Source: Candidatus Zymogenus saltonus (GTDB lineage Bacteria; Desulfobacterota; Zymogenia; Zymogenales; Zymogenaceae). Taken from it: 64,000 bases of DNA. The position numbers and the translations under genes are program-made. The notes under the pieces are model-generated. The model worked only from the letters and a program-made list of their open reading frames with translations, had not been told where the DNA came from and made no database searches. The stretch covers positions 1 through 64,000 of the forward strand of contig JAFGIX010000023.1 of NCBI GenBank assembly GCA_016929395.1. Reading direction: 5' to 3'. Shown piece by piece: positions 1 to 64,000 of the stretch (positions are counted from its first letter, which is position 1; every line of letters begins with the position of its first letter).

Positions 1-115
1 AGCGAAGCCTTTTTCTTAAAAGGCGAGCGACGAAGCAATCGGGTGGAATCAATTACTCGATTGGGAATCCACTATACTGTCATTCCCGACTTGATCGGGA
101 ATCCAGATCGATATT
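1..115. repeat. REP-like intergenic repeats
   Basis: The stretch before the first gene contains dispersed palindromic repeats. The 39-bp unit at 77-115 (a TCATTCCCG...CGGGAATCCAG inverted repeat) recurs at 6945-6983 with three changes, and a truncated version lies at 54-70. A second family, GCGA...GACGAAGCAATC, appears at 23-40 and again, interrupted, at 255-297. Such units are known as dispersed REP-like elements in many bacteria; the function here is unknown. Confidence 0.6.
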
Positions 116-154
116 AAAGGGGCGGTGGGGGGGTGGGGGGGCCGGTTTTCTATT

Positions 155-175
155 AGGGGGGGCGGCCCCCTTTTT
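155..175 (+). terminator. Intrinsic terminator-like hairpin
   Basis: A six-base stem (155-160 with 166-171) with a five-base loop GGCGG is followed by a run of T. It would end plus-strand transcription entering from outside the window. The preceding 40 bases are very G-rich. The rest of 176-324 shows no gene and only a weak TTGACT box at 177-182. Confidence 0.5.
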
Positions 176-324
176 CTTGACTTTCTTGCTTAATTATTGT
201 AAAAGGATTGTAACAGATTTATAGATATGTAATCGGGGGTGAAGGTTTTCAGTGTCATCGCGAGGAAATTTTGTAAAAAAATTCGACGAAGCAATCACGT
301 TTTTAAAATTTTCAGGTTAAAGTA

Positions 325-1257
325 ATGGACAATCCAATTGTTATTTCAATTCTTTTATTCATTGCTGGTGTGCTAGTTGCGATCTTATTATATCTGATGG
401 GCTCAAAAAAACAAACGGATGATCACGATGAACTAAAAAAAGAAATAAGAGAACTAAAACTTGCATTAGAAAGGATTACAAAGGATGTGCCAATACAATT
501 AGACCCCGCCAACCCTCCCAAGTTAACCGAAGAGGATTCAGAGATACTCGATGAAATAGACGAAGCCAGAGAGGAAATAGTTCCCATCGCGGACCTTGGA
601 GAGTTAATCAAATTTGGAAACCTTGAGTACTCAAAAAGCAATTACGACAGTGCATTTTACTATTATAAGGTTGCATTAGAGAGGGCGAAAGAGAGCGGCG
701 ATGAAGAGGCCAAGGCCGCCGCTCTCGGAAATATTGGACTTATATATAAAGACAAAGGCGAGCCGGACAAAGCTCTGAAATACCACGAGGATGCCTTAAA
801 AATTCACAAAGAGACCGGATACAAACAGGGACAGGCAAACCAGCTCGGAAATATTGGACTTATATATCAAAACAAAGGCGAGCCGGACAAAGCTCTGAAA
901 TACCACGAGGATGCATTAAAAATTCACAAAGAAATCGGATATAAACAGGGAGAAGCAAACCAGCTCGGAAATATCGGGCTTATATATCAAAACAAAGGCG
1001 AGCTCGACAAAGCTCTGAAATACCACGAGGATGCATTAAAAATTGATAAGGAAATAGGACATAAACTGGGACAAGCAAGTGATCTCGGAAATATTGGACT
1101 TATATATCAAGACAAAGGCGAGCCGGACAAAGCTCTGAAATATTTGAGGGAATCTCTAACAATCTTTGAGGAGACAGGAATAGTTTATCAAAAAGATATC
1201 GCAATCAATGCCATCGCCGAAATTGAAGCCGAACTGAAAAAGAAAAAGAAAAAGTAG
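325..1257 (+). CDS. Membrane-anchored TPR protein with near-identical 40-residue repeats
   Basis: A 310-residue protein with one N-terminal membrane segment (about residues 5-25), a charged linker with a predicted coiled coil (about 28-60), and tetratricopeptide repeats from about residue 92. Four repeats of 40 residues each carry the core LGNIGLIY-KGE-DKALKYHEDALKI, the longer TPR type seen in kinesin-light-chain-like proteins. The repeats are also nearly identical in DNA (120-bp period, about 721-1200), so they expanded recently. The C-terminus is a run of lysines. TPRs bind protein partners; the partner is unknown. The gene is more AT-rich than its neighbours. It is convergent with purF, six bases away. 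Confidence 0.85.
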   Translation: MDNPIVISILLFIAGVLVAILLYLMGSKKQTDDHDELKKEIRELKLALERITKDVPIQLDPANPPKLTEEDSEILDEIDEAREEIVPIADLGELIKFGNLEYSKSNYDSAFYYYKVALERAKESGDEEAKAAALGNIGLIYKDKGEPDKALKYHEDALKIHKETGYKQGQANQLGNIGLIYQNKGEPDKALKYHEDALKIHKEIGYKQGEANQLGNIGLIYQNKGELDKALKYHEDALKIDKEIGHKLGQASDLGNIGLIYQDKGEPDKALKYLRESLTIFEETGIVYQKDIAINAIAEIEAELKKKKKK

Positions 1258-1263
1258 CCCCCC

Positions 1264-2688
1264 CTAAATCACCCCCATAGCCTTGCCCCGCCGCGGAAAC
1301 AACACTAACTGCGCCGCCTCGTCCGTGTCGTCGCGAAGCACCGGGTATTTCCCCGTAAAGCAGGCGTTGCAGAACTTCAGGCCCGTCTTGTCCACGCTCT
1401 CCATCATCCCCTCTATGGTGAGGTATTTGAGCGAGTCCACGCCTATAAACTCGCCGATCTCGTCGATTGTGTTCTTCGACGCGATGAGCTCGTCCCTCGT
1501 CGGCGTGTCGATGCCGTAGTAGCAGGAGTGGGTGGTCGGCGGGGAGCTTATCCGCATGTGTATCTCCTTGGCCCCCGCGCTCCTGATCATCCCGATGATC
1601 TTCTTTGACGTTGTGCCGCGGACGATCGAGTCGTCGATCACCACGACCTTCTTGCCCTTCAGCTCGTGGTGCACCGGGTTCAGCTTGATCTTAACGCCGA
1701 AGTGACGAATGCCGTCTGACGGCTCGATGAAGGTCCTTCCGACGTAGTGGTTTCTTATAAGCCCGAACTCGAAGGGGATTTTAGCGGCCTGGGAGTAGCC
1801 GACCGCCGCCGGAACCCCGGAGTCCGGCACGGGCAGGACGAGGTCGGCCTCGATATCGTCCTCCTGGGCGAGCTTCGCCCCGAGGAGCTTTCTTATCGTG
1901 TAGACGTTCTGGCCGAAGACGATGCTGTCGGGCCGGGCGAAGTAGATATACTCGAATATGCAGAAGGAGTGCTCCTTCTTCGGCAGCGTCATGTGGGAGT
2001 GGACGCCCTTCTCGTTTATGATGAGGATCTCTCCCGGTTCCACGTCTCTTATGTACCTCGCCTCGATGAGGTCAAGGGCGCACGTCTCGGACGCCACGAC
2101 GAAAGAGCCGTCGAGCTCCCCCAGTACAAGGGGCCGAAAGCCGTGCGGGTCTCTTACGGCGATCAGGTTTCCCTCGGTGAGGATGACGAGGGAGTAGGAG
2201 CCCAAGATCTGGTTTAGGGCCAGGGTCAGACGCTCCACGAGGGAGCCGACCTTGATGGATGCCAAGACGTGGACGATCACCTCGGTATCCATCGTGGACT
2301 GGAAGATCGAGCCGTTCTCCTCCAGCGCCTTTCTGATCCTCCCGGCGTTGACGAGGTTGCCGTTGTGGGCGATGGCAAGCCCCCCACGCCTGTCGTTCAC
2401 GACGAAGGGCTGGGCGTTCTCCAAGGTCCCGCCGTAGGTGGAGTACCTGACGTGGCCGATGGCGGACCTCCCTGGGAGATCGGCCAGGGTCTCTTCGTCG
2501 AAGATGTCATTAACAAGCCCAAGGCTCCTGTGGACGTAGAAGCGTTTCTTCTCCTGATCGAAGGAGACTATGCCGGCGCTCTCCTGCCCCCTGTGCTGGA
2601 GGGCGTAGAGGCCGAGGTAGGAGAGGTTGCTCGCCTCGTCCTTTCCGTAGATTCCGAATACGCCGCATTCCTCGCGAAACTTATCCAT
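1264..2688 (-). CDS. purF: Amidophosphoribosyltransferase
   Basis: Catalyses the first step of purine synthesis, PRPP plus glutamine to phosphoribosylamine. The 474-residue protein begins with a seven-residue propeptide before the catalytic Cys8 (ECGVFG), followed by the class II glutamine amidotransferase domain (about 8-230). The phosphoribosyltransferase domain carries the PRPP loop [13 protein letters not shown] near residue 350. Cysteines in FCIFEY, HSCYYG and [11 protein letters not shown] match the [4Fe-4S] ligands of the Bacillus-type enzyme, so this is the iron-sulfur, oxygen-sensitive form with a processed N-terminus. It lies downstream of purB on the same strand, 95 bases away, and is probably co-transcribed. 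Confidence 0.96.
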
Positions 2689-2783
2689 TTCAATAAACCT
2701 GCGAATGAAGGGTTGACTATCTAATATCTAATCAAATGCCTGAATATCATAATGGACTTCATTTAGCCGAACTATAAACCGCC

Positions 2784-4079
2784 CTATTGAGAGAACACCC
2801 GGTTGAATATGAAGTCTGTGTGCCTCACATAGAATCGAGGGTCGAATACGTCCTCGATGTCTTCCGTTTTCAGGCGCTCCTTTATCTTGTCATCCACCTT
2901 GACCAGATCGATGAACCTCGCCTTTCCCTCCCAGGCGCGCTTCGCCATACTTTGGACTACCTCGTAGGCCTCCTCCCTCGTCATGCCGGAGTCGATTAGT
3001 TTTAACAGAAGTCTCTGGGAGTAGACGAGGCCGCCGGTGGATTCGAGGTTTTCCCTCATCCTATCCGGGAAGACCACGAGCTTGTCTATCACGCCGGTTA
3101 TCCTCGTCAGCATGAAATCGAGGAGGATTGTGGAGTCCGGGGCGATGACCCGCTCCACCGAGGAGTGGCTGATGTCCCGCTCGTGCCATAGGGGGACGTT
3201 CTCCATTGCCGCCAGGCTGTTTGACCTGACGAGCCTTGCCAAGCCCGTCACATTCTCCGTCAGGATCGGGTTTCTCTTGTGGGGCATCGCGGACGAGCCC
3301 TTTTGTCCGGGAGAAAAATACTCCATCGCCTCTAAGACCTCGGTTCTCTGGAGATGCCTGATCTCTATCGCGAACTTCTCCACCGACGAGGCGATAATGG
3401 CGAGCGTAGTGAAAAACTGGGCGTGCCTGTCGCGCTGGACGACCTGGGTCGAGGCGGGGGCGGGCGTAAGTCCCAGCTTTTCCATCACCCTCTCCTCCAG
3501 CTCAGGCTCGATGTTGGCGAAGGTCCCCACCGCCCCCGAGAGCTTGCCGCAGCTTATCGTCTCCTTGGCGGCTAACATCCTCTCTTTGTTTCGCCTCATC
3601 TCGTCGTACCAGACGGCGAGCTTGTGGCCGAAGCTTATCGGCTCCGCGTGCACCCCGTGGGAGCGGCCTATCATTACCGTTTCCTTGAACTCGAAGGCCC
3701 TCCTCTTTAAAACCTCGAGGAGTTTATCTATATCGCCGATCAGGATGTCTGAGGCCTCTTTAAGGAGCAGGGCGAGGGAGGTGTCGAGAATGTCGGAAGA
3801 GGTTAGGCCCATGTGGATGAAACGGGAGGACGGCCCCACATATTCCGCCACATTTGTGAGAAAGGCGATGACGTCGTGCTTGGTGACCGCCTCGATCTTG
3901 TCTATCCCCTCGATGTCGAACCGCGCCTTCTCCACGATTGCCTTGAGGTCTTCGGCGGGGATCTTTCCCATCTCGGCCTGCGCCTCGCACGCCGCGATCT
4001 CGATCTGAAGCCACGTCTCGAATTTCCTCTTCGGCTCCCAGATGATCCCCATCTCGGGCCGGGTGTAGCGCTCTATCAT
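2784..4079 (-). CDS. purB: Adenylosuccinate lyase
   Basis: Cleaves SAICAR and adenylosuccinate, releasing fumarate, in purine synthesis. The 431-residue length is normal. It has the superfamily signature GSSAMPHKRNP near residue 265, the TSSD segment near residue 92 and the SHGVHAEP segment with a catalytic histidine near residue 140. It starts at ATG 4079, and a TATAAT-like -10 sequence lies about 40 bases upstream on the minus strand. Gene order purB-purF suggests a small purine operon. Confidence 0.95.
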   Translation of the reverse strand: MIERYTRPEMGIIWEPKRKFETWLQIEIAACEAQAEMGKIPAEDLKAIVEKARFDIEGIDKIEAVTKHDVIAFLTNVAEYVGPSSRFIHMGLTSSDILDTSLALLLKEASDILIGDIDKLLEVLKRRAFEFKETVMIGRSHGVHAEPISFGHKLAVWYDEMRRNKERMLAAKETISCGKLSGAVGTFANIEPELEERVMEKLGLTPAPASTQVVQRDRHAQFFTTLAIIASSVEKFAIEIRHLQRTEVLEAMEYFSPGQKGSSAMPHKRNPILTENVTGLARLVRSNSLAAMENVPLWHERDISHSSVERVIAPDSTILLDFMLTRITGVIDKLVVFPDRMRENLESTGGLVYSQRLLLKLIDSGMTREEAYEVVQSMAKRAWEGKARFIDLVKVDDKIKERLKTEDIEDVFDPRFYVRHTDFIFNRVFSQ

Positions 4080-4242
4080 ATTTTTAAAGGATATTGTGAA
4101 AAGAAGTTATATTATACGCCTTTTTTTCTCATCTTTCCACAATAAACTTGTTACTAAAATCTTTTTATTTTTTGATGGCTTTATCAGGAAATAAACCGGT
4201 TTTTTAAGGGACATGGCGGTTTTTAAAGCCCCTAATTTGTGA

Positions 4243-4258
4243 TATAGTCGATTATATG
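4243..4258 (+). promoter_or_regulatory. -10 element placed for a leaderless tilS message
   Basis: TATAGT at 4243-4248 is seven bases from the tilS ATG at 4256. Transcription from this box would start at the initiation codon. No Shine-Dalgarno sequence precedes the ATG. The -35 region is poor. Confidence 0.35.
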
Positions 4259-5650
4259 AAGAAACGGTTTCTGAAAAAAGTGTCCGATGCGATCGACACG
4301 CACGGTATGATCGATTCCGGCGATCACGTTGTCTGCGCCGTATCCGGGGGCGCGGACTCGACGGCCCTCCTCTACGCCCTCTATTATCTCAGGGGAAAAT
4401 ATGACATTACTATCTCGGCCGCTCACGTAAACCACGGTCTCAGGGGTGAGGAGGCGAGGAGGGACCAAAATCACGCGAGACGCCTTGCAGAGGATCTCGG
4501 TCTCGAATTTCACCTGAAGGATGCGGACGTGAAAGGGTATGCTTCCATAGGAAGGCTGAGCGTTCAGGAGGCGGGGCGGGAGGTTCGCGACGCATTCTTC
4601 AGGGAGATCGTCGAGAGATACGGCGGGGCGAAGGTCGCCACGGGACACACGAAAACCGACAACGGCGAGACCTACCTGATGCGCCTTATTGTCGGCGCCG
4701 GGTTGGAGGGGCTGTCCGGCATCCCGCCGATAAACGGCTTCTATATCCGGCCGCTTATCGCCGTATCGAGGGGGGAGGCCGAGGAGTTCCTGGATGAGAT
4801 CGGGGTAGATTACGTGACCGACTCCTCGAACTTAGAGAACAAGTACCTGAGAAATATCATCAGAAACGAGATAATCCCGATACTCAGGGAGGTGAATCCA
4901 AACGTCGAGGAGAGCCTTGCGGAGACGGCGGCTGAGTATCGGCGCCTTTTCGAGACGGTAAGGGAGGAGGTTAACGCCTTCATGGAGAAAAACCTCGAAG
5001 GTAACTCCCTTCCCGTCGACGCCTTAAATAGTCTCCCAGAGGGACTCAAGGGGGAGGCGGTAAAGGAGCTGATCTTTAGAAACGCCGAAGACATGGAAAA
5101 GCCCCTTCGCCTGACGAGGCGCCACATCGAGGCCGTCCTCGGCATCGTCCGGGGGATTTCGAGGGGGGAGAGGGCGGTGGACCTCCCGGGCGGGCTTACG
5201 GCTGTAAGGAGTTACGGCAGACTCTCGGTCGTAAAGGCGGGGAGGAGTGGCGAAGGGACGGACGCGGTTTACTCTATCGAGATACCGGGGAGGACCGAAA
5301 TTCCCCGGCTCAACCTTAAAATAGTCTCCGCCGTCGAGACAGGGGCCGAAACCGACATCGGCGATGACAAGAACCCCGTCATCTTCGACATGGACAGGCT
5401 GAAGTCTCCGCTCACTCTCAGAACGAGGAGGGACGGAGACCGGTTTTATCCGGCGGGCATGAAGGGCTCGAAGAAGGTGAAGGACTTCTTCATAGATATT
5501 AAAATTCCCAGAAGCAAGAGGGACAAAGTTCCTATCCTCCTCTCCGGGGGCGATATTATCTGGATAGTCGGGCACAGGGCTGACGGGCGGTTTGTCGCAA
5601 ATGAAGGCACAAAGAGACGGCTTAAGATAAACTTTTCCCCTTTGTCATAG
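4256..5650 (+). CDS. tilS: tRNA(Ile)-lysidine synthetase
   Basis: Modifies C34 of the AUA-reading tRNA-Ile to lysidine using ATP. The 464-residue protein has the N-type ATP-pyrophosphatase PP-loop SGGADST at about residue 31-37, then the HVNHGLRGEEARRD segment and the GHTKTDNGET motif typical of TilS. C-terminal TilS substrate-binding domains follow, with an RRDGDRFYPAGMKG segment near residue 390 that is common in full-length TilS. It stands alone between purB (divergent) and a convergent membrane gene eight bases downstream. Confidence 0.95.
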   Translation: MKKRFLKKVSDAIDTHGMIDSGDHVVCAVSGGADSTALLYALYYLRGKYDITISAAHVNHGLRGEEARRDQNHARRLAEDLGLEFHLKDADVKGYASIGRLSVQEAGREVRDAFFREIVERYGGAKVATGHTKTDNGETYLMRLIVGAGLEGLSGIPPINGFYIRPLIAVSRGEAEEFLDEIGVDYVTDSSNLENKYLRNIIRNEIIPILREVNPNVEESLAETAAEYRRLFETVREEVNAFMEKNLEGNSLPVDALNSLPEGLKGEAVKELIFRNAEDMEKPLRLTRRHIEAVLGIVRGISRGERAVDLPGGLTAVRSYGRLSVVKAGRSGEGTDAVYSIEIPGRTEIPRLNLKIVSAVETGAETDIGDDKNPVIFDMDRLKSPLTLRTRRDGDRFYPAGMKGSKKVKDFFIDIKIPRSKRDKVPILLSGGDIIWIVGHRADGRFVANEGTKRRLKINFSPLS

Positions 5651-5658
5651 TGGAGGGC

Positions 5659-6267
5659 CTATTCGATTTTGGGGACATCATCGTAATTGTCTTCTTCAAT
5701 TATGCCCCCGCCCGGCCATCCCAGCATCAACAGAAGGCCCGCCATAAAAAGGAGGGAAATAAACGCAAAGCCAATAATTATCTGGATACGCTCGTCCCAA
5801 GCATAGAAGATGTTTACTATTACGGTAATCCCATTCAAGAACAGGTAAAACCCCAGAAGAAAGATGCCCGCCGCCTGCCTTACCACCTCCCGATTTACAG
5901 CGCCGATAATAATAAGCGCTCCGGCGCCGAACGACAGAGCCACCTTTAGGAAATACATTTCTTTCACCGAGGGAATAAAGACCGACAGGCCCTCGGCAAT
6001 AAGCCAGAGGCCCAGCCCCAAAAAACCGAGTTTCAAGAAATCGTCCTTGATCTTCCCGATCAACTTGATAATCATGACGAGGCCGACAACTATGCCGAAT
6101 AAGGCCGTCAGGTAGAGTAAGAGGAAAAACACCGATCTGAAGCCGGTGAAGTTTATGAATGACAACAAAGCCCTGGAGACGCAGTAGATCCCCAGGGAAA
6201 CAAATACCGTCTTTTCGCTCAACGTCTCCGGCGATCTTATCTTTGAAAATGCCTCTTGGATATCCAT
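5659..6267 (-). CDS. Polytopic membrane protein of unknown function
   Basis: A 202-residue protein with about six hydrophobic segments: two between residues 20-70, then about 76-96, 104-122, 132-152 and 160-182. It ends in a short acidic tail rich in Asp and Glu. No catalytic motif or family was recognised. It is transcribed in the same direction as the next gene (6365-6832), which is also a small all-helical membrane protein, and a strong GC hairpin (6307-6330) separates them. Confidence 0.75.
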   Translation of the reverse strand: MDIQEAFSKIRSPETLSEKTVFVSLGIYCVSRALLSFINFTGFRSVFFLLLYLTALFGIVVGLVMIIKLIGKIKDDFLKLGFLGLGLWLIAEGLSVFIPSVKEMYFLKVALSFGAGALIIIGAVNREVVRQAAGIFLLGFYLFLNGITVIVNIFYAWDERIQIIIGFAFISLLFMAGLLLMLGWPGGGIIEEDNYDDVPKIE

Positions 6268-6306
6268 AGATATTGCTTGACTTTAAGCTTCAAGGGGAAG
6301 AGACCC

Positions 6307-6330
6307 CCGGGCCGACGGCTGCCGGCCCGG
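6307..6330. other. GC-rich hairpin between two membrane-protein genes
   Basis: Perfect eight-base inverted repeat CCGGGCCG / CGGCCCGG (6307-6314 and 6323-6330) with an eight-base loop. On the minus strand it follows the 6365-6832 gene. No T run follows, so a termination role is unproven; it could instead stabilise an RNA end. Confidence 0.5.
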
Positions 6331-6364
6331 ATTGCCTAAGTTTTAGATAAAAAGGACGATTTCC

Positions 6365-6832
6365 CTAACGCTCGATCAGGATGAAGATGCCGGCCACTAT
6401 CGCCAGGATCGGCGCCACGATCCCGCCGACTCCCAAAGCGGGCATGAAAGATACGCCGGTAACTATCAGAAAAATACCCAGAAGGAGCCTGCCGATGTTT
6501 TTTAACACCTTCTTCCAGTTCAGGGCGATCAGGATCAGGATGCCGGCTGCAATGGCGAGGACCATCATGATCTCATTGGACCCCAGGAAACCGAAGTTAA
6601 AGAGCTGAAAGAGCCCTGCGAGGATCAGCCAAATGCCCAGAAGGAGCATCCCTATCTCTTCGATCCCCCTGACCCTCCCCAGGGCGATGATTATAACCGC
6701 ACCTGTCACAATGCAGTATATATTCAGCACCGTCTCCATCCCTGGGATCCTCATGTAAATAAACGTCAGCGCCCCGAGAATGATAAGGAGAATGCCCAGA
6801 AGAAGCATCCCCGTTTTTTTACTGATTGCCAC
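6365..6832 (-). CDS. Small membrane protein made of three repeated helical hairpins
   Basis: A 155-residue, almost entirely hydrophobic protein. The motif G-(M/R)-LLLGI-x-LI-x-x-G occurs three times, at about residues 8, 60 and 112, each followed by a second hydrophobic helix, so the protein is an internal triplication of a roughly 50-residue unit and has about six membrane helices. No catalytic residue stands out and the family was not identified. A purine-rich Shine-Dalgarno sequence (AAGGAGG, read on the minus strand) lies just before the ATG. Confidence 0.75.
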   Translation of the reverse strand: MAISKKTGMLLLGILLIILGALTFIYMRIPGMETVLNIYCIVTGAVIIIALGRVRGIEEIGMLLLGIWLILAGLFQLFNFGFLGSNEIMMVLAIAAGILILIALNWKKVLKNIGRLLLGIFLIVTGVSFMPALGVGGIVAPILAIVAGIFILIER

Positions 6833-6944
6833 AATTTACCTCCTTAAAAAAATGGCAAATTAAGCCTGATAATGCTTTTCTATTGCAATACGCCTCTTGA
6901 AACATCTCAAATCAGCCACGCCCAAGAATTGAATCCGCGGTATG

Positions 6945-7130
6945 CTGTCATTCCCAACTTGATTGGGAATCCAGATAGATATTTTACTGGATTCCCGCTT
7001 TTGCGGTAATGACATGTGCTTCTTAGGCTTCGGTCTTGACCCAGCTTTTCACTGACAAGCAGGAGCTTGTCAGTGCCACCCATCACACAAACACCAACCG
7101 CTCTGGATTCCCGTTTGCACGGGAATGACA
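6945..7130. repeat. REP-like repeat cluster between membrane gene and larA
   Basis: The 432-base gap 6833-7264 holds a copy of the TCATTCCC...GGGAATCCAG repeat (6945-6983), two related CTGGATTCCCG...GGGAATGACATG half-units (about 6987-7016 and 7103-7130) and a perfect 11-bp hairpin at 7050-7075. Bases 7140-7264 are C-rich on the plus strand, directly after the larA stop on the minus strand. A 95-residue open frame over this stretch is repeat sequence and not a gene. Confidence 0.6.
7050..7075. repeat. Perfect 11-bp palindromic hairpin
   Basis: CACTGACAAGC (7050-7060) and GCTTGTCAGTG (7065-7075) pair perfectly around the loop AGGA. No T run follows on either strand. It sits inside the REP-like cluster and may be another dispersed repeat type. 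Confidence 0.6.
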
Positions 7131-7264
7131 TGTCAATCGAGCCCCCCTCCACCTGCCAAGGAAATGACATGTACCAGACTACCCACCCCCTCACCCTGCA
7201 ACATCCGCACCTAAAGAGATAATACCAGAATCGGCCAAAAAAGCAACCTCAAAAAAGGGGGAGA

Positions 7265-8506
7265 TTACGACTCTATATACGATATCGTGGCGTTGGGGAT
7301 CACCCCGGCCCTCGTCCCGGGGCCGAACCTCCCCTTTAGGTGTTCCATCGCCTCGTCCCAGCTCTTGGCCCAGGTTATAACCTCCGGGTTTCGCACCCAG
7401 TCGGCGAAGTTTTTGTCCAGATACGGCGCCACGACAACAACGTCGATATTTTCGCCGATCCCTCCTATCGGATAGTGTCTCCCGCCGTAGTCCCTGCCAA
7501 AGCTCCGCTGGAAGTAGTGGGGAACCTGCCCCTCGGGGGCGTTGGCTATGACCATCACCGTCCCGGAAGATCGGCCGAGGGCCATCTCCCCCAGGCGCAG
7601 GGCGATGAACATCTCGTTGGCCTTGGCAAACGCGTTGGCGATGACAACTTCCCTCCCCTCGGGAGCGGGGTCGAGGGCGTAGACCCCCTTGGCGAGCCTC
7701 ACCGCCTCCGCGTGCTCCGCGAGAAAGTCCCCGGCGAAAAGGGCCGTGGTCTCACCTCTCCCGTTTACTACGGCGTCCACCTTGAAGTCGAGCCTGGCCA
7801 TCGCGGCCGCCTCCTCGATCTCCATTCGCATTACGTTCTTGTCGAAATTGCCTAAGCCCGTCGTCTCCGGGGCCGTGTCGTGGATTTCGATGTGGTAGTG
7901 GGCGGCGCTGTCTATGTGGGAGACTCCGGGAAGCAATATCTTTCCGCCGCCCGAAAACCCGACGTTGGCATGGGCGGTCACGCAGCCGATGCCTATCCTG
8001 ACGTCCGCCTCCATCACCTCCCTGTTCACCATGAGCCTCGTTCCCCTCTTAGTCTCGCCCACGTAGACGCAGTTCTCGTAGGCGTTGTGATTGAAGACGC
8101 GAAACCTCTCCAGTATCCCGGCGCCCAGCTTCTTCCTGAACTCGTGGGAGGTGTGGGCGCCGTGGTTTCCGAGGGCGCAGACAAAGGTGATCTCCTCCTC
8201 GTCGATCCCGCCGGCGGTAAGCTCCTTTATCACTATCGGCGCTATCTCGTAGACCCTGGTGGGACGGGTGATGTCATCGAATATGATAACGGCGCTCTTC
8301 TTTCCTCTCGCTATATCCCTGAGCCTCGCCGAGCCGATCGGCGCTTTTATCCGCTCCTCCATCTCGGATGCCGTCATCGGCCTTTCGGCCGCGCCCCGCA
8401 TCGGGTGGAGCGTGACGTCCCAGTCGTTCGGAAGCTCGATCTCTACGGTCCTGTTTCCGTACCAGATAAGCTCGCCAAGCCCTATCTTCATACCCATTTT
8501 CCTCAC
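7265..8506 (-). CDS. larA: LarA-family nickel-pincer racemase (lactate racemase-like)
   Basis: Members of this family racemise or epimerise alpha-hydroxy acids with a nickel-pincer nucleotide cofactor. The 413-residue protein has the LarA N-terminal domain (about 1-230), with FDDITRP and CALGNHG segments, and the GCVTAHANVGFSGGGKILLPGVSH segment region holding the conserved histidines and lysine (about 180-205). Cofactor biosynthesis genes larB, larC and larE are not in the window, so the substrate is not fixed; non-lactate homologues are common. It lies downstream of hisI, 39 bases away. C-rich sequence follows its stop on the plus strand. Confidence 0.85.
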   Translation of the reverse strand: MRKMGMKIGLGELIWYGNRTVEIELPNDWDVTLHPMRGAAERPMTASEMEERIKAPIGSARLRDIARGKKSAVIIFDDITRPTRVYEIAPIVIKELTAGGIDEEEITFVCALGNHGAHTSHEFRKKLGAGILERFRVFNHNAYENCVYVGETKRGTRLMVNREVMEADVRIGIGCVTAHANVGFSGGGKILLPGVSHIDSAAHYHIEIHDTAPETTGLGNFDKNVMRMEIEEAAAMARLDFKVDAVVNGRGETTALFAGDFLAEHAEAVRLAKGVYALDPAPEGREVVIANAFAKANEMFIALRLGEMALGRSSGTVMVIANAPEGQVPHYFQRSFGRDYGGRHYPIGGIGENIDVVVVAPYLDKNFADWVRNPEVITWAKSWDEAMEHLKGRFGPGTRAGVIPNATISYIES

Positions 8507-8545
8507 AAAACTCCATCAGGGATTAAGAAAGATTTCCACCCCGCC

Positions 8546-8926
8546 CTATCCCTTCTTGTACACCTCGTCCGGATTGAAGACGAGCTCCCCCTCCTCGATC
8601 AACCCGCCGCCCTCCAACCTCCTGTAGAAGCAGGAGCGGTGCCCCGTGTGGCACGCCGCCCCTCCCACCTGCTCCACCTTGATTAGAACCGTGTCCTCGT
8701 CGCAGTCGACGTAGATCTCCACCACCCTCTGGACATGGCCGGAAGTCTCCCCCTTCTTCCACAGCTTGTTCCTCGTGCGGCTGAAGTAGACCACCTCCCC
8801 ATCCTTCAGCGTCCTCTCCCAAGACTCCGGACTCAAGAACCCGAGCATCAGGACTTCTCCCGTCTCGTGATCCTGAATCACCGCCGGGACAAGCCCGTCA
8901 AACTTTTTGAAATCGAGCTCTACCAC
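8546..8926 (-). CDS. hisI: Phosphoribosyl-AMP cyclohydrolase
   Basis: Opens the adenine ring of phosphoribosyl-AMP in histidine synthesis (a Zn2+/Mg2+ enzyme). Conserved segments are VLMLGFL, SRTRNKLWKKGETSGH, VDCDEDT with the metal-binding aspartates, and GGAACHTGHRSCFYR with the zinc cysteines. The GTG at 8926 is preferred: AAGGGGG precedes it by about five bases and it gives 126 residues, the usual single-domain length. The longer frame to ATG 8992 adds 22 residues that look unlike the family. It is a stand-alone HisI without the HisE domain; no other his genes are nearby. Confidence 0.9.
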   Translation of the reverse strand: MVELDFKKFDGLVPAVIQDHETGEVLMLGFLSPESWERTLKDGEVVYFSRTRNKLWKKGETSGHVQRVVEIYVDCDEDTVLIKVEQVGGAACHTGHRSCFYRRLEGGGLIEEGELVFNPDEVYKKG

Positions 8927-9118
8927 AGATCCCCCTTGAAAAGCCTTAAAGTATGTACAGCCCTTTTTAACATTGGAGGCTCGGAAATACAAGGATTTTC
9001 AGCATATTTAGAAAACCAAGCGGGGATAAAAGAGAAATATTTTGACACAAAAGCCCTTTCGATATAGAATTCTTAAAACCAAAAAGACCCGCACCATATT
9101 TGCTGCAAGGGAGCGATT

Positions 9119-9883
9119 ATGAGGATTGCCGAGACCGGGAGGATAAGCGATGTCCTGCCGGACGAGTTTATGGAGAGGAAGGAGTTTTACAAACGCTCCC
9201 TCGACCTCTTTCTCCTGATGATAGAGGCCCAGCCGGTAAATCCTCCAGCCTGGGGGCACATCGGGCTGCTCCTCTATGAGCTGGGGCGATTCGACAAGAG
9301 CCTCGGTTACTTCGCGATGATAAACGAGGTCGAGCCGAACAACGCCGTGGCGCTGGACGCCAGGGGGTTCATCGAAATGGAGCGGGGGAACTTTAAATCG
9401 GCCGTCTCTCACTTCGAGAGGGTGGTGGAGATTAGCCCGAAAAGACACGATGTGGCGTCAGACCTGGCCCTCTGTCTCTACCACGTTGGTAGATACGACG
9501 ACCTGAGGTCGCTCCTCGATGCCTCGGTGGGTAAAATGATGGGGGTAAAGGAATATTTCCTCTTAGGGAAGAGCGCCGACGCCCTGGGCGAGGAGTCGTC
9601 CGCCCACTACAAAAAGTGCATCGACCTCTACACGGCTCCCGCCGGCCCCGTCCGCGAGGCCCAGTACGCTTGCTTAAACGCCATGAGGGGGGCCGCCCTC
9701 TCCATGACAGGTGACGGAAAGGATAAAAGCGGGGAGGTAAAGAAGGCCTTTATGGAGGCGGCGCGGCGCGCGGGCCTCACCGACCCGGACAGGATGATCC
9801 TCTCAGCCTTCGACCTGACCTTCAAGGCGAGGGGGAAGTTTATTCGAGAGATAAAGGATCACATTTCAAGGTTAGATGGGTAA
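9119..9883 (+). CDS. TPR-repeat protein of unknown function
   Basis: A 254-residue soluble protein with no signal peptide. Residues about 30-130 form two or three tetratricopeptide repeats (for example AWGHIGLLLYELGRFDKSLGYF and the following ALDARGFIEMERGNFKSAVSHF); a second helical region follows. TPRs act as protein-binding scaffolds; no enzymatic domain is visible. AGGGAG sits six bases before the ATG. It is divergent from hisI-larA and followed by a long gene-free stretch. Confidence 0.75.
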   Translation: MRIAETGRISDVLPDEFMERKEFYKRSLDLFLLMIEAQPVNPPAWGHIGLLLYELGRFDKSLGYFAMINEVEPNNAVALDARGFIEMERGNFKSAVSHFERVVEISPKRHDVASDLALCLYHVGRYDDLRSLLDASVGKMMGVKEYFLLGKSADALGEESSAHYKKCIDLYTAPAGPVREAQYACLNAMRGAALSMTGDGKDKSGEVKKAFMEAARRAGLTDPDRMILSAFDLTFKARGKFIREIKDHISRLDG

Positions 9884-10327
9884 AGAGGCTTTAGTTGAAC
9901 CTGCCGAGACGCGGGGGCGGGTTTAATGTAGGCCCGGCTGGATTTTCTGCGGACTTCGATGTCGCCCTAAAGATGCGAAGCGGTCCCCCGGCGCTTCGAT
10001 TAGTATTCAACCCTGTCCCTGGGTTCCCCGCCCAAGTGCGAACAAAGCCCCGGCCGCCGAAACGAAGCTTGACTTAAAAGGGCAAAGGATGGGATGGTCG
10101 AGAAAGTTTTTTTAAGGGCACGGCCGGCCGAGGGGAAACCGCCCGTCCCCGCCTTTATAATCCCTTCGATCGAGGACGGCGCCCGGCCCCGGTTCCAGGC
10201 CGATCGGAGACTTATTACGCCGCATCAATTTGCGTTTAGAGTTTCTGCAGGCTCCGAAATGTCCGGGGAATTTGAGGCAACAGGCAGGTTGCGGAAATTC
10301 GACATTCTTGAAACGTCAGGCGGCCAC
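9884..10327. other. Gene-free stretch before the recJ 3' array
   Basis: No convincing gene was found. Two short plus-strand open frames (9895-10077 and 10094-10339) lack family resemblance, have no good ribosome binding site, and the second runs into the repeat array. Composition is GC-rich. The sequence may be decayed coding DNA. Confidence 0.4.
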
Positions 10328-10589
10328 CCCAATAAATAGACGACCCGACTTCTTTAATAAACCGACAGCCCCCCAATAAACAGACGATCCGGCCTTAAGC
10401 CGGGCGGGAATCTGTTGCGCCACATTACAGGGTATTTTTTTGGACAGCATCCCCCTGTTATTAACGGCGACGACCCCCCCCCAATAAATAGATGCCCCGA
10501 CCCCTTTAATAAACCGACGATCCCTACCAATAAACAGATGACCCGACCCCCCGACATCAATAACAACAACCCCGACCCGCCCCGACCGA
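10328..10589 (-). repeat. Degenerate tandem array after the recJ stop (G-rich on the sense strand)
   Basis: Read on the minus strand, the array starts at the recJ stop codon. It consists of about ten variant copies of a roughly 20-base unit of the form GTCGTCTGTTTATTGGGGG (for example CATCTATTTATT-G9 and GTCGGTTTATTAAAGGGG). Copies differ by substitutions and by the length of the G run. It is not a CRISPR array: units are degenerate and there are no unique spacers. Confidence 0.7.
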
Positions 10590-12338
10590 TTACACCACCT
10601 TTATATCCCGGATGTTGAGCTCCGTTCCGCTCCCCCTCTCCCACTTGTTCTCCCTGAGGTTGAAGACGATGTCCACGACATCCATCCCGTTTCGCGCCAT
10701 CTCCCCCTTCCCGAAGGCTATTGCGTCCCACCTGCAGTTCTTGTCCTTGAAGGCGATCTTCAGGTGGTTTTTACCCACCAGCCTCGCCTCGTTCACCACG
10801 AGCCCCCTGGCCAGAAAGAGGGGCTCCGGATTTGCGGAGCCGAAGGGCGCAAGGAGCTTCGTCTCGTGAAGGAGGTTGTATCTCTGGATGTCCGTGAGTG
10901 TTATCTCAGCATCTATCTTCAGCGCGGGGATGAAGTGGTCGTCCGTGGTCATCTCGGTGACGACCTCCTCGAACCTCTCTCTGAAAAGGTCAATCTTGTC
11001 CGCCTCGATCGCCAGCCCTGCGGCATATTTGTGCCCCCCGAATTCGATGAGCAGCGACTCGAGCTGCAATATCCCCCTGTATATATGAAACCCGGAGATG
11101 CTCCTCGCGGAGCCCTTGCCCATCCCGTCCATGAGGGAGACCATGATCGTGGGGCGGTAGTAGCGGTCCACAAGCCTCGACGCCACGATCCCCACAACGC
11201 CCGGGTGCCAGTTGTTCGAGGCAAGCACTATGGAGCGTCGATCGTCGAGGATGCCGTCCCTGTCGATGATCTCTATCGCCTCGTTTAAGACCTCCTCCTC
11301 CATAATCTGTCTTTTGCTGTTCTCGATCTCGATACTCTGGGCGATGGAAAGGGCCTGGGCGGGATCGTTTGTGGTCAAGAGCCTCACGCTGTCCATGGCG
11401 CTTCCGATCCTTCCCGAAGCATTCAGCCTCGGGGCGAGGCGAAAGCTCACCGTTCCCGTGCTTATGTTATCCTTTTTCACACCGGAGACCTCCCTCAAGG
11501 CGACGATGCCCGGGCGGTGGTCTTCCGTAAGCTCGACCAGTCCGTACCTGACAAACAGCCTGTTTTCTCCCGTCAGGGGGACGATGTCGGCTATGGTGCC
11601 CAGGGCCACGAGGTCGAGGTATCTTTTGAGATTCGGAAGTTCCTCGACGAAGAGTCCCCTGTCTCTCATCTCCTTTCTTAACGCGATGAGAAAATTGTAC
11701 GCGATCCCGACCCCGGCAAGGCTCTTGGTAGGGAATCTGCAGTCGGCCCTCTTAGGATTCAGGACCGCATCGGCTTTCGGCATCACCTCCGGCACCTCAT
11801 GGTGGTCAGTGACGATCACCTCCATCCCCAGCGACTTTGCGAGGGCTATCTCGTCGACGTTGGAGATGCCGCAGTCGACGGTAAAGATGAGATCGGCCCC
11901 CTTCTCCTTCATGTTGCGGACGCTGTCGGCCCTCAGGCCGTACCCCTCGCCTACCCTCTCGGGGATGTAGTAATTCGCATCTATCCCGACGGCCTTGAGA
12001 AACAGGACGATTATCGAGACCGCCGTAACCCCGTCCACGTCGTAGTCGCCGAAAACCCAGATATTCTTTCTCGAAACAATAGCCTCGATCATAATCTTAA
12101 CCGCCCTGTCCATGTCGGCCATCAGATAAGTATCGGGAAATTGCGAGAGGTCTGGAAAGAGGAATTCATGGGCGTCATAGGCATCCGTGATGTCCCTGTT
12201 CAAGAGAAGCCTCGAGGTCACCTCGGAGATTTCAAGGTCATACAATCTTTTGAGGTCATCTTTAAGGCCATAGACCGTATCGTCGCTCTGATCGGCCCGG
12301 TCCCATTTATATTCAATAGGCATGTAGTTGAGACTCAT
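10590..12338 (-). CDS. recJ: Single-stranded-DNA-specific exonuclease RecJ
   Basis: A 5'-3' single-strand exonuclease in recombination and repair. The DHH phosphoesterase domain carries FGDYDVDGVTA (about residue 90) and VTDHHE (about 180); a DHHA1 domain with the FGGHKYAAG motif lies near residue 455, and a C-terminal OB-type domain follows. The start is ambiguous: the longest frame opens with TTG at 12368, which lies inside the -35 element. ATG 12338 coincides with the predicted transcription start (leaderless), and ATG 12323 is next. ATG 12338 gives 582 residues. The gene is divergent from ssb and followed directly by a G-rich repeat array. Confidence 0.93.
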   Translation of the reverse strand: MSLNYMPIEYKWDRADQSDDTVYGLKDDLKRLYDLEISEVTSRLLLNRDITDAYDAHEFLFPDLSQFPDTYLMADMDRAVKIMIEAIVSRKNIWVFGDYDVDGVTAVSIIVLFLKAVGIDANYYIPERVGEGYGLRADSVRNMKEKGADLIFTVDCGISNVDEIALAKSLGMEVIVTDHHEVPEVMPKADAVLNPKRADCRFPTKSLAGVGIAYNFLIALRKEMRDRGLFVEELPNLKRYLDLVALGTIADIVPLTGENRLFVRYGLVELTEDHRPGIVALREVSGVKKDNISTGTVSFRLAPRLNASGRIGSAMDSVRLLTTNDPAQALSIAQSIEIENSKRQIMEEEVLNEAIEIIDRDGILDDRRSIVLASNNWHPGVVGIVASRLVDRYYRPTIMVSLMDGMGKGSARSISGFHIYRGILQLESLLIEFGGHKYAAGLAIEADKIDLFRERFEEVVTEMTTDDHFIPALKIDAEITLTDIQRYNLLHETKLLAPFGSANPEPLFLARGLVVNEARLVGKNHLKIAFKDKNCRWDAIAFGKGEMARNGMDVVDIVFNLRENKWERGSGTELNIRDIKVV

Positions 12339-12344
12339 ATTAAA

Positions 12345-12373
12345 ATTATAGTTGAACAGAGGGGTCAAGTCAA
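12345..12373 (-). promoter_or_regulatory. Sigma-70-type promoter of recJ
   Basis: On the minus strand TTGACT (12373-12368) and TATAAT (12350-12345) are separated by exactly 17 bases. The expected start of transcription is at or within a base or two of ATG 12338, so the message would be leaderless or nearly so. Confidence 0.6.
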
Positions 12374-12388
12374 CAATAACACCGCTAT

Positions 12389-12427
12389 CGGATAAAAAAA
12401 GGATACATATTTTATCCGCTTTTTTTC
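12389..12427. other. Hairpin with T run in the recJ-ssb intergenic region
   Basis: CGGATAAAA and TTTTATCCG pair around a loop, followed on the plus strand by CTTTTTTT. No plus-strand gene ends before it, so it is not an ordinary gene terminator. It could block read-through towards ssb from antisense transcription. Confidence 0.35.
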
Positions 12428-12488
12428 TTCGGATTTGTCAAAGGGCGAAGGCCGGTTTTCGCGGCGGCCCCTTATTCTGAAAAAAAAC

Positions 12489-12516
12489 TTGACTTGTCAC
12501 ACTGCGGTGGTAAAAT
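12489..12516 (+). promoter_or_regulatory. Promoter of ssb
   Basis: TTGACT (12489-12494), a 16-base spacer and TAAAAT (12511-12516). The ssb GTG start at 12561 follows after about 38 bases of leader with AGGATGGGG as ribosome binding site. Confidence 0.55.
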
Positions 12517-12560
12517 CGAAATATGTAAAGAAATGTAATAACATATAATAGGATGGGGAT

Positions 12561-13004
12561 GTGAGTGTTAATAAAGCTATTCTTGTTGGGAATCTTGGAT
12601 CGGACCCAGAGGTAAGGTATACGCCAAGCGGCAGACCCGTAGCCACCTTCAGCATCGCCACAAACGAGAAGTGGACGGACAAAAACACCGGCGAAAAACA
12701 GGAGAGGACCGAATGGCATCGAATCGTGGCTTGGGGCAGGCTCGGCGAGATATGCGGGGAATATCTGTCCAAGGGAAAGCAGATCTACATTGAAGGCAGA
12801 ATCCAGACGCGCTCGTGGGAAGACCGGGACGGCAACAGGCGGTATACCACCGAGATCGTCGCCCAGACCATGCAGATGCTGGGCAGACGGGGAGAAACAG
12901 GCGATTTCAACGAGGGGGGGGGAAGGGATTTCGACGACGGGGGGGATGTACCCCCGATTCATGAAGGTCCCACGGGCCCCGATGACGACGATATCCCCTT
13001 TTAG
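12561..13004 (+). CDS. ssb: Single-stranded DNA-binding protein
   Basis: Binds and protects single-stranded DNA in replication and repair. The 147-residue protein has an OB fold (about 1-107: [37 protein letters not shown]), a glycine- and acid-rich linker, and the C-terminal tip DDDDIPF that recruits partner proteins. The GTG start is supported by AGGATGGGG just upstream. It is followed eight bases later by the polyprenyl synthase gene and is divergent from recJ. Confidence 0.96.
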
Positions 13005-13012
13005 TTCACGAT

Positions 13013-13984
13013 ATGACAAAACCCTTCGCATTAATCCAGAGTGAGCTGGAAGAAGTAGAAGCAGAAATACGGAGAAATATATACTCCGAGGTGAATCTCA
13101 TCCCAGAGATAGTGAAGCATATCATGTTTTCCGGGGGGAAGAGGTTTCGGCCGGCTCTTCTGATTTTATGTTCAAGGCTCTTTAAAAACGAGAACAACAG
13201 GAAGTCCATTTCCCTCGCGGGGGTAATAGAGCTCGTTCACACCGCCACGCTGCTTCACGACGACGTGGTGGACAGCGCCGAATTAAGAAGGGGAGTGGAG
13301 TCAGCCAATATACTGTGGGGCAACCAGACGAGCATCCTCGTGGGCGATTTCCTTATATCCCAGGCCTTCTCCATGATGGTGGAGGTGGGAGACTTAAGGA
13401 TCCTCGACATAGTCTCCCTGACTACAAAAAAGATGACCGAGGGAGAAATGTTTCAGATCGCCCTTGAAAATGCATTGAACATAACCGAGGAGCAGTATCT
13501 CAAGCTCATCCACAACAAAACCGCCGTACTGATCGCCTCGGCCTGCAGGATAGGGGCACTTTTGGGCGGAACGGAAAAATCGAACGAGGAAAAGCTGGCA
13601 AAATTCGGCGAGGGGGTGGGCATGGCGTTCCAGATAGTGGATGACGTCCTCGATTATTCCTCCGACCTGAAAGAGGTGGGTAAACCGGTCGGAAACGACC
13701 TGGCGGAACAGAAGGCGACCCTCCCCTTGATATTCTCCCTTTTGAAAATGAGCGACGGGGAGAGAGATAAAACGGCAGAGATTTTTTTCGCCGACAAAAA
13801 AAGCGAAGAAGACTTCAGCTACATTTTCGGCATCGTAAAACAACACGGCGGAATAGAATATTCCATGAAAAAGGCCAAGTCCTTTACCGAAAGCGCGAAA
13901 GAGGAGCTGGTGGATTTTCCCGATTCCGAGGAAAAACAGGCACTTTTTGATCTCGCGGACTACGTAATAGAGAGAAGGGCTTAA
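13013..13984 (+). CDS. ispB: Polyprenyl diphosphate synthase (IspB/HepT type)
   Basis: A long-chain trans-prenyltransferase that extends farnesyl or geranylgeranyl diphosphate with IPP to make quinone side chains. The 323-residue protein has FSGGKRFRP near residue 40, the first aspartate-rich motif HDDVVD near residue 82 followed by LRRG, and the second, VDDVLDY, near residue 210. Small residues ahead of the first motif fit a long-chain product; the exact length cannot be read from sequence. It probably forms an operon with ssb. A G-rich array follows the stop. Confidence 0.9.
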   Translation: MTKPFALIQSELEEVEAEIRRNIYSEVNLIPEIVKHIMFSGGKRFRPALLILCSRLFKNENNRKSISLAGVIELVHTATLLHDDVVDSAELRRGVESANILWGNQTSILVGDFLISQAFSMMVEVGDLRILDIVSLTTKKMTEGEMFQIALENALNITEEQYLKLIHNKTAVLIASACRIGALLGGTEKSNEEKLAKFGEGVGMAFQIVDDVLDYSSDLKEVGKPVGNDLAEQKATLPLIFSLLKMSDGERDKTAEIFFADKKSEEDFSYIFGIVKQHGGIEYSMKKAKSFTESAKEELVDFPDSEEKQALFDLADYVIERRA

Positions 13985-13989
13985 AACAC

Positions 13990-14305
13990 CGGCGGCGGTT
14001 GGCGATTGGATATATCTTGGATCAGGGGGAGTAGGCAAGATTTTTGGGGGGGCCGGGCAGGATTTGAATTGAGGGGGCCGGGCAAGACTTTGATTTGGGG
14101 GGGCAAGATTTTTTAGGGGGCGGGCAAGACTTGGACCGAGGGGAGGCCGGGCACACCCTGGAATTAGGAGCGGTTGGATACCTCTTGAAATAGGAAGCAA
14201 TCAAAAACCGTCTGCATTGAGAAGCGGTTGGTTGTCCCTTACATTGAAGAGGAGATAAATAACCCTTGCATTAAGGGAAGATAAGAAACACCCTTTATCG
14301 ACCGA
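13990..14305 (+). repeat. Degenerate 24-28-base tandem array after the polyprenyl synthase stop
   Basis: About eleven diverged units fill almost the whole gap to the next gene. Each contains a core like CTTG-ATT followed by a G-rich part; the first half has GGGGGCCGGGCAAGAC variants and the second half has more relaxed copies (GCGGTTGG...CTTGAAATAGGAA) with a 27-base spacing. The array is G-rich on the sense strand of the preceding gene. No open frame here looks like a gene. Confidence 0.7.
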
Positions 14306-14319
14306 AAACTCCCGAAATT

Positions 14320-15888
14320 ATGGAATCAAACGTCCCAACAGCAGAATCCGTCATTATAGAAATATACAGGGCCCAAAAAGGAAGGACCATGTACCCCGAG
14401 GGTCACCCATCGCTGAAGAAGTCCTACGAAAACGCATATAGTGTCCTGCAGAGGTTTCTGGAAAGCGAGCGGGAGCTGGACATCTCTTTAAAAAAGGAAG
14501 GACTGTTCAACAAGGATTTCCCCTTAAACAAGGGAAACGAGGTAATAAAGCATCTCACTCAAGATATGAACATGAAGAGTGTATCAAACCTCACCTTCAA
14601 AAACGGTTTGACGCTCGAGGAGTTCAATTCATTTATGAACCTCTTTGCAATGGAACACAGCCAGTTCAGGGAGGCCGGCGGGGCAATAAAGCTTTTCAGC
14701 GAAAATGGAATAAAGCTGATAACGGTAAAAGAGGCGGCCTTCGACGGGCTTATAAAGGAGGGGTACGCGGAAGAAGGAGCCGAGGAAATCGGCGAGGCCG
14801 AGGAAGAAGTCAAAGTCGACATCGAGATGCCCGAAGAGATCGAGGAGGAGGAAGAAGAGGACAAGGAGCTGGTTGAAGAGATAGAACGCCTGATAATGCT
14901 TCTGGTCAAAGAGACAAACCCGAACAGAATCAAAAAGATTCTTATCAACATCATAAAGCTCGCAGGCGAGCTCACCGCCCAGGAGAAGATCGATTACGCC
15001 CTGAAGCTGCTTACCGCGGTATCCAAGGAAGCTCACCCGAGGAGGAGACGCCCCAAGGAAATTCAGCAGATGTGCGTCAAAACGGTGAGAAAATGCGCAA
15101 CCGAAAAAGTCATCAAGGGCGCTCTGGATAACTTCGGGAAAAAGGATGAAAAGCTCAGGAATGAGCTTGGAATACTGATTAAGGTCATAGGAGATGAGAC
15201 CATTACGCCCGCCCTGGAATTATTGATCGAAAGCGAGGACTCCTTTATAAGGCGAAACCTCATCAAGCTCATAGTAAGCTTCGGAGAGATGGCGAGACCC
15301 AAGGTGGAGATACTCCTCTTCGACAACAGATGGTTCGTTGTGAGAAACATGGCCAATATATTGGGGGAGATAAAGAGCGAGAAATCCCTGAACTCCCTGT
15401 CTAGGGTAATGAATCACGACGAGATCAGGGTACAGAGGGAGGTAATCAAGGCGCTGACAAAAATCGGCGGAAAGAACGTAACTATTTTTTTCCTCCGAAT
15501 GCTGGAGAACGCCCCGCAGCAGCTCGCCTTTATCCTGATCAATTCGCTGGGCGCCCTCGGTGATGCAATGGCCGTAGAACCCCTTGTAAACATTGCAACA
15601 ACGAGGGACATGTTTTACAGGAACTTCGAGATCAGGAGGGAGGCGATTAATTCCCTCGCGAGGCTCGGCAGCAAGGATTCTATGGACGCCCTGGGGAAGA
15701 TCCTTCTAAAGGGCGAGTTTCTCGGGGGAATCAGAAATGAAGAGTTGAGAATAACAGCGGCCAAGGCGCTGGGCAAACTCGGGGGAGAAAAGGCCATCGG
15801 ATTTTTATTTAAGGCCGCCAAGAAGCGTAACAGTAACATTAAAAGGGCTTCGTTGGCCGCGCTAAAGGCGCTCGGTGTTGAAATATGA
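14320..15888 (+). CDS. HEAT-repeat protein with N-terminal YPxxHPS module
   Basis: A 522-residue soluble protein. Residues about 8-145 form a module beginning with MYPEGHPSL that also starts the next gene's product. An acidic linker of mostly Glu (about 150-190) follows, then HEAT/armadillo-type helical repeats to the end (for example ALELLIESEDSFIRRNLIKL and LGKLGGEKAIGFLFKA). HEAT repeats bind proteins. The stop overlaps the HD-GYP start by four bases (ATGA), so the two are translationally coupled and probably act together in a signalling role. No enzyme domain was seen. Confidence 0.8.
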   Translation: MESNVPTAESVIIEIYRAQKGRTMYPEGHPSLKKSYENAYSVLQRFLESERELDISLKKEGLFNKDFPLNKGNEVIKHLTQDMNMKSVSNLTFKNGLTLEEFNSFMNLFAMEHSQFREAGGAIKLFSENGIKLITVKEAAFDGLIKEGYAEEGAEEIGEAEEEVKVDIEMPEEIEEEEEEDKELVEEIERLIMLLVKETNPNRIKKILINIIKLAGELTAQEKIDYALKLLTAVSKEAHPRRRRPKEIQQMCVKTVRKCATEKVIKGALDNFGKKDEKLRNELGILIKVIGDETITPALELLIESEDSFIRRNLIKLIVSFGEMARPKVEILLFDNRWFVVRNMANILGEIKSEKSLNSLSRVMNHDEIRVQREVIKALTKIGGKNVTIFFLRMLENAPQQLAFILINSLGALGDAMAVEPLVNIATTRDMFYRNFEIRREAINSLARLGSKDSMDALGKILLKGEFLGGIRNEELRITAAKALGKLGGEKAIGFLFKAAKKRNSNIKRASLAALKALGVEI

Positions 15889-17258
15889 ACGATAAAGTAG
15901 ACGAAAAAAAGACTAAAGAGCTTTTCATCAATACGATGAAATTCATGGGCGGGGCCCTGTCCAGCTTGAAGCTGTATCCCGAGACACACCCGTCCGTTAC
16001 AAAAACCATAGACGAGCTCTACGCGGCCCTGCAAAAACTAATCGGGGATAAAAACCGTATAGTCATCGCCGTCACAAGAAATATCCCTGTCCTGGACGGC
16101 GTCCCGGTATACGAGAGCAACGTTCATCTCCAGTCCTTTACCAAGCTTATTCAAGATAAAGGGATTGAGCTGATTATTATTAAATCCTCACTGAAAAGGA
16201 AGGAGCTTGCGCCCTTCATCGAGCTTGTAAATAAGAAACCTGAAGATGTTGAAACGGAAGATCTGAATTTCCTGCTGGAGAAGAAGGAAGTCAGAAGCAT
16301 CCTGATAAAAGACATAAATTTCACGGAAAGCGCCAGAGAGACCTACTTTTCAGCAATAGACGCGATCGAAAAGACGCTGGACGATATAAGGATGGGCAAC
16401 AAGATCAACGTATTCGAAAACAAACGGGCGGTAAAGGGCATTGTCAACAGCATCTTGATAGACAAGAGCGTTCTCCTCTCCCTCTCCATGATAAAAAATT
16501 TCAACGACTACCTCTTCTCCCACTCCGTAAACGTCTGTATAATAGCCTCGGCCCTCGCCGAGGAGATCGGCTTCAACGACGAAGAAATCAATGAAATTGG
16601 GCTCGGAGGACTCCTGCACGATATAGGCAAACTGAAAACCCCCAAGACCGTCCTCCTGAAACCTGGAAAGCTCAACGATCAAGAATGGAAGGTGATGAGG
16701 CAGCACCCCTCATTAGGTTTCGAGCTGATTTACGGTCTGAAAGGGATAGACAAGAAGATCGCAAGGATGGTCTACGAGCATCACATGAGGCCCAACGTCA
16801 AGGGATACCCGAAGCCAAAGGAGAACTCCAAGCCGATAGCGGAGAGCCAGATAATCGCCATAGCCGATACCTACGACGCATGCACAACCTTAAGACCCTA
16901 CCAGAATCCCCTCTCGCCGGCGGAAGCCATGGCGAAGATGAAAAAGATGACCAAGGAGACGGGGGATTTCAACATGGAGTACCTGGAAGTCTTTTTCAAC
17001 ATGATGGGCCTATATCCGATAGGAACGGCCGTCAGGCTCGACACCAACGAGCTGGCCCTCGTATCCAGATATACCCAGAAACGAAAAATACCGATAGTCA
17101 AAATCTTCATGAGCCGTGAGGGAAAAATCATCGATGAGCCGAAGGAGGTCGATCTCAACGACAAGAACATCGACACCGGAAAACCGCTCCGCTCCATAAT
17201 CTCAGAGGTGGATATACTCGCCAGAAATATCGACCCTACCGTGATTCTCGCAAAGTAG
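15885..17258 (+). CDS. HD-GYP domain phosphodiesterase with N-terminal YPxxHPS module
   Basis: HD-GYP proteins usually hydrolyse cyclic di-GMP. The 457-residue protein begins with the module shared with the preceding gene (LYPETHPSV at about residue 29), followed by the HD-GYP domain (about 190-380). The metal and signature motifs are present: HSVNVC, LLHDIGKLKTP, EHHMRPNVKGYP (the GYP), and ADTYDACTT. A C-terminal beta-rich tail of about 70 residues follows. There is no receiver or membrane segment, so input probably comes through the N-terminal module or the coupled HEAT protein. Substrate is inferred from the family. Confidence 0.88.
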   Translation: MNDKVDEKKTKELFINTMKFMGGALSSLKLYPETHPSVTKTIDELYAALQKLIGDKNRIVIAVTRNIPVLDGVPVYESNVHLQSFTKLIQDKGIELIIIKSSLKRKELAPFIELVNKKPEDVETEDLNFLLEKKEVRSILIKDINFTESARETYFSAIDAIEKTLDDIRMGNKINVFENKRAVKGIVNSILIDKSVLLSLSMIKNFNDYLFSHSVNVCIIASALAEEIGFNDEEINEIGLGGLLHDIGKLKTPKTVLLKPGKLNDQEWKVMRQHPSLGFELIYGLKGIDKKIARMVYEHHMRPNVKGYPKPKENSKPIAESQIIAIADTYDACTTLRPYQNPLSPAEAMAKMKKMTKETGDFNMEYLEVFFNMMGLYPIGTAVRLDTNELALVSRYTQKRKIPIVKIFMSREGKIIDEPKEVDLNDKNIDTGKPLRSIISEVDILARNIDPTVILAK

Positions 17259-17296
17259 AACCGCATCACTATAGGGGGTGACACAACCCATGCGCC

Positions 17297-17410
17297 CATA
17301 GATGGGAAAAGTGCCCCGGCGGCCTTGGGCAATTTGCCTCAACATACAACCGACACGGCCAGTAAATCCATAAATGGGAAAGATGTCTTGGTGGTCTTGG
17401 GTAAATCACC
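17297..17410. repeat. Two imperfect 42-bp direct repeats
   Basis: CATAGATGGGAAA... at 17297-17338 and CATAAATGGGAAA... at 17369-17410 align over 42 bases with about ten differences (72-base period). They lie in the 782-base gap after the HD-GYP gene. Between 17411 and 17880 there are an AT palindrome (about 17446-17464), a TGCGGT/ACCGCA hairpin (about 17567-17587) and a repeated TGCGACATCGA; no gene was recognised. Confidence 0.5.
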
Positions 17411-17882
17411 TTGTCATTTGGCCGGACAATCAATGCATCTTCGGTCGTTTTTGTTTAACAAAAACTCTACAGGGTATACACGTCCGAATGATTGACTCCG
17501 GCATATTATATGTAGATTCGCCTCGCCCCTTCACGCCACTATCAATCGCGTTATGCGGTGTAAGAGTTGATTTGCGGTCTCGAAAAAACCGCATTACCGC
17601 CTCGTTCAAACCCCGGGGCAATACCGGCAATTTGAGGTAAAAGAATTTTTCTTTGAAAAAAAATCAGGCACGTTTGTTTGATTCAAGCCGAACAGGATTT
17701 GGATCGAATCTGCGACATCGACAAAGGCAGGAGTGTTTCTTGCGACATCGATACCATGACATCCCGATATTCTTTTGGTATTTAATATTGAAACGCAACG
17801 ACTGCGCCACTTGAACAGCGCTTGATATTAAAGAAACAATGGCGAAGGTGTGATAGATATCTTAGATATGATAACTACGGTG

Positions 17883-18040
17883 AGACAACAACATCGGTAA
17901 ACAACCGCCCCCATAACGACCGCCCCCCTTAATAATCCCCCCCCCACACAATCCCGACCCCCTGTTACAATACCGACCGACCCCTCCGTCAGTTAAAAAA
18001 ACGCCTCTCATTCTATAGGATATAATTCCCCGACAGCCCC
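17883..18040 (-). repeat. G-rich degenerate array after the HEAT gene stop
   Basis: Read on the minus strand, directly after the stop of 18041-18607, there is a row of units such as GGGGTCGGTCGGTATTGTAACA, GGGGGTCGGGATTGTGTG and GGGGGCGGTTGTTTACC. Unit length is about 18-22 bases and copies are diverged. It has the same placement and strand bias as the recJ array but another sequence. Confidence 0.6.
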
Positions 18041-18607
18041 TTAAATATCGAGCTCCCCCAGCGCCCAGCACGCGGCCCTTCTTATTCTCGGTTCTTCGTC
18101 CTGGAGGAGGGAGATCAGAAGCCCTTCCACCTCATTTTGTTTCAGCTTGCCCAGCACCATTATAATAGACTCGTCTAACTCCTTGTCCCCCGAGGGGAGG
18201 ATTTTCATCAATATCTTTGCGATCCCCGGATCACCGATCCTGCCCAAGGACTCAACCGCTTGAATCTTGGCGAGAACGTTGTTTACCTTGAGGACGTTCA
18301 AGAGGGCCGGAATGGCCTTCCTGCTCTCGATCTCGCCCATGGCCCTGATAGCCGCTATCTTCAGGTCATCCTCGTCGTGCTGGAGGGAGTATATAAGGGG
18401 CACCAGGGCCTTTTCGTTCTTCATCCTTGAAAGGGAATAAATATAGCGAAGCTTGTCCGTTTTTATTGCGGATTTAAATTTTGCGACAATATCGGGAAGC
18501 TCCATCAAACCCTCGAGTTTCAGGAGGGCGTCCGAAGCGTTACTCTTTACACCCTTGTCTTCATCCTTCAACGCCTTTGCCAACGCTTTTCTTCTTTCCT
18601 CAATCAT
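18041..18607 (-). CDS. HEAT-repeat protein (small)
   Basis: A 188-residue, all-helical protein with four or five HEAT-like repeats of about 31-35 residues (for example LVPLIYSLQHDEDDLKIAAIRAMGEI and the following AIPALLNVLKVNN). No signal peptide or catalytic motif. The start codon overlaps the stop of the upstream P1 peptidase gene by four bases (ATGA), so both are translated together. It is unrelated to the HEAT gene at 14320 in domain layout because it lacks the YPxxHPS module. Confidence 0.78.
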   Translation of the reverse strand: MIEERRKALAKALKDEDKGVKSNASDALLKLEGLMELPDIVAKFKSAIKTDKLRYIYSLSRMKNEKALVPLIYSLQHDEDDLKIAAIRAMGEIESRKAIPALLNVLKVNNVLAKIQAVESLGRIGDPGIAKILMKILPSGDKELDESIIMVLGKLKQNEVEGLLISLLQDEEPRIRRAACWALGELDI

Positions 18608-19599
18608 TTTTCCCCGTTCAAATCTGAATATGAAGGTATAATTCCTCTGCCGTCGGCGGTAACAATAGCCCTTTCGACCGCCTTCAACAGGGCTGTCTCC
18701 GCCAGCATCCCCAGCGTATTAATCCCCACGCCTTGCCCTCCCCTAAGGGAGAGGGTGATGGCGACGTCTCCGTCGAAGGTGGAGTGAAACGGTGAGATGA
18801 CCTTTCCGAGAGAGGTCTGCGCCATCTGGGCCATCTTGATAGCGCCCTGTTTATCGATGGCCGCGTTTGTGGCGAGGACGGCAAGGGTCGTATTCTGACC
18901 CGGCGGCATCTTTCTGTCCTCGCCCTCCCTGAGCCTCTTCGAGGTATTGATAAGGCGTTTGGGATTTTCCGGGTCTCTCGCCCCTGCCAGTATTTCGCCG
19001 GTTTTTCGGTCGAGGACATCGCCGAAAGCGTTTACGACAACGAGCGCCCCGACCACGATATTATCTGAACCCCCCTTCGGGCGGAACGACTCGCTTGCAG
19101 TGCCCACACCGCCCTTCATGGCGAAGGCGGTGGTGTTGAGCTTTCCCACCGAGGCTCCCGTCCCTGCCCCGACGCTCCCCTGGTCGACGGGACCTCCCTT
19201 TGCGTTCACAGCAGCCCTGTATCCCATCTCCTCGTCGGGGCGCACCCTGGGGTTGCCGATCCCGAGGTCGAAGATTATGGCCGAAGGGACGATAGGTATT
19301 TTTACGTAGAAGACGTCGATTCCGATCCCCTTCTCTTCGAGGTATCTCATCACTCCGCCGGAGGCGGAAAGTCCGAAGGCGCTCCCGCCCGCCAGCGTAA
19401 CGGCGTGAACCACCCCCGCCACGTGAAGCGGTGAGAGGGAATCCACCTGCCTCGTTCCAGCCGCGGTGCCGCGGATATCTATCCCTCCCACGGCCCCCGA
19501 CTCCGTCAAAATAGCCGTTACCCCGGTCATCGCATCGAAGTCCTGAGCGTGCCCTACCTTGACTCCCGGCACATCTGTTATTGCATCCGAATAAATCAT
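18604..19599 (-). CDS. P1 family peptidase (DmpA / L-aminopeptidase-D-esterase type)
   Basis: A self-cleaving N-terminal-nucleophile hydrolase family acting on N-terminal residues or amides of small peptides. The 331-residue protein shows the family segments VGHAQDFDAMTGVT, GGSAFGLSA, VGAGTGASVGK and NTTLAVLATNA; by family precedent the Thr in NTT is the likely cleavage site and nucleophile. No signal peptide, so it is cytoplasmic. It is translationally coupled to the small HEAT gene. Physiological substrate unknown. Confidence 0.85.
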   Translation of the reverse strand: MIYSDAITDVPGVKVGHAQDFDAMTGVTAILTESGAVGGIDIRGTAAGTRQVDSLSPLHVAGVVHAVTLAGGSAFGLSASGGVMRYLEEKGIGIDVFYVKIPIVPSAIIFDLGIGNPRVRPDEEMGYRAAVNAKGGPVDQGSVGAGTGASVGKLNTTAFAMKGGVGTASESFRPKGGSDNIVVGALVVVNAFGDVLDRKTGEILAGARDPENPKRLINTSKRLREGEDRKMPPGQNTTLAVLATNAAIDKQGAIKMAQMAQTSLGKVISPFHSTFDGDVAITLSLRGGQGVGINTLGMLAETALLKAVERAIVTADGRGIIPSYSDLNGEK

Positions 19600-19640
19600 T
19601 CTATATTTTATACTTATTGACGGCTTTCGGTCAAGAAAAT

Positions 19641-19665
19641 AAAAACCGGGGCCGACCTCGACCCC
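19641..19665 (-). terminator. Intrinsic terminator of the pilD operon
   Basis: On the minus strand GGGGTC and GGCCCC pair (one G-T pair) around GAGGTC, followed by GG and a T run. It lies 31 bases past the pilD stop and closes the six-gene minus-strand run. Confidence 0.55.
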
Positions 19666-19695
19666 ATTTAAACAGCCCTATTCCACAACGATTCC

Positions 19696-20478
19696 TCACA
19701 TCATGCCGAAATATAGATCGAAGAGGATCCCCCCGAAAAATACGGCCGCCACCGCTCCAATGGACAGAAACGGGCCGAATGGAACCTTCGTCTTTCTGTC
19801 CCCCTTGTCTCTAAGGGTCAGGACAATACCGAAGATCGATCCCAGGATGCTCCCCACAACGAGTGTAAAGATAACCCCCTCAATCCCCAGAAAGGCCCCT
19901 ATCATCGCCAGGAGCTTGACGTCCCCCATCCCCATTCCCTCGGTCCTCGTCAAGAGGTAGTAAAAAACGGCGATCAGGGCCAAAATCCCCCCGCCGAAGA
20001 CGATCCCCAAGAGAGAGGCCTTCCAGGGGAGGCGGGAACTGAAAAAGGAATAGGCGAAAAATACCACGATCCCGGGAAGGGATATCTCGTTCGGAATTAT
20101 CTGATAGTCGAGATCGATAAGGGAAACGACGATAAGGGAGGCGCAAAAAACATAGCTGAACAGAAACTCCAAAGTCAACCCCAGCTTGTACATCAACAGG
20201 GCCGCCAGGACGCCGCTCATAATCTCGACCGCGGGATAGCGCCATGAGATCACAGCATTGCAGTTTCTGCATCTCCCTCTCAAGATAATAAAGCTCAGAA
20301 CGGGTATATTGTCGTAGAAGGCGATCCTATTCCCGCACGACGGACAGGAGGAGGGGGGCGTTACGATCGACCGCTCCCTCGGCATCCTGTAGATACATAC
20401 GTTGAGGAAGCTTCCTATCATAAGGCCGAGGATAAATGCACAAGTGATATAGAAACAGGCAGGAATCATATATCTCAA
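19696..20478 (-). CDS. pilD: Prepilin peptidase / N-methyltransferase
   Basis: Cleaves and N-methylates type IV prepilins at the inner membrane. The 260-residue protein has the N-terminal cytoplasmic methyltransferase domain with two CxxC pairs (CPSC and CRNC, about residues 43-75) and the two catalytic aspartates, one in SLIDLDYQIIPNE (about 140) and one in GMGMGDVKLL (about 195, the GxGD motif). About eight membrane helices. The ATG overlaps the stop of the upstream small membrane gene (ATGA). The pilin substrate candidate is in the window at 36937-37392. Confidence 0.94.
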   Translation of the reverse strand: MRYMIPACFYITCAFILGLMIGSFLNVCIYRMPRERSIVTPPSSCPSCGNRIAFYDNIPVLSFIILRGRCRNCNAVISWRYPAVEIMSGVLAALLMYKLGLTLEFLFSYVFCASLIVVSLIDLDYQIIPNEISLPGIVVFFAYSFFSSRLPWKASLLGIVFGGGILALIAVFYYLLTRTEGMGMGDVKLLAMIGAFLGIEGVIFTLVVGSILGSIFGIVLTLRDKGDRKTKVPFGPFLSIGAVAAVFFGGILFDLYFGMM

Positions 20479-20639
20479 TAAAAAAATGAAGGCACAAGGA
20501 CGGAGATGAGGCCGTAGATGAAAATCACCAGTCCCAGAACCGCAAGGAGACTCCCGGCAAGGGAGACAAATCGATCCTTCCGGCCGTACAAATAGAAACC
20601 GAAGAGTACGGCTAATAGGCCCAGGGGCATTGCTGCCAT
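20475..20639 (-). CDS. Small membrane protein in the pil run
   Basis: A 54-residue protein with two hydrophobic helices, the loop YGRKDR between them, and a short C-terminus. ATG 20639 is preferred over longer frames because GGTGAT lies nine bases upstream and the extra N-terminal residues are unlike a membrane protein. Its stop overlaps the pilD start. No family recognised; its place between the permease-side genes and pilD suggests a role with pilus assembly, which is inference. Confidence 0.6.
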   Translation of the reverse strand: MAAMPLGLLAVLFGFYLYGRKDRFVSLAGSLLAVLGLVIFIYGLISVLVPSFFY

Positions 20640-20658
20640 CTTGTTATCACCAAAAAAC

Positions 20659-21279
20659 TCAAGCGAAATAGAGTCCGCACATCCAGAGGGAGTAAAAGAC
20701 GCAGGTAACAAGTCCTAAAACGACGGCCCTCTTCTGATTTACGCCCGCTTCCGTTTCCGGGAAAACGAAAAAGATAAACGCAAAGACCGACAATGTCCAA
20801 CCCACAAATCCCACACCGACGGCCAGCGACCAGAGCCTGTTCGGTCTGGCCTTGGAGCCCAATACAAACTCCACATCCTCCCTGTCCGGTCCGCCCTCCC
20901 CCTCCGACAGATGCAGGGAAAGCCAGCCGTCCGCCTCTTCGATCCTCGACTTGAAGGGCGTGAAGGGACCCCTGGCCGCATATAGGGAGCTTCTGAGTAT
21001 ACTTACGGCGTACACGGCCTCTTCCGTGTCGTACGCGTAGGAGCCCTCCCCTATCTCCCAGAGCTCCTCTATGGAGCGTTTTACCCAGGGGCTGAGCGGG
21101 GCATACCACTTGATCGAGCGGCCGTAATGGTTGATCGCGGAAACTTTGTCTCCCGACTTCAACGCCTCGTTGGCCCTTTTGTATTCCGCGGCGGAGCCCA
21201 TGTAGACGCGCAGAAGCACCATAAGCAGGATTGCAACTATAAGCGATAAAAACGCACCGAGTCTCATCGAGTCTTTCAT
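20659..21279 (-). CDS. Membrane protein of unknown function in the pil run
   Basis: A 206-residue protein with an N-terminal membrane helix (about 7-27), a periplasmic helical region that reads like a degenerate TPR hairpin (ANEALKSGDKVSAINHYGRSIKWY), and two C-terminal membrane helices (about 148-170 and 182-203). It starts one base after the ABC permease stop and precedes the 54-residue gene by 19 bases. No catalytic motifs. Probably co-transcribed with the ABC and pilD genes. Confidence 0.7.
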   Translation of the reverse strand: MKDSMRLGAFLSLIVAILLMVLLRVYMGSAAEYKRANEALKSGDKVSAINHYGRSIKWYAPLSPWVKRSIEELWEIGEGSYAYDTEEAVYAVSILRSSLYAARGPFTPFKSRIEEADGWLSLHLSEGEGGPDREDVEFVLGSKARPNRLWSLAVGVGFVGWTLSVFAFIFFVFPETEAGVNQKRAVVLGLVTCVFYSLWMCGLYFA

Positions 21280-21280
21280 T

Positions 21281-22060
21281 TTACTTAAAATCCCTCTTGG
21301 TAAAGATTATCGAAGATAATATAAGCAGAACGGCGATATAGAGGACACCGTAAGATATTGAAAAGAGAAAATATTCAGGCCCTATGGGCAATCCGTGAAC
21401 CACCTGAGGCCTTACGTTGAAGTTATCCAGATTCGGGAAGACGTAGTAGAGGGTCTTGAAGAACACCTCCAAGAAAGTACCCCTGAAGTTCGCGCTGAAC
21501 TCGTACAGGTCCCTCGTCGTGTGACCTATGACGTAGACCCCCAGGGTGAACATCCCGCTCAATATCGGCGTGGAAAAAGACGAGAAAAAAATCGCGACTC
21601 CGCAGACCACCATCAGCTCCAAAAAGGTCAGGCCGATGGCGACGAAGAGTCTTATGTCGAGGCTCCCCGTTGCAAGGAAGGCGATCAGGACGAATATCAA
21701 TCCCATCGCCAGCACTTCCACAAAGATTGTCAGGACGAGGCCGAAATATTTCCCGAGGAGGAACTGGAAGCGGGTGACCGGCTTTGCGACGATGGTGTAT
21801 ATGGTCCTCTTGTCCAGCTCCTTGTAGACCAGGCCGATGCCGACGAATATGGCGATCAGCGTCCCGAATATCGAGATCGACGCCAGACCCACGTCCTTTA
21901 TTATCTTCGACTTCTGTCCGATCGTGATAATATCCATCACGGTGGACAGGGCGAGGATCAGAAGCGCAAAGAACACGATGCTGTAAAGGATCCTGTCGCG
22001 TACCGCCTCCCTGAAGGTGTTTACGGTTATGACCCACACTTTTTTTACAAAGGATGTCAT
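21281..22060 (-). CDS. ABC transporter permease, PilI-like
   Basis: A 259-residue ABC-2 type permease with six membrane helices; the N-terminal segment FREAVRDRILYSIVFFALLI and the KPVTRFQFLLGKYFG segment are typical of this class. It is coupled to the ATPase gene by an ATGA overlap. In Myxococcus xanthus the pilG-pilH-pilI genes (PilH ATPase, PilI permease) sit just before pilD and are needed for type IV pili; gene order here is the same apart from two inserted genes. The pilus role is inferred from this order. Confidence 0.82.
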   Translation of the reverse strand: MTSFVKKVWVITVNTFREAVRDRILYSIVFFALLILALSTVMDIITIGQKSKIIKDVGLASISIFGTLIAIFVGIGLVYKELDKRTIYTIVAKPVTRFQFLLGKYFGLVLTIFVEVLAMGLIFVLIAFLATGSLDIRLFVAIGLTFLELMVVCGVAIFFSSFSTPILSGMFTLGVYVIGHTTRDLYEFSANFRGTFLEVFFKTLYYVFPNLDNFNVRPQVVHGLPIGPEYFLFSISYGVLYIAVLLILSSIIFTKRDFK

Positions 22061-22992
22061 TTCGATTTTCCCTTTATCTCGCTTAAAAAGAGCTCCTCAA
22101 GGGTCAACCTTATCGGCTCCACGGACTCTATGCTTATCTTGAGGGAGCGGAGGTAGTCTATGACCTCGTTGATATTTTCGGCCCCGTCAACCAGAAGCAC
22201 CGTGCGGTCTTTGAGGGTCCTCTTGACCTCGGCCTTCCCCTCAATCGATTTAAGGAGATCGTGATCGAGGCCGCAGACCGTTATCTCCACAAAGCTCACC
22301 CTCTCGTTAAGCATCCGGTCTAGGTCACCCACGTCCCTTATCTTCCCGTCCACGATTATCCCGACCCTGTCGGCGATCGCCTCCACGTCCGGCAGGATGT
22401 GAGACGAGAAGACTATCGTCTTTCCCTCCCTCTTCAGTCCCTGGATTATCTCCTTGACCTCGGCCCTGCCTAAGGGGTCAAGGCCGCTCATCGGCTCGTC
22501 AAAAAAAACAAGCTCCGGGTCGTTTATCAGCGCCTGGGCGATCCCTATTCGCTGAAGCATCCCCCGGGAGAAGCGCCTCAGCGGCTCATCCGCCCTGTCT
22601 TCAAGCCCCACGCTTTTTAAGAGCCTCCTTATCCTCTCCCTCCTCACCCCCTGCGGTATCGAGAAGAGCCTCGCGAAAAAATCGAGAAACTCCACAGCAG
22701 TCAGGTAATCGTAGAAATAGGGGCTCTCGGGAAGGAATCCGATCTTCTCCTTCACCGAAATGTCGTACGGGGATTTAGAAAGTACCTCTATCTCGCCCCT
22801 GTCGGGATATATTATCCCCATGATGAGCTTCAGGGTGGTGGTCTTCCCGGAGCCGTTCGGCCCGAGATAGCCGAAGACCTCCCCCTTTTTGATGACAAGA
22901 TCGACGCCGTTTAGGGCCTCGACCTTCTTCATCATAAAGCCGGTCTTGTATGCCTTGTAGATACCTCTAAGCTCTACGGCATTTTCACTCAT
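22057..22992 (-). CDS. ABC transporter ATP-binding protein, PilH-like
   Basis: A 311-residue ATPase with Walker A GPNGSGKTT (about residue 43), Q-loop region FLPESPYFYDY, signature RFSRGMLQRIG, Walker B LVFFDEP and the switch His in FSSHIL. The C-terminal 90 residues form the extra domain common to ABC-2 type exporters. Start and stop overlap both neighbours, so the TPR protein, ATPase and permease are one translational unit. By gene order it corresponds to PilH of Myxococcus. Confidence 0.88.
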   Translation of the reverse strand: MSENAVELRGIYKAYKTGFMMKKVEALNGVDLVIKKGEVFGYLGPNGSGKTTTLKLIMGIIYPDRGEIEVLSKSPYDISVKEKIGFLPESPYFYDYLTAVEFLDFFARLFSIPQGVRRERIRRLLKSVGLEDRADEPLRRFSRGMLQRIGIAQALINDPELVFFDEPMSGLDPLGRAEVKEIIQGLKREGKTIVFSSHILPDVEAIADRVGIIVDGKIRDVGDLDRMLNERVSFVEITVCGLDHDLLKSIEGKAEVKRTLKDRTVLLVDGAENINEVIDYLRSLKISIESVEPIRLTLEELFLSEIKGKSK

Positions 22993-23680
22993 AGTCTCCC
23001 CCCCCTGCTTTTATCTCCCTTATCCTCGCGGCCAGGATCTTCCGCAACTCCTTGTCCTTGAAATTTACATACAGGTGTTGAAGAAAGGCTATGGCCGTTT
23101 CCCTGGTTGCGCCCTCCCTTCTCAACTTTAACGCAAGGTCTTTAAGATAGGCCGGGGATTTGGGAAGCCTTGACGCCTTCTCGATGCTGTCGGCCGCGTC
23201 CTTGAAATCCCCATCGTGAAAAAAGTAGTTTATCCCCAAAACGAAGGGAAAGTACCAGTCGTTCGGGAACTCGTTCATCCCCTTGATGATGATCTTCCTG
23301 GCGTTTTCGTGCTGGTTCGCCTCGAGGTTGAGCATTAATCCCGCAAAGATATACGGAAACCTGAACTTCGGGTCGAGGGTTGTAACAAGGTCCGCCATAT
23401 GGTAGAGCCACGTGTAGGTCCTGTCCGAAGTCGCGTGGGTGCCGAAATAATCGAGCATCCTGATATACAGGATATCCGCCATAACCTCATCGAACCCCAG
23501 GCTGACTATCTTCAGAACCTTGCCGGAGGGTATGTAGAGCAATTCTTCCTCATGGCTCCATGTGCTCCTCTCATCATCGATCTTGGTCTGAAGCAGAAAG
23601 ACGGCACACAAAATGAGACCCGCCGTCAGCGGCAGGATCAAGCTCTTTGAGTTCTCCTTTTTAAACAAAGGCCTTTTCAT
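22985..23680 (-). CDS. Membrane-anchored helical-repeat protein, PilG-like position
   Basis: A 231-residue protein with one N-terminal membrane helix (about residues 14-30) and an extracytoplasmic part made of TPR-like helix pairs (for example FRFPYIFAGLMLNLEANQHENA and WYFPFVLGINYFFHDGDFKDA). It is the first gene of the run and overlaps the ATPase start by eight bases. In Myxococcus the gene before pilH is pilG, a poorly understood protein needed for pili. Equivalence is inferred from position only. Confidence 0.7.
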   Translation of the reverse strand: MKRPLFKKENSKSLILPLTAGLILCAVFLLQTKIDDERSTWSHEEELLYIPSGKVLKIVSLGFDEVMADILYIRMLDYFGTHATSDRTYTWLYHMADLVTTLDPKFRFPYIFAGLMLNLEANQHENARKIIIKGMNEFPNDWYFPFVLGINYFFHDGDFKDAADSIEKASRLPKSPAYLKDLALKLRREGATRETAIAFLQHLYVNFKDKELRKILAARIREIKAGGGDYE

Positions 23681-23773
23681 TCGATATAGTCCTGAGCCGA
23701 ATTACATTTCATAATATAAGATAGCAGATTGGAATTATTTTTCAAGCATTTTGTACAACACTTTTTTTTCTCT

Positions 23774-24787
23774 TTATCCCCCTTTTTTGCCCATGTTTTT
23801 CTGCGTGTTTCCCCGCGTGTTTCCCCGCGTGTTCCCCCGATATTTACGGAGAACAACCAAGGAGATGGAGCCCAAAAGGAGTATCCAGAAAAAGAGGATG
23901 GCCCTGTCCAGCGCCGATGCGAAGACGCCGACCTCAAATCCCGCCCCTATCTCCCCGGAGATCAGGCCCATGACGAACTCCCTCGCCACAAGCCCGCCCG
24001 GGATGAGGCTCACGACGCTTGCGAGGTTGGAAACCGGGACCATGGCAAGACCCATGAAGTAGTTCAGGTCAACGCCGAAGCGCCCGTAGGAGAGCTTTAT
24101 CCTCATGGCGTCCATTGAGATCATGGTAAAATCGAGGGCGACAAGGGCGGCGAGCCTTCTTCCCCCCTCGCGGATCTTCTCCCAGCCGGAGAGAAACCTG
24201 GCCAGGCGGCTGTTTTTTACCCTCTTTGTGACAAGCTTGACGAATAAGAAGAGGACGAATATCGAGACGATGAGGAAGACGTAGACGGCCAAGGTGTAGA
24301 GGGGGAATACGCCGGAGGTGAGGGAAACAAGCATCGCGGCGAAGCACCCCGCCGTGGAAAACACGGCGGTCGTCACGGCAAAACCCGCGGTCAGGACGGC
24401 AAGGTACTCGGTTATGGGAAAATTGTGAAAACCCTTCAGGTAAAAGGCGCTCAGGGCGCTCCCTCCCCGAACCGGGAGGTAGTTCAGAAGCGAGTTGGCC
24501 TGGGCAAGCCCGAACCACTCCCTGGGTTTAAGGTCGAGTCCGAAGATCGATGTCAATACCTTGATCTTGACCCCGGAGAGGAGCTGAAAGGCGAGGATCA
24601 GAGCGCTCATCGATACGATATATGCCGGGGAGAGATCGACGAGACCGACGAAGATGTCCCAGTTTTTACGGGCAAATCTCAACCCGATAAAGAGAACGAA
24701 AATCAACAGGAGGAGGCTTATCGAGTTTATTAAAAACTCCTTCGAAATGAGCGATAGGGGCCTCTTGTCTCTCTCTTGTGCGGTCAT
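23774..24787 (-). CDS. UPF0104 / LPG-synthase-like integral membrane protein
   Basis: A 337-residue protein with about eight membrane helices, matching the flippase-like lysylphosphatidylglycerol synthase transmembrane family. The NSLLNYLPVRGG segment (about residue 100) and the SLIPGGLVAREFVMG segment (about 250) are typical. ATG 24787 is preferred to the upstream ATG 24817. The C-terminus carries a tandem RGNT-RGNT-RGNT repeat coded by three 12-bp units (about 23803-23838). Its position ahead of the sugar locus suggests handling of a lipid-linked or glycolipid substrate; this is not established. Confidence 0.78.
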   Translation of the reverse strand: MTAQERDKRPLSLISKEFLINSISLLLLIFVLFIGLRFARKNWDIFVGLVDLSPAYIVSMSALILAFQLLSGVKIKVLTSIFGLDLKPREWFGLAQANSLLNYLPVRGGSALSAFYLKGFHNFPITEYLAVLTAGFAVTTAVFSTAGCFAAMLVSLTSGVFPLYTLAVYVFLIVSIFVLFLFVKLVTKRVKNSRLARFLSGWEKIREGGRRLAALVALDFTMISMDAMRIKLSYGRFGVDLNYFMGLAMVPVSNLASVVSLIPGGLVAREFVMGLISGEIGAGFEVGVFASALDRAILFFWILLLGSISLVVLRKYRGNTRGNTRGNTQKNMGKKGG

Positions 24788-24844
24788 TTTATATTGATAA
24801 GCCCCCTGACAGCCCAATAGCCCAATAGCCTAATAGCCTAATAG

Positions 24845-26326
24845 CTAATAGGCCCCCCTCCTGGAGAGGAGGGCTGGAAACGTCCTCATGATGATGGAGA
24901 GGTCCATCACGAGGGACCTGTTCTTGATGTAAAAGAAGTCGTACTGGATGTTCTCCTCGAGGGGGAGGTCTTTCCTGCCGATGACCTGCCACAGGCCCGT
25001 GAGCCCCGGTTTTACCACGAGGCGTTTCTTCTCCCACTCCTTGTACTTCTCGACGATAAACGGCATCTCCGGGCGCGGCCCGACGATGCTCATGTCCCCG
25101 GCGATGACGTTTATCAGCTGCGGGAGCTCGTCTAGGCTGAACTTCCTGAGGAACTTCCCGATCCGGGTGATCCTGTCGTCCACGGCGCTCTTCGGGGAGC
25201 GGGCGTAGGTGGCCGCCTCCGTTTGCATCGTCCTGAACTTCATGATGTTGAACTCCCTGCCGTTCAGCCCGACCCGCCTCTGCTTGAAAAGGATGGGCCC
25301 CTTCGAGTCGATCTTTATCAAGGCCATTATGATAAGCCAGATGGGCGTCGTGAAGACTATGCCGAAAATCGAGATGAATATATCCATCGCCCTCTTGATT
25401 ATGGAGTATCCCCACGTCGGCCCCTCCCCCTTGAGGTCCACCACGGGGAAGTCGCCGAGCATGTCTATCACGGTGCCGTCCGATATGACGTCGAAGATAT
25501 CGGTCACGATGTGGAAGTACACACCCCCCTTTGTGCACGAAGATATTATGTCGAGGATCTTATGGTGGTTGATGTTCGGGAGGGCGAAAAAGACGTCGTC
25601 GATGTCGTGCTCCACCACAATATCCATAATATCGTCCTCCCCCCCAAGCACCGGGATACCGCTGACCTTCTTCCCCCACTTCTTTTCGTCCTTGTCCACG
25701 AACCCCACCACCCTGTATCCCACCTCTCTGGAATCCTGGAGCTTCTGAACCGCGCGGATCCCGCTCTCCCCCGCACCCACCACCAAAGTCCTTACAATCC
25801 CGATCCCCCTCTCCCACATCCTCTCCTCGACGAACCGGATTATGACCCTCGAGATGCTCAAAAAGAGGAGACTGAAGCCGAACATAAATATGACGACAGA
25901 CCTTCCGAAGTCAAGATTCTTAAACAAAAACGAAAGCGACATGCTGACGAGAAGCCCGAGGAGGGAGGCCTTGACCAGGAGATTAAACTCGGTGATGACG
26001 GAGAGTTTGCTCGTCCTCCTGTAGAGGCCGAAAAAGGCGCACGTCACAACCCAGCCCGTAACCATAATGGGGGTGGAATATAGATAGACGGAAAATGCGT
26101 TTATCGTCTTTGGGAAGTAGAAGGCCAGGTAGTATCTTAGCCAGTAGGCGCTGAACCAGGAGATTGTCAGAAAGGCGGCGTCCATAAGGACGAGGAAAAA
26201 GATCAATATTTTTCTCGCCCACCTCTTCCTCTTGGTCAAAGGCGAAACAAGCCTCGATGACTCGCCTGCCCCTTTTTTCGGCCCTTTGCCGCCAGATTTA
26301 TCGCCGCTATCTCTCGTTTGTTTCAA
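24845..26326 (-). CDS. Polyprenyl-phosphate sugar-1-phosphate transferase (WbaP/WcaJ type)
   Basis: Starts a surface polysaccharide by moving a sugar-1-phosphate from a UDP-sugar to undecaprenyl phosphate. The 493-residue protein has four N-terminal membrane helices (about 40-145), a nucleotide-binding-like middle domain (VVGAGESG, about 185), a fifth helix near 305, and the catalytic C-terminal domain with KFRTM, DELPQL, SIVGPRPEMP and KPGLTGLWQ. Initiation is at TTG 26326, inside the last 20 bases of the upstream gene; no ATG or GTG gives a complete N-terminus. Confidence 0.9.
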   Translation of the reverse strand: MKQTRDSGDKSGGKGPKKGAGESSRLVSPLTKRKRWARKILIFFLVLMDAAFLTISWFSAYWLRYYLAFYFPKTINAFSVYLYSTPIMVTGWVVTCAFFGLYRRTSKLSVITEFNLLVKASLLGLLVSMSLSFLFKNLDFGRSVVIFMFGFSLLFLSISRVIIRFVEERMWERGIGIVRTLVVGAGESGIRAVQKLQDSREVGYRVVGFVDKDEKKWGKKVSGIPVLGGEDDIMDIVVEHDIDDVFFALPNINHHKILDIISSCTKGGVYFHIVTDIFDVISDGTVIDMLGDFPVVDLKGEGPTWGYSIIKRAMDIFISIFGIVFTTPIWLIIMALIKIDSKGPILFKQRRVGLNGREFNIMKFRTMQTEAATYARSPKSAVDDRITRIGKFLRKFSLDELPQLINVIAGDMSIVGPRPEMPFIVEKYKEWEKKRLVVKPGLTGLWQVIGRKDLPLEENIQYDFFYIKNRSLVMDLSIIMRTFPALLSRRGAY

Positions 26327-28457
26327 CGATAAGCTCCCTTATTTTTTTCTTGACGACCTTGCTCTCTGGATAGAGGTCAAGGACCGACAGGTAGTGAGAG
26401 AGCGCCCCCTCCCTGTCACCCTTGGCCTCTAAAAGCTGCCCCAAACCCCAGTGGGCCGGGAGGTTGTCGGGATTGATCTCTATCGCCTTTTCAAGCGCCT
26501 CTTCCGCCCCCTCCCTGTCTTTTAACATGGCCTTACATCTCCCCAGGGAGGCGTACTCGGCGGAAGCGGGGGCGCCCTCCCCGATCGACTTCAACAGGAG
26601 CTTTTCGGCCTCCTCAAAATCCCCGGCGCCCATCAAAGCTTGTGCCCGCTCGAAATATGTGGGTGTGTATTCCGGACGATCTTTACATGCATACAGCCCC
26701 ACGGCGTTACCCCTGACGTAGAAGGTATCAATCAGGTCAAGACAATCGAAGGTCTCTGGATAGAGCCTCTCTATGTAAACCAGCCCGTTCTTGCTGTCGA
26801 TAAGAAGGTGCGTGGTACCCGACTCCTTGAACCTCTCGCACGGGGTCTTGCTCTTCGGCTTTGTAAAGGTCATGTAGATATGTCTCAGGTCGTTCTCTAT
26901 GGTCAACGGATGGGCGTACGGGCCCGAGACAACCGCGTTTTCATTCACGAGGCGGGCGAGCTCCCTTGACGTATTTACCAGCGTGTAGTGGGGATTTTCC
27001 GCCCACCGCCAGCAGATAGCCCCCTGGTAGTAGAGGAAAAACGCCATCGACGCCACGATAAAGGCGACTCTTATCTCCCTCCTCACAGCAAGCTCCCCCT
27101 CCTTTCTCTCTCCGGCCCGGTCTATCAGGTAAATCGCCGCTATAATCAAAAGCGAGAGGATAAGGGATATCGAGAGGAGGAGATAGAACGAGCCGAAGAA
27201 CTTGATAAGGGCGCTGAACCGCGCCACGGCCTCTGCGGAGAGCCTAAACCCCACGGCAAAGGTAGTAAAGTTGCTTATCAGGTAGGAAAATACTATCAGG
27301 ATAACCCTGAATACGAGAAATAGAAGCCAGGAGAGGAGAATGAAATAGTAGCCGTATCCGAAGTCCCTTTTTTCCTCGGGCGAAAGGAGGCGGGCGCACG
27401 TCATCCCCGCGAGGATAAACAGCGGCGGCATCAGGAAGAGGAAGTACCTCGGCGGGGCGTACTTGAAGAGGATCGTGTAGAAGGCGCCGAAGACCGCCCA
27501 CGCGAGAATTACCACCTTCATCACGTCCTTCCCGTCTTTGAAGTTGAGCCTCTTCGCAAATAAGTCCCTTACAAAGACTATGATGTATGAGTAGGCCAAC
27601 AGCGAGACCACGGGAAGGTACCGGGTTATCCCGCCGCTCTCGCCTATGTTGAAGAAGTAGACGAGCAATCCGTCGCCGAAGATGTCTCCTTTCAGGTGGG
27701 CCTTCACCCTGGCCAACGCTATGTCCAAGGGCGAGAGGTTGAAAAGCTTGCCGACGAACAACACAAGGGCAATTCCTGCGGCGGCGATCGCCAACAGCGT
27801 CACCACCCTGATGACTCTTGTTCTCCTCCCCTCCCCCTCCCCGAAGAAGAGAAGGATGTGCCCTATCAGGAATGCGGGGACGAGGGCCACGGCGATCACC
27901 CGGACGTACAGGACGGCAATGAAGATCACAGCCCAGGAGAAGATGAAAAAGAGGCGCCTCTTCGTGCCGAGAAACCAGAGCCACGCAGAGACCAGCATGT
28001 AGAGGATCATCGCAGTGTAGATGAGGGGGATCCTGTTGTACATAACAAAGAATGTGGTGAAGGCCCAGAAGAGAGAGGCGAAAAGGGCGGTCGTTATGTC
28101 GTCGTCCCGTTTGGGCAGATCCTTTACAATCAGAAAGAAGAAGACGAAGCCCAATAGGCTGATTGCGGCGGTTATCAGATTCAGCTGGGCGTACCCCACG
28201 CCGAAGAGGAGAAGGAACGGCAGATACAGGAGGTAGTAGCCCGGGGCGTTCCAGATGCCCGAGATGGGCTTCAGCCCCCTCCCCTTGACGAAGTTTACCG
28301 CGGGCTCGATGTAGTAGGACGCGTCGGTGCTCGGCCCCTGAGACCACGACAGGTCGAAGGGGGCGTCGGCCCTTGGGTGAATCATCCTGACCATGGCCGA
28401 GGACAGCAAAAATGCCACGAAGATAAAAAGGAGGATTTTCTTTCTGTTAACGCTCAT
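26307..28457 (-). CDS. Large membrane protein with C-terminal TPRs, GT39-like
   Basis: A 716-residue protein with about twelve membrane helices up to residue 480, a periplasmic region, and two or three TPR units at the C-terminus (about 600-700, AEEALEKAIEINPDNLPAHWGLGQL). The first outer loop has acidic residues in an arrangement (DLSWSQGPSTDASYY) like GT-C glycosyltransferases that use polyprenyl-linked sugars. Substrate unknown. It precedes the sugar-transferase gene with a 20-base overlap. A second protein of the same general build is at 34678-36849. Confidence 0.75.
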   Translation of the reverse strand: MSVNRKKILLFIFVAFLLSSAMVRMIHPRADAPFDLSWSQGPSTDASYYIEPAVNFVKGRGLKPISGIWNAPGYYLLYLPFLLLFGVGYAQLNLITAAISLLGFVFFFLIVKDLPKRDDDITTALFASLFWAFTTFFVMYNRIPLIYTAMILYMLVSAWLWFLGTKRRLFFIFSWAVIFIAVLYVRVIAVALVPAFLIGHILLFFGEGEGRRTRVIRVVTLLAIAAAGIALVLFVGKLFNLSPLDIALARVKAHLKGDIFGDGLLVYFFNIGESGGITRYLPVVSLLAYSYIIVFVRDLFAKRLNFKDGKDVMKVVILAWAVFGAFYTILFKYAPPRYFLFLMPPLFILAGMTCARLLSPEEKRDFGYGYYFILLSWLLFLVFRVILIVFSYLISNFTTFAVGFRLSAEAVARFSALIKFFGSFYLLLSISLILSLLIIAAIYLIDRAGERKEGELAVRREIRVAFIVASMAFFLYYQGAICWRWAENPHYTLVNTSRELARLVNENAVVSGPYAHPLTIENDLRHIYMTFTKPKSKTPCERFKESGTTHLLIDSKNGLVYIERLYPETFDCLDLIDTFYVRGNAVGLYACKDRPEYTPTYFERAQALMGAGDFEEAEKLLLKSIGEGAPASAEYASLGRCKAMLKDREGAEEALEKAIEINPDNLPAHWGLGQLLEAKGDREGALSHYLSVLDLYPESKVVKKKIRELIVETNER

Positions 28458-28476
28458 GGTATATAAACAAACCGGT

Positions 28477-29232
28477 TCATTTTTTCAAGCCTCTCTTCAA
28501 CCTCTCCAGGATCACCCTCAATATAAAGAGGGGATTGCCGACGACGTAGCGGTAGAACATCCTCCTCGGCTGGAGGAGGAGGCGGAAAAACCACTCGAGC
28601 CAAAGGGTCATCATCCACCTCGGCGCGCGCTTGACGCTGCCCGATATGAAATCGAAGCACGCCCCGCCGGTGAGCGCAACCCTCGCGTCTATCCTCTCCC
28701 AGTTATCCTTGAGCCATCTCTCCTGGGCCGGCATCCCGAACCCAACGACCAGAATGTCCGGAGACACCCTGTTTATCCCCTCTATCACCGCATCGTTCTC
28801 TGCGCCATTTTCCTTATCGAAATAGCCGTTTCTCGTTCCCACAACCTTTAGGGCCGGAAATCTCCCGACAAGCCTCTCCGCGGCCGCCCTCGCGACCCCC
28901 TCCTCCGCCCCCAGGAAGTAGAAGGAAAAACCCTCGGCCTCCATGTAGGCCGAAAGGTCCCACATCCAGTCGGCGTAGGTTATCCTCTCGGGGATATCAT
29001 GCCCGAGTATCTTTGCCCCCAGCATCACCCCGTGGCCGTCGCAGAAGACTATCTCGGCGCTGTTCAGAAGCTCCTTCATGAAGGGGTGCTTGAGCGCCTG
29101 GTTTATCGCGTTGACGTTGACGTTGAGGACGAGCTCCTTTCGCCCTTCCCTGATTATTGCGCCTATCTCCCGGTTCAGCTCCCCCGTGGTCAGGGGATTC
29201 ACCTTTATGTCGAGGATTCGTATTTCTTCCAT
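28477..29232 (-). CDS. WecG/TagA/CpsF family glycosyltransferase
   Basis: Adds an N-acetylmannosamine-type sugar to a lipid-linked acceptor in related systems. The 251-residue length is usual for the family. Conserved segments are NVNAINQALKHP, FCDGHGVMLGAKILG, ERITYADWMWDL (with the catalytic Asp candidate), FYFLGAEEGVARAAAERL, VGFGMPAQERWL and the GGACFDFISGSVKRAP segment. It ends with a basic tail that binds the membrane surface in relatives. The sugar cannot be fixed from sequence. Confidence 0.88.
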   Translation of the reverse strand: MEEIRILDIKVNPLTTGELNREIGAIIREGRKELVLNVNVNAINQALKHPFMKELLNSAEIVFCDGHGVMLGAKILGHDIPERITYADWMWDLSAYMEAEGFSFYFLGAEEGVARAAAERLVGRFPALKVVGTRNGYFDKENGAENDAVIEGINRVSPDILVVGFGMPAQERWLKDNWERIDARVALTGGACFDFISGSVKRAPRWMMTLWLEWFFRLLLQPRRMFYRYVVGNPLFILRVILERLKRGLKK

Positions 29233-29243
29233 ATCGTCAAAAT

Positions 29244-29340
29244 ATCAATATGACCACCCCCAAATAACACCGCCCTTTAACACCGCCATCCCCCAAAAAC
29301 ATCCCCTCAATCCTAAAAACACCCCCCCTACCTTTATAAC
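29244..29340 (-). repeat. G-rich degenerate repeats after the ispD region
   Basis: Plus-strand units such as AACACCGCC and CCCCCAAAAACA recur with changes between the ispD stop side and the next minus-strand gene. On the minus strand the stretch is G-rich. Bases 29341-29419 show nothing else. Confidence 0.4.
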
Positions 29341-29419
29341 ATATTTTCACCACGATCGCCACTGTTTCCAGGTGCAGCCCGCTCGTGGGGATTTGTTTAT
29401 ACCGACAGCGACGGGGACT

Positions 29420-30142
29420 TCAGCGAATCCTGTCGAGGTCGCCCCTGAACGTGACCTTGATGTTCTCCGGGCTTCCGGGGACTATCCTGACCTTCTTTCC
29501 CATCCTGAGGACCAGCCCCGCATCGTCCGTGGCGTCGGTTATTCCGTCCGAAAGGGCGGCCCGGTGCCCCTCCATGATGAGATCGTACATAAAAACCTGG
29601 GGGGTCTGGACCGAGAAGAGTTTCTCCCTCGGTACGTAGCTCTCGATAAAGAGGTCTTTGGATAAGACGGACGAGTCCGTGGCGCCTACTCCTACGGCCG
29701 CGGCCCCGAAGCGTCTTGCCTCTTCGACCGCCGCAGTCACGGTTTCGGGGGCGATAATCGGCCTTGCCGCATCGTGGATGAGGACTATGTCCGCTCCGCC
29801 CATCTTTTCGATTGAAAGAAGCCCGTTGAAGACGGAGGCCTGGCGGGTCTCGCCTCCCGTGACAAACAGTATATTCCTGTCTGTCAAGCCGAACTCCACG
29901 ATAAGCTCCCGGGCAAGCCCTATATACTCCTCCTTTACCGGAACGGTGATTCCGGAGAGGACGCCGGCGTTAAAGAGGGCCTTCAGCGTCTTGACCAGGA
30001 TCGGAACGCCGCCAACCCTTATGAACTGCTTCGGGAGCTTTCCGTCGATTGAAATCCCGCCCTCCCCCTTTATCCCGGAGTCGGCTATTCTGCTCCCGCT
30101 CCCCCCGGCGGGAACTATCCCCCATATCCTTTCCGCCGTCAT
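29420..30142 (-). CDS. ispD: 2-C-methyl-D-erythritol 4-phosphate cytidylyltransferase (IspD family)
   Basis: Transfers CMP from CTP to a sugar or polyol phosphate. The 240-residue protein starts at ATG 30142, overlapping the galE stop (ATGA); upstream residues in the long frame are not family-like. It shows GIVPAGGSGSR, KQFIRVGGVPIL, LIHDAARP and VQTPQVF, all IspD hallmarks. An insertion of about ten residues follows the GSGSR loop. There is no ispF nearby, and the location in a polysaccharide locus leaves open a polyol-phosphate substrate like that of TarI. Confidence 0.82.
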   Translation of the reverse strand: MTAERIWGIVPAGGSGSRIADSGIKGEGGISIDGKLPKQFIRVGGVPILVKTLKALFNAGVLSGITVPVKEEYIGLARELIVEFGLTDRNILFVTGGETRQASVFNGLLSIEKMGGADIVLIHDAARPIIAPETVTAAVEEARRFGAAAVGVGATDSSVLSKDLFIESYVPREKLFSVQTPQVFMYDLIMEGHRAALSDGITDATDDAGLVLRMGKKVRIVPGSPENIKVTFRGDLDRIR

Positions 30143-31122
30143 CTCACCATTCCCCTCTTCAGCATGAAATTCCACGCCGTCCGAACGACCCCCGCGAGGT
30201 CGCCGAACTCGACCTCCCAACCCAGCTCCTTTTTTATCTTTTCGGAAGACGCCACGAGCACCGGCGGGTCTCCGGGGCGCCTGTCTCCGACCGTGACCTT
30301 TATCTCCCTTCCCGTAACCTTCCGGCAGACGTCGATCACCTCCCTTACCGAGTAGCCCTTTTCGCTCCCCAGGTTGAAGGCGGCCGGCCCGCCCCCTCCC
30401 TTGAGATGCCTGTAGGCGAGGACGTGGGCGGAGATCAGATCGAAGATGTGGATGTAGTCCCTGATGCAGGTGCCGTCCGGGGTGTTGTAGTCCTCCCCGA
30501 AGATCGTAATCTCGTCTCTTACGCCCCCGGCCGTCATAAGGGTTAAGGGAATCAGGTGCGTCTCCGGATCGTGACGCTCCCCCAGCTCCTCCTCGGGGTC
30601 CGCTCCGGCGGCGTTGAAATATCTGAGCGAGACGTACCTTAATCCGTACGCCGCGGCGTAGTCTTCCATCGCCCTCTCGAAGATGTATTTTGTCACGCCG
30701 TACGGATTTACAGGATTTCTCGGGTGGGCCTCCGAGATGGGAACCTCGACCGGCTCCCCGTAGACGGCGCAGGTGGACGAGAAGATGATCTCTTTGACGC
30801 CCGCATCGAGCATCGCCGAGAGGAGGTTCAGCCCCCCCACGACGTTATTTATATAATACTTTTGGGGATTCTCGACCGACTCGCCCACGTAGCAGTGGGC
30901 CGCGAAGTGCATCACGGCGTCGATTTCGTGCCTCTCAAAGACGGCCTGGATATCGCCCTTGTTTCTCAGGTCTCCCTCGATGAAATCTTCGCACAAAACG
31001 GCGTCCCTGTACCCGGTTATCAGGCTGTCAAACACGACCGGGTTTATCCCTTCCGCCATCAGCCGCTTTACGGCGTGACTCCCGATATATCCCGCTCCAC
31101 CCACAATCAGCACGTTCTTCAT
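30139..31122 (-). CDS. galE: UDP-glucose 4-epimerase
   Basis: Interconverts UDP-glucose and UDP-galactose with bound NAD. The 327-residue short-chain dehydrogenase fold has GGAGYIGSHA at the N-terminus, the catalytic SSTCAVYG and YxxxK (YGVTK, about residue 147), and the RYFNAAGADPEEELGE segment typical of GalE. Start and stop overlap kdsD and ispD by four bases each, forming a tightly coupled kdsD-galE-ispD unit that supplies activated sugars to the locus. Confidence 0.94.
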   Translation of the reverse strand: MKNVLIVGGAGYIGSHAVKRLMAEGINPVVFDSLITGYRDAVLCEDFIEGDLRNKGDIQAVFERHEIDAVMHFAAHCYVGESVENPQKYYINNVVGGLNLLSAMLDAGVKEIIFSSTCAVYGEPVEVPISEAHPRNPVNPYGVTKYIFERAMEDYAAAYGLRYVSLRYFNAAGADPEEELGERHDPETHLIPLTLMTAGGVRDEITIFGEDYNTPDGTCIRDYIHIFDLISAHVLAYRHLKGGGGPAAFNLGSEKGYSVREVIDVCRKVTGREIKVTVGDRRPGDPPVLVASSEKIKKELGWEVEFGDLAGVVRTAWNFMLKRGMVR

Positions 31123-32132
31123 AGGCTTATCCCCGCCCTCAGTATATCGTGGATGTGAATCACCCCCTTGGGTCTCCCGTCGTCGTCCCTTACGACGAGG
31201 GACGTTATCGCCATATCCTCCATTATCCTCAGTGCCTCCGCCGCGAGCTTCTTTTCGTCGACCCCCTTTGGATCCCTGACCATAAGCTCCGCAACCCTCT
31301 TGTCCAGGGGATCGGCCACCTTCTGGAATATGCGCCTCAGGTCCCCGTCGGTGATCAACCCGGTAAGCCTCCCGTCCTTATCTATGATTGTTGTCATCCC
31401 GAGGCCCTTCGATGTCATCTCGTATATGGCGTCCTTTAAGATTACGTCCTCGTTCACCACGGGAATCTCCTCCCCTTTGTGCATAAGGTCGGACACCTTC
31501 AAGAATATCCTCCTGCCGATGGAGCCCTCCGGATGTCTTCTGGCAAAATCCTTGAGGTCGAAGTTACGCATCTTCAGAAGGGCCACCGAGACGGCGTCCC
31601 CCAGAGCCAGGGCCGCCGTGGTGGACGATGTCGGGACGATGTCCCAGGGGCATGCCTCCTTCTTGACACCCACGTCCAGCACCACGTCGCTTTCCCTTCC
31701 CAGGGTGGACTTGACCTCCCCCGTCATTCCGATGATCTTGACGCCGGCCCACCTAAAATACGGGAAAAGCTTCAAGACCTCCGCCGTCTCGCCGCTGTGG
31801 GAGAGGGCGATCACCAGGTCATCCGGCGTGACGACGCCAATATCCCCGTGGAGCCCCTCGGCCGGGTGGAGGTAAAAGGCGGGGGTTCCGGTGCTCGACA
31901 GGGTGGCGCATATCTTTCTCGCCACGAGGCCGGACTTACCCATCCCAGTGACTATCACCCGCCCCTTCACATCGAAGATGAGCCTTACCGCCGTCTCGAA
32001 CTCATTCCCGATCTTGTCGATCAGGTCGCCTATCGCATCCCGCTCGATCTTAAGCACCCTCTTCCCCTCCGCTATCGCATCGATCCGATCGTTCGCATCA
32101 ACCTTATCGGAAGTGTCCCTTGTCCCTTTCAT
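31119..32132 (-). CDS. kdsD: Arabinose-5-phosphate isomerase (KdsD/KpsF)
   Basis: Makes arabinose 5-phosphate, the precursor of Kdo in the lipopolysaccharide core. The 337-residue protein has a SIS domain (about 45-180: VTGMGKSGLVARKI, LSHSGETAEV) and two CBS domains (about 215-330: VILKDAIYEM and the following repeats ending VVRDDDGRPKGVIHIHDI). Length and layout match KdsD/KpsF. Its ATG directly follows the stop of the glycosyltransferase gene. Kdo genes kdsA and kdsB are not in the window. Confidence 0.93.
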   Translation of the reverse strand: MKGTRDTSDKVDANDRIDAIAEGKRVLKIERDAIGDLIDKIGNEFETAVRLIFDVKGRVIVTGMGKSGLVARKICATLSSTGTPAFYLHPAEGLHGDIGVVTPDDLVIALSHSGETAEVLKLFPYFRWAGVKIIGMTGEVKSTLGRESDVVLDVGVKKEACPWDIVPTSSTTAALALGDAVSVALLKMRNFDLKDFARRHPEGSIGRRIFLKVSDLMHKGEEIPVVNEDVILKDAIYEMTSKGLGMTTIIDKDGRLTGLITDGDLRRIFQKVADPLDKRVAELMVRDPKGVDEKKLAAEALRIMEDMAITSLVVRDDDGRPKGVIHIHDILRAGISL

Positions 32133-33373
32133 TCAAAAACCCCTTTTCAACTCACGAAAATACTCGTCAAACTTAGCGGCGATCCCCTCCCACGAAAACC
32201 TCTCCCCGGCGTCCCTCATCCCCCTCGATACGATCCTCATCCTGAAGTCGTCGTCGCCATGAATCTTCATGACCGCCTCGGCGATCGCCTCGGGCGACCG
32301 CTCCTCGACCAAGATCCCGTTTTCGCCGTCCTCTATAATATCGACTATCCCCCCCACCGCGCTCCCGACAACGGGGACCCCCACGGCCATCGCCTCCATG
32401 AGGACCGTCCCAAGCCCCTCCGTCTCGCCGGTGTCCATCACCACGGACGGGAGGACGAATACGTCGCTCCCGGCAAGGAGCCTATGCACCTCGTCCTGGT
32501 CGACCTCGCCTATGAAATCGACGCAGTCCTCAAGCCCCAGACTCCCCGTGTGTCCTACAAGCCTCTCCCTGTAGGGGCCGTCCCCCACGAGGATGAGCCT
32601 TGCTTCCGGTATTTTCTCCCTTATCAGCGCCAACGCCGAGAGCAGGTACTCCTGCCCCTTAAGGGGTATCAAGCGTCCCACGCTGATTATCCTTGTTTCG
32701 TCCTTCCCCTTCCTCTTTTCCCCTTTGCCAACTCCCCCCCCCTTCCGCCGACCGCCCTTGAAAAGAGCTCTATGTCTACGCCCATGGGGATTACCTTTAC
32801 ATCCACCCCGGGGGCGAGGGTTTCTATCCTCTCCTTGGTGGCCGTGCTGTTTGCCGTAACCGCCTCGGCCCTCCTCACCACAAGGCGAAAAAGAGACCTC
32901 ATCAGCAAACCGAAGGCGCCCCGAAACCTGATGTTCACGTCGGAGCCGTGAAGCGTCAACACGAACCTGACCCGGGCCAACACCGCCGCGATCCCCTGGG
33001 GAATGAGCCAGTGGGCGTTTACGATGTCTGCTCCTTTAGCCATCCTCCTTAAATGTATCGACTGGGCGACGACGAAGGGGACAATCAGGAGAAACCTTAA
33101 GGGATTTTTCCTGACGTTGTTTATCATCCCCTGCCCGTAGGCCAGCGTCTCCAGGCCCTCCGGCCATGCGTATCTGAACCTGAAAACCTCGACCCCGCAC
33201 ATCGTCTCGCGCTTGGGGGTGCCGCCGATATGGGGCGCCAGCACCATAACATCATGTCCGATCTCAACAAGCGCCCTCCCGAGATTCAGGAGGAATACCC
33301 CCGCCCAGTCCCCCTGCCATCTGGGAAACGAGCTGGCAACAATCAAGATTTTCAATCTCTCCCCCCGCCTCAT
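32133..33373 (-). pseudogene. GT4-family glycosyltransferase split by a frameshift at a run of nine G
   Basis: The N-terminal half (33373 to 32687, 228 residues) has ILIVASSFPRWQGDW, the HGSD segment and ends at the GVDIELF hinge. The C-terminal half (32681 to 32133, 182 residues) starts at VGRLIPLKGQEYL and has the donor-site GETEGLGTVLMEAMA motif. Together they make one complete GT4 enzyme. The frames meet in a low-complexity linker with nine G (plus-strand C run at about 32736-32744); one more G would join the frames through KDETRIISVGRL. Phase variation, a true mutation or a sequencing error are all possible. Confidence 0.85.
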
Positions 33374-33380
33374 GTATGAA

Positions 33381-34349
33381 CTACTTCAGGGACTTATTAT
33401 ACTCCATGTCGAACCACATCGCAAAGAAGAGCGATTGGAGTCCCGATATGAAGAGGAAGGCGGCAAAAAGCGCGCTCGTCGGGGCCACCCCGTAGTCGAC
33501 AAAGCCCATGAGACCCAGAACCCTTATCACGATAAGGTACAGGCCGAACAGAGAGCCAAACGGCGTCAGCGTCAGGCCCAGGAGGTAGAAGAAGACGAGG
33601 GGGTGAAAATCGTAGATCACGTACTTCTTGGCCATCCTGGAAAAAAAGCCCCTTGTCAGGAGCCACAATATCGACGGGATGATCTTGAAGAGCCTTATTT
33701 CCGACCGCTCCCCTATGTCATAGACCGGCCTCACCTTGACGTCCTTGACCCTCGCGTTCACAACGTTTAGCTTGATGAGCATGTCGTTGGGCATCCCGTA
33801 GCGGGGATAGATGTCGTCTATGTCGATCAACTCGAGGATTTTTCTGTTTATCGCCGTGTACCCGCTCTGGGAGTCCACCACGTGCCAGTATCCTGAGGCG
33901 ACCTTCGTCAAAAGGGAGAGGGTTGAGTTGCCCAGATAACGAACCTTGGGGATCTTCTCCCAAGAGCCTCCCATGAAGAGCCTGTTCCCCTTGGTGTAGT
34001 CCGCCTCGCCATCGATCACCGGGTCCACAATCGCCGGGAGGTCCGCCGGGTCCATCTGGTTGTCGCCGGCCATCACAACGGCAACGTCGGCGCCGACTTC
34101 AAGGGCCTCCCTGTAACCCCTTGCTATGGCGCCCCCAACGCCGAGGTTTGCGGGAAGGGAGGCCAGCCTCACTTTGCCCCTGAATCGGCCCCTGTACCCC
34201 TTAATGCGCCCGACCGTGTCGTCGTCGCTGTTGTCGTCAACGACAACCGCCCAGTCCACAAAGGCGGGAAGCCCGTCGAGGACATCCGTTATCAGCCTCT
34301 CCTCGTTATGGGCCGGAATCACCACGCATATCTTCTTTTTCTTCCTCAC
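33381..34349 (-). CDS. GT2-family glycosyltransferase (polyprenyl-phosphate sugar synthase type)
   Basis: A 322-residue protein with an N-terminal GT-A domain (VVIPAHNEERLITDVL; VVDDNSDDDT; AVVMAGDNQMDP with the DxQ/DxD-type metal site) and two C-terminal membrane helices (about 248-270 and 285-312). This build is typical of enzymes that load a sugar onto polyprenyl phosphate, as for dolichyl-phosphate mannose synthase. The product could feed the GT-C-like membrane proteins on either side; that link is inference. It sits eight bases ahead of the split GT4 gene. Confidence 0.87.
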   Translation of the reverse strand: MRKKKKICVVIPAHNEERLITDVLDGLPAFVDWAVVVDDNSDDDTVGRIKGYRGRFRGKVRLASLPANLGVGGAIARGYREALEVGADVAVVMAGDNQMDPADLPAIVDPVIDGEADYTKGNRLFMGGSWEKIPKVRYLGNSTLSLLTKVASGYWHVVDSQSGYTAINRKILELIDIDDIYPRYGMPNDMLIKLNVVNARVKDVKVRPVYDIGERSEIRLFKIIPSILWLLTRGFFSRMAKKYVIYDFHPLVFFYLLGLTLTPFGSLFGLYLIVIRVLGLMGFVDYGVAPTSALFAAFLFISGLQSLFFAMWFDMEYNKSLK

Positions 34350-34376
34350 TTAAACCTCAACCGCACGCCCGAATGA

Positions 34377-34511
34377 TCACGCCCTCTTTCTACTGATGAT
34401 AATGAAATACGGGTAGAGGCGGGGCGAAAACAGCTTTATATCATAGTTGAGTTCGTCAAATACCCCTTCATATCTTGGGTCAACGCGCATAAGGGTATCA
34501 GCTTCGGCTCT
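34377..34511 (-). pseudogene. Remnant of a methyltransferase-like C-terminus
   Basis: On the minus strand an open stretch ending at 34377 encodes VDPRYEGVFDELNYDIK and then FSPRLYPYFIIISRKR before a stop. This looks like the last strand of a class I SAM-dependent methyltransferase, and no start of such a gene exists upstream, where a stop interrupts at about 34511. From the ATG at 34490 only 37 residues are encoded. It is most likely the 3' stub of a deleted gene. The rest of the gap, 34512-34677, is a C-rich plus-strand tract without a gene. Confidence 0.45.
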
Positions 34512-34677
34512 TTAACATATTCCTATCAATCGAAAACAATTTCCCCTTCTCCTCTCCAATCACACCACCCAACAAACAGTCGGATAGTCTTAAAATCGAC
34601 CAAGAACTAAACGACAGGAGATGTTGCTAAGAAGGAATGAACAGTTTATATCAGAAACGGGCGGCTATTTCAAGCCT

Positions 34678-36849
34678 TTACTTGGAACGATTGCCTGTGG
34701 AGAGCTTATTGTCGACTGTATCTATGAGCCTGTCGATGTCCTCCACGTCCTCCCTCTTGGTCTTTTCGGTAACCGACTCCTTCGCCCTCGTCAGGGCATC
34801 AATCGACTCGGTGAGCCTCCCCTGTCTGTAGAGGACAAGCCCGATCCCGTAGTACGCCTCCGCCCTTGCCCCGCCCATCTTGAGCACCGTCTCGAATTCG
34901 GCAACCGCCTCGTCGTACTTCCCAAGAGCGAGGAGATTGTGGCCCCAATTTAGCCTCGGCCAGACGACGTCCGGATAGCGCCTGATAAGTGACTTGAATA
35001 TCTTTTCCGCCTCTTCATATTCCCCGAGCTGCATAAGGGAAAAAGCGAGGTTTTCCTTGAGGTCGGGAACGAATCCAACGATCGCCCCGGCCATATTCAG
35101 GATCGCCTTGTTTGCCGGCCACATCTTTCTCGTGATGAAATAATTGGAAAGGGCCCTGAAACTTATCGAATAGTAGTCTTTGTATATGTTGTCGGCCAGA
35201 AACTCCCCGCCCCTCGACGAGAGCTCCCTCTGGATGAACGTGTGGAATCTGCCGAGATATTCGATGAAATACTCCCTGTAGAACTCGTCGTCGGCCGCCT
35301 CGATTTCCCCTTCCGTAAGGAGCCTGAAGAAGAATACCTCGGGGACTATATATTTGGAGACCTTCTCGACAATCCTGACATCGGGCCCGATATATATCTT
35401 TCTGTCATCGATATTCGCCTTGATAAGGGCGCCCAGATACGGGATTGCGGTTTCAGACTCGTAGGGTATATCCGGGACTTCGATTCTGGGGAACCTCCCG
35501 GCCGTAACCCTGTTGAAGTATTTCGGCTGAAATATATCGCTGAAGGGGACTACCGTTACGTCCTCCCTCAGTCTCTCTATATCTTGATAGTAGTAAAATA
35601 TGGGCCAATATATCGAGGTAAGGGCGAGGGAGTCGTACTCAAACCGCATGTAATCGGCAAAGACTATGTTGTGGGCCGCGTAGTAATTAGATTTGTCGAG
35701 GGATCTGTAATCCTTGAGGAGGGAAAAGACCACGAAGGAGAGGGCAGTGACGAGGAGTATCCTCCTGAAATTGATCTTTATCTTTTTAAAGCCCGCCAGG
35801 TATTCCCCGATGAAATATATGCCCGCCCCGCCCAGTCCCATTACGACCAAAAACGACGGGATGTAAACCGTCCCCCCCTTCCAGTACCACACAAAAAATG
35901 AGATGTGGCCCAGGAAGAAGAGGAAAAGGAGAATAGAGACGCGCCAGTCCCTCCTTATTGCCACGTAGAGGCCCACAAGAGACGCCACCGGCCACAAGTA
36001 AGTCAGCTCCCTTACCATGACCTTGAGAAAGACCAGGATTTTTTCCGGAAGGTCGCCCCAGGAGACGGCAAAATGGTAAGCGGTGTCTTTCCTGTCCGTA
36101 ATTAGAATGAGGAACTGCTCAAGGGTCTCGGGATTACCCCAGTCCATCCGCGGGTCGGCGAGGGACCTTATCGGAAGATACAAAAAAGAGGAGAAACCGA
36201 GTATAAAAAAGAAGATTGAGAGCACGAAGTCGGAACCCCTCAGCCTCCCCTTGAAGTTCAACAACACAAAGACAAGGAGCGCCGGCAAAAAGAAGGCCAC
36301 CGTGGCGTGGATCCCCGCCGACAGCCCGTAGAGGAAGGTGCCGGCGAAGAGATAACGTCTGTCCCACGTATTCTTCCACCTCAAGGTGAAGATTAGTATT
36401 CCGCCGGCGGCGGCCCCCATCCCCGCGTAGACCTCCGCCGCAACGGAGCTTTCCCAGAGGGAATACGAAAAGGCGAAGGCCAGGGCCGTTATCGAGGAGA
36501 AGCACAAGCCCCAGTTGTCCTTCCTGCCGCCGAGGGTGACAATCAGCTCTTTGATCAGGAAAAAAAGGGTTACCGACGCCAAGGCGCCCATCACTGCCGA
36601 CAGGAGGTTCACCTTGAACGGGATCGATCCCATCGGGAGGTAGGTCATGAGGTTTGCCAGCGGCATGTACGTCGGGAATCCCGCGGGGTGGGGAATGCCG
36701 AGGGAGAAGGCTACGTCCACGAACTCGGCTGAATCGCGCCAGTAGACCGCCGGACATAGGGTAATGACGTAGATGAAGATCGCCGAGAAAAAGATAAGAT
36801 GGGGAAGGTTATTTACAAAGAAATTTTTAAATCTGCCCGGTAGGTTCAT
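34678..36849 (-). CDS. DUF2723-type membrane protein with C-terminal TPRs
   Basis: A 723-residue protein with about eleven membrane helices to residue 380. The N-terminal RDSAEFVDVAFSLGIPHPAGFP segment matches DUF2723, a GT-C-like family related to protein O-mannosyltransferases, with the acidic pair in the first loop. A periplasmic domain of about 200 residues follows, then TPR units (about 590-700, EEAEKIFKSLIRRYPDVVWPRLNWGHNLL). It may glycosylate a surface polymer or protein using a polyprenyl-linked sugar. Substrate unknown. Confidence 0.83.
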   Translation of the reverse strand: MNLPGRFKNFFVNNLPHLIFFSAIFIYVITLCPAVYWRDSAEFVDVAFSLGIPHPAGFPTYMPLANLMTYLPMGSIPFKVNLLSAVMGALASVTLFFLIKELIVTLGGRKDNWGLCFSSITALAFAFSYSLWESSVAAEVYAGMGAAAGGILIFTLRWKNTWDRRYLFAGTFLYGLSAGIHATVAFFLPALLVFVLLNFKGRLRGSDFVLSIFFFILGFSSFLYLPIRSLADPRMDWGNPETLEQFLILITDRKDTAYHFAVSWGDLPEKILVFLKVMVRELTYLWPVASLVGLYVAIRRDWRVSILLFLFFLGHISFFVWYWKGGTVYIPSFLVVMGLGGAGIYFIGEYLAGFKKIKINFRRILLVTALSFVVFSLLKDYRSLDKSNYYAAHNIVFADYMRFEYDSLALTSIYWPIFYYYQDIERLREDVTVVPFSDIFQPKYFNRVTAGRFPRIEVPDIPYESETAIPYLGALIKANIDDRKIYIGPDVRIVEKVSKYIVPEVFFFRLLTEGEIEAADDEFYREYFIEYLGRFHTFIQRELSSRGGEFLADNIYKDYYSISFRALSNYFITRKMWPANKAILNMAGAIVGFVPDLKENLAFSLMQLGEYEEAEKIFKSLIRRYPDVVWPRLNWGHNLLALGKYDEAVAEFETVLKMGGARAEAYYGIGLVLYRQGRLTESIDALTRAKESVTEKTKREDVEDIDRLIDTVDNKLSTGNRSK

Positions 36850-36868
36850 ATCAAAAGGCCAAAGGATT

Positions 36869-36903
36869 AAAAAAAGGGGCAGAATTTTTTCAAATTCCGC
36901 CCC
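36869..36903 (-). terminator. Intrinsic terminator of pilA
   Basis: On the minus strand an 11-base stem (36903-36893 with 36886-36876, one mismatch) is followed by seven T. It begins 34 bases past the pilA stop, so pilA is probably a single-gene transcript. Confidence 0.8.
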
Positions 36904-36936
36904 AGAGTTGAAACCCTACTTCATAAAACTTCGAAA

Positions 36937-37392
36937 TTAATCGGAAACACAGGTTCTTGCGGTATCCGATACGTCGTCGAAGCGGTTGCAAGGTTCACGT
37001 GCATCTTCGTGCTCCAACCACTGGTCCAGGGTAGGATCCCTGTCGATATTTCCGGAAGCCGAAGCGGTAAAGCCGTACGAAGAAACTGCCACTATATACC
37101 ACGAGTAGTATTTGGGAGCAGATGCCGGCTCAAAACCAATGTTCGGGGCCTCGCCGGCATTTCCCGGGCCACCACCCTCACCAGCATCCTCAAACACATT
37201 CTCCGTCGCAAAGTAGGCGAGCTCCGCCTCATATATACCCGTCAGGAGCGTCCGTGCCTCGGACTGCTTTGACTTTGCCTGAAACTTCAGGAAGTTAGGT
37301 ATGGCAATAGCGGCCAGGATTGCGATAATGGCAACAACGATCATCAACTCGATAAGGGTAAAACCCTTCTTATCTCTGATCTTTCTTAGCAT
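36937..37392 (-). CDS. pilA: Type IV pilin
   Basis: The major-pilin candidate. A short basic leader ending KKG is followed by FTLIELMIVVAIIAILAAIAIP, with Glu5 of the mature protein and the G|F cleavage site for PilD. The mature protein is about 141 residues. The globular part has a glycine-rich loop and two cysteines near the C-terminus (EPCNRF and TCVSD) that likely close a disulfide loop. AGGTGAG precedes the ATG. A sigma-54 promoter lies 40-60 bases upstream and an intrinsic terminator follows. Confidence 0.94.
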   Translation of the reverse strand: MLRKIRDKKGFTLIELMIVVAIIAILAAIAIPNFLKFQAKSKQSEARTLLTGIYEAELAYFATENVFEDAGEGGGPGNAGEAPNIGFEPASAPKYYSWYIVAVSSYGFTASASGNIDRDPTLDQWLEHEDAREPCNRFDDVSDTARTCVSD

Positions 37393-37434
37393 TTTCTCAC
37401 CTCCAATCCACCAAAAGATTTGTATATATAGTAG

Positions 37435-37450
37435 TGCAATATGTGTGCCA
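37435..37450 (-). promoter_or_regulatory. Sigma-54 (-24/-12) promoter of pilA
   Basis: On the minus strand TGGCACA-N4-TTGCA matches the sigma-54 consensus (TGGCAC...TTGC) with correct spacing between the GG and GC elements. It lies about 43 bases before the pilA ATG. pilA genes are known to be sigma-54 dependent and PilR-activated in several proteobacteria, and a sigma-54 activator gene is next in the window. Confidence 0.85.
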
Positions 37451-37606
37451 ATGCAACAAAAAAGTAACCTTCACCCAAAAGTTTCCAAACCATTGAATTT
37501 ATTAGAGAAAAATTTGAGGCCCGGATTCGTTCATCATCCTTTCGACCCTGAAAAAAGTTACGTAGTTGCAAAACGACAAAGTTTATTTGCAAATAAGCAA
37601 ATTCCC

Positions 37607-39010
37607 CTACTTGATGTCGTATTTTTCTATCTTCCTCAAGAGGACCCAGTAGCTGGTCCCCAAGATCCTCGCAGCCTCCTTCTTCTTTCCGCCGGCGCGA
37701 TTTAACGCCTGAACGATCAGCTTCTTCTCAATATCTTCAATATAATTCTCCATTGAAAAACCGTTTGTAAAAAGATCTCGGCCCTTTTCCAACTCGGAGC
37801 CGTCAAATACCTTTTTCATTGAGAGGGACAGGCTCTCCGGAAGAACAATATTTGAAGACTCCAGGGCCACGGAGCGCTCTATGATATTCTCAAGTTCCCT
37901 GACGTTTCCGGGAAACGAGTACTCCTTTAAAACATCCATTGCATAGGAGGATATTTTCATGATCTTTTTCCTCTGCTCCAGAGAGAACTTCTCCATAAAA
38001 TGGTGCGCAAGAATCGGGATATCCTCCTTTCGGTCTTTTAAGAGGGGAAGCTTTATCTCGATTACATTCAGGCGATAATAGAGATCCTCTCTGAACCTTC
38101 CGGCCATGATCTCCTTTTCCAGCTCCTTATTCGTGGCGGCGATTATCCTGACATCGACCGAGATGTCTTCCGTGCCGCCGACCCTCTTGAAGGTGCGTTC
38201 CTGGATAGCCCTCAACAGCTTCACCTGAATCGAGGGCGTCAGCTCCCCCACCTCGTCCAGGAAGATGGTTCCCGTGTCGGCGACCTCAAAAAGCCCCTCC
38301 TTGTGGGTAACGGCGCCGGTAAAGGCGCCCTTGACGTGTCCGAAGAGATCGCTCTCCAGGAGGTTTTCCGGTATTCCGCCGCAGTTTATCACGACAAAGG
38401 GCTTATTCTTCCGGCCGCTCTTGTTGTGTATGGCTCTTGCGACCAGCTCCTTTCCGGTCCCGCTCTCACCGGTAATCAATATATTGGTCTTTGTATCGGC
38501 CACCCTGTTAATCAGGGAGAAAACCTTGAGCATCTCGGAACTGATCCCTATGATGTTCTCAAAGCTGTACTCCTTTCCAAGCTCCCGCCTCAGGAGTATG
38601 TTTTCCCGCTCAAGCCTCCCCTTATCGAGAGCGTTTCCGATGATTACCTTTATCTCATCCACGTTAAAGGGCTTCAATATGTAGTCATACGCCCCCTCCT
38701 TCATCGCCTCCACGGCGCTCTCTGTGGAGGCGTAGGCGGTGATCATAATCACCATCGTCTCGGGGTGTACCTCCTTTACGCCCTTCAATACCTCCGTGCC
38801 GCCTATCCCCGGCATCATTATATCGGTTATGACCAGATCGTATATCTTGGACTCCACCAAGGAGAGCGCCTGCTTCCCATCCACCGCCAGGTCAACCTCA
38901 TAACCCTCTTTTTTAAGCATTATATCGAGAAAGTTCCTCATGCTCGGCTCATCGTCAACCACGAGTATCCTTGAGACCTTTACCGCTCTTTCTTCTTCCA
39001 TTTTTTTCAA
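37607..39010 (-). CDS. Sigma-54-dependent response regulator (NtrC/PilR family)
   Basis: A 467-residue activator with an N-terminal receiver (about 12-125; phospho-acceptor Asp in VITDIMMPG), an AAA+ domain (about 150-390) with Walker A GESGTGKE, the sigma-54 contact loop GAFTGA and FLDEVGEL, and a C-terminal Fis-type helix-turn-helix (AARILGTSYWVLLRKIEKY). No sensor kinase is adjacent. Its nearest sigma-54 promoter is that of pilA, 160 bases downstream, making it the likely PilR; this is inference. The gene 39029-40555 lies upstream on the same strand. Confidence 0.9.
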   Translation of the reverse strand: MKKMEEERAVKVSRILVVDDEPSMRNFLDIMLKKEGYEVDLAVDGKQALSLVESKIYDLVITDIMMPGIGGTEVLKGVKEVHPETMVIMITAYASTESAVEAMKEGAYDYILKPFNVDEIKVIIGNALDKGRLERENILLRRELGKEYSFENIIGISSEMLKVFSLINRVADTKTNILITGESGTGKELVARAIHNKSGRKNKPFVVINCGGIPENLLESDLFGHVKGAFTGAVTHKEGLFEVADTGTIFLDEVGELTPSIQVKLLRAIQERTFKRVGGTEDISVDVRIIAATNKELEKEIMAGRFREDLYYRLNVIEIKLPLLKDRKEDIPILAHHFMEKFSLEQRKKIMKISSYAMDVLKEYSFPGNVRELENIIERSVALESSNIVLPESLSLSMKKVFDGSELEKGRDLFTNGFSMENYIEDIEKKLIVQALNRAGGKKKEAARILGTSYWVLLRKIEKYDIK

Positions 39011-39028
39011 AGCCTGAAAAACAAAGAT

Positions 39029-40555
39029 TTAATCTCTTACCATCTCCAAAACATCCACCTTTATCGAGCCTATCAGCGAGACGATATCAAAAAGCGAGCT
39101 CCTTCCCCCCTCCGAAAATTTTATATGAGTCGGGTCGGCCGGGAATTGCCCGAAGGTCGCGTCGACAGGAATCCACCTTCCCAGATACACCTCGTTCCAC
39201 GCGTGGAAGAAAAAGCCGTCAAGCCCTTCTGAATAGACGATCCCGGAGACCACCTTGGCGGGTATCCCCCTGGCCCTCAAAAGGGCCGCCAAGAGGTAGG
39301 CGTGGGACTCGCACTCCCCCTCGAGGGTATTCAGGGCGTCCAGGGCCGACGTTGCGTCAACCATCTTCTTTTCAACGTTTTCAAACACCCAATCGAGTAT
39401 CTTCTCGGCGTCCTTGACGGGGTCTTTCCCGTCGCCCGCAATCTCCTTTGCCTTTGCGACTATAAGCCTGTTGTCGCTCTCGACATCGATGGACGGCAGG
39501 AGATATTCCTTCACATCATCGGGGAAATCACCGTACTTGACGGGCGCGGACTCCTCAACCTCCCCCCTTCTCATGGTAAATATATATCCCATCCTGTCAT
39601 CCGGCCCCTCCAGCGACTGAAAGTCGCCCGTCAGGGCGGACGATGTCTTTGGAAAATTGTCTATCTTCACCCTAAGGAGCTTTAAGCCTTCCGGATTTTT
39701 TATCCTCTTGTCCGAGGGCACGAGGGCGATCTCGAGTATGTCGCCGTATGTAATCCCGGCGCCGTCAAGGTCCTGCGCCTTCTCCTTATCGGTAAGCTTT
39801 GCCTCGAACCTCTCCAACGTGATCTCCTTTACCACCCTGCCGTCAATCCCCACCCAGGATGTCGATTTGTACCCCTCTATCTTGGTCTCCACCTTGAAGA
39901 GTTTCGATTTCTCACCACCGACGACAACCTCCTCGACACCCAGAACCTCGACCTCCATATCCTTTATGACCTTCAGATTTTCGATGAATACGCGGTATTT
40001 GAACTTCTGACCCGGGACAAAACCAGTGCCCTTGGCCGCATTCATCGCCTCCTCTATCGCTATATAGGTGAGGGCCACGGAGGGGTAGATATTTTGGTCA
40101 GCGGAGAATTTGATATGCTGCTCCCCTCCCCCGGAGTGAAAATCCACTAAAATATAATCTCCGCTCCTGATTCCCTCGATGAGAACCCCGTGGGAGAGAA
40201 CGGTCATACGATACATGAAGCCGAGCAGATCCCGGTCTTCATCGGCCGTCAGAAAGGCCTCTCCATATATATCGTTTACTACCGGCCCCTTCTTCTCATC
40301 AAATATGAAGACAACCGCTCCCTCCTCTACAATCCTTACGACCTCCCTGTCGCCAAGGAGACCCTTCGTCACACGGATATGGTCGTAGCCCGCCTTCATA
40401 TCCAAGAGGTACGTGGAATACCAATCGTCGGCCACCGTCTCCATCTCCCGGTAGCCTTCAAACTCCCTCTCGTACTTGGTCGTCCCAGAACAGAAAAGAA
40501 GCCCGAATGACAGCAATATCAATGTAAAAAATCCGATTATCCTTTGTCTAAACAT
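39029..40555 (-). CDS. Exported transglutaminase-like protein
   Basis: A 508-residue protein with an N-terminal signal sequence that may be lipoprotein-type (hydrophobic stretch then FCSG). Residues about 390-470 form a transglutaminase/protease-like domain with the triad Cys in GECESHA, His in FFHAWNEVYL and Asp in PVDATFG. The long preceding region is beta-rich and unassigned. Such domains act as cysteine proteases or amidases in the periplasm. It overlaps the pyrC stop by eight bases and precedes the PilR-like gene. Confidence 0.82.
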   Translation of the reverse strand: MFRQRIIGFFTLILLSFGLLFCSGTTKYEREFEGYREMETVADDWYSTYLLDMKAGYDHIRVTKGLLGDREVVRIVEEGAVVFIFDEKKGPVVNDIYGEAFLTADEDRDLLGFMYRMTVLSHGVLIEGIRSGDYILVDFHSGGGEQHIKFSADQNIYPSVALTYIAIEEAMNAAKGTGFVPGQKFKYRVFIENLKVIKDMEVEVLGVEEVVVGGEKSKLFKVETKIEGYKSTSWVGIDGRVVKEITLERFEAKLTDKEKAQDLDGAGITYGDILEIALVPSDKRIKNPEGLKLLRVKIDNFPKTSSALTGDFQSLEGPDDRMGYIFTMRRGEVEESAPVKYGDFPDDVKEYLLPSIDVESDNRLIVAKAKEIAGDGKDPVKDAEKILDWVFENVEKKMVDATSALDALNTLEGECESHAYLLAALLRARGIPAKVVSGIVYSEGLDGFFFHAWNEVYLGRWIPVDATFGQFPADPTHIKFSEGGRSSLFDIVSLIGSIKVDVLEMVRD

Positions 40556-41852
40556 TTTTCCCTTCCATAATCTTGCCGTCCTTAAAGACGGTTTTCCCCT
40601 TGACCATCGTCAGCCTGACCCGGCCCCTCATCTTCCACCCCGAAAACGGCGTGTTCTTGCTTTTCGAGAAGAGTTTTTCGGGATCAACCACCCACTCCTC
40701 ATCAGGATCTATGACCGTAACGTCCGCATCCCCACCCTTTTTCAGTACCCCGCCCGATATCCCGAGGGCACAGGCGGGATTTACCGTCAGCTTCTTTATC
40801 ATCTCTGAGAGCGTCAGCCTCTTTTCATGAACGAGCCTGAGAGAGAGGGGAAGGAGGGTCTCGAGGCCGACCATCCCGCTCATGGCAAAAGGAAACTCCA
40901 CCTCCTTATCCTTCCCGGCGTGGGGGGCGTGGTCGGAGGCGATGACGTCGATCGTCCCGTCGACAATCCCCTCGATCACTTTGAGCCTGTCCTCCTCGGT
41001 TCTGAGTGGGGGATTGACCTTTGCGTTGGTGCCGAGTTCCCTCACGGCCTCCTCCGTCAGCGAAAAATAGTGGGGGCAGGTCTCCGCGGTTACGTTTATT
41101 CCCCTTGCCTTCGCCCCCCTGATTATCTTAACGCCCCCTGCACAGGTCACGTGGGCCACGTGAAGCCTCGCCCCAGTGATCTTAGCCAAAGTGACGTCCC
41201 TCATTATCATTATCTCCTCGGCGGCGGCGTTGTTCCCGGCAAGGCCGAGCGCCTCCGACACCTTCCCCTCGTTCATAACGCCGCGGTCGACGAGCGTCAT
41301 ATCCTCCGAGTGGGTTATCACGGGAAGGTTAAATCTCTTCGCCCCTATCATCCCCCTCCTCATCAGCCCGGAATTTGAGACAACATTCCCGTCGTCCGAC
41401 AGCGCGAAGACCCCGGCCCCCTTCAGCTCTTCCGGATCGGTTAGGAGTTCCCCCGAAAGCCCCTTCGTCACCGCCCCCACCGGACAGACCGTGACCACCC
41501 CTCCTTCTCTCGCCCGCTCTAATATATACTTCGTGACCTCTCCGCTGTCGTTTACGGGATTTGTGTTCGCCATGCAGAAAACCGTAGTCACGCCGCCAGC
41601 CGCCGCAGACCTTGTCCCGGTGGCGATGGTCTCCTTGTATTCGTAGCCGGGCTCCCTGAGGTGCGTGTGCACATCGATAATCCCGGGGGAGACAACCATC
41701 CCCGCCGCATCGTACACCACAGCACCCTCCACGATCTCTCCCGGCTTCAGGAAGTCGATGACCACCCCCCCCTCCACCAACAGCCCTCCGGGACCCTCAT
41801 AATCCCCGCCGGGATTGACTATCGTTCCCCCGCTGATGAGAATCCTCGTCAT
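40548..41852 (-). CDS. pyrC: Dihydroorotase
   Basis: Closes carbamoyl aspartate to dihydroorotate in pyrimidine synthesis; a zinc amidohydrolase. The 434-residue class I type protein has the metal motif DVHTHLREPG (about residue 61), VITHSED, LHVAHVTC with metal histidines, and ASDHAPH with the catalytic Asp. Downstream, the transglutaminase-like gene overlaps its 3' end. Other pyr genes are not in the window. Confidence 0.94.
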   Translation of the reverse strand: MTRILISGGTIVNPGGDYEGPGGLLVEGGVVIDFLKPGEIVEGAVVYDAAGMVVSPGIIDVHTHLREPGYEYKETIATGTRSAAAGGVTTVFCMANTNPVNDSGEVTKYILERAREGGVVTVCPVGAVTKGLSGELLTDPEELKGAGVFALSDDGNVVSNSGLMRRGMIGAKRFNLPVITHSEDMTLVDRGVMNEGKVSEALGLAGNNAAAEEIMIMRDVTLAKITGARLHVAHVTCAGGVKIIRGAKARGINVTAETCPHYFSLTEEAVRELGTNAKVNPPLRTEEDRLKVIEGIVDGTIDVIASDHAPHAGKDKEVEFPFAMSGMVGLETLLPLSLRLVHEKRLTLSEMIKKLTVNPACALGISGGVLKKGGDADVTVIDPDEEWVVDPEKLFSKSKNTPFSGWKMRGRVRLTMVKGKTVFKDGKIMEGKNV

Positions 41853-41874
41853 ATTAAACGTCCCTCAAAAGGAG

Positions 41875-41990
41875 TTGAAGGCCCACCCCGCCCGCCCAAC
41901 CGCAAATAGAATAAAACCGCTGTTTTACCCCCACACCCCCAAGATGAAAAAACCCCCCTTATAAAGGGAGGCATTCAAAATAGTTGGATA
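41875..41990 (-). repeat. C-rich (minus-strand G-rich) tract before pyrC
   Basis: The stretch after the 127-residue gene's stop is built of short C-rich pieces on the plus strand (CCCACCCCGCCCGCCC, ACCCCCACACCCCCA, AACCCCCC). It is G-rich on the sense strand of the preceding gene. A clear repeat period is not visible. Confidence 0.35.
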
Positions 41991-42021
41991 AGTAGAAGAC
42001 AGACACCTTGCCATCTGCTCT

Positions 42022-42405
42022 CTACATGTTGCTTTCTTCTATATGAAAACTAAAGACATGGCTAAACTTATCGGGGATGAAGACCACCTCCACATCATAA
42101 TCCATTATTATCGTGGTTTTTTTACCTCCCATCGACTTTTTGATCTCGATCTCCCCCTCGAGAGGATCGCTGCTTATCGCCCTTACTTTTCTCGGAAGCG
42201 CTCCCTCGATACAGCTCTTCGGCTGGTTACGACAATCGATGGCCAATTCCTTGACTATCTTCTTGACCCTGAACCAGTCGTAATAGGGCTTTGCCACCTT
42301 GAGTCCCCCATAGCCTATCGCCGCAATTATTAGGATTATTACAAGCGTCTTGAATCTGGTTGCGCCCCGCTCCCCCGATAACAGCGATCTTATTCTATTT
42401 TTCAT
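42022..42405 (-). CDS. Small membrane-anchored protein (DUF4845-like)
   Basis: A 127-residue protein with one N-terminal membrane helix (about 18-36, after the segment GERGATRFK) and a small extracytoplasmic domain (about 45-120) containing two cysteines in DCRNQPKSC. Layout and the N-terminal GERG motif resemble DUF4845 proteins, which in many proteobacteria are encoded next to lepB, as here. Function unknown. It lies 101 bases downstream of the lepB cluster. Confidence 0.65.
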   Translation of the reverse strand: MKNRIRSLLSGERGATRFKTLVIILIIAAIGYGGLKVAKPYYDWFRVKKIVKELAIDCRNQPKSCIEGALPRKVRAISSDPLEGEIEIKKSMGGKKTTIIMDYDVEVVFIPDKFSHVFSFHIEESNM

Positions 42406-42506
42406 AATCCCTCTAAAACAAAAACAGTTAAATAATAACGATCAAACTATAAATCAACCACTTCTACCTTAATATCATTTAATTAGTGATGTGTCAAATC
42501 ATTTTT

Positions 42507-43142
42507 TTAGTCGGAAGAGCGAAGAAATCCGATCCTGTTTAACCGGATATCCCGGAAAATCCCTCTAGCCGGGTTCGTAGACCAGTAGATAAAAACGACC
42601 TTGCCCTTTATCTCGCCCGACGTAATGAACCCGAAAAACCTGGAATCCATGGTTACGTCCCTCCTGTCGCCCAGGAGGAAATAGGAATCGGCGGGGACGA
42701 TAAACGGCCCCAGGTTGTCCCTCTCGGAGATACTCCCGGGATAAAGTTTTTCGTCGCTCAAGGTCACGTACGGCTCACGGATAGGTTTCCCATCGATGAA
42801 TACCTTTTTATCGACGATCTCCACGGTATCTCCGGGAACTCCCACAACCCTGAGCACCGATGACGTCCCGGCGCCGTCATCCTCCCGGGCCTCCTTCTCG
42901 AAGAAGACTATATCCCCCCTCTTCGGCTTTTTTATCTCGAAGGGCCTCCCCCCTATCGGAACGGAAAGGTTATACGAAGCGCTGCCGACGAGGACGTAGT
43001 CGCCGCTCTTGAGGCCCGGCTCCATCACAGGCGAGGTTATCAAGACGTTGTCGAAGAGGAGGACATATAGAAAAAAAACGAGGATAAAGAGTGCCGCTGT
43101 ACCATAAAAGCCGATGTCTTTGTCCCCAAGTTTTCTAAACAT
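42507..43142 (-). CDS. Signal peptidase I paralogue lacking the catalytic Ser-Lys pair
   Basis: A 211-residue S26-family protein with one N-terminal membrane helix (about 12-32). Aligned with the two neighbouring paralogues, the nucleophile position in SGSMIPTL reads SPVMEPGL (Ser to Val) and the general-base position in YIKRLIGLPGD reads VLRVVGVPGD (Lys to Leu). The structural boxes GDIVFFE, VPGD and GDRRD...DSRFFG remain, so the fold is kept under selection while peptidase activity should be lost. It may be a regulatory or substrate-binding partner. It is the last gene of the three-copy cluster. Confidence 0.85.
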   Translation of the reverse strand: MFRKLGDKDIGFYGTAALFILVFFLYVLLFDNVLITSPVMEPGLKSGDYVLVGSASYNLSVPIGGRPFEIKKPKRGDIVFFEKEAREDDGAGTSSVLRVVGVPGDTVEIVDKKVFIDGKPIREPYVTLSDEKLYPGSISERDNLGPFIVPADSYFLLGDRRDVTMDSRFFGFITSGEIKGKVVFIYWSTNPARGIFRDIRLNRIGFLRSSD

Positions 43143-43163
43143 CTATTCTTATTATTCGGTATT

Positions 43164-43844
43164 CTATTTATTCAGGAGGATATCGCCCAGCCTGCTCCAG
43201 CGGATGTTTTTGATCCGCTCGACAATCCCCCCGGAGGTTATGTCCCATGACCAGTAGATTATCACGGCGTTGCCCACAAGCTCCGACTTCTTGACGTAGC
43301 CCCAGTATCTCGAATCCCTGCTGTTGTCGCGGTTGTCGCCCATCATGAAATACGAGTCGGCCGGCACGGTAACCGCGCCGAAGTTGTCTCTTGGCCCCGC
43401 GATGCCGGGAAAAACCGCCAAGTCGTCAAAATGGGCGGCCTCAACCACATACTTCTCCCCGTTCACATAGAGCAGTTTGTCCCTTATCTCTATCTCATCG
43501 CCGGGAAGCCCTATGAGCCTCTTTATGTAGTGAACCCGCCTGTCGTTCGGATATTCGAACACGATTATGTCGCCCCTCTCCGGCTCCCTTATGGGGAAGA
43601 GCTTCACATCGCTGAACGGCACCCTCGTTCCGTAGATGAACTTGTTGACCAGTATCTGATCGCCCCTCAAGAGCGTGGGGATCATGGAGCCGGAGGGTAT
43701 CTTGAATGCCTGGATGATAAAGGCCTTTATTACGAGGGCGAGGACGAGGGCGAAGATGATCGCCTCGGCATACTCCCTGAAGGTGCTCCTGTTTAAGTTC
43801 CTCTGAACCTTATTTTTTTCCCTGCCATTTGCGGAACCACTCAT
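43164..43844 (-). CDS. lepB: Signal peptidase I
   Basis: Cleaves signal peptides from exported proteins. The 226-residue protein has one membrane helix (about 30-48), catalytic Ser in PSGSMIPTL (about 53), catalytic Lys in HYIKRLIGLPGD (about 110) and the GDNRDNSRDSRYWG box. It is very similar to the next gene upstream (43869-44555), a tandem duplicate 24 bases away. Confidence 0.95.
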   Translation of the reverse strand: MSGSANGREKNKVQRNLNRSTFREYAEAIIFALVLALVIKAFIIQAFKIPSGSMIPTLLRGDQILVNKFIYGTRVPFSDVKLFPIREPERGDIIVFEYPNDRRVHYIKRLIGLPGDEIEIRDKLLYVNGEKYVVEAAHFDDLAVFPGIAGPRDNFGAVTVPADSYFMMGDNRDNSRDSRYWGYVKKSELVGNAVIIYWSWDITSGGIVERIKNIRWSRLGDILLNK

Positions 43845-43868
43845 TACAATTTACCTCATCTAAAAATG

Positions 43869-44555
43869 TCATTTACGGCCTTTTAGGAGAACATCGCCCA
43901 GCCTGCTCCAACGGATGTTCTTGATCCGCCCGAAAAATCCCCCCGAGCTTATGTCCCACGACCAGTAGATTATCACGGCGTTGCCCACCAGCTCCGATCC
44001 CTTGACGTATCCCCAGGACCTCGAATCGCTGCTGTTGTCGCGGTTATCGCCCATCACGAAATACGAGTCGGCCGGCACTGTAACCGCATCGAGGTTATCC
44101 CTGTGCACGGCGATTCCTGGTATAATTGTGGGGTAGTCATAATGGGCGCTTTCGACCTCATACCTCTCCCCGTTCACATAGAGAAGTTTGTCTCTTATCT
44201 CTATTACATCTCTGGGAAGTCCTATGAGCCTCTTTATGTAGTGAACCCGCCTGTTGTTCGGATATTCAAAAACGACTATTTCGCCCCTCTTCGGCTCCCT
44301 TGCGGGGAAGAGCTTCACATCGCTGAAGGGAATTCTCGTTCCGTAGGTGAACTTGTTGACCAGTATCTGATCGCCCGCGACCAGCGTTGGAATCATTGAA
44401 CCCGAGTCCACCTTGAACGTCTGTACGATAAACGCCTTTATTACAAGGGCAATGACGAGGGCAAATACGATCGCCTCGATATAATCCCTCAGGGCGCTCC
44501 TGTTTGACCTGGCATTAACCTTTTCTTCGCCCCGACCGTCCCCGGAACTTCTCAT
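43869..44555 (-). CDS. lepB: Signal peptidase I (tandem copy)
   Basis: A 228-residue protein closely similar to 43164-43844 over its entire length, with catalytic Ser in DSGSMIPTL, Lys in HYIKRLIGLPRD and the GDNRDNSSDSRSWG box. PGD after the lysine is changed to PRD, a small departure from consensus. It is the first gene of the cluster. Having two apparently active enzymes plus one inactive paralogue suggests different substrates or membrane partners. Confidence 0.94.
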   Translation of the reverse strand: MRSSGDGRGEEKVNARSNRSALRDYIEAIVFALVIALVIKAFIVQTFKVDSGSMIPTLVAGDQILVNKFTYGTRIPFSDVKLFPAREPKRGEIVVFEYPNNRRVHYIKRLIGLPRDVIEIRDKLLYVNGERYEVESAHYDYPTIIPGIAVHRDNLDAVTVPADSYFVMGDNRDNSSDSRSWGYVKGSELVGNAVIIYWSWDISSGGFFGRIKNIRWSRLGDVLLKGRK

Positions 44556-44646
44556 CTTTACTCGCTTTTAAAAGATTGGCGGCTTCCCGCTTCAATCAAC
44601 AAGATGTTTGAATTTCCTTCTCCGCTATAAAAATAGGCCTATCGAC

Positions 44647-45552
44647 TTATCGACTATTTGACGGCTCCCCTCCAATGGCTTCCCTCCGCCCGAGATATTC
44701 ACTCAGCCCGTCCCTCCAAACCCTCATCGTAACTCCCGTGTCCGTCTTTACCTTCGTCATGTCAAAGACGGAGTTTTTGGGCCTCTTCGCCACGACCCTG
44801 CCCGCCCCCTTGACGTACTCCTCGGTTGTTACGGGGACGAGATCCACATCCATTCCGGTAAGCTCGAATATCTCCCTTGCGAACCGGTACCACGATGTGC
44901 TCCCGCCGCCGCTTATGTGGTATGTGCCGGACAGCGAGAGCTCGATCATCCTGCCTATTGCCTCGGCGAGGTGGAGGGCGTATGTGGGGCTTCCGACCTG
45001 ATCGTCCACGACCCTGAGGGTTTTTCCCGCCCCTGCCAGATTGAGCATCGTCTCGACGAAATTTTTGCCGTACGGCCCGAAAAGCCACTGGGTCCTTATT
45101 ATCAGGGCCCCGGGGTCCATAGATCTCGTAAACTCCTCCCCTGCGAGCTTTGTGCAGCCGTAGTAGTTGACCGGCTCCGGCTCGTCGTCCTCCCTTATGG
45201 GGACCAATTTTTCGCCGTTGAAGACGTAGTCTGTGCTGATATACACCGTCCTCGCGCCGACCTTCGCCGCCGCCTCCGCCACGTTTTTCGCCCCGACGGC
45301 GTTTATCTCGTAGGAGAGCTCCCTCTCGACCTCAGCCCCGTCCACGTCGGTGTACGCAGCGCAATTGACAATATATTTGAACGGACTATCCCCGGCCGCC
45401 ACCGCCACCTTCTCTTCCACGTCCTCAAGCCTCGTTATATCGATCTCGTCGATATCCCAGGCCAGGACCCTGTGTTCGAAGGGGGGTTTTGAGAGGGTGT
45501 CAACCAGGTCCCTCCCGAGCATCCCCCTTGCCCCTATCACCAGCAGATCCAC
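44647..45552 (-). CDS. rfbD: dTDP-4-dehydrorhamnose reductase
   Basis: Last step of dTDP-L-rhamnose synthesis (NADPH-dependent reduction). The 301-residue short-chain dehydrogenase has LVIGARGMLGRDL at the N-terminus, CAAYTDVDGAE, STDYVFNGE and the YGCTKLAGEE catalytic YxxxK. It is last in the rfbA-rfbC-rfbB-rfbD order, seven bases after rfbB. Confidence 0.94.
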   Translation of the reverse strand: MDLLVIGARGMLGRDLVDTLSKPPFEHRVLAWDIDEIDITRLEDVEEKVAVAAGDSPFKYIVNCAAYTDVDGAEVERELSYEINAVGAKNVAEAAAKVGARTVYISTDYVFNGEKLVPIREDDEPEPVNYYGCTKLAGEEFTRSMDPGALIIRTQWLFGPYGKNFVETMLNLAGAGKTLRVVDDQVGSPTYALHLAEAIGRMIELSLSGTYHISGGGSTSWYRFAREIFELTGMDVDLVPVTTEEYVKGAGRVVAKRPKNSVFDMTKVKTDTGVTMRVWRDGLSEYLGRREAIGGEPSNSR

Positions 45553-45558
45553 GATATT

Positions 45559-46569
45559 TTACTCTAACTTGCCATAGAGTTTAAGATAATAGTCCTGATA
45601 CTTGCCGCTCTTGATCTCCTCCCACCAGCTTCGATTGTCCCTGTACCAGGAGACCGTATCGTTCATCGCCTTCTCGAAATCGTATTTAGGCTTCCAGCCG
45701 AGCTCGGAGGTGATCTTCGAGGAATCGATGGCGTACCTCTTGTCGTGGCCCGGGCGGTCCTTGACGAAGCGGATCAGCGACTTCGGCTTATCCAGCGCCT
45801 TCAGGATACGCTCGGTTATCTCGAGGTTCGTCCTCTCGTTGTTCCCGCCGATGTTGTAGACCTCCCCCGGTTTACCCTTTTCCATCACCGCCTCGACGGC
45901 CCTCGAGTGATCGAGGGTGTGAATCCAGTCCCTGATGTTCATCCCGTCGCCGTAGACGGGCAGGGGCTTGTTCTCCATGGCGTTTGTGATAAAAAGAGGT
46001 ATAAGCTTTTCCGGAAACTGGTACGGGCCGTAGTTGTTCGAGCAGCGGGTGACTATAACGGGAAGGCCGTACGTCTTGTGATACGCCAGCGCCAGGAGAT
46101 CGGCCGAGGTCTTGCTCGCCGAGTAGGGGCTTGTGGGGTCGAGGGGGGATTCCTCCGTAAATAGCCCCTCAGGACCCAGGGAACCGTAGACCTCGTCGGT
46201 GGATATCTGGATGAATAGCTTTACGTCGTTTTCTCTGGCTATCGAGAGGAGGATGTTCGTCCCCAGGACGTTTGTCCTGATGAAGGTGTTTGGATCCATT
46301 ATGGAGCGGTCGACGTGGGACTCGGCGGCGAAGTTTATCACGACGTCGATCCCATCCTTCATCACTCTTTCGACCGCCGCGCCGTCCGCGATGTCCCCCT
46401 TGACGAAGCTGTATCTGGGATCGTCCTCGACGTCCTTCAGGTTTGCGAGGTTTCCCGCATAGGTGAGGGTGTCGAAGTTTACGACCTCGTAATCCTTTCC
46501 CTTCCCAAGGATATACAAAATAAAATTGGAGCCTATGAATCCGGCTCCCCCCGTAACCAGCAGTTTCAT
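45559..46569 (-). CDS. rfbB: dTDP-glucose 4,6-dehydratase
   Basis: Second step of dTDP-rhamnose synthesis. The 336-residue protein has GGAGFIGSNF for NAD, NFAAESHVDRSI, STDEVYGSLG with the catalytic Asp-Glu pair, and YSASKTSADLL with YxxxK. The TRCSNNYGPYQFPEKLIPL segment is diagnostic for RfbB. A repeat-rich gap of 406 bases separates it from rfbC upstream. Confidence 0.96.
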   Translation of the reverse strand: MKLLVTGGAGFIGSNFILYILGKGKDYEVVNFDTLTYAGNLANLKDVEDDPRYSFVKGDIADGAAVERVMKDGIDVVINFAAESHVDRSIMDPNTFIRTNVLGTNILLSIARENDVKLFIQISTDEVYGSLGPEGLFTEESPLDPTSPYSASKTSADLLALAYHKTYGLPVIVTRCSNNYGPYQFPEKLIPLFITNAMENKPLPVYGDGMNIRDWIHTLDHSRAVEAVMEKGKPGEVYNIGGNNERTNLEITERILKALDKPKSLIRFVKDRPGHDKRYAIDSSKITSELGWKPKYDFEKAMNDTVSWYRDNRSWWEEIKSGKYQDYYLKLYGKLE

Positions 46570-46689
46570 TTTACGATCCCTCCCAACGTATTTAAGCAGG
46601 CAAAATCACCGAAAAGCCATCAAGAGCCGAAATCCGCCTCGAAACAGGCGGATAAAGAAGTCCGTATTCGCCACCCGCCCGATAATGAG

Positions 46690-46975
46690 ATTATGTCCTC
46701 CTTAATAAAACTACTCCCGTCCCGCCATAGGAATGCCGCCACGCCCCAAGATTGCAGCCACTCCCCACACATAATACTGCTGCTACCCATCCCCCCCATT
46801 CACAATATCTCCACCACCATTATTTATAATATTGCCTCTTCTCCTCATTCATAATATTGCCTCCACCCCTAAATATTGCCGCCCCCACTAAAAGATTGCC
46901 TCCACCCCCCAAATATTGTCCACTCCCCCAAATATTGACCTTCCCTCCCTCACAACCCGACACAGCGGAACCCGC
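46690..46975 (-). repeat. Degenerate AATATT/G-rich tandem array after rfbC
   Basis: From the rfbC stop onward (minus strand) there are about ten units of roughly 17-30 bases with the core GGAGGCAATATT or GGTGGAGGCAATATTTNGGGGG, with changing G-run length. Bases 46570-46689 are non-repetitive and show no gene. It matches the recJ and ispB arrays in placement and strand bias but not in sequence. Confidence 0.65.
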
Positions 46976-47446
46976 CTACCTGTCAACCCTGCCCCAGTCG
47001 TAGGGGATATTGTTATCGTGGGCGGGGAGCCTGTACTCGTCCGGCTCCTCCCGGTTGTATACCTCAGTGGGGACGTTTATGACGACGGCCTCGGTCTCGG
47101 ATATACACTTGAATCCGTGATAGACGCCGGGGGGAATCTTTACGAGAAGCTGGTTATGCTCGCCCATAAAGATCTCCATAACCTCCCCTTTTGTCTTGCT
47201 CCCCTCCCTGTCGTCGAAGAGGACCACCTTCATCATGCCCTTGACGACGGTCATGTGGTCTGTCTGCAACTTGTGATAGTGCCACGCCTTCACAACGCCG
47301 GGATAGGCCGCTGTCAGGTACACCTGGCCAAATTTTTCAAAGATCTCGTCATCCGATCTCAATATCTCCATAAGCCGTCCCCTCTCGTCCGGGATGACCT
47401 TGAGCTCCTTGATCTTGACTCCCTCTATTTTCCTTATTGTTACCAT
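46976..47446 (-). CDS. rfbC: dTDP-4-dehydrorhamnose 3,5-epimerase family protein (short form)
   Basis: Cupin-type sugar epimerase. ATG 47446 is supported by AGGGAT five bases upstream and gives 156 residues, shorter than the usual 180-190. It has IPDERGRLMEIL, VYLTAAYPGVVKAWHYHK with the catalytic-His region, and KIPPGVYHGFK. The HYHKLQ segment is unlike the classical RfbC HYQ segment and resembles the form in archaea and anaerobes. Place between rfbA and rfbB supports the rhamnose role. Confidence 0.83.
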   Translation of the reverse strand: MVTIRKIEGVKIKELKVIPDERGRLMEILRSDDEIFEKFGQVYLTAAYPGVVKAWHYHKLQTDHMTVVKGMMKVVLFDDREGSKTKGEVMEIFMGEHNQLLVKIPPGVYHGFKCISETEAVVINVPTEVYNREEPDEYRLPAHDNNIPYDWGRVDR

Positions 47447-47465
47447 GTTATCCCTGCAAGTCTCC

Positions 47466-48194
47466 TTAAACGTTATTGGCCCCGGTATCTGCCACAAGCT
47501 TTGAAGCTGTTAGGAGGGAGTCGAACGTTCCGGCGTCGGTCCACCACCCCTCTATCTCCCCCCATGTAAGGTTTCCCTTCTTGATGTATTCGTTGTTCAC
47601 ATCGGTGATCTCCAGCTCGCCCCGCTGGGAGGGCTCGAGGTCGTTGATAATGTCGAATACCGTATTGTCGTACATATATATCCCGATTACGGCGTAGTTC
47701 GATTTGGGCTTTTTCGGCTTCTCCTCGATCTTTACTATCCTGTCGCCGTCTATCTCCGGGACGCCGAAGCGCTGGGGATCGCCAACCTTCTTGAGGAGAA
47801 TCTTCGCCCCGTCCTTCTGTTTCATGAAGTCTTTGACCGGATCGTTGATGTTTCTCTCTATGATGTTGTCCCCCAGTATCACGCAGATCTTCTTTCCCTC
47901 GGCGAAGTGTCCCGCGAGCGAGAGGGCGTCCGCAATTCCCCCCTCCCCCTCCTGGTAGGCGTAGTTCAAGCGCTTAAGTCCGAAGTCCGCCCCGTTTTTC
48001 AAAAGCCTTAAAAAATCGCCCGCGCTGTTGCCTCCGGTCACGATGAGAATATCCTCTATCCCGGCGTTCACGAGGGTCTGTATCGGGTAGAAGATCATAG
48101 GTTTGTTGTAAATAGGTAGCAGATGCTTGTTGGTGATCCTAGTTAATGGATAGAGCCTCGATCCCAGTCCGCCTGCTAAAATTACACCTTTCAT
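47466..48194 (-). CDS. rfbA: Glucose-1-phosphate thymidylyltransferase (short form)
   Basis: Makes dTDP-glucose from dTTP and glucose 1-phosphate. ATG 48194 begins MKGVILAGGLGSRLYPLT, the standard N-terminus; an upstream ATG at 48251 would add 19 unlikely residues. At 242 residues it lacks the C-terminal allosteric extension of the 290-residue enzymes. NKHLLPIYNKPMIFYPI, LGDNI and EKPKKPKSN are present. First gene of the rfb group. Confidence 0.9.
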   Translation of the reverse strand: MKGVILAGGLGSRLYPLTRITNKHLLPIYNKPMIFYPIQTLVNAGIEDILIVTGGNSAGDFLRLLKNGADFGLKRLNYAYQEGEGGIADALSLAGHFAEGKKICVILGDNIIERNINDPVKDFMKQKDGAKILLKKVGDPQRFGVPEIDGDRIVKIEEKPKKPKSNYAVIGIYMYDNTVFDIINDLEPSQRGELEITDVNNEYIKKGNLTWGEIEGWWTDAGTFDSLLTASKLVADTGANNV

Positions 48195-48532
48195 TGGAAT
48201 ATCCACAAAATAGTTTTCGCCACAAAACAGTTTTAGATTTAACCGCTTCAAGCCTGAAGGCCCCGATGGGCCCGATATCCTAAAAAGAAAAACGGGCTCA
48301 ATACCGATAGATTTCGGCTATCATCCCTATCTCCTTTTCTTCAACTTTCCCTCATTAAAATGCCAAGAGAGATAGATAACATAAAAAAGTGTTTTTATCA
48401 AGGAAATAACGGGATTGTTCGATTATATTATTCTTAAAAAAAGAGATATGAGCAAAATTTTTTTCTTGAGCAAAACAATATAGAAGGATTTTCCCGAATA
48501 TCCTGTTTATAATAATAAGGAGGTTAAACACA
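48195..48532. other. AT-rich divergent upstream region between rfbA and 48533 gene
   Basis: No gene. It should contain promoters for both flanking genes. A TATAAT at 48508-48513 lies unusually close to the ribosome binding site AAGGAGG (48517-48523), so it may not be the true -10 element. The 48360-48480 part is strongly AT-rich. Confidence 0.5.
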
Positions 48533-49021
48533 ATGAAAAAAGGCAGATACAATTTTGTCGTGGACACGATATTGGCTTTCCTATTTATGATGATGGTCTC
48601 CACGGGGATTCTGATGCATCTCTTCCCAAAGGGACTTGGGAGAACCACGGCTTTGGGACTCACCCGTCACGAGTGGGGAGACATTCACCTTACGATCTCG
48701 CTTCTCTTTCTGGTCTTCATCTTGGTCCACTTTATCCTCCACTACAACTGGGAGAAGGTTACCGCCATGCGCTTTTTGAAGATCGGCGGCAAGACGCTCG
48801 CAATATCCGTTCTGTTGCTTTTCGTCGTCGCCCTGTCCTTGCCGTTTTTCATAACGAAAGACCTCCCCGACGAGAGGGGATACGGTTACCGCTCCGGCAA
48901 GTACATTATTCCTAAGGAGGAGGGCGAGATAAAAGGGACCGACGGGTATTTAAACGACACCCTTTATGACGCGGAGGGAAATTCCGGGCTTAAATACAGG
49001 AATCGGGGGGCTTCAAAATAG
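48533..49021 (+). CDS. Small membrane protein, DUF4405-like (cytochrome b-type)
   Basis: A 162-residue protein with three membrane helices (about 10-30, 54-76, 87-107) and a soluble C-terminal tail of about 50 residues. Histidines in RHEWGDIHL and the following VHFILHYNW sit at positions suited to bind heme, as in DUF4405 proteins. AAGGAGG lies ten bases before the ATG. Function unknown; possible role in membrane electron transfer. A terminator hairpin follows at 49108-49138. Confidence 0.68.
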   Translation: MKKGRYNFVVDTILAFLFMMMVSTGILMHLFPKGLGRTTALGLTRHEWGDIHLTISLLFLVFILVHFILHYNWEKVTAMRFLKIGGKTLAISVLLLFVVALSLPFFITKDLPDERGYGYRSGKYIIPKEEGEIKGTDGYLNDTLYDAEGNSGLKYRNRGASK

Positions 49022-49083
49022 GATTGAAAGCATTAAGATAGTATAAAATAGCGATATTTCGCATATTTTTTATAAAAAAACAC

Positions 49084-49112
49084 TTGACATATAGCATCAA
49101 TTATTATAATAT
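49084..49112 (+). promoter_or_regulatory. Promoter of the ANTAR gene overlapping a terminator hairpin
   Basis: TTGACA (49084-49089) and TAATAT (49107-49112) with 17 bases between them, or TATAAT (49105-49110) with 15. The -10 bases are also the left arm of the hairpin at 49108-49132. Confidence 0.6.
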
Positions 49113-49138
49113 GAGCTCAAAAAGCCCATATTTTTTTT
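49108..49138 (+). terminator. Intrinsic terminator of the 48533 gene
   Basis: AATATGAGC and GCCCATATT pair with one mismatch around TCAAAAA, followed by eight T. A transcript from the upstream gene would end here; the next gene's promoter lies in the same bases. Confidence 0.65.
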
Positions 49139-49142
49139 ATTA

Positions 49143-49195
49143 TGCTATCTATTTATATATAATTTATATGTCAATTAAGCTCTAATTGAATAGCA
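49143..49195 (+). other. Structured 5' leader of the ANTAR gene
   Basis: Inside the leader, TCAATTA and TAATTGA (49171-49177, 49183-49189) form a perfect hairpin with loop AGCTC. An outer TGCTAT/ATAGCA stem (49143-49148, 49190-49195) closes directly over it. ANTAR proteins bind paired hairpins in RNA, so self-control is possible, but the loops do not match the known hexaloop pattern. Confidence 0.4.
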
Positions 49196-49242
49196 CAGCA
49201 GGTTGACCTTAAGAGATTTTTAGATTCGGAGGAATAGATAAA

Positions 49243-49461
49243 ATGGCAAGAGCGGCAGAAAAGGGTGAGACCAGTTCCAACTTGGAGCTGGCAAAAAGGA
49301 TTGTAATGGAGAAGCTCGATATCTCGGAGATTGACGCCATAGAGAAGATCAAGTCGCTGTCCAGATCGAAGAACCTCGACACGGAGAGGACTTCCGAGGT
49401 GATAATCAAGCTGGAGAATCTCATAAGCCCGAGCTGGTTCAACGGAAAATCACATCGATAG
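49243..49461 (+). CDS. Stand-alone ANTAR-type RNA-binding domain protein
   Basis: A 72-residue protein whose central part (ELAKRIVMEKLDISE, then DAIEKIKSLSRSKNL and TSEVIIKL) follows the ANTAR consensus: AKG-ILM, a glycine/Ile-Ser-Glu segment with Ala after it, and the LR-A helix. ANTAR domains are transcription antiterminators and normally follow a receiver or sensor domain; none is present. GGAGGAATAG lies before the ATG. It has its own promoter, and a structured, terminator-ending region follows. The family call is by eye and moderately sure. Confidence 0.6.
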   Translation: MARAAEKGETSSNLELAKRIVMEKLDISEIDAIEKIKSLSRSKNLDTERTSEVIIKLENLISPSWFNGKSHR

Positions 49462-49519
49462 ACGAATCATTGAAAATCAATTCAGAAAGTCTTTTTTAGA
49501 GCTGTATTTATATAGTATC

Positions 49520-49669
49520 GGTCGTTGTTTTTCCTGAAGTTTTTAGGCTGGACGGTATCTGATCGGAGAGACCGGCGGCTGCGTTGAAAGGCGAGCATCC
49601 CAAAAACCCGTAATGTATGTCTCCTTTAAAAGGAGGGAGTCGGGGGGTAGTTGATACCCCCCTTTTTTT
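49520..49669 (+). ncRNA. Putative structured RNA or 3' region ending in an intrinsic terminator
   Basis: Bases 49540-49669 contain several small hairpins (a CGG/CCG stem near 49567-49582, CTCCT/AGGAG at 49621-49635) and end in a strong terminator. A short GACCGGCGG resembles part of the FMN riboswitch but the rest does not. No plus-strand gene follows for one kilobase, so it could be a small RNA or the ANTAR gene's 3' end. Bases 49670-49765 are a pyrimidine-rich tract. Confidence 0.35.
49642..49669 (+). terminator. Intrinsic terminator after the ANTAR gene
   Basis: GGGGGGTA (49642-49649) and TACCCCCC (49655-49662) pair perfectly around GTTGA, followed by seven T. Confidence 0.85.
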
Positions 49670-49765
49670 ATCTCTCTTTTCTCCTCCTCCTTCCTCCCTC
49701 TTTGCCCCTCCCCCTTTCCAAACTTCACATCCCCTGCCGATCTTGATCCGCTTTAAAACGAGAAA

Positions 49766-50350
49766 TCAGCGGCGGGACCAATCCGTTATGATATCGTGGA
49801 TGACCTCGGCGGCGGCGCTGGGGATCGTGTTGTCCATCGCCTGATGCCTCACCTTGGTTACTATCTCGCCCGTTGAGTTGTCCACGATATAGACCTCGAC
49901 CTCCACAAAGGGATTTCCCGCGCCGTAGCCGATCCAGAATTCCGCCGATCCTGATCCCCCGGAGTAATCCACCATGCAGCCGAAAACCGTTATCTCGCCG
50001 CCCTCATCCACGACGCTCATCCCGAACCTGGTCATCGACTGCCTCATGTTATCGGTCAACATCTCCTGGGTGTGAATATCTATCATCTTGGACCTATTTT
50101 CAAACAGCGGAACAACCACCGTCTTGTACCGGGACAGATCGAGGCCCGGCTTCATCCATATCCAATCGGCGCTGTCCCCCTCCACCATCCCGGTATAGTC
50201 GGGGATGAAATCCCAAACCTCGTCCGGATCCCTGAACTCGCTGTCCTCTGTCAAGACGTCCTTCTTCGCATAAGCGGGAAGAATCAGGAGCGAAACTATC
50301 AGCAGAAGGGAAAACAGAAAAGCAATTAACCTGAAATCTCTTGTTTTCAT
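49766..50350 (-). CDS. Exported protein of unknown function
   Basis: A 194-residue protein with a clear signal peptide (hydrophobic core about 9-25, cleavage after AYA). The mature part has segments YKTVVVPLFENRSKMID and EVEVYIVDNSTGEIV, the pattern of small beta-alpha periplasmic proteins such as DUF4410-type proteins, but no motif fixes a family. GGAGGAT lies seven bases before the ATG. It is divergent from the Rrf2 gene across a 333-base AT-rich region. The downstream side (49670-49765) is purine-rich on the sense strand. Confidence 0.7.
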   Translation of the reverse strand: MKTRDFRLIAFLFSLLLIVSLLILPAYAKKDVLTEDSEFRDPDEVWDFIPDYTGMVEGDSADWIWMKPGLDLSRYKTVVVPLFENRSKMIDIHTQEMLTDNMRQSMTRFGMSVVDEGGEITVFGCMVDYSGGSGSAEFWIGYGAGNPFVEVEVYIVDNSTGEIVTKVRHQAMDNTIPSAAAEVIHDIITDWSRR

Positions 50351-50376
50351 CTCTATCCTCCAAAAAATTTTTTACG

Positions 50377-50421
50377 GTTACATAAAACTGCATCAATTAA
50401 TCCCGTTTTTGCTTATGTAAC
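50377..50421. promoter_or_regulatory. Inverted repeat in the divergent Rrf2 / exported-protein region
   Basis: GTTACATAA (50377-50385) and TTATGTAAC (50413-50421) are a perfect nine-base inverted repeat with a 27-base centre, just ahead of the exported-protein gene on the minus strand. It could be an operator or a protein-binding pair. Confidence 0.4.
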
Positions 50422-50538
50422 AACAAATGGCATCTTTACAATCTATCTACACGAGATTACAAGAATGTGACATGGAACACAAAACGGTTTTTTTGATAAT
50501 ACCTTCATTTCAGAAAAAAGTATACAGAAAATCGCCTA

Positions 50539-50553
50539 TTTTGTGTTACAAAA
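50539..50553. promoter_or_regulatory. Perfect palindrome TTTTGT-GTT-ACAAAA
   Basis: A six-base inverted repeat with a three-base centre, 63 bases ahead of the predicted Rrf2 -35 box. A candidate operator, possibly for the Rrf2 protein itself or a CRP/FNR-type factor. Confidence 0.4.
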
Positions 50554-50615
50554 ACATCTCTGTATGCTATTGCAAATAAATTCTTAAAAAAAAGCGGGTA
50601 ATATTAAAAGATTTG

Positions 50616-50644
50616 TTGATTTCACTTTTGATTTACTTAATAAT
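50616..50644 (+). promoter_or_regulatory. Promoter of the Rrf2 gene
   Basis: TTGATT (50616-50621), a 17-base spacer and AATAAT (50639-50644). It supports the start at ATG 50684, because the longer frame would begin at the promoter's edge. Confidence 0.4.
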
Positions 50645-50683
50645 ATGTATGAAAGCAAAAGGGGTATAACAGAGGAGACAAAA

Positions 50684-51118
50684 ATGAAGCTGACAACTCT
50701 CTCTCGATATGGGGTGCGGTCGATGTTCGATATTGCATATTATGGTGCCGGAAAACCGATAAAGGCATCTCAAATCTCCTTGAGGCAAAAGATATCGTTA
50801 AACTACATTGGCCAGATTTTTCTTAGATTGAAAAAGTCCGGGCTCCTGAAGAGCCATCGCGGACGAGCCGGAGGATACTACCTTGCGCTGACGCCCGAGG
50901 AGATAACCATTAAGATGATCATAGATGCGGTGGAGGGTCCCGTCAATCTTGTAGGCTGTAAAAACGGAAATTCCAACTGCTCCTTCATGAACAGTTGTGT
51001 AACGTTTGCAAAATGGAGGGAGGCAAGCGAGATACTCAACGACTATTTCTCGTCCGTAACCATAAAAGACCTCATGGATGACGCGGAAAAGAAGGGAATA
51101 AAAAAAGACTTACACTGA
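50684..51118 (+). CDS. Rrf2-family transcriptional regulator with Fe-S-type cysteines
   Basis: A 144-residue repressor with an N-terminal winged helix-turn-helix ([44 protein letters not shown]) and a conserved [12 protein letters not shown] wing. Three cysteines ([15 protein letters not shown]) match the [2Fe-2S] or [4Fe-4S] ligand loop of IscR-like members. ATG 50684 is chosen over an upstream ATG because AGAGGAGAC precedes it. Next is cysK, 38 bases away, so it may sense iron-sulfur or cysteine state and control cysK, as IscR and CymR do. Confidence 0.9.
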
Positions 51119-51156
51119 CTATTCCATTTTTCATTACAAGAGACAACAGGCGCAAT

Positions 51157-52083
51157 ATGATTTACGGTGATATTACGGCCCTCATCGGATCGACGCCTCT
51201 TGTGAGGCTCAACAGGATTACGGAGGGGATCAACGCCGAAGTGCTTGTAAAGCTCGAATCGAAAAACCCCGGAGGAAGCGTAAAGGACAGGATCGCCCTC
51301 TCGATGATAAGGGCGGCGATGGACGAGGGGAGGGTTATGCCGGGCAAGACCACGATAATAGAGCCAACATCCGGAAACACCGGAATCGGACTTGCGCTGG
51401 TGGGCGCCGCATGGGGAATAAGGACGATAATCGTCATGCCGGATACGATGAGCCTTGAGCGGAGGAGCCTCCTGAAGCTCCTCGGCGCGGAGCTGGTCCT
51501 CGTTGCCGGGGAAAAGGGAATCAAAGGCGTCATCGAAGAGGCCGAAAGGCTTGGCAGAGAGATCCCTAACTCCTTCATACCGATGCAGTTCAAAAACCCG
51601 GAGAATCCGAACGCCCACCGCCTCACCACGGCACAAGAGATATTCGACGACACCGGGGGAAAGGTGGATATACTCGTTGCAGGCGTGGGAACCGGCGGGA
51701 CAATCACGGGTACGGCGTCCGCCTTAAAGAAGAGGCTCCCGAACCTCAAGGCCGTCGCCGTGGAGCCCGAATCGTCTCCGGTGATGTCCGGCGGAAAGCC
51801 GGGGGCGCACAAGATCCAGGGGATCGGGGCCGGCTTCATACCGGAGGTCATGGATATGGGGGTCGTCGACGAGATCATCAAAGTAAGCGACGACGACGCC
51901 GTAAATACCTCCCGGCTTCTGGCGAAAAAAGAGGGGATTTTGTGCGGAATATCGTCCGGGGCGTGTGCCCATGCCGCCCTCGAAATAGCGAAGAGAAAAG
52001 AGAGCTCCTCAAAGACGATCGTGGCGATTCTCCCCGACACCGGCGAGCGCTACCTCACCACCGACCTTGTGAAGGGACTCTGA
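51157..52083 (+). CDS. cysK: Cysteine synthase A (O-acetylserine sulfhydrylase)
   Basis: PLP enzyme that makes cysteine from O-acetylserine and sulfide. The 308-residue protein has the PLP lysine in [10 protein letters not shown] (about residue 42), the [12 protein letters not shown] substrate loop, [11 protein letters not shown] phosphate-binding loop and SSGA near 265. Length is normal. It follows the Rrf2 gene and may be co-transcribed with it. Bases 52084-52300 downstream hold no gene. Confidence 0.95.
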
Positions 52084-52302
52084 TATTGCCCTTATTCTAA
52101 TTATCAATTCGAGTCCGATTGACAAAAAAACCCCCTTTACATTTTTGGAAAAGCCGGAGCCGCCGCCAAGCCGTCAAAAGAATCCGACGGCCGTAGAATC
52201 ACCCGTCAATGTAATATTTGACAATTCGGGGGCCGGTCGGCCGCGCAACCCGAAGGCGGAGTCCAGCCAAACAACCAAACCACATGCCCCACCCCTTTCC
52301 CC

Positions 52303-52330
52303 TTTAATTTGAAAGAAAAAGGAGTATAAT
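52303..52330 (+). promoter_or_regulatory. Promoter before the first DUF1232 gene
   Basis: TTTAAT (52303-52308), a 16-base spacer and TATAAT (52325-52330). Confidence 0.4.
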
Positions 52331-52367
52331 CTTATCCAACCGCCCTGCAAGAGAAAGGAAAACGAGA

Positions 52368-52730
52368 ATGGACAAGAAGAGTTTTTGGGACATATCAAAG
52401 CTGGTCGAAAAATGGCGGTCTATGATGAAACTCATCAAGGACAAAGAGTACAAGATATCCCCCTTAAATAAATTCATCTACATCGCGTCGCTCCTCTACG
52501 TAGTATCGCCCTTCGATTTTATACCCGAATATTTTACGCCCCTGGGCTTCATCGACGACGTGGGAGCGATTATTCTCTTCGTTATTCATATCCTCGACGA
52601 GGTGGAAAAATATGAGCATCACCTAAAATCACGCGTCACGGGCAAAAAGGGGGACAAATCGGCGAAGGAGAAGGCCAAAGACGATGGCAAGGTCATAGAC
52701 CCGGACAAAGAGGACCGGAAAACGGAGTAG
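52368..52730 (+). CDS. DUF1232 membrane protein (first copy)
   Basis: A 120-residue protein with the DUF1232 core YVVSPFDFIPEYFTPLGFIDD (about 44-64) and two hydrophobic helices around it. The C-terminus is rich in Lys and Asp. It is paralogous to the next gene (52963-53331): the N-termini (KWRS...LIKDK-YKI) and the closing DDGK-ID/DDGKTID tails align. Each copy has its own TATAAT-containing upstream region of similar layout. Function unknown. Confidence 0.82.
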   Translation: MDKKSFWDISKLVEKWRSMMKLIKDKEYKISPLNKFIYIASLLYVVSPFDFIPEYFTPLGFIDDVGAIILFVIHILDEVEKYEHHLKSRVTGKKGDKSAKEKAKDDGKVIDPDKEDRKTE

Positions 52731-52878
52731 TGCCGATCCGGAGGGCTTCCGGGATCAACATATATTGAATCCAACCGAAATCTTAAACATCGGGAGGCTG
52801 TGGGCCGAAACGGTTGAGCCGGAAGAAGAATCAGAATCGAAAACCGGATGGAAAGCGACACCCTTTCACCTTTGCCCT

Positions 52879-52907
52879 TTGATTTATCCCCCAAAAAAGA
52901 GTATAAT
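52879..52907 (+). promoter_or_regulatory. Promoter before the second DUF1232 gene
   Basis: TTGATT (52879-52884), a 17-base spacer and TATAAT (52902-52907). The sequence around it (CCCTTTGATTT...GAGTATAAT) resembles that of the first copy, so the promoter was duplicated with the gene. Confidence 0.5.
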
Positions 52908-52962
52908 GCCATATTAATGTTACCATATTAGTATTACTGCCGTTTAACGAGGAAACAAGATC

Positions 52963-53331
52963 ATGAAACAGAAAAACCTTTCCGATATATTCAATATTGC
53001 GGCGAAGTGGCGCTCCCTGAAGGGCCTAATAAAGGACAAGGGATATAAGATCCCCCTCATCAGAAAAATCTTATACGTCCTATCGGTCATTTATGTAATA
53101 AGCCCCATCGATTTCATACCCGCTTTTTTGCTCCCGGTTCCGGTGGGAGTCATCGACGACATCGGCGTCTTGGCCTTCTTCCTGATGCTCATCCTCTACG
53201 AAATAGATCAATACGAGAACTACCTCGCCGTGGGCGGCGCCGGTAAAGAGGAGGTCGGATCAAAGAAGGGCAAGCTTCACGATGATGGCAAGACCATCGA
53301 CCTTGACAGGAAGAATTGGAAAAAGGAATAA
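52963..53331 (+). CDS. DUF1232 membrane protein (second copy)
   Basis: A 122-residue protein with the core YVISPIDFIPAFLLPVPVGVIDD (about 45-67) between two membrane helices, a small insertion relative to the first copy, and a charged C-terminal tail. Its start is at ATG 52963 with GAGGAAACAAG upstream. It and the gene at 52368 are a tandem duplication. Function unknown. Confidence 0.82.
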   Translation: MKQKNLSDIFNIAAKWRSLKGLIKDKGYKIPLIRKILYVLSVIYVISPIDFIPAFLLPVPVGVIDDIGVLAFFLMLILYEIDQYENYLAVGGAGKEEVGSKKGKLHDDGKTIDLDRKNWKKE

Positions 53332-53391
53332 GACCCGTCGCCGTCGGTTGATATTTACAGACGATTTTAATTCCAAAGGGATGAGGGATTA

Positions 53392-54201
53392 ATGGGCAGA
53401 AAAAGAGAGAAGGGGGGAGCGGGAGGGGGAAGGCCGGGCGGCGCCGAAAGAGGGGTGTATCTCCTCGAGGGGAGAAACGTCGTCCTGGAGGGACTCCGCT
53501 CCGGCCGGGAGATAAAAAAAATTCTGATAGATGCAGGCGCCCTAAAGGGCCGGGCCGACGGAAAGATCGGCGAAATAATCGAGTCGGCTAGGGGGAGAAA
53601 GATTCCCCTGTTATCGACCGAGCGGGCGGAACTTGATAAAATCTCAGAAACCGGCTCCCACCAGGGGGTGATCGCGGAAGCCGCCCCGAGGGGTGAGACG
53701 TCGCTGACATCGCTTTTGAAAGGGACCAGGGGAAAGAAGAAGCCATTTATCGTCCTCCTCGGCGAGGTGATGTACGAGCAGAACCTCGGAGCGATCTTGA
53801 GGACCGCCGAGGGGGCCGGCGTCGACGCCATCGTCATCCCCAAGAGGCGGACCGCACCCCTCTCCCCGACGGTCGCCCGGGTCTCGATGGGGGCGTCCGA
53901 GTACGTCCCGCTGATAAGGGAGTCCACGACGAGCGCGCTCTCGATCCTGAGGCGGGAGGGAGTAATGATCTTCGGCGTGGAGGCGGGAGCCAAGCTTCAA
54001 TACTACGAGGCGGACCTCACCGGGAGCGCAGCCTTCGTCTTCGGCGGCGAAGACAAGTCGCTCACCTCGACCGTCCGCGAAAGGTGCGACGAGATAATCT
54101 CTATCCCCCTTATGGGAAAAATTGGGTCGCTTAACGTGGGCGTCTCGGTCGGGATAGTCCTCTTCGAGAGGGTCAGGCAGGAGGGGGTAAGGGGGGGCTG
54201 A
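53392..54201 (+). CDS. rlmB: 23S rRNA 2'-O-methyltransferase (RlmB/SpoU family)
   Basis: Methylates the ribose of a 23S rRNA guanosine in related bacteria. A basic, glycine-rich N-terminus is followed by the substrate-binding domain (about 20-100) and the SpoU trefoil-knot domain (about 110-265) with EQNLGAILRTAEGAG, GGEDKSLTS and IPLMGKIGSLNVGVSVGIVLFE, the three SpoU motifs. 269 residues. It is a SpoU methyltransferase for certain; the exact target is by closest resemblance. The AT-rich gene downstream is convergent. Confidence 0.88.
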   Translation: MGRKREKGGAGGGRPGGAERGVYLLEGRNVVLEGLRSGREIKKILIDAGALKGRADGKIGEIIESARGRKIPLLSTERAELDKISETGSHQGVIAEAAPRGETSLTSLLKGTRGKKKPFIVLLGEVMYEQNLGAILRTAEGAGVDAIVIPKRRTAPLSPTVARVSMGASEYVPLIRESTTSALSILRREGVMIFGVEAGAKLQYYEADLTGSAAFVFGGEDKSLTSTVRERCDEIISIPLMGKIGSLNVGVSVGIVLFERVRQEGVRGG

Positions 54202-54221
54202 TATTTGAGCAAATTTATTTA

Positions 54222-56018
54222 CTATTCTTTATAGCTGACAGCCAATTTTTTCATTTCTTCTTTTATCAATTTCTCTCTTTCTTTTATAAATTCTTCATAT
54301 TTATTTTCCTTCAAGGCGTCATAACATTCATTGTTTATAATGTGGCTTTCTAATGTCTTTTTTAAATTTTCTTCACCGTCGAGCTTATTTCTCATAATTT
54401 TTAAATACTCAGATGGTTTTTTATTTAATATACTCTTATCTGTGTCGTTACCTATTAATGTTCTATTCAATATAGAATTCAATTTATTCCTGTCTATATT
54501 AGGAATGTTTACTTTTTTTGGAAATATATGATGGTCATCAAGATTCAATAATTTTATTACTTTACCTGAAAAGAAATCCCTTGGGATCTTTAAAGCTAAA
54601 AGGTTCATTATTGATTTATACAAAGCCCCTCTTTCTGTCTTTTCCAAGTCCAAATCTTCAATTGCATTATGAGATTCAATTTCAACAATTACTTCCGGCT
54701 TTTCCTTATCACTCTTTAACCACTTTTTAACCTGATCGAAATCCCTTTTAACAACCGTATCACTTGAATGAGAATACCTTCCCGTAAATACGGAACTCCA
54801 ATACCAAGAGTCTATTTTCTTGTTAGGTTTAGCATCGTTTTTACAATGTTTCAGCAGAGCCGATAGGGTTACAACTATTGTCTTATATGGAAGCAAATTT
54901 GGCTTAATAACACCATATCCGCCTGGAGCTTCATATAATCTCTCTAATGCTTTATCCAACCATTTACAGGCTTCTTCCCATTTTCCTTTGTCTACCTTTA
55001 ACTCACTTGAATCAATTAATACCCTCTTCTTCACCTCTTTTTCTTGCAGCAAGGCCATTATTTGAAGTATATATTTTGGATAATTTTCATCATCTATATC
55101 ACAAAACTTTTTTATTAGACCATTTTGGTTATAATAATCTTCCCACCATTTCCTGAGGTTGCAGTCTTCATTGTAAAAAACAGCTGTTGCGATGGCAAAG
55201 ACGGACAACTCAACTCCCGTCTTGTTTATCCTCTCAAATATTTCTGCAACCTCGATAATGTCAGTATTTTGAAGTATCAGTATTGGAATTTGGTAATTAA
55301 GGTACTTTTCAAAAATGCTTCTTATTTTTCTCTTTTTTTCCCTTGCGTTATCATGCTCAAGACCCTTCTTTTTTATAAGGTTTACTTCGTAATCATCGAG
55401 CCAATCATACAAATTTCCATCAGAACTTAATGAAGCAAAAGGAATAATGCCTTTCTCGAAGCAAAATTTTCTAAAGTCTTCTTTTTTTAGTAGAGCATTA
55501 AATCCTTCATTTTTTATGGTACCTTGAAAATCAGAAAAAAAACTATCTTTTTCAGAATAGAATATAATGAAATCATCCCATTCTTCTTCTTTTCTTTTCT
55601 CCTCTTCTTTCTTTTCCTCTTTTTTTAGTTTTTCCTCTACATTTATAAAATAGCGATAAGGATTTGTCGCTAATTTTGGAGAAACTCTAGGTGGACTATT
55701 TAACACATAGAATAATGCAGTGAGCCTTTGTTGACCGTCAAGAATCGCTCTTTCAGCTTTTTTTTCATCTGGTTTTGAACCTTTTAGTTCTTCAACACCC
55801 TCTATATATCTTATTCTAAATTTAAACCCATTTTAATCTTTCCAAAGTAATAAAATAGTACCTACAAAATAGCCATTCAAGATAGATACAAGGAAATCCT
55901 TTATATCCTGATTCGACCAAACAAAACTCCTTTGAAACTCAGGAAGGACTATCTTGTCATCGTTAATATTTTTTATTAAGTCAAGTATTTTTTCAAACCT
56001 ATGTATTGGAACAGACAT
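54222..56018 (-). pseudogene. GmrSD-like DUF262/DUF1524 protein interrupted by an in-frame stop
   Basis: Related proteins are type IV restriction systems that cut modified phage DNA. The 5' part (56018-55833) encodes IVLPEFQRSFVW and ends at WKD-stop. The same frame continues without shift through FKFRIRYIEGV to the DGQQRLTALFY motif of DUF262, and the C-terminus has LDDHHIFPKK and LNRTLIGN of the DUF1524 His-Asn-His nuclease. One TAA (55833-55835) breaks a gene of about 598 codons. From an internal start the 54222-55706 frame could still be made without the key N-terminus. The gene is much more AT-rich than its surroundings, which suggests recent transfer. Confidence 0.8.
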
Positions 56019-56294
56019 TCTATTTTTCTCCTACGAAGGTGAAAATTATAAATAGCGTTAAAAGAGTACATGACAAAAAATGGAATGTCAACATATTTTA
56101 ACGAGAAGCTTTTTTGACCAACCTACTACGGGCGCCAATAAGCCCTCCGTTCCCCAAAATAAAAACAGCCCCTCCCCAGTCTAATCTTGGCAAAAACAAT
56201 ATTATGTGATACCGTAATGGCGTTTAATCGATATGCGATGGTTTTTCCTTTAAACCGATTTTGATTAGCTTTATTTTTGGATGGTGCACAAAAA
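56019..56294. other. Intergenic region between the DUF262 gene and the flavoprotein
   Basis: TAGGAGAAAAATAG (minus strand) at the start of the DUF262 gene is a good ribosome binding site. No gene, repeat or clear promoter was seen elsewhere in the stretch. Confidence 0.4.
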
Positions 56295-56849
56295 ATGAAA
56301 AAGGTCCTCGGAGTATGCGGAAGCCCCAGGAAAAACGGAAACACCGATATCCTTGTCTCCAGAATACTGGAGGGCGCGAAGGAGGCGGGTGCGAAGACGG
56401 AGTCGGTCTTCCTGAACAGGCTGAAGATCAAGGAGTGCAACGGGTGTCACTCCTGCTGGGAGGGGAAGAGATGCTCCAAGAGGGACGACATGAACTACCT
56501 CTATCCGAAGATCGCGGAGTCCGACGCGATCGTCTTCGGCACCCCCGTCTACTGGTACGGCCCCACGGCGATAATGAAGGGATTCCTTGACCGCTTCGTC
56601 TACTTCAACTGCCCCGAAAACAGGAAGATGATCAGGGGGAAGTCGGCGGTTCTGGCCGTCCCATTCGAGGAGGACGACATCGAGGCGGCGGCCCCCCTCA
56701 TCACGATGTTCGAGAAGAGCTTTGGCTACTTGGAGATGAAACTCGTCGGCAAGATCCTCGCCCCCGGCGTGGGAGAAAAGAGGGATATTCTTAAAAAACT
56801 TGATCTGCTCAACGAGGCGTACAGGCTCGGGGGGGAGATAGCTCGATAA
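56295..56849 (+). CDS. Iron-sulfur flavoprotein-like NAD(P)H oxidoreductase (first)
   Basis: A 184-residue flavodoxin-fold protein (GVCGSPRKNGNTD FMN loop at residue 6-18). After residue 45 comes CNGCHSCWEGKRC, the compact Cx2Cx2Cx5C motif that binds a [4Fe-4S] cluster in archaeal and anaerobe iron-sulfur flavoproteins. PVYWYGPTAIMKGFLDR is the usual FMN-reductase segment. ATG 56295 starts the family N-terminus MKKVLGVCGSP; the upstream TTG would add six odd residues. Likely reduces oxygen, peroxide or quinones. Confidence 0.82.
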   Translation: MKKVLGVCGSPRKNGNTDILVSRILEGAKEAGAKTESVFLNRLKIKECNGCHSCWEGKRCSKRDDMNYLYPKIAESDAIVFGTPVYWYGPTAIMKGFLDRFVYFNCPENRKMIRGKSAVLAVPFEEDDIEAAAPLITMFEKSFGYLEMKLVGKILAPGVGEKRDILKKLDLLNEAYRLGGEIAR

Positions 56850-57032
56850 TATCCTTATCCCACCAGGGAACTCCGACCGTAGCTTTAAGATCGGCTCAAC
56901 ACCCTGCACTCATAATACGGATGCCCGCCGTCACCTCACATTCAAAACGGCGTGGATTTGAGCTGGCGACACAAAAAAAGTCCGCCCCAAAACAGCGATT
57001 AAAGATTCTTTCGGATTAGGTGGGAAAGCGAA

Positions 57033-57599
57033 CTATATCTTCTTTCCCAGCTTAAGCGCCCGCTTCACAAACTGCTCCGGGACCCCGGGCCTCCTCTTTG
57101 TGTTGGGCATATTTATCACATCGATTATCTTGAAGCCGCCGCTCTTCAAGATCGTCTTGAGCGAGCGGACGGCACCGCCGCTCTGGGAGGAGAGCAAGTT
57201 ATAGGGCCAAGGGGCGGCGGATGCGGTGACGATGACAGCCCTCTTCCCCCTGTGATTAGGCTTCGGGAGACCGCCGTTGATGCGCTCGATGGTGGTGACG
57301 TTGCGGTCAAAGAGGGTCTTTAATGGGCCGGTCATGTTTCCCCAGTAGGTGGGCGTCCCCACGATCAAAACATCCGCATCCTTGATCTTTCTCCCCACTA
57401 TCTGGGCGTCGTCCTCCGGCAGGGCGCACTCCTTGTCCGGCCTGCACTTCAGGCACCCCATGCAGGGCCTTATCTTCAGATCGTAAACGTCAACCAGGTC
57501 AACCTCGTGTCTTCCCTTGACTCCCTCAACTATCTTATTCAGAATTGTGGCGGTGGTCCCGTTCTTTCTGGGGCCTCCACTGAGGATAAGGATTTTCAT
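57033..57599 (-). CDS. Iron-sulfur flavoprotein-like NAD(P)H oxidoreductase (second)
   Basis: A 188-residue paralogue of the gene at 56295 on the opposite strand. It has the FMN loop LILSGGPRKNGTTA and the compact cluster motif CMGCLKCRPDKEC, then PTYWGNMTGPLKTLFDR. AGGAGTGG precedes ATG 57599. The two flavoproteins are convergent, with 183 bases between. Roles probably differ; physiological partners are unknown. Confidence 0.82.
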   Translation of the reverse strand: MKILILSGGPRKNGTTATILNKIVEGVKGRHEVDLVDVYDLKIRPCMGCLKCRPDKECALPEDDAQIVGRKIKDADVLIVGTPTYWGNMTGPLKTLFDRNVTTIERINGGLPKPNHRGKRAVIVTASAAPWPYNLLSSQSGGAVRSLKTILKSGGFKIIDVINMPNTKRRPGVPEQFVKRALKLGKKI

Positions 57600-57694
57600 C
57601 GTCCACTCCTAAAGAAATTGAAAAAATGCCAAAAAGCCGCCCCCCCTTTTTTTAAATATTGCGGCCCGACGGCTCCCAGAGTCCTAAAAATCAA

Positions 57695-57724
57695 CCGCAG
57701 GCTTAAGGAAATCTAAACCTGCGG
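57695..57724. other. Seven-base hairpin in the 57600-57838 gap
   Basis: CCGCAGG (57695-57701) and CCTGCGG (57718-57724) form a perfect stem with a 16-base loop. No T run. The rest of the gap shows no gene. Confidence 0.3.
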
Positions 57725-57838
57725 CAACTAAAAACGTCAAATTGGACCGAAACCCGCCACGCTCAACTTATCATATTAACAAGACTCAAACCGTTATCAA
57801 CCCGGTCTCCCGTCCAAATTATATCTCTGCGGCGGGGA

Positions 57839-58813
57839 CTAAACCACCTTCACCGGCACGGACGACCTGTATTCCTCGTCCAATAGCGCGTTGATCTTCT
57901 CCATGACGTGAAGGGTGAACTCGTAAAACTCGTCTTTAAACTTCACCTCGGCCTCTTTCGAGAACGGGATGAACTCCTTGTCTATCTCCCTGCCGATGAT
58001 CTCCCTCGGATCTATCGGCTCGCCCACGCGGTAGACGACCTTTCCGCTCTTTGCCCAAGGGGCGTTTCCGGGATATATTTTGTCGGAGCCGTTGCACCCC
58101 ACCGGGACGACCTTCTTGTTCGACTTCAGGGCGAGGTGGGATATGCCGGTCTTGCCGGAGCCGAGACGGACCGAGCGGGTTCCCTCGGGAAAGATTATGA
58201 CGTTGAGGCGCTTTTTGAAGAGCGCCTGGAAGTTCACCTCGGCCACCCTCTCCATGAGAAGTCTGTAATATTTTTCTATATACTCGGTGTAAGGTAACTC
58301 CGCCCCATCGAGGAGGGTCCGGGGATACTCCAAGACGGTCTTTAGGCTCTCGGTCAGCTCCTCTCCGAACTCTTTTATCTTCTTCTTGCCGTCAACGAGG
58401 TCCCTCAGCAACCGGTACTCCATCTTTGATATCTTCTCCTTGATGAGGTCTTTAAAATCCTCGCTGATAAGGTACCCCCTCGACGGCACCGGGATGTTGT
58501 TGGTCCAGTCGAAGAACTTGGCGAGGAGGGGATTATTGTAGTAGTCTCCCTTCACCCAGGTCGTCGTCTTCGGGTAGCCCTTTCTCATAGCCCACATCTT
58601 GTACTGGAACGGCCAGTAGTTGTACCTGTCGGTGTGGTTCATGGCGAAGATCACCGTATCGTCGGTGGGGATGTTCTCCTCGTTTTCGATCTCAATCTTG
58701 ACCCTGTTTGTGAGGTAATAGTTTGTCGTCAAAAGCGAGATGGCGGTTATTACCTGCCCCCAGGGGAAGGTCTTCAGATTGATTCTGCTTAAGTGTTCTA
58801 GGTCAATTTTCAT
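57839..58813 (-). CDS. PlsC-type acyltransferase with an altered HX4D motif
   Basis: A 324-residue glycerolipid acyltransferase-like protein. It has a membrane segment near the N-terminus, block I reading NHTDRYNYWPF (His-X4-Asn instead of His-X4-Asp) near residue 57, and FPEGTRS (block III) near residue 215. AGGAGAA precedes the ATG. The longer length and central insertion are unlike classical PlsC (about 240). It leads a cluster of three acyltransferases on this strand and likely acylates a phospholipid or polyprenyl/sugar lipid acceptor. Confidence 0.75.
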   Translation of the reverse strand: MKIDLEHLSRINLKTFPWGQVITAISLLTTNYYLTNRVKIEIENEENIPTDDTVIFAMNHTDRYNYWPFQYKMWAMRKGYPKTTTWVKGDYYNNPLLAKFFDWTNNIPVPSRGYLISEDFKDLIKEKISKMEYRLLRDLVDGKKKIKEFGEELTESLKTVLEYPRTLLDGAELPYTEYIEKYYRLLMERVAEVNFQALFKKRLNVIIFPEGTRSVRLGSGKTGISHLALKSNKKVVPVGCNGSDKIYPGNAPWAKSGKVVYRVGEPIDPREIIGREIDKEFIPFSKEAEVKFKDEFYEFTLHVMEKINALLDEEYRSSVPVKVV

Positions 58814-59000
58814 TACTTATTCTCCTGATTATGAAATTATTTCTTTCACTTAAGTGTAACAGCAATCTCCCTTTGATGCAAGGCGAATGTAGATTGATAC
58901 TCCAATATTTTCAATATTCGGCCCTTTTTAATTTCACCGAGAGTGTTTTTGAAGCCACCGGTCGAGCACTCCTTTATATCATGAACATTTTCGGGGGAAT

Positions 59001-59981
59001 TTAAGGCTTATGGGGTATAACCCCGTCTTCCACCCCCTTCCAGTGGGAGTGGAACCAGAACCACTGCTCCGGGTAGAGCTTGACATATCTTTCAATAATA
59101 TCCGCCCGCCCCTGGGTCAGCGCCTCGATATCCCTATCTTTGTCACCGGTGGGACGATAAACGATCGGCTCCTCGAAGAAAATCTCGTAGCGGCCCTTCT
59201 TCCCCCTGACGATCAATATGGGGAGAATCGGGGCGCCTGTCCTCAGGGAGCCGACAGCCGGTCCGCCGGCTATATACGTGGGTCTGCCGAAGATGTTCGC
59301 CCTTATCCCCCCTACCCTCTTGAACTCGTCGGCTATGAACATTATCGATCTTCCGCTCTCGATTTCGGCGAATATCTCCGTCGCGGTCTCAAACCCGGCC
59401 CTATGCTCGCCGCTGATCCAAATCCTCTTCATGCCGATCTTATCCATGAGCCTCACCCAGACAGCCGCCATGTTCCGGTATTTCGGCCTTTTTATGAGGA
59501 TCGTGAAATCGATGTCTTTAAGAGAGAGCCTCACGCATAATAGCTGAAAGCTGCCGAGATGCATCCCGAAGCCGATTACCCCCTTTCCCATCTCCCTCGC
59601 CCTCTCGAGATTTTCAATCCCCGTCATCTTAATATTCTTCAGCATCCTATCCCTGTTTCTTGGGTGATAATAGTACATGAACTCGAGGTTCTCGGTAATC
59701 AAGTGGCGCAGTCCCTTTCGGGCGACCGCCCTTATCTCCTTTCCTCTCATGACCCCCCGGTAGGCCTTTGTGATGTTTTTTATGTACTTCCTCCTGAGCC
59801 CGAAGAAGACCCCGATCGTGGGATAAAAAACGGCAAACATTACATAAGAGAGGAGGCGAACGACCCCAAGGGGGATAAAGGGAATAGCAGACATTAATAA
59901 GGAGTAGATGCGGGGTTCAATGTGGTTTTTGAGAAACCTCCTTCTCCTCTTTCTTCTTTTTCTTCTTCTCTTACCTGACAT
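59001..59981 (-). CDS. LpxL/HtrB-like lipid acyltransferase with altered HX4E motif
   Basis: A lauroyl-type acyltransferase family member (326 residues from ATG 59981). The N-terminus is very basic (KRRRKRRKRRRR) before a membrane helix. Block I reads MHLGSFQLL (His-X4-Gln instead of His-X4-Glu). Later blocks (FIADEF, the AGGPAVGSLRTGAPILPILIVRG region) are present, and it ends with PEQWFWFHSHWKG, the usual LpxL tail. The longer frame begins at a TTG and is less likely. It probably acylates lipid A or another glycolipid. Confidence 0.8.
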   Translation of the reverse strand: MSGKRRRKRRKRRRRFLKNHIEPRIYSLLMSAIPFIPLGVVRLLSYVMFAVFYPTIGVFFGLRRKYIKNITKAYRGVMRGKEIRAVARKGLRHLITENLEFMYYYHPRNRDRMLKNIKMTGIENLERAREMGKGVIGFGMHLGSFQLLCVRLSLKDIDFTILIKRPKYRNMAAVWVRLMDKIGMKRIWISGEHRAGFETATEIFAEIESGRSIMFIADEFKRVGGIRANIFGRPTYIAGGPAVGSLRTGAPILPILIVRGKKGRYEIFFEEPIVYRPTGDKDRDIEALTQGRADIIERYVKLYPEQWFWFHSHWKGVEDGVIPHKP

Positions 59982-60212
59982 TACGAAAACAAGACACAAA
60001 TTTCAAGACTTTAACCGGCCGCACCGTTAAACAAGGCTAAAATCGATAACTTCAAAAGTCTCGCGCAAACCGGGACGAAAATCAAGAATGCCCAAAAAAC
60101 TAAAAAAACGATCCGGCAAAAGATCGCAATCGCGGAAGGCATCGACCAGCTGCCTTCCTATATTATATCACATTTAGTAAATCCGCACCCAACCCGGAGA
60201 TTCAATGCCTCG

Positions 60213-61106
60213 TCATCCCCTCTTCCAGTGGGAGTGGAGCCAGAGCCACTGACCCGGATATTTCCTGACGTATCTCTCCAAAACCTCGGTTCTGAGCTGG
60301 GTCAGGGCCTCCACGTCCCCTTCCCTGTCCCCCGTGGGGGTAAAGTCGATCGGGTCCTCTATGTAGAGGGTGTACCTGCTCTTCTTTTCTCTAACGATAA
60401 ACATCGGCAGGAGCTTGGCCCCGGTCCTTAAGGAGATAACTGCGGGGCCCGCCGCCATCCGGGTCTCCTTGCCGAAAAAATCCGCCTTTATGCCGCGGCG
60501 CTTGTGCTCGTCCGCGACCATCATCACGAATGCGGATTGATTTAACCTGTTGATTACTATCTTCGCCACATCGGTCCTCTCGGTGAAGTTCAGCCTGTTC
60601 AGGTCTATCTTGTCCATGTAGCGGTACCAGGCGTTCGTCAGCGCCGTCACCCTCGGGTCTTTGACGAGAAACCAGAAGTTGAGGTCCTTCTCGGCCCCCA
60701 GACGCACCCCCATCAGCTGGAAGTTTCCGAGGTGGGCGGTAAGGCCTATCGCCCCCATACCCCCGCTTCTCGCCTCGGCTACCTTCTCGATCCCGATCAC
60801 CTTCACGTTTTCTAAAAGCTCCTCCCTCCTCTTCGGGTGAAAATAGTGGGTTACCTCCATGACCCCGATTATCTGGATATACACCGCCTGGCGGGCTATC
60901 GCGGCGATCTCCCTCTTGGAGCGTTCGTTCCCTAAGGCGGCGTTTATGTTCCTCACAAACCTCCTGTTCAGCCCGAATATGATAACGAACGGGTAGGCCA
61001 CCGCAAACAACAGATATGAAACAAACCTGATCAACCAGAGGGGCAGGATCGGCATCACCTCAACCATGAAGATGAACGCCATCGCCTCGGGGTATCCCTT
61101 TCTCAT
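60213..61106 (-). CDS. LpxL/HtrB-like lipid acyltransferase (paralogue)
   Basis: A 297-residue paralogue of the preceding gene, with a membrane helix at about 10-45. Block I reads AHLGNFQLMG (His-X4-Gln). MVADEHKRRG, the AAGPAVISLRTGAKLLPMFIVR region and the WLWLHSHWKR tail are present. AAGGAGAG lies before the ATG. The pair may add two different acyl chains to the same acceptor, as LpxL and LpxM do; this is inference. Bases 60000-60212 between the two genes hold nothing recognisable. Confidence 0.8.
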   Translation of the reverse strand: MRKGYPEAMAFIFMVEVMPILPLWLIRFVSYLLFAVAYPFVIIFGLNRRFVRNINAALGNERSKREIAAIARQAVYIQIIGVMEVTHYFHPKRREELLENVKVIGIEKVAEARSGGMGAIGLTAHLGNFQLMGVRLGAEKDLNFWFLVKDPRVTALTNAWYRYMDKIDLNRLNFTERTDVAKIVINRLNQSAFVMMVADEHKRRGIKADFFGKETRMAAGPAVISLRTGAKLLPMFIVREKKSRYTLYIEDPIDFTPTGDREGDVEALTQLRTEVLERYVRKYPGQWLWLHSHWKRG

Positions 61107-61224
61107 GCAACTCTCTCCTTTTTACAGTTCTTAGCGTAGTGGATAAAGCTATCAGGAAACGGCGAAAAAGTCAAAAAAAAGTTTTCAATATCACAGTCAA
61201 TCCTTGTAATTAAAGGGGAATATG

Positions 61225-61239
61225 TGATATTAAATATCA
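61225..61239. promoter_or_regulatory. Perfect palindrome TGATATT-A-AATATCA
   Basis: A seven-base inverted repeat with a one-base centre, 63 bases ahead of the sulfatase ATG. A candidate operator; the factor is unknown. Confidence 0.35.
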
Positions 61240-61302
61240 ACACAATACTATTGGTATCTGTTTTTAAGAAAAATGTCCTATAACGATATAAGGAGAGATG
61301 CC

Positions 61303-62748
61303 ATGAAAAGGCGCGATTTCCTCAAAATGACGGCCCTGGCGGGCGCCTCCACGGCCCTGGGGGTCTCCCTCCCGGGCTGCGGGAGGGGCATCCTCTCGAA
61401 AGATCCGAACAGGCCCAACGTGATCTTCATCACCGCCGATGACCTCGGGTGGAAAGACCTCCGCTGCTTCGGCAACAGTGAGGTCAAGACGCCGAACATC
61501 GACCGGCTGGCGAAGGAGGGGATGAGGTTCACCAGCGCCTTTGTGGTGGCTTCGAGCTGCGCCCCCAGCAGGGCGAGCTTCATCACGGGGCAGTACCCCC
61601 ACACCAACGGCGTGACGGCGCTGACCCACATAAAGAAGTCGAGGTCGCTTAGGCCCTTCTACGAGACGCTCCCGTCGATCCTCTCCGAGAACGGCTACAA
61701 CACCGCCCTCGAGGGTAAGTGGCACGTCTCCCCCTACCTCCCCACCGGCTGGTACGGCTACAGGGAGAGGCTTTCGGGCATGCTCCCGAAGGACTTCTGG
61801 ATCGAGAACTCCGAAAAGGCGGTGAAATTCATCGAGGACAACAGGGAAAACCGCTTCTACCTCGAGCTCAACTACATGAACAACCACAGGAGGGACGACG
61901 GCGAGTTCTACTTCGCGGACGGCTTTCCGGTCGACCCCGAGGACGTCCACGTTCCCGAATACTGGACGCTCCCCGACTGGGAGGAGATAAGGCTCGAGGC
62001 GGCCAAGTTCTACAGCCAGACGATGAAGATGGACAAGATGATAGGGGACGTTTTAAACAAGCTGGACGAGCTGAACCTCACCGAAAACACGCTGGTGGTA
62101 TTCGTCAGCGACAACGGCCCGCCGTTTCCCGGAAACAAGATGACCCTCTACGACCGGGGGACGGGAACCCCCCTCCTCTTCCGGCTGCCCGGCGTAATCG
62201 AGCCGGGGACGACATACGATGGGCTGGCAAACACCATAGACATCATGCCGACGATCCTCGAGGCGTGCGGTTTTACAACTCCCGAGGGCGTGCAGGGGAA
62301 GTCCCTCTTCCCGATCCTCGAAGGCGAGAAGACCGACGACCTCCACGATGTAATCTTCACCGAGATGACCGACCACGTTTATTACCTCCCAACTAGGGCG
62401 GCAAGGACAAAGGAGTGGAAGTACATCAAGAACTACTCCGACATAGCGATGGGGCTCGACCAGAACAACCACATGGAGTGGGCGCATCGCGTCTGCGAGC
62501 TGCCGAACCAGCCGTGGAAGAGCCCCAGGGTGCCGGAGGAACTGTACGACCTGAAAAACGACCCGGACGAGCAGTTGAACCTCGTTGAAAATCCGGCCTA
62601 CAAGGAGAAGCTGGATGAGATGAGGAGTCTCCTCGAGGCGCACATGAAGGAGACGAAAGATCCCTACCTCGGAAAAGGCTTCACGAAGGACTACGAGTTG
62701 AACCTCGACATCTACGAGATGAAGGCCGGCGAAGATAAATACAAATAA
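61303..62748 (+). CDS. Tat-exported sulfatase
   Basis: An arylsulfatase-type enzyme (481 residues). The signal is twin-arginine with MKRRDFLKM and a lipobox-like LPGC, so it should be exported folded and perhaps lipid-anchored. The sulfatase motif CAPSRASFITG has the Cys that becomes formylglycine. Metal ligands appear in ITADDLGW and FVSDNGPP, and LEGKWH is present. ATG 61303 is chosen because AGGAGAG precedes it; the earlier frame start would hide the Tat signal. No maturation enzyme is nearby. It may act on a sulfated polymer. Confidence 0.9.
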   Translation: MKRRDFLKMTALAGASTALGVSLPGCGRGILSKDPNRPNVIFITADDLGWKDLRCFGNSEVKTPNIDRLAKEGMRFTSAFVVASSCAPSRASFITGQYPHTNGVTALTHIKKSRSLRPFYETLPSILSENGYNTALEGKWHVSPYLPTGWYGYRERLSGMLPKDFWIENSEKAVKFIEDNRENRFYLELNYMNNHRRDDGEFYFADGFPVDPEDVHVPEYWTLPDWEEIRLEAAKFYSQTMKMDKMIGDVLNKLDELNLTENTLVVFVSDNGPPFPGNKMTLYDRGTGTPLLFRLPGVIEPGTTYDGLANTIDIMPTILEACGFTTPEGVQGKSLFPILEGEKTDDLHDVIFTEMTDHVYYLPTRAARTKEWKYIKNYSDIAMGLDQNNHMEWAHRVCELPNQPWKSPRVPEELYDLKNDPDEQLNLVENPAYKEKLDEMRSLLEAHMKETKDPYLGKGFTKDYELNLDIYEMKAGEDKYK

Positions 62749-62878
62749 CCGCCTGGTCATCCCCCTTGATTTCGTGTGATATGTGGTGGCAGTTTTTTAT
62801 AAGAGAGGGGGGGAAGCTTGAGACCCGGTAGCGAAGGGGCTGCGGTTTCAAAACAGTTGAAATGGAACATTTAAAAAA

Positions 62879-63445
62879 ATGTTTGAGATAAGGTTTCACG
62901 GCAGGGGGGGACAGGGAGCGGTCATGGCCTCCGAGATACTGGCCCTGGCCGCCTTCATGGAGGGGAAACACCCCCAGTCCTTTCCGTCGTTCGGCCTGGA
63001 GAGGAGGGGCGCCCCCGTCGCCGCCTTTCTCAGGGTAGATGACGCCAAGATCGGGCTTCGCCACGCCATCTACGAGCCGGACTTCATCGTCGTCATGGAC
63101 AGGTCGCTGTTGAAGATCGAGACGACGCTTAAGGGCCTCAAACCCGGCGGCGGCCTTTTGATAAACAGCGCCGGCGGGCCCGACTCCCTTGGGAAAATCG
63201 ATGGGATTGACGGCAATAGCAATATTGCGGTTGGAACCGTGGATGCCTCCGGGATCGCGCTGAAAAACGGCCTCGGCTCAAGGCTTATGCCGATCATCAA
63301 CACCACGATACTGGGCGCGGTGGTGAGGATGACTAATATCGTCTCTATGGAGAGCCTCGAAACGGCCATAGAAGAGACGATCGCAAAGAAGGGCGAGGAC
63401 AACCGCCTCTGCGCCAGGGAGGCCTACGAACGGGTGATCTTTTGA
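62879..63445 (+). CDS. 2-oxoacid:acceptor oxidoreductase gamma subunit
   Basis: A 188-residue subunit of pyruvate/2-ketoisovalerate/indolepyruvate-type ferredoxin oxidoreductases. The N-terminus FHGRGGQGAVMASEIL and SFPSFGLERRGAPVAAFLR are family hallmarks. It starts at ATG 62879. Next is an FAD-linked protein of the GltD type, then presumably the alpha and beta subunits outside the window. The 2-oxoacid used cannot be told from this subunit. Confidence 0.85.
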   Translation: MFEIRFHGRGGQGAVMASEILALAAFMEGKHPQSFPSFGLERRGAPVAAFLRVDDAKIGLRHAIYEPDFIVVMDRSLLKIETTLKGLKPGGGLLINSAGGPDSLGKIDGIDGNSNIAVGTVDASGIALKNGLGSRLMPIINTTILGAVVRMTNIVSMESLETAIEETIAKKGEDNRLCAREAYERVIF

Positions 63446-63542
63446 TCTATTCCTTTCTCCTCATCCTCAAGGTGAAAGCGGGAGATAAGGAGGATCGAAA
63501 CGGACGCCGAAATAGTTGAAGATTAATCGATTAAACCAAAAA

Positions 63543-64000
63543 ATGGCAGATAAAAGACCGGACAAAATTAAAATAAATATTCCCTCGATAGCCGACTTCC
63601 CTGAGGTGCCGTCATCCTGGGGGGGAATGCTCTGGAACGAAACCGGAAGCTGGCGGTTTGCGGCGCCCCTGTTTTCGGAGCGCCCGTCCCCCTGCAGCAC
63701 GGCCTGCCCCCTGAGGAACAATATCCCCCAAATCATGCACCTCGTCAAGGAAAAGGATGCGAAGGGGGCGTGGGAGCTTCTCGCCTGGGAAGACCCCCTC
63801 CCCGCTATATTGGGGAGGGTCTGCCCCGCCTTCTGCACAATGGAGTGCAACAGGGGCCGGTACGACGATCCGGTCGGGATAAGGGAGGTCGAGCGAAGGC
63901 TGGGGGACGACTTTTTAAATGCACCCTCCCCGGTGCAGAAGAGGGACAAAACGGACAAGGGAGTAGGGATCATCGGGAGCGGCCCAGCAGGGCTTTCCGC
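63543..64000 (+). CDS. GltD-like FAD oxidoreductase, N-terminal part (cut by window end)
   Basis: The open frame from ATG 63543 runs past the window end (152 codons seen). Residues about 48-115 hold the N-terminal [4Fe-4S] domain of glutamate-synthase small-subunit-like proteins: CSTACPLRNNIPQ, GRVCPAFCTMEC. VGIIGSGPAGLSA begins the FAD-binding domain. It probably passes electrons between NAD(P)H and the 2-oxoacid oxidoreductase beside it. No strong ribosome binding site precedes the ATG. Confidence 0.82.
   Translation, partial: MADKRPDKIKINIPSIADFPEVPSSWGGMLWNETGSWRFAAPLFSERPSPCSTACPLRNNIPQIMHLVKEKDAKGAWELLAWEDPLPAILGRVCPAFCTMECNRGRYDDPVGIREVERRLGDDFLNAPSPVQKRDKTDKGVGIIGSGPAGLS

Follow-up and report, generated by a model that had tools for sequence, protein, structure and literature searches.

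How each of the many c-di-GMP enzymes that a bacterium contains acts locally is an open question. It arises here in 64,000 nucleotides of Candidatus Zymogenus saltonus DNA (contig JAFGIX010000023.1; in the following called the window), where two overlapping genes, A and B, encode a HEAT-repeat protein and an HD-GYP protein whose N-terminal modules resemble each other. What could such a shared module be for? A regulatory domain ahead of an HD-GYP domain is a known kind of arrangement; new here is a paired, duplicated and unnamed module with a HEAT partner. The open literature was searched, subscription papers being mostly outside this coverage, and no description of a gene pair for a HEAT-repeat and an HD-GYP protein was found in it.

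A preliminary description of this DNA had given the coordinates of A and B, their four-base overlap and their assignment as a HEAT and an HD protein, with all of which the list of open reading frames and the Pfam matches agree (Table 1).

Table 1. Features of the A-B locus (positions in the window)
Feature	Position	Strand	Evidence
Gene A, 522 aa: module, acidic linker, HEAT repeats	14320..15888	+	ORF; PF13646, E 5.5e-26
Module copy 1, A residues 1-150; signature Y25-P26-x-x-H29-P30	14320..14769	+	BLASTP, hhalign, AlphaFold2
Overlap of 4 bases, A stop codon/B start codon	15885..15888	+	ORF coordinates
Gene B, 457 aa: module, linker helices, HD-GYP, C-terminal tail	15885..17258	+	ORF; PF13487, E 5.1e-22
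Module copy 2, B residues 1-145; signature Y31-P32-x-x-H35-P36	15885..16319	+	BLASTP, hhalign, AlphaFold2
Two predicted linker helices of B (about residues 146-192), from module to HD-GYP	16320..16460	+	AlphaFold2, comparison with DUF3391
Gene C, 188 aa: small stand-alone HEAT-repeat protein, tail to tail with B	18041..18607	-	PF13646, E 2e-25

Relationship and predicted fold of the two modules

BLASTP aligns A24-A108 with B30-B114 over 85 residues without a gap (38.1 bits, E 4e-7, 24% identity). The N-termini of A and B reach a Smith-Waterman score of 93, a value found in none of 2000 shuffles (mean 31.7, sd 5.6, maximum 69); the C-terminal parts, which served as a control, scored 37 against a shuffled mean of 36.1, and 204 of 500 shuffles scored as high. 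Profiles built from 20 A modules and 24 B modules align with each other along 138 columns, with a probability of 99.8 and an E of 2.4e-27 (hhalign). Since the two families partly recruited each other's members, the direct pairwise comparison of A with B is the independent evidence. The similarity of the N-termini noted in the preliminary description is therefore real, and residues 1-150 of A and B are, judged from their sequences, homologous. Among the motifs listed there, Y-P-x-x-H-P is near-invariant in the module, its Tyr and His being invariant in alignments of 63 and of 58 rows; the "Lys-Asp/Pro pattern" is not conserved.

On a tree of 111 modules (calculated without L071, L076, L107, L120 and L127) the labels A and B need 3 and 5 changes, as compared with about 37 when they are shuffled, and the AU test does not reject a tree in which the A modules form one clade against the B modules (p 0.61). 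A single ancient duplication fits both types of module. The trees of A and B mirror each other (distance correlation r 0.89, 49 pairs), as is expected from co-inheritance alone.

For both N-termini AlphaFold2 predicts an alpha/beta module of about 140 residues, with a pLDDT of 90.3 and a pTM of 0.83 for the A module (150 residues) and a pLDDT of 85.7 and a pTM of 0.74 for B residues 1-195. Structure predictions of both N-termini had been suggested as a check, and in both the predicted elements follow one another identically (H H E E H E H H H E): the signature lies at the turn between two long helices, after which come a beta hairpin, a helix, a strand, helices and a strand. In the B model two extra helices follow the module and lead into the HD-GYP domain.

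The module had been described as one without a named domain, and for Pfam and NCBIfam this is borne out: the N-terminal 170 to 188 residues of A and B found no match there better than E 0.065, and 58 module sequences gave matches only in single members, at E 0.0018 or worse, none of them family-wide. Searched against PDB sequences, the module profile found only a designed repeat protein, in three weak pieces, and chance matches. Foldseek detected nothing significant in the PDB (best E 0.43 for the B module and 0.36 for the A module), and its best match among viral structures had an E of 0.36; with VIA-align the best Z was 5.9 for B, on the linker helices only, and 3.4 for the A module. PelD tops both Foldseek lists and GAF domains recur in them, with E values of 0.36-0.43 and a TM of about 0.2, so that no inference is drawn from these matches. 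Because a structural match can be missed, a new fold is only possible, as far as the models go.

DUF3391 (PF11871) was considered as the identity of the module and rejected. With hmmscan the N-terminus of the window's B scores E 0.13, and one of 52 B proteins E 3.6e-4; with hhalign the A module gives a probability of 0.2 with nothing aligned, and the match of B (86.8) is carried mainly by the linker. HD-GYP proteins with DUF3391 share with B the linker helix A-K-x-x-Y-x-x-A ... D-x-R-x-G ahead of the HD domain, but the module proper has no match to DUF3391.

Occurrence, gene order and architectures

Of 99 related genomes, 31 and 34 contain the module according to single-sequence searches. A survey of genomes had been recommended, and a profile search of the window's phylum detected it in 153 of the 394 genomes searched (139 of the 375 good ones). 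Phyla outside the window's own were covered by one scan of named genomes, which yielded 32 module loci, mostly in assemblies of Deltaproteobacteria; the other hosts are Geobacter sp. AOG1, a Methylomirabilota assembly, Luteitalea and another Acidobacteria assembly. At 29 of these 32 loci A lies upstream of B, and at the remaining three the sequence upstream is just 329 to 1021 nt long.

The non-redundant set comprises 56 A-B pairs, the duplicates L103, L104, L123 and L128 (on the same contigs as L065, L074, L084 and L082, respectively) having been removed; one of 60 junction rows, the B-to-A junction between two tandem pairs in L134, was left uncounted. The gap between A and B is within 20 nt in 40 of the 56 pairs, and 18 show the exact four-base overlap; large negative gap values probably reflect the choice of the start codon. 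In L134 (positions 2722-9902), from an Acidobacteria assembly, two A-B pairs are consecutive.

Domain scans detected HEAT_2 in 52 of 52 upstream A partners and HD in 52 of 52 downstream B partners (fragments and near-repeats left out: L071, L107, L120 and L127 for A; L107, L120, L127 and L132 for B). In this respect the preliminary description is supported: the shared module links a gene for a scaffold with one for an enzyme, and the two form a conserved unit. How the modules are grouped was counted in 14 genomes listed in full, which were picked for odd or high counts: 46 of the 53 modules occur in twos, as 18 pairs of adjacent genes and 5 tandem pairs within one open reading frame, and 7 are single. 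On closer look two of the seven have a weak HD-GYP partner, L194 and L197 are read as single, and the other three are G131:C88, G132:C232 and G265:C316.

All five tandem proteins have the order GGDEF-AAA-module-module-HEAT and are 1402 to 1447 residues long. The core of two modules and HEAT repeats is therefore combined with an eraser in the two-gene form and with a writer in the single-chain form. The giants of the type GGDEF-AAA_16-module-module-HEAT include L191, L192, L193 and L200, the last of which is the same protein as L095.

The genome from which the window derives contains the A-B pair and a weak third copy of the module (E 6.6e-5). This copy is located on contig C54 (L149:3764-6592, minus strand) in a protein of 942 residues that starts with TIGR02266, followed by the module (residues 243-377) and HEAT repeats. 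The TIGR02266 score is below the cut-off of that family, which we take to be PilZ-like.

Modules also occur singly: L194 (4287-6656, minus strand) heads a PAS histidine kinase, L101 is a HEAT protein with one module, a cyclic-nucleotide domain and PilZ, and L088 (8829-11057), L091 (6683-8902) and L097 (6225-8450) combine one module with a degenerate GGDEF or PelD-like end. The match of this end is weak in L088 and L097, of which L091 is a close relative in the tree. Because of these five proteins pairing is not universal. The gene directly upstream of the module gene in L088, L091 and L097 resembles, by eye, that of a Ser/Thr protein kinase.

Downstream of B, a convergent small HEAT gene like gene C lies within 1 kb in the window and at 26 of 50 other non-redundant loci, and never in tandem; the count was limited to B genes with enough flanking sequence, and 24 of the 50 loci are without gene C within this distance. 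These loci, 716 kb in total, gave only two further hits, namely a gene of this kind at a distance of 1.6 kb and the remainder of the broken A gene of L071. The convergent HEAT gene, the GGDEF, PilZ-like and histidine-kinase fusions and the weak third module copy are additions to the preliminary description. In L071 (G024:C174) an in-frame TAG interrupts A, and B is intact. The 782 bases between B and C in the window (17259-18040) hold no long open reading frame and no Rfam match.

In the window as a whole there was no Rfam match either, and scans for promoters and terminators remained at chance level. Upstream of A, at 10590-13984, genes resembling recJ, ssb and a polyprenyl synthase gene were recognized by eye. 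A radA-like gene, also assigned by eye, lies upstream and on the opposite strand in 28 loci and is absent at the window locus.

The HD-GYP domain of B

PmGH (PDB 4mcw) provides the reference, since eight metal ligands have been defined for it and a subfamily with Tyr or Phe at the position of E185, predicted to be binuclear, has been set apart (PMC4159591). Aligned to 4mcw, B keeps seven of the eight ligands, H213, H245, D246, H274, H299, H300 and D328 (H189, H221, D222, H250, H276, H277 and D305 in PmGH), and in addition K249 (K225 in PmGH). H213, H245, D246, K249 and H274 are present in 52 of 52 B rows, and H299, H300, G307, Y308, P309 and D328 in all 51 B rows with residues there. The site of E185 is occupied by Y209, and so in 51 of 52 rows, the register being that of H213 minus 4, where phmmer places a gap. 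By these residues B fits the Y/F (binuclear) subfamily of HD-GYP domains.

The usual HHE-x-x-D-G-x-G-Y-P reads HHM-x-x-N-V-x-G-Y-P in the window's B, which makes its phosphodiesterase activity a prediction. At the third position, Met here, 45 of 52 rows have Ile, Leu or Met; Asn stands where 37 of 52 rows have Asp. B is likely an active phosphodiesterase. PmGH and B are alike in that the HD-GYP domain follows an N-terminal regulatory domain and linker helices; PmGH differs in having a GAF domain and a trinuclear E/D-T-G site, where B has the new module and a Tyr at the position of E185 (PMC4159591).

A proposed docking complex and its alternatives

We propose, with slightly more belief than doubt, that A and B form a two-part c-di-GMP phosphodiesterase complex in which the modules pair and the HD-GYP domain is docked on the HEAT scaffold. 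The unnamed alpha/beta domain, duplicated long ago, would head the HEAT scaffold in A and the HD-GYP enzyme in B; the A and B modules would bind each other, giving a hetero-dimer or a larger assembly, and their pairing would place the HD-GYP domain on the HEAT solenoid. The solenoid, perhaps together with the gene C product as a possible third subunit, would pick the partner or the location and would gate the enzyme via the two linker helices of B. With a scaffold that sets the location and gates the HD-GYP domain, removal of c-di-GMP would be local. The pairing role of the module is supported indirectly, by its occurrence in twos and by the fit of the A and B types to one old duplication. The Y-P-x-x-H-P signature, being identical in A and B, may merely hold the fold and not mark the contact.

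The nearest precedent for joined partners controlling a c-di-GMP enzyme is the RcbA/RcbB pair of Vibrio vulnificus: the partners share an N-terminal TPR domain and interact through it, and RcbA modulates RcbB via this domain (PMC12282931). The likeness lies in a two-gene operon, putative for A/B, in a type of N-terminal domain that both products have, and in a c-di-GMP enzyme domain that only the second one carries; the differences are that RcbA/RcbB share TPR and carry a GGDEF cyclase, whereas A/B have the unnamed alpha/beta module, HEAT repeats in the first product and HD-GYP (PMC12282931). Gene order, overlap and shared N-terminus of A and B correspond to the RcbAB layout, and neither A nor B matched a TPR profile. 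By analogy A/B may work like RcbAB, yet they are no members of it.

With more doubt than belief we extend this to the family, in which the module, possibly of a new fold, would be the pairing core of a HEAT-scaffolded c-di-GMP system, present in more than a third of the phylum genomes searched and in Acidobacteria, with an eraser encoded by two genes (HEAT and HD-GYP, often accompanied by another HEAT protein, tail to tail), a one-gene writer (GGDEF-AAA ATPase-module-module-HEAT) and PilZ-like readers assembled from these same components. The single-chain form with paired modules, HEAT and GGDEF would presumably serve local synthesis. If true, a dedicated domain tying erasers and writers to HEAT scaffolds would be a concrete, testable answer to how each c-di-GMP enzyme acts locally; it would be of relevance for a large bacterial group that includes Geobacter, and a domain missing from Pfam and NCBIfam would get a name.

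The module could instead be a small-molecule sensor like GAF or PAS, each copy sensing the same ligand, so that A and B would be a set of sensors and not a docked complex. It occupies the position of REC, GAF or PAS in other HD-GYP proteins, its alpha/beta fold is confidently predicted, Tyr and His are invariant close to the first helix turn, and single copies are found in a histidine kinase and next to a gene resembling that of a protein kinase. We consider a sensor unlikely: near-constant twos, and tandem copies in one chain, would be unusual for a plain sensor, and Foldseek matched none of the known sensor folds significantly, PelD being its best match. Homology of the two modules also makes homodimers plausible, A with A and B with B, which would join two HD-GYP domains and leave the operon to common regulation and the old duplication. 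The HD-GYP proteins PmGH and DvhD do dimerize, DvhD via its stalk helices (PMC13090378). The order of the pair, its tight spacing and the two modules in a single chain are better matched by contact between A and B, and we regard homodimers only as quite improbable.

DvhD, from the sulfate reducer Desulfovibrio vulgaris, is also the model for a third alternative, in which the HD-GYP domain of B would be a c-di-GMP receptor rather than an enzyme and would signal to its HEAT partner. This HD-GYP protein with helical stalks acts as a receptor; it differs in being a membrane protein with dCache and PAS domains that has lost its catalytic residues, with SQ in place of HD and Met and Asn in place of the double His (PMC13090378). 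The altered HHE and D-G positions in the window's B would suit a receptor. The intact metal site of B weakens this reading, which we consider very improbable: all members with residues there retain the HD, the double His and the remaining metal ligands, and a loss of the DvhD type is not seen.

What the first reader, a model, noticed from the sequence alone, without database searches (positions are those of the whole stretch)
42507..43142. Signal peptidase paralogue without the catalytic Ser-Lys dyad
Alignment with its two neighbours gives Ser to Val in SPVMEPGL and Lys to Leu in VLRVVGVPGD while the flanking boxes are conserved. The frame is intact, so the protein is probably kept for a non-proteolytic role, such as modulating or presenting substrates to the two active copies beside it.
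Basis: partly seen in the sequence, partly recalled or inferred. Interest (0 to 1): 0.7.

Follow-up and report, generated by a model that had tools for sequence, protein, structure and literature searches.

The report
Conserved dead signal peptidase beside lepB
Next to its normal signal peptidase genes this bacterium carries a third copy whose cutting machinery has been lost but whose fold has been kept by selection in all four sampled members of its family, so it probably helps handle exported proteins without cutting them.

Summary
The protein at 42507-43142(-) is a full-length type I signal peptidase (S26) homologue. The catalytic Ser is Val39 and the catalytic Lys is Leu97; the scaffold is intact. 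It is not a private mutation or a decaying gene. All four held genomes of its family (same genus, and two further genera) carry an orthologue in the same place, after one to three active SPase copies. All four replace the general-base Lys by Leu ("LRVVG"). Ser varies (V, G, S, G). The residue that steadies the Lys in E. coli (Ser278) is changed in all four, as are N274 and W284, while structural Asp/Arg residues are kept. They form one clade (100/99 support). Synonymous sites are saturated, yet the frame stays open and 40-58% of the protein is retained against the window copy. The clade was not seen elsewhere in 395 genomes of the phylum. The model folds as an SPase; the pilus-assembly pseudo-SPase SipA is among the best solved matches. 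Dead SPases are known in Gram-positives (SpsA, SipA); this is a separate one, in bacteria encoding Omp85 and no sortase. A membrane-anchored, non-cleaving substrate-binding or accessory subunit is the likeliest role; that role is inferred, not shown.

The parts
42507..43142 (-). pseudo-signal peptidase (S26 fold, 211 aa, one N-terminal membrane helix, Ser to V39, Lys to L97)
43026..43028 (-). codon of V39, at the place of the catalytic Ser (E. coli Ser90)
   Evidence: alignment to neighbours and to LepB
42852..42854 (-). codon of L97, at the place of the catalytic Lys (E. coli Lys145); Leu in all four orthologues
43164..43844 (-). active-type signal peptidase copy B (SGSM, YIKR intact), 21 bp upstream of the pseudo-SPase gene
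43869..44555 (-). active-type signal peptidase copy A (dyad intact; recent duplicate of B)
42022..42405 (-). small single-pass membrane protein, found downstream of SPase genes in several families of the phylum
41952..41972 (-). terminator-like hairpin with T tail after the small membrane protein; suggests the four genes end together
   Evidence: pattern match only

Best explanation
It is a catalytically dead, membrane-anchored paralogue of signal peptidase I. It probably arose by duplication at the lepB locus before the known members of this family diverged, lost its general base (Lys to Leu), and has been kept under purifying selection. Most likely it sits in the inner membrane beside the active SPase. 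It uses the retained SPase fold and hydrophobic cleft to bind signal peptides, preprotein stretches or the active enzyme without cleaving them: an accessory or holding subunit that tunes or presents substrates. Shown: dyad loss, conservation, one clade, syntenic place, intact fold prediction. Inferred: loss of activity, membrane complex, substrate binding.
For: Dyad loss in register with two references. Orthologue in 4 of 4 family genomes, in the same slot rfbD - SPase(s) - pseudo-SPase. Lys to Leu in 4/4. Ser278 (which stabilises Lys145, PMC4049620) becomes T/T/T/M; N274 becomes R/R/R/H; W284 becomes F; Gly272, which must be Gly beside Lys145 (PMC4049620), has become Ala in G003. Of 34 columns invariant in 35 active enzymes, 18 are kept in all four, 11 are mixed and 5 are lost in all four; three of the five are Lys145, N274 and Ser278, which supports loss of catalysis rather than general decay. 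Synonymous sites saturated (pS 0.65-0.87) with pN/pS 0.34-0.63; simulated neutral drift of 0.5 substitutions per site leaves the frame open in only 0.25% of runs, ignoring indels. One clade at 100/99. Model pLDDT 84, pTM 0.81, best solved matches LepB, SpsB and SipA. A homologue with the same loss and a non-proteolytic role exists (SipA, PMC4049620).
Against: No activity, binding or complex data. Faster evolution than the active copies (identity to the same-genus orthologue 58% against 74%). The G002 copy keeps Ser, lacks the C-terminal tail and its downstream partner gene is 3.4 kb away, so one lineage may be losing it. [quoted passage not shown] Only four genomes of the family are held.
Confidence: 0.6

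Rival explanations
1. A decaying redundant duplicate: the array of SPase genes turns over and this copy is on its way out.
For: Tandem array with variable copy number; faster evolution than active copies; truncated tail in G002.
Against: Open frame and syntenic place in four species across three genera with saturated synonymous sites, and one shared Lys to Leu change.
Confidence: 0.07
2. A protease with a rebuilt active site, using another base or nucleophile.
For: Four-way invariant residues that are less common in active enzymes exist (E41, Y49, E123, T127); the general cleft is kept.
Against: Lys is replaced by a hydrophobic residue in all four, the Ser position is V/G/S/G, no new invariant Lys or His appears; the best-studied analogue SipA shows no peptidase activity (PMC4049620).
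Confidence: 0.07
3. A negative regulator or decoy: it binds signal peptides or dimerises with active SPase to restrain processing, rather than help it.
For: Same anatomy as the accessory hypothesis; the 21-bp spacing suggests co-expression with the active copies.
Against: No evidence separates help from restraint.
Confidence: 0.2

Closest known systems
SipA (Spy0127) pseudo-SPase of Streptococcus pyogenes pilus islands (PDB 4n31, PMC4049620)
   Same: S26 fold, membrane anchored, Ser and Lys both replaced, Ser278 position altered (and Gly272 position, as in G003), non-proteolytic; among the top structural matches
   Different: SipA has Asp/Gly at the dyad, lies in sortase pilus clusters and serves pilus polymerisation; here no sortase or exosortase family match in the four genomes, the gene sits at the lepB locus, and sequence similarity is weak (E 1.6e-6)
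SpsA of Staphylococcus aureus (PMC12445088)
   Same: S26 paralogue described as inactive, lacking two conserved catalytic residues, alongside the active SpsB
   Different: Gram-positive, described as dispensable, no role given in the paper read; direct sequence comparison not made here
LepB / signal peptidase I (E. coli LepB, PDB 1b12 and others)
   Same: Fold, conserved box scaffold, N-terminal membrane anchor
   Different: Catalytic dyad absent; single predicted membrane helix

Membership tests
Signal peptidase I (active, S26A) | S26 fold and sequence profile | tested here: met
   126 bits Pfam, 134 bits TIGR02227; Foldseek to LepB E 1.7e-8
Signal peptidase I (active, S26A) | Catalytic Ser in box B | tested here: not met
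   V39; G, S, G in orthologues
Signal peptidase I (active, S26A) | Catalytic Lys in box D | tested here: not met
   L97; Leu in 4 of 4 orthologues, Lys in 35 of 35 active comparators
Signal peptidase I (active, S26A) | Peptidase activity | not testable with these tools
   none
Pseudo-SPases (SipA/SpsA type) | SPase fold without the Ser-Lys dyad, retained in several species | tested here: met
SipA (pilus assembly factor) | Located in a sortase/pilin gene cluster | tested here: not met
   lepB-rfb-pyr locus; no sortase family match in four genomes
DUF4845 (downstream small protein) | Match to PF16137 at the downstream gene | tested here: not met
   no match to it in Pfam scan or genome search

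The most novel reading that the evidence does not exclude
In a lineage of bacteria with an outer-membrane Omp85, signal peptidase I works with a dedicated non-catalytic SPase-fold subunit, encoded between lepB and a small lepB-linked membrane protein: a bacterial accessory subunit of the general signal peptidase.
Probability: 0.3. Interest if true: 0.7.

Novelty: new variant of a known kind. Interest (0 to 1): 0.45.

Why it matters
Bacterial signal peptidase I is usually pictured as a one-protein enzyme. A pseudo-SPase fixed at the lepB locus of a whole family would make it testable whether some bacteria use a non-catalytic partner for signal-peptide processing, as the streptococcal SipA serves pilus assembly. 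Three further S26 copies with a single dyad residue changed (L114, L115, L123) suggest that dyad loss happens repeatedly.

Tried and rejected
(1) Alternative Ser-Lys alignment: no clade-wide Lys other than K112, which active enzymes share. (2) Pseudogene: rejected on conservation. (3) Broad family: the four-sequence profile over 395 genomes of the phylum gives 302-350 bits for the four orthologues and 189 or less for every other match; those of the best-ranked others that were read at both places keep the dyad. The genome-contig scan with the single protein found no close relative. (4) SipA-like pilus role: no sortase or exosortase match. (5) DUF4845 identity of the downstream protein: not supported, and its model matches no solved structure. 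(6) Origin from the family's own active copies: the pseudo and active clades join only at 53/31 support, so not shown and not rejected. (7) Exact dN/dS: synonymous sites are saturated, so only a rough ceiling can be given. (9) The organism's name could not be obtained; genome handles bear none.

Full report
Observation. The ORF at 42507-43142 on the minus strand is intact (211 codons, ATG) and lies 21 bp behind signal peptidase copy B (43164-43844), itself 24 bp behind copy A (43869-44555). It belongs to Peptidase_S26 by Pfam and to the bacterial signal peptidase I model by NCBIfam. Aligned with both neighbours and with E. coli LepB, the nucleophile is V39 and the general base L97. The own genome has only these three full S26 genes; a fourth weak hit elsewhere is an S24/S26-like peptidase next to a Gly-rich peptide gene.

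Conservation. A search of the relatives and then of 395 genomes of the phylum found orthologues in all three other held members of the family: G001 (same genus, 58% identity), G002 and G003 (two further genera). No genome of the same order or class outside the family appeared in the sample. With a profile of the four, they score 302-350 bits and everything else 189 or less. Each lies directly after the active SPase array: one active copy in G001, two in G002, three in G003. The surrounding order is rfbB - rfbD - SPases - pseudo-SPase - small membrane protein, then pyr genes (pyrC in the window; pyrR, pyrB and onwards in G003).

Pattern of change. Lys is Leu in four of four. Ser is V, G, S, G. 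The residue that stabilises the Lys in E. coli (Ser278, PMC4049620) is T, T, T, M; N274 is R, R, R, H; W284 is F in all. In G003 the Gly that must leave room for the Lys side chain (Gly272, PMC4049620) has become Ala. By contrast the residues aligned with E. coli M91, P93, R146, D276, D280 and R282 are kept in all four. Of 34 columns invariant among 35 active comparators, 18 are kept in all four, 11 are kept in some and five are lost in all. So the chemistry went and much of the scaffold stayed. E. coli numbering here is by alignment and established knowledge of LepB.

Selection. Synonymous sites are saturated between the four genes (pS 0.65-0.87) while pN is 0.26-0.45. Exact dN/dS cannot be given; pN/pS of 0.34-0.63 overstates the ratio. 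Simulated neutral drift of 0.5 substitutions per site leaves this frame open in 0.25% of runs, without counting indels. The gene evolves faster than the active copies (same-genus pN 0.26 against 0.14 for copy B).

Origin. The four form one clade (100/99) with a long stem, separate from the family's active copies, which also form one clade. Whether the two are sisters is unresolved (53/31). In other families of the phylum the small membrane protein follows an active SPase directly (G033, G069, G062, G051). The pseudo-SPase thus sits between lepB and its usual downstream neighbour, as tandem duplication at that locus would produce.

Elsewhere in the phylum. Among 124 S26 rows examined, three others lack one of the two residues: L114 (Lys to Met), L115 (Ser to Ala), L123 (Ser to Ala). 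None outside the family was seen to lack both; several rows were partial and could not be read at both places.

Structure. AlphaFold2 on a 39-row alignment gives pLDDT 84 and pTM 0.81, with a membrane helix at 7-29 and the beta fold of SPases. The best solved matches are E. coli LepB, S. aureus SpsB and SipA (TM-score 0.72 by the SipA chain's length). Coordinates could not be inspected, so the state of the cleft is judged from sequence only.

Function. Known dead SPases are SpsA, described as inactive and dispensable (PMC12445088), and SipA, which has no peptidase activity but is essential for pilus polymerisation (PMC4049620). The genomes here show no sortase or exosortase and do have Omp85, so SipA's pilus role does not carry over. 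I favour a non-cleaving accessory or substrate-binding subunit at the SPase site. A restraining role is a close rival that the evidence cannot separate. A caution from SipA: a mutation predicted to block its cleft did not disturb function (PMC4049620).

Novelty. Pseudo-SPases are a known kind. What seems new is one fixed at the lepB locus of a family of outer-membrane-bearing bacteria, with its own residue signature. Searches of the held open-access papers found no description of such a protein in Gram-negatives, which is weak evidence given the library's limits.

Noticed in passing
window 42022-42405 (-): A 127-aa single-helix membrane protein with no Pfam family follows SPase genes in several families of the phylum; model: long helix then three strands, no solved match. 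It may be a general lepB-linked protein.
   Followed up: partly
window 43869-44555 (-): Active copy A is a recent duplicate of B (76% identity, dS about 0.5) and departs at usually fixed places: VDSGSM instead of IPSGSM and LPRD instead of LPGD. It may be specialising or weakening.
   Followed up: no
L114:480-1082, L115:241-1083, L123: Other S26 homologues in the phylum with one catalytic residue changed (Lys to Met; Ser to Ala; Ser to Ala).
   Followed up: partly
L004:1234-1925 (G000:C40): Small S24/S26-like peptidase with a SM..AHR pattern, beside a Gly-rich, Cys-containing peptide gene and a further ORF that looks like an HPr-kinase relative; perhaps a ribosomal peptide cluster.
   Followed up: no
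G002:C80:46065-49426 (L068, L137): In G002 about 3.4 kb with two genes (a kinase-like ORF and a ferredoxin-type ORF) lie between the pseudo-SPase and the small membrane protein, breaking the usual order.
   Followed up: no
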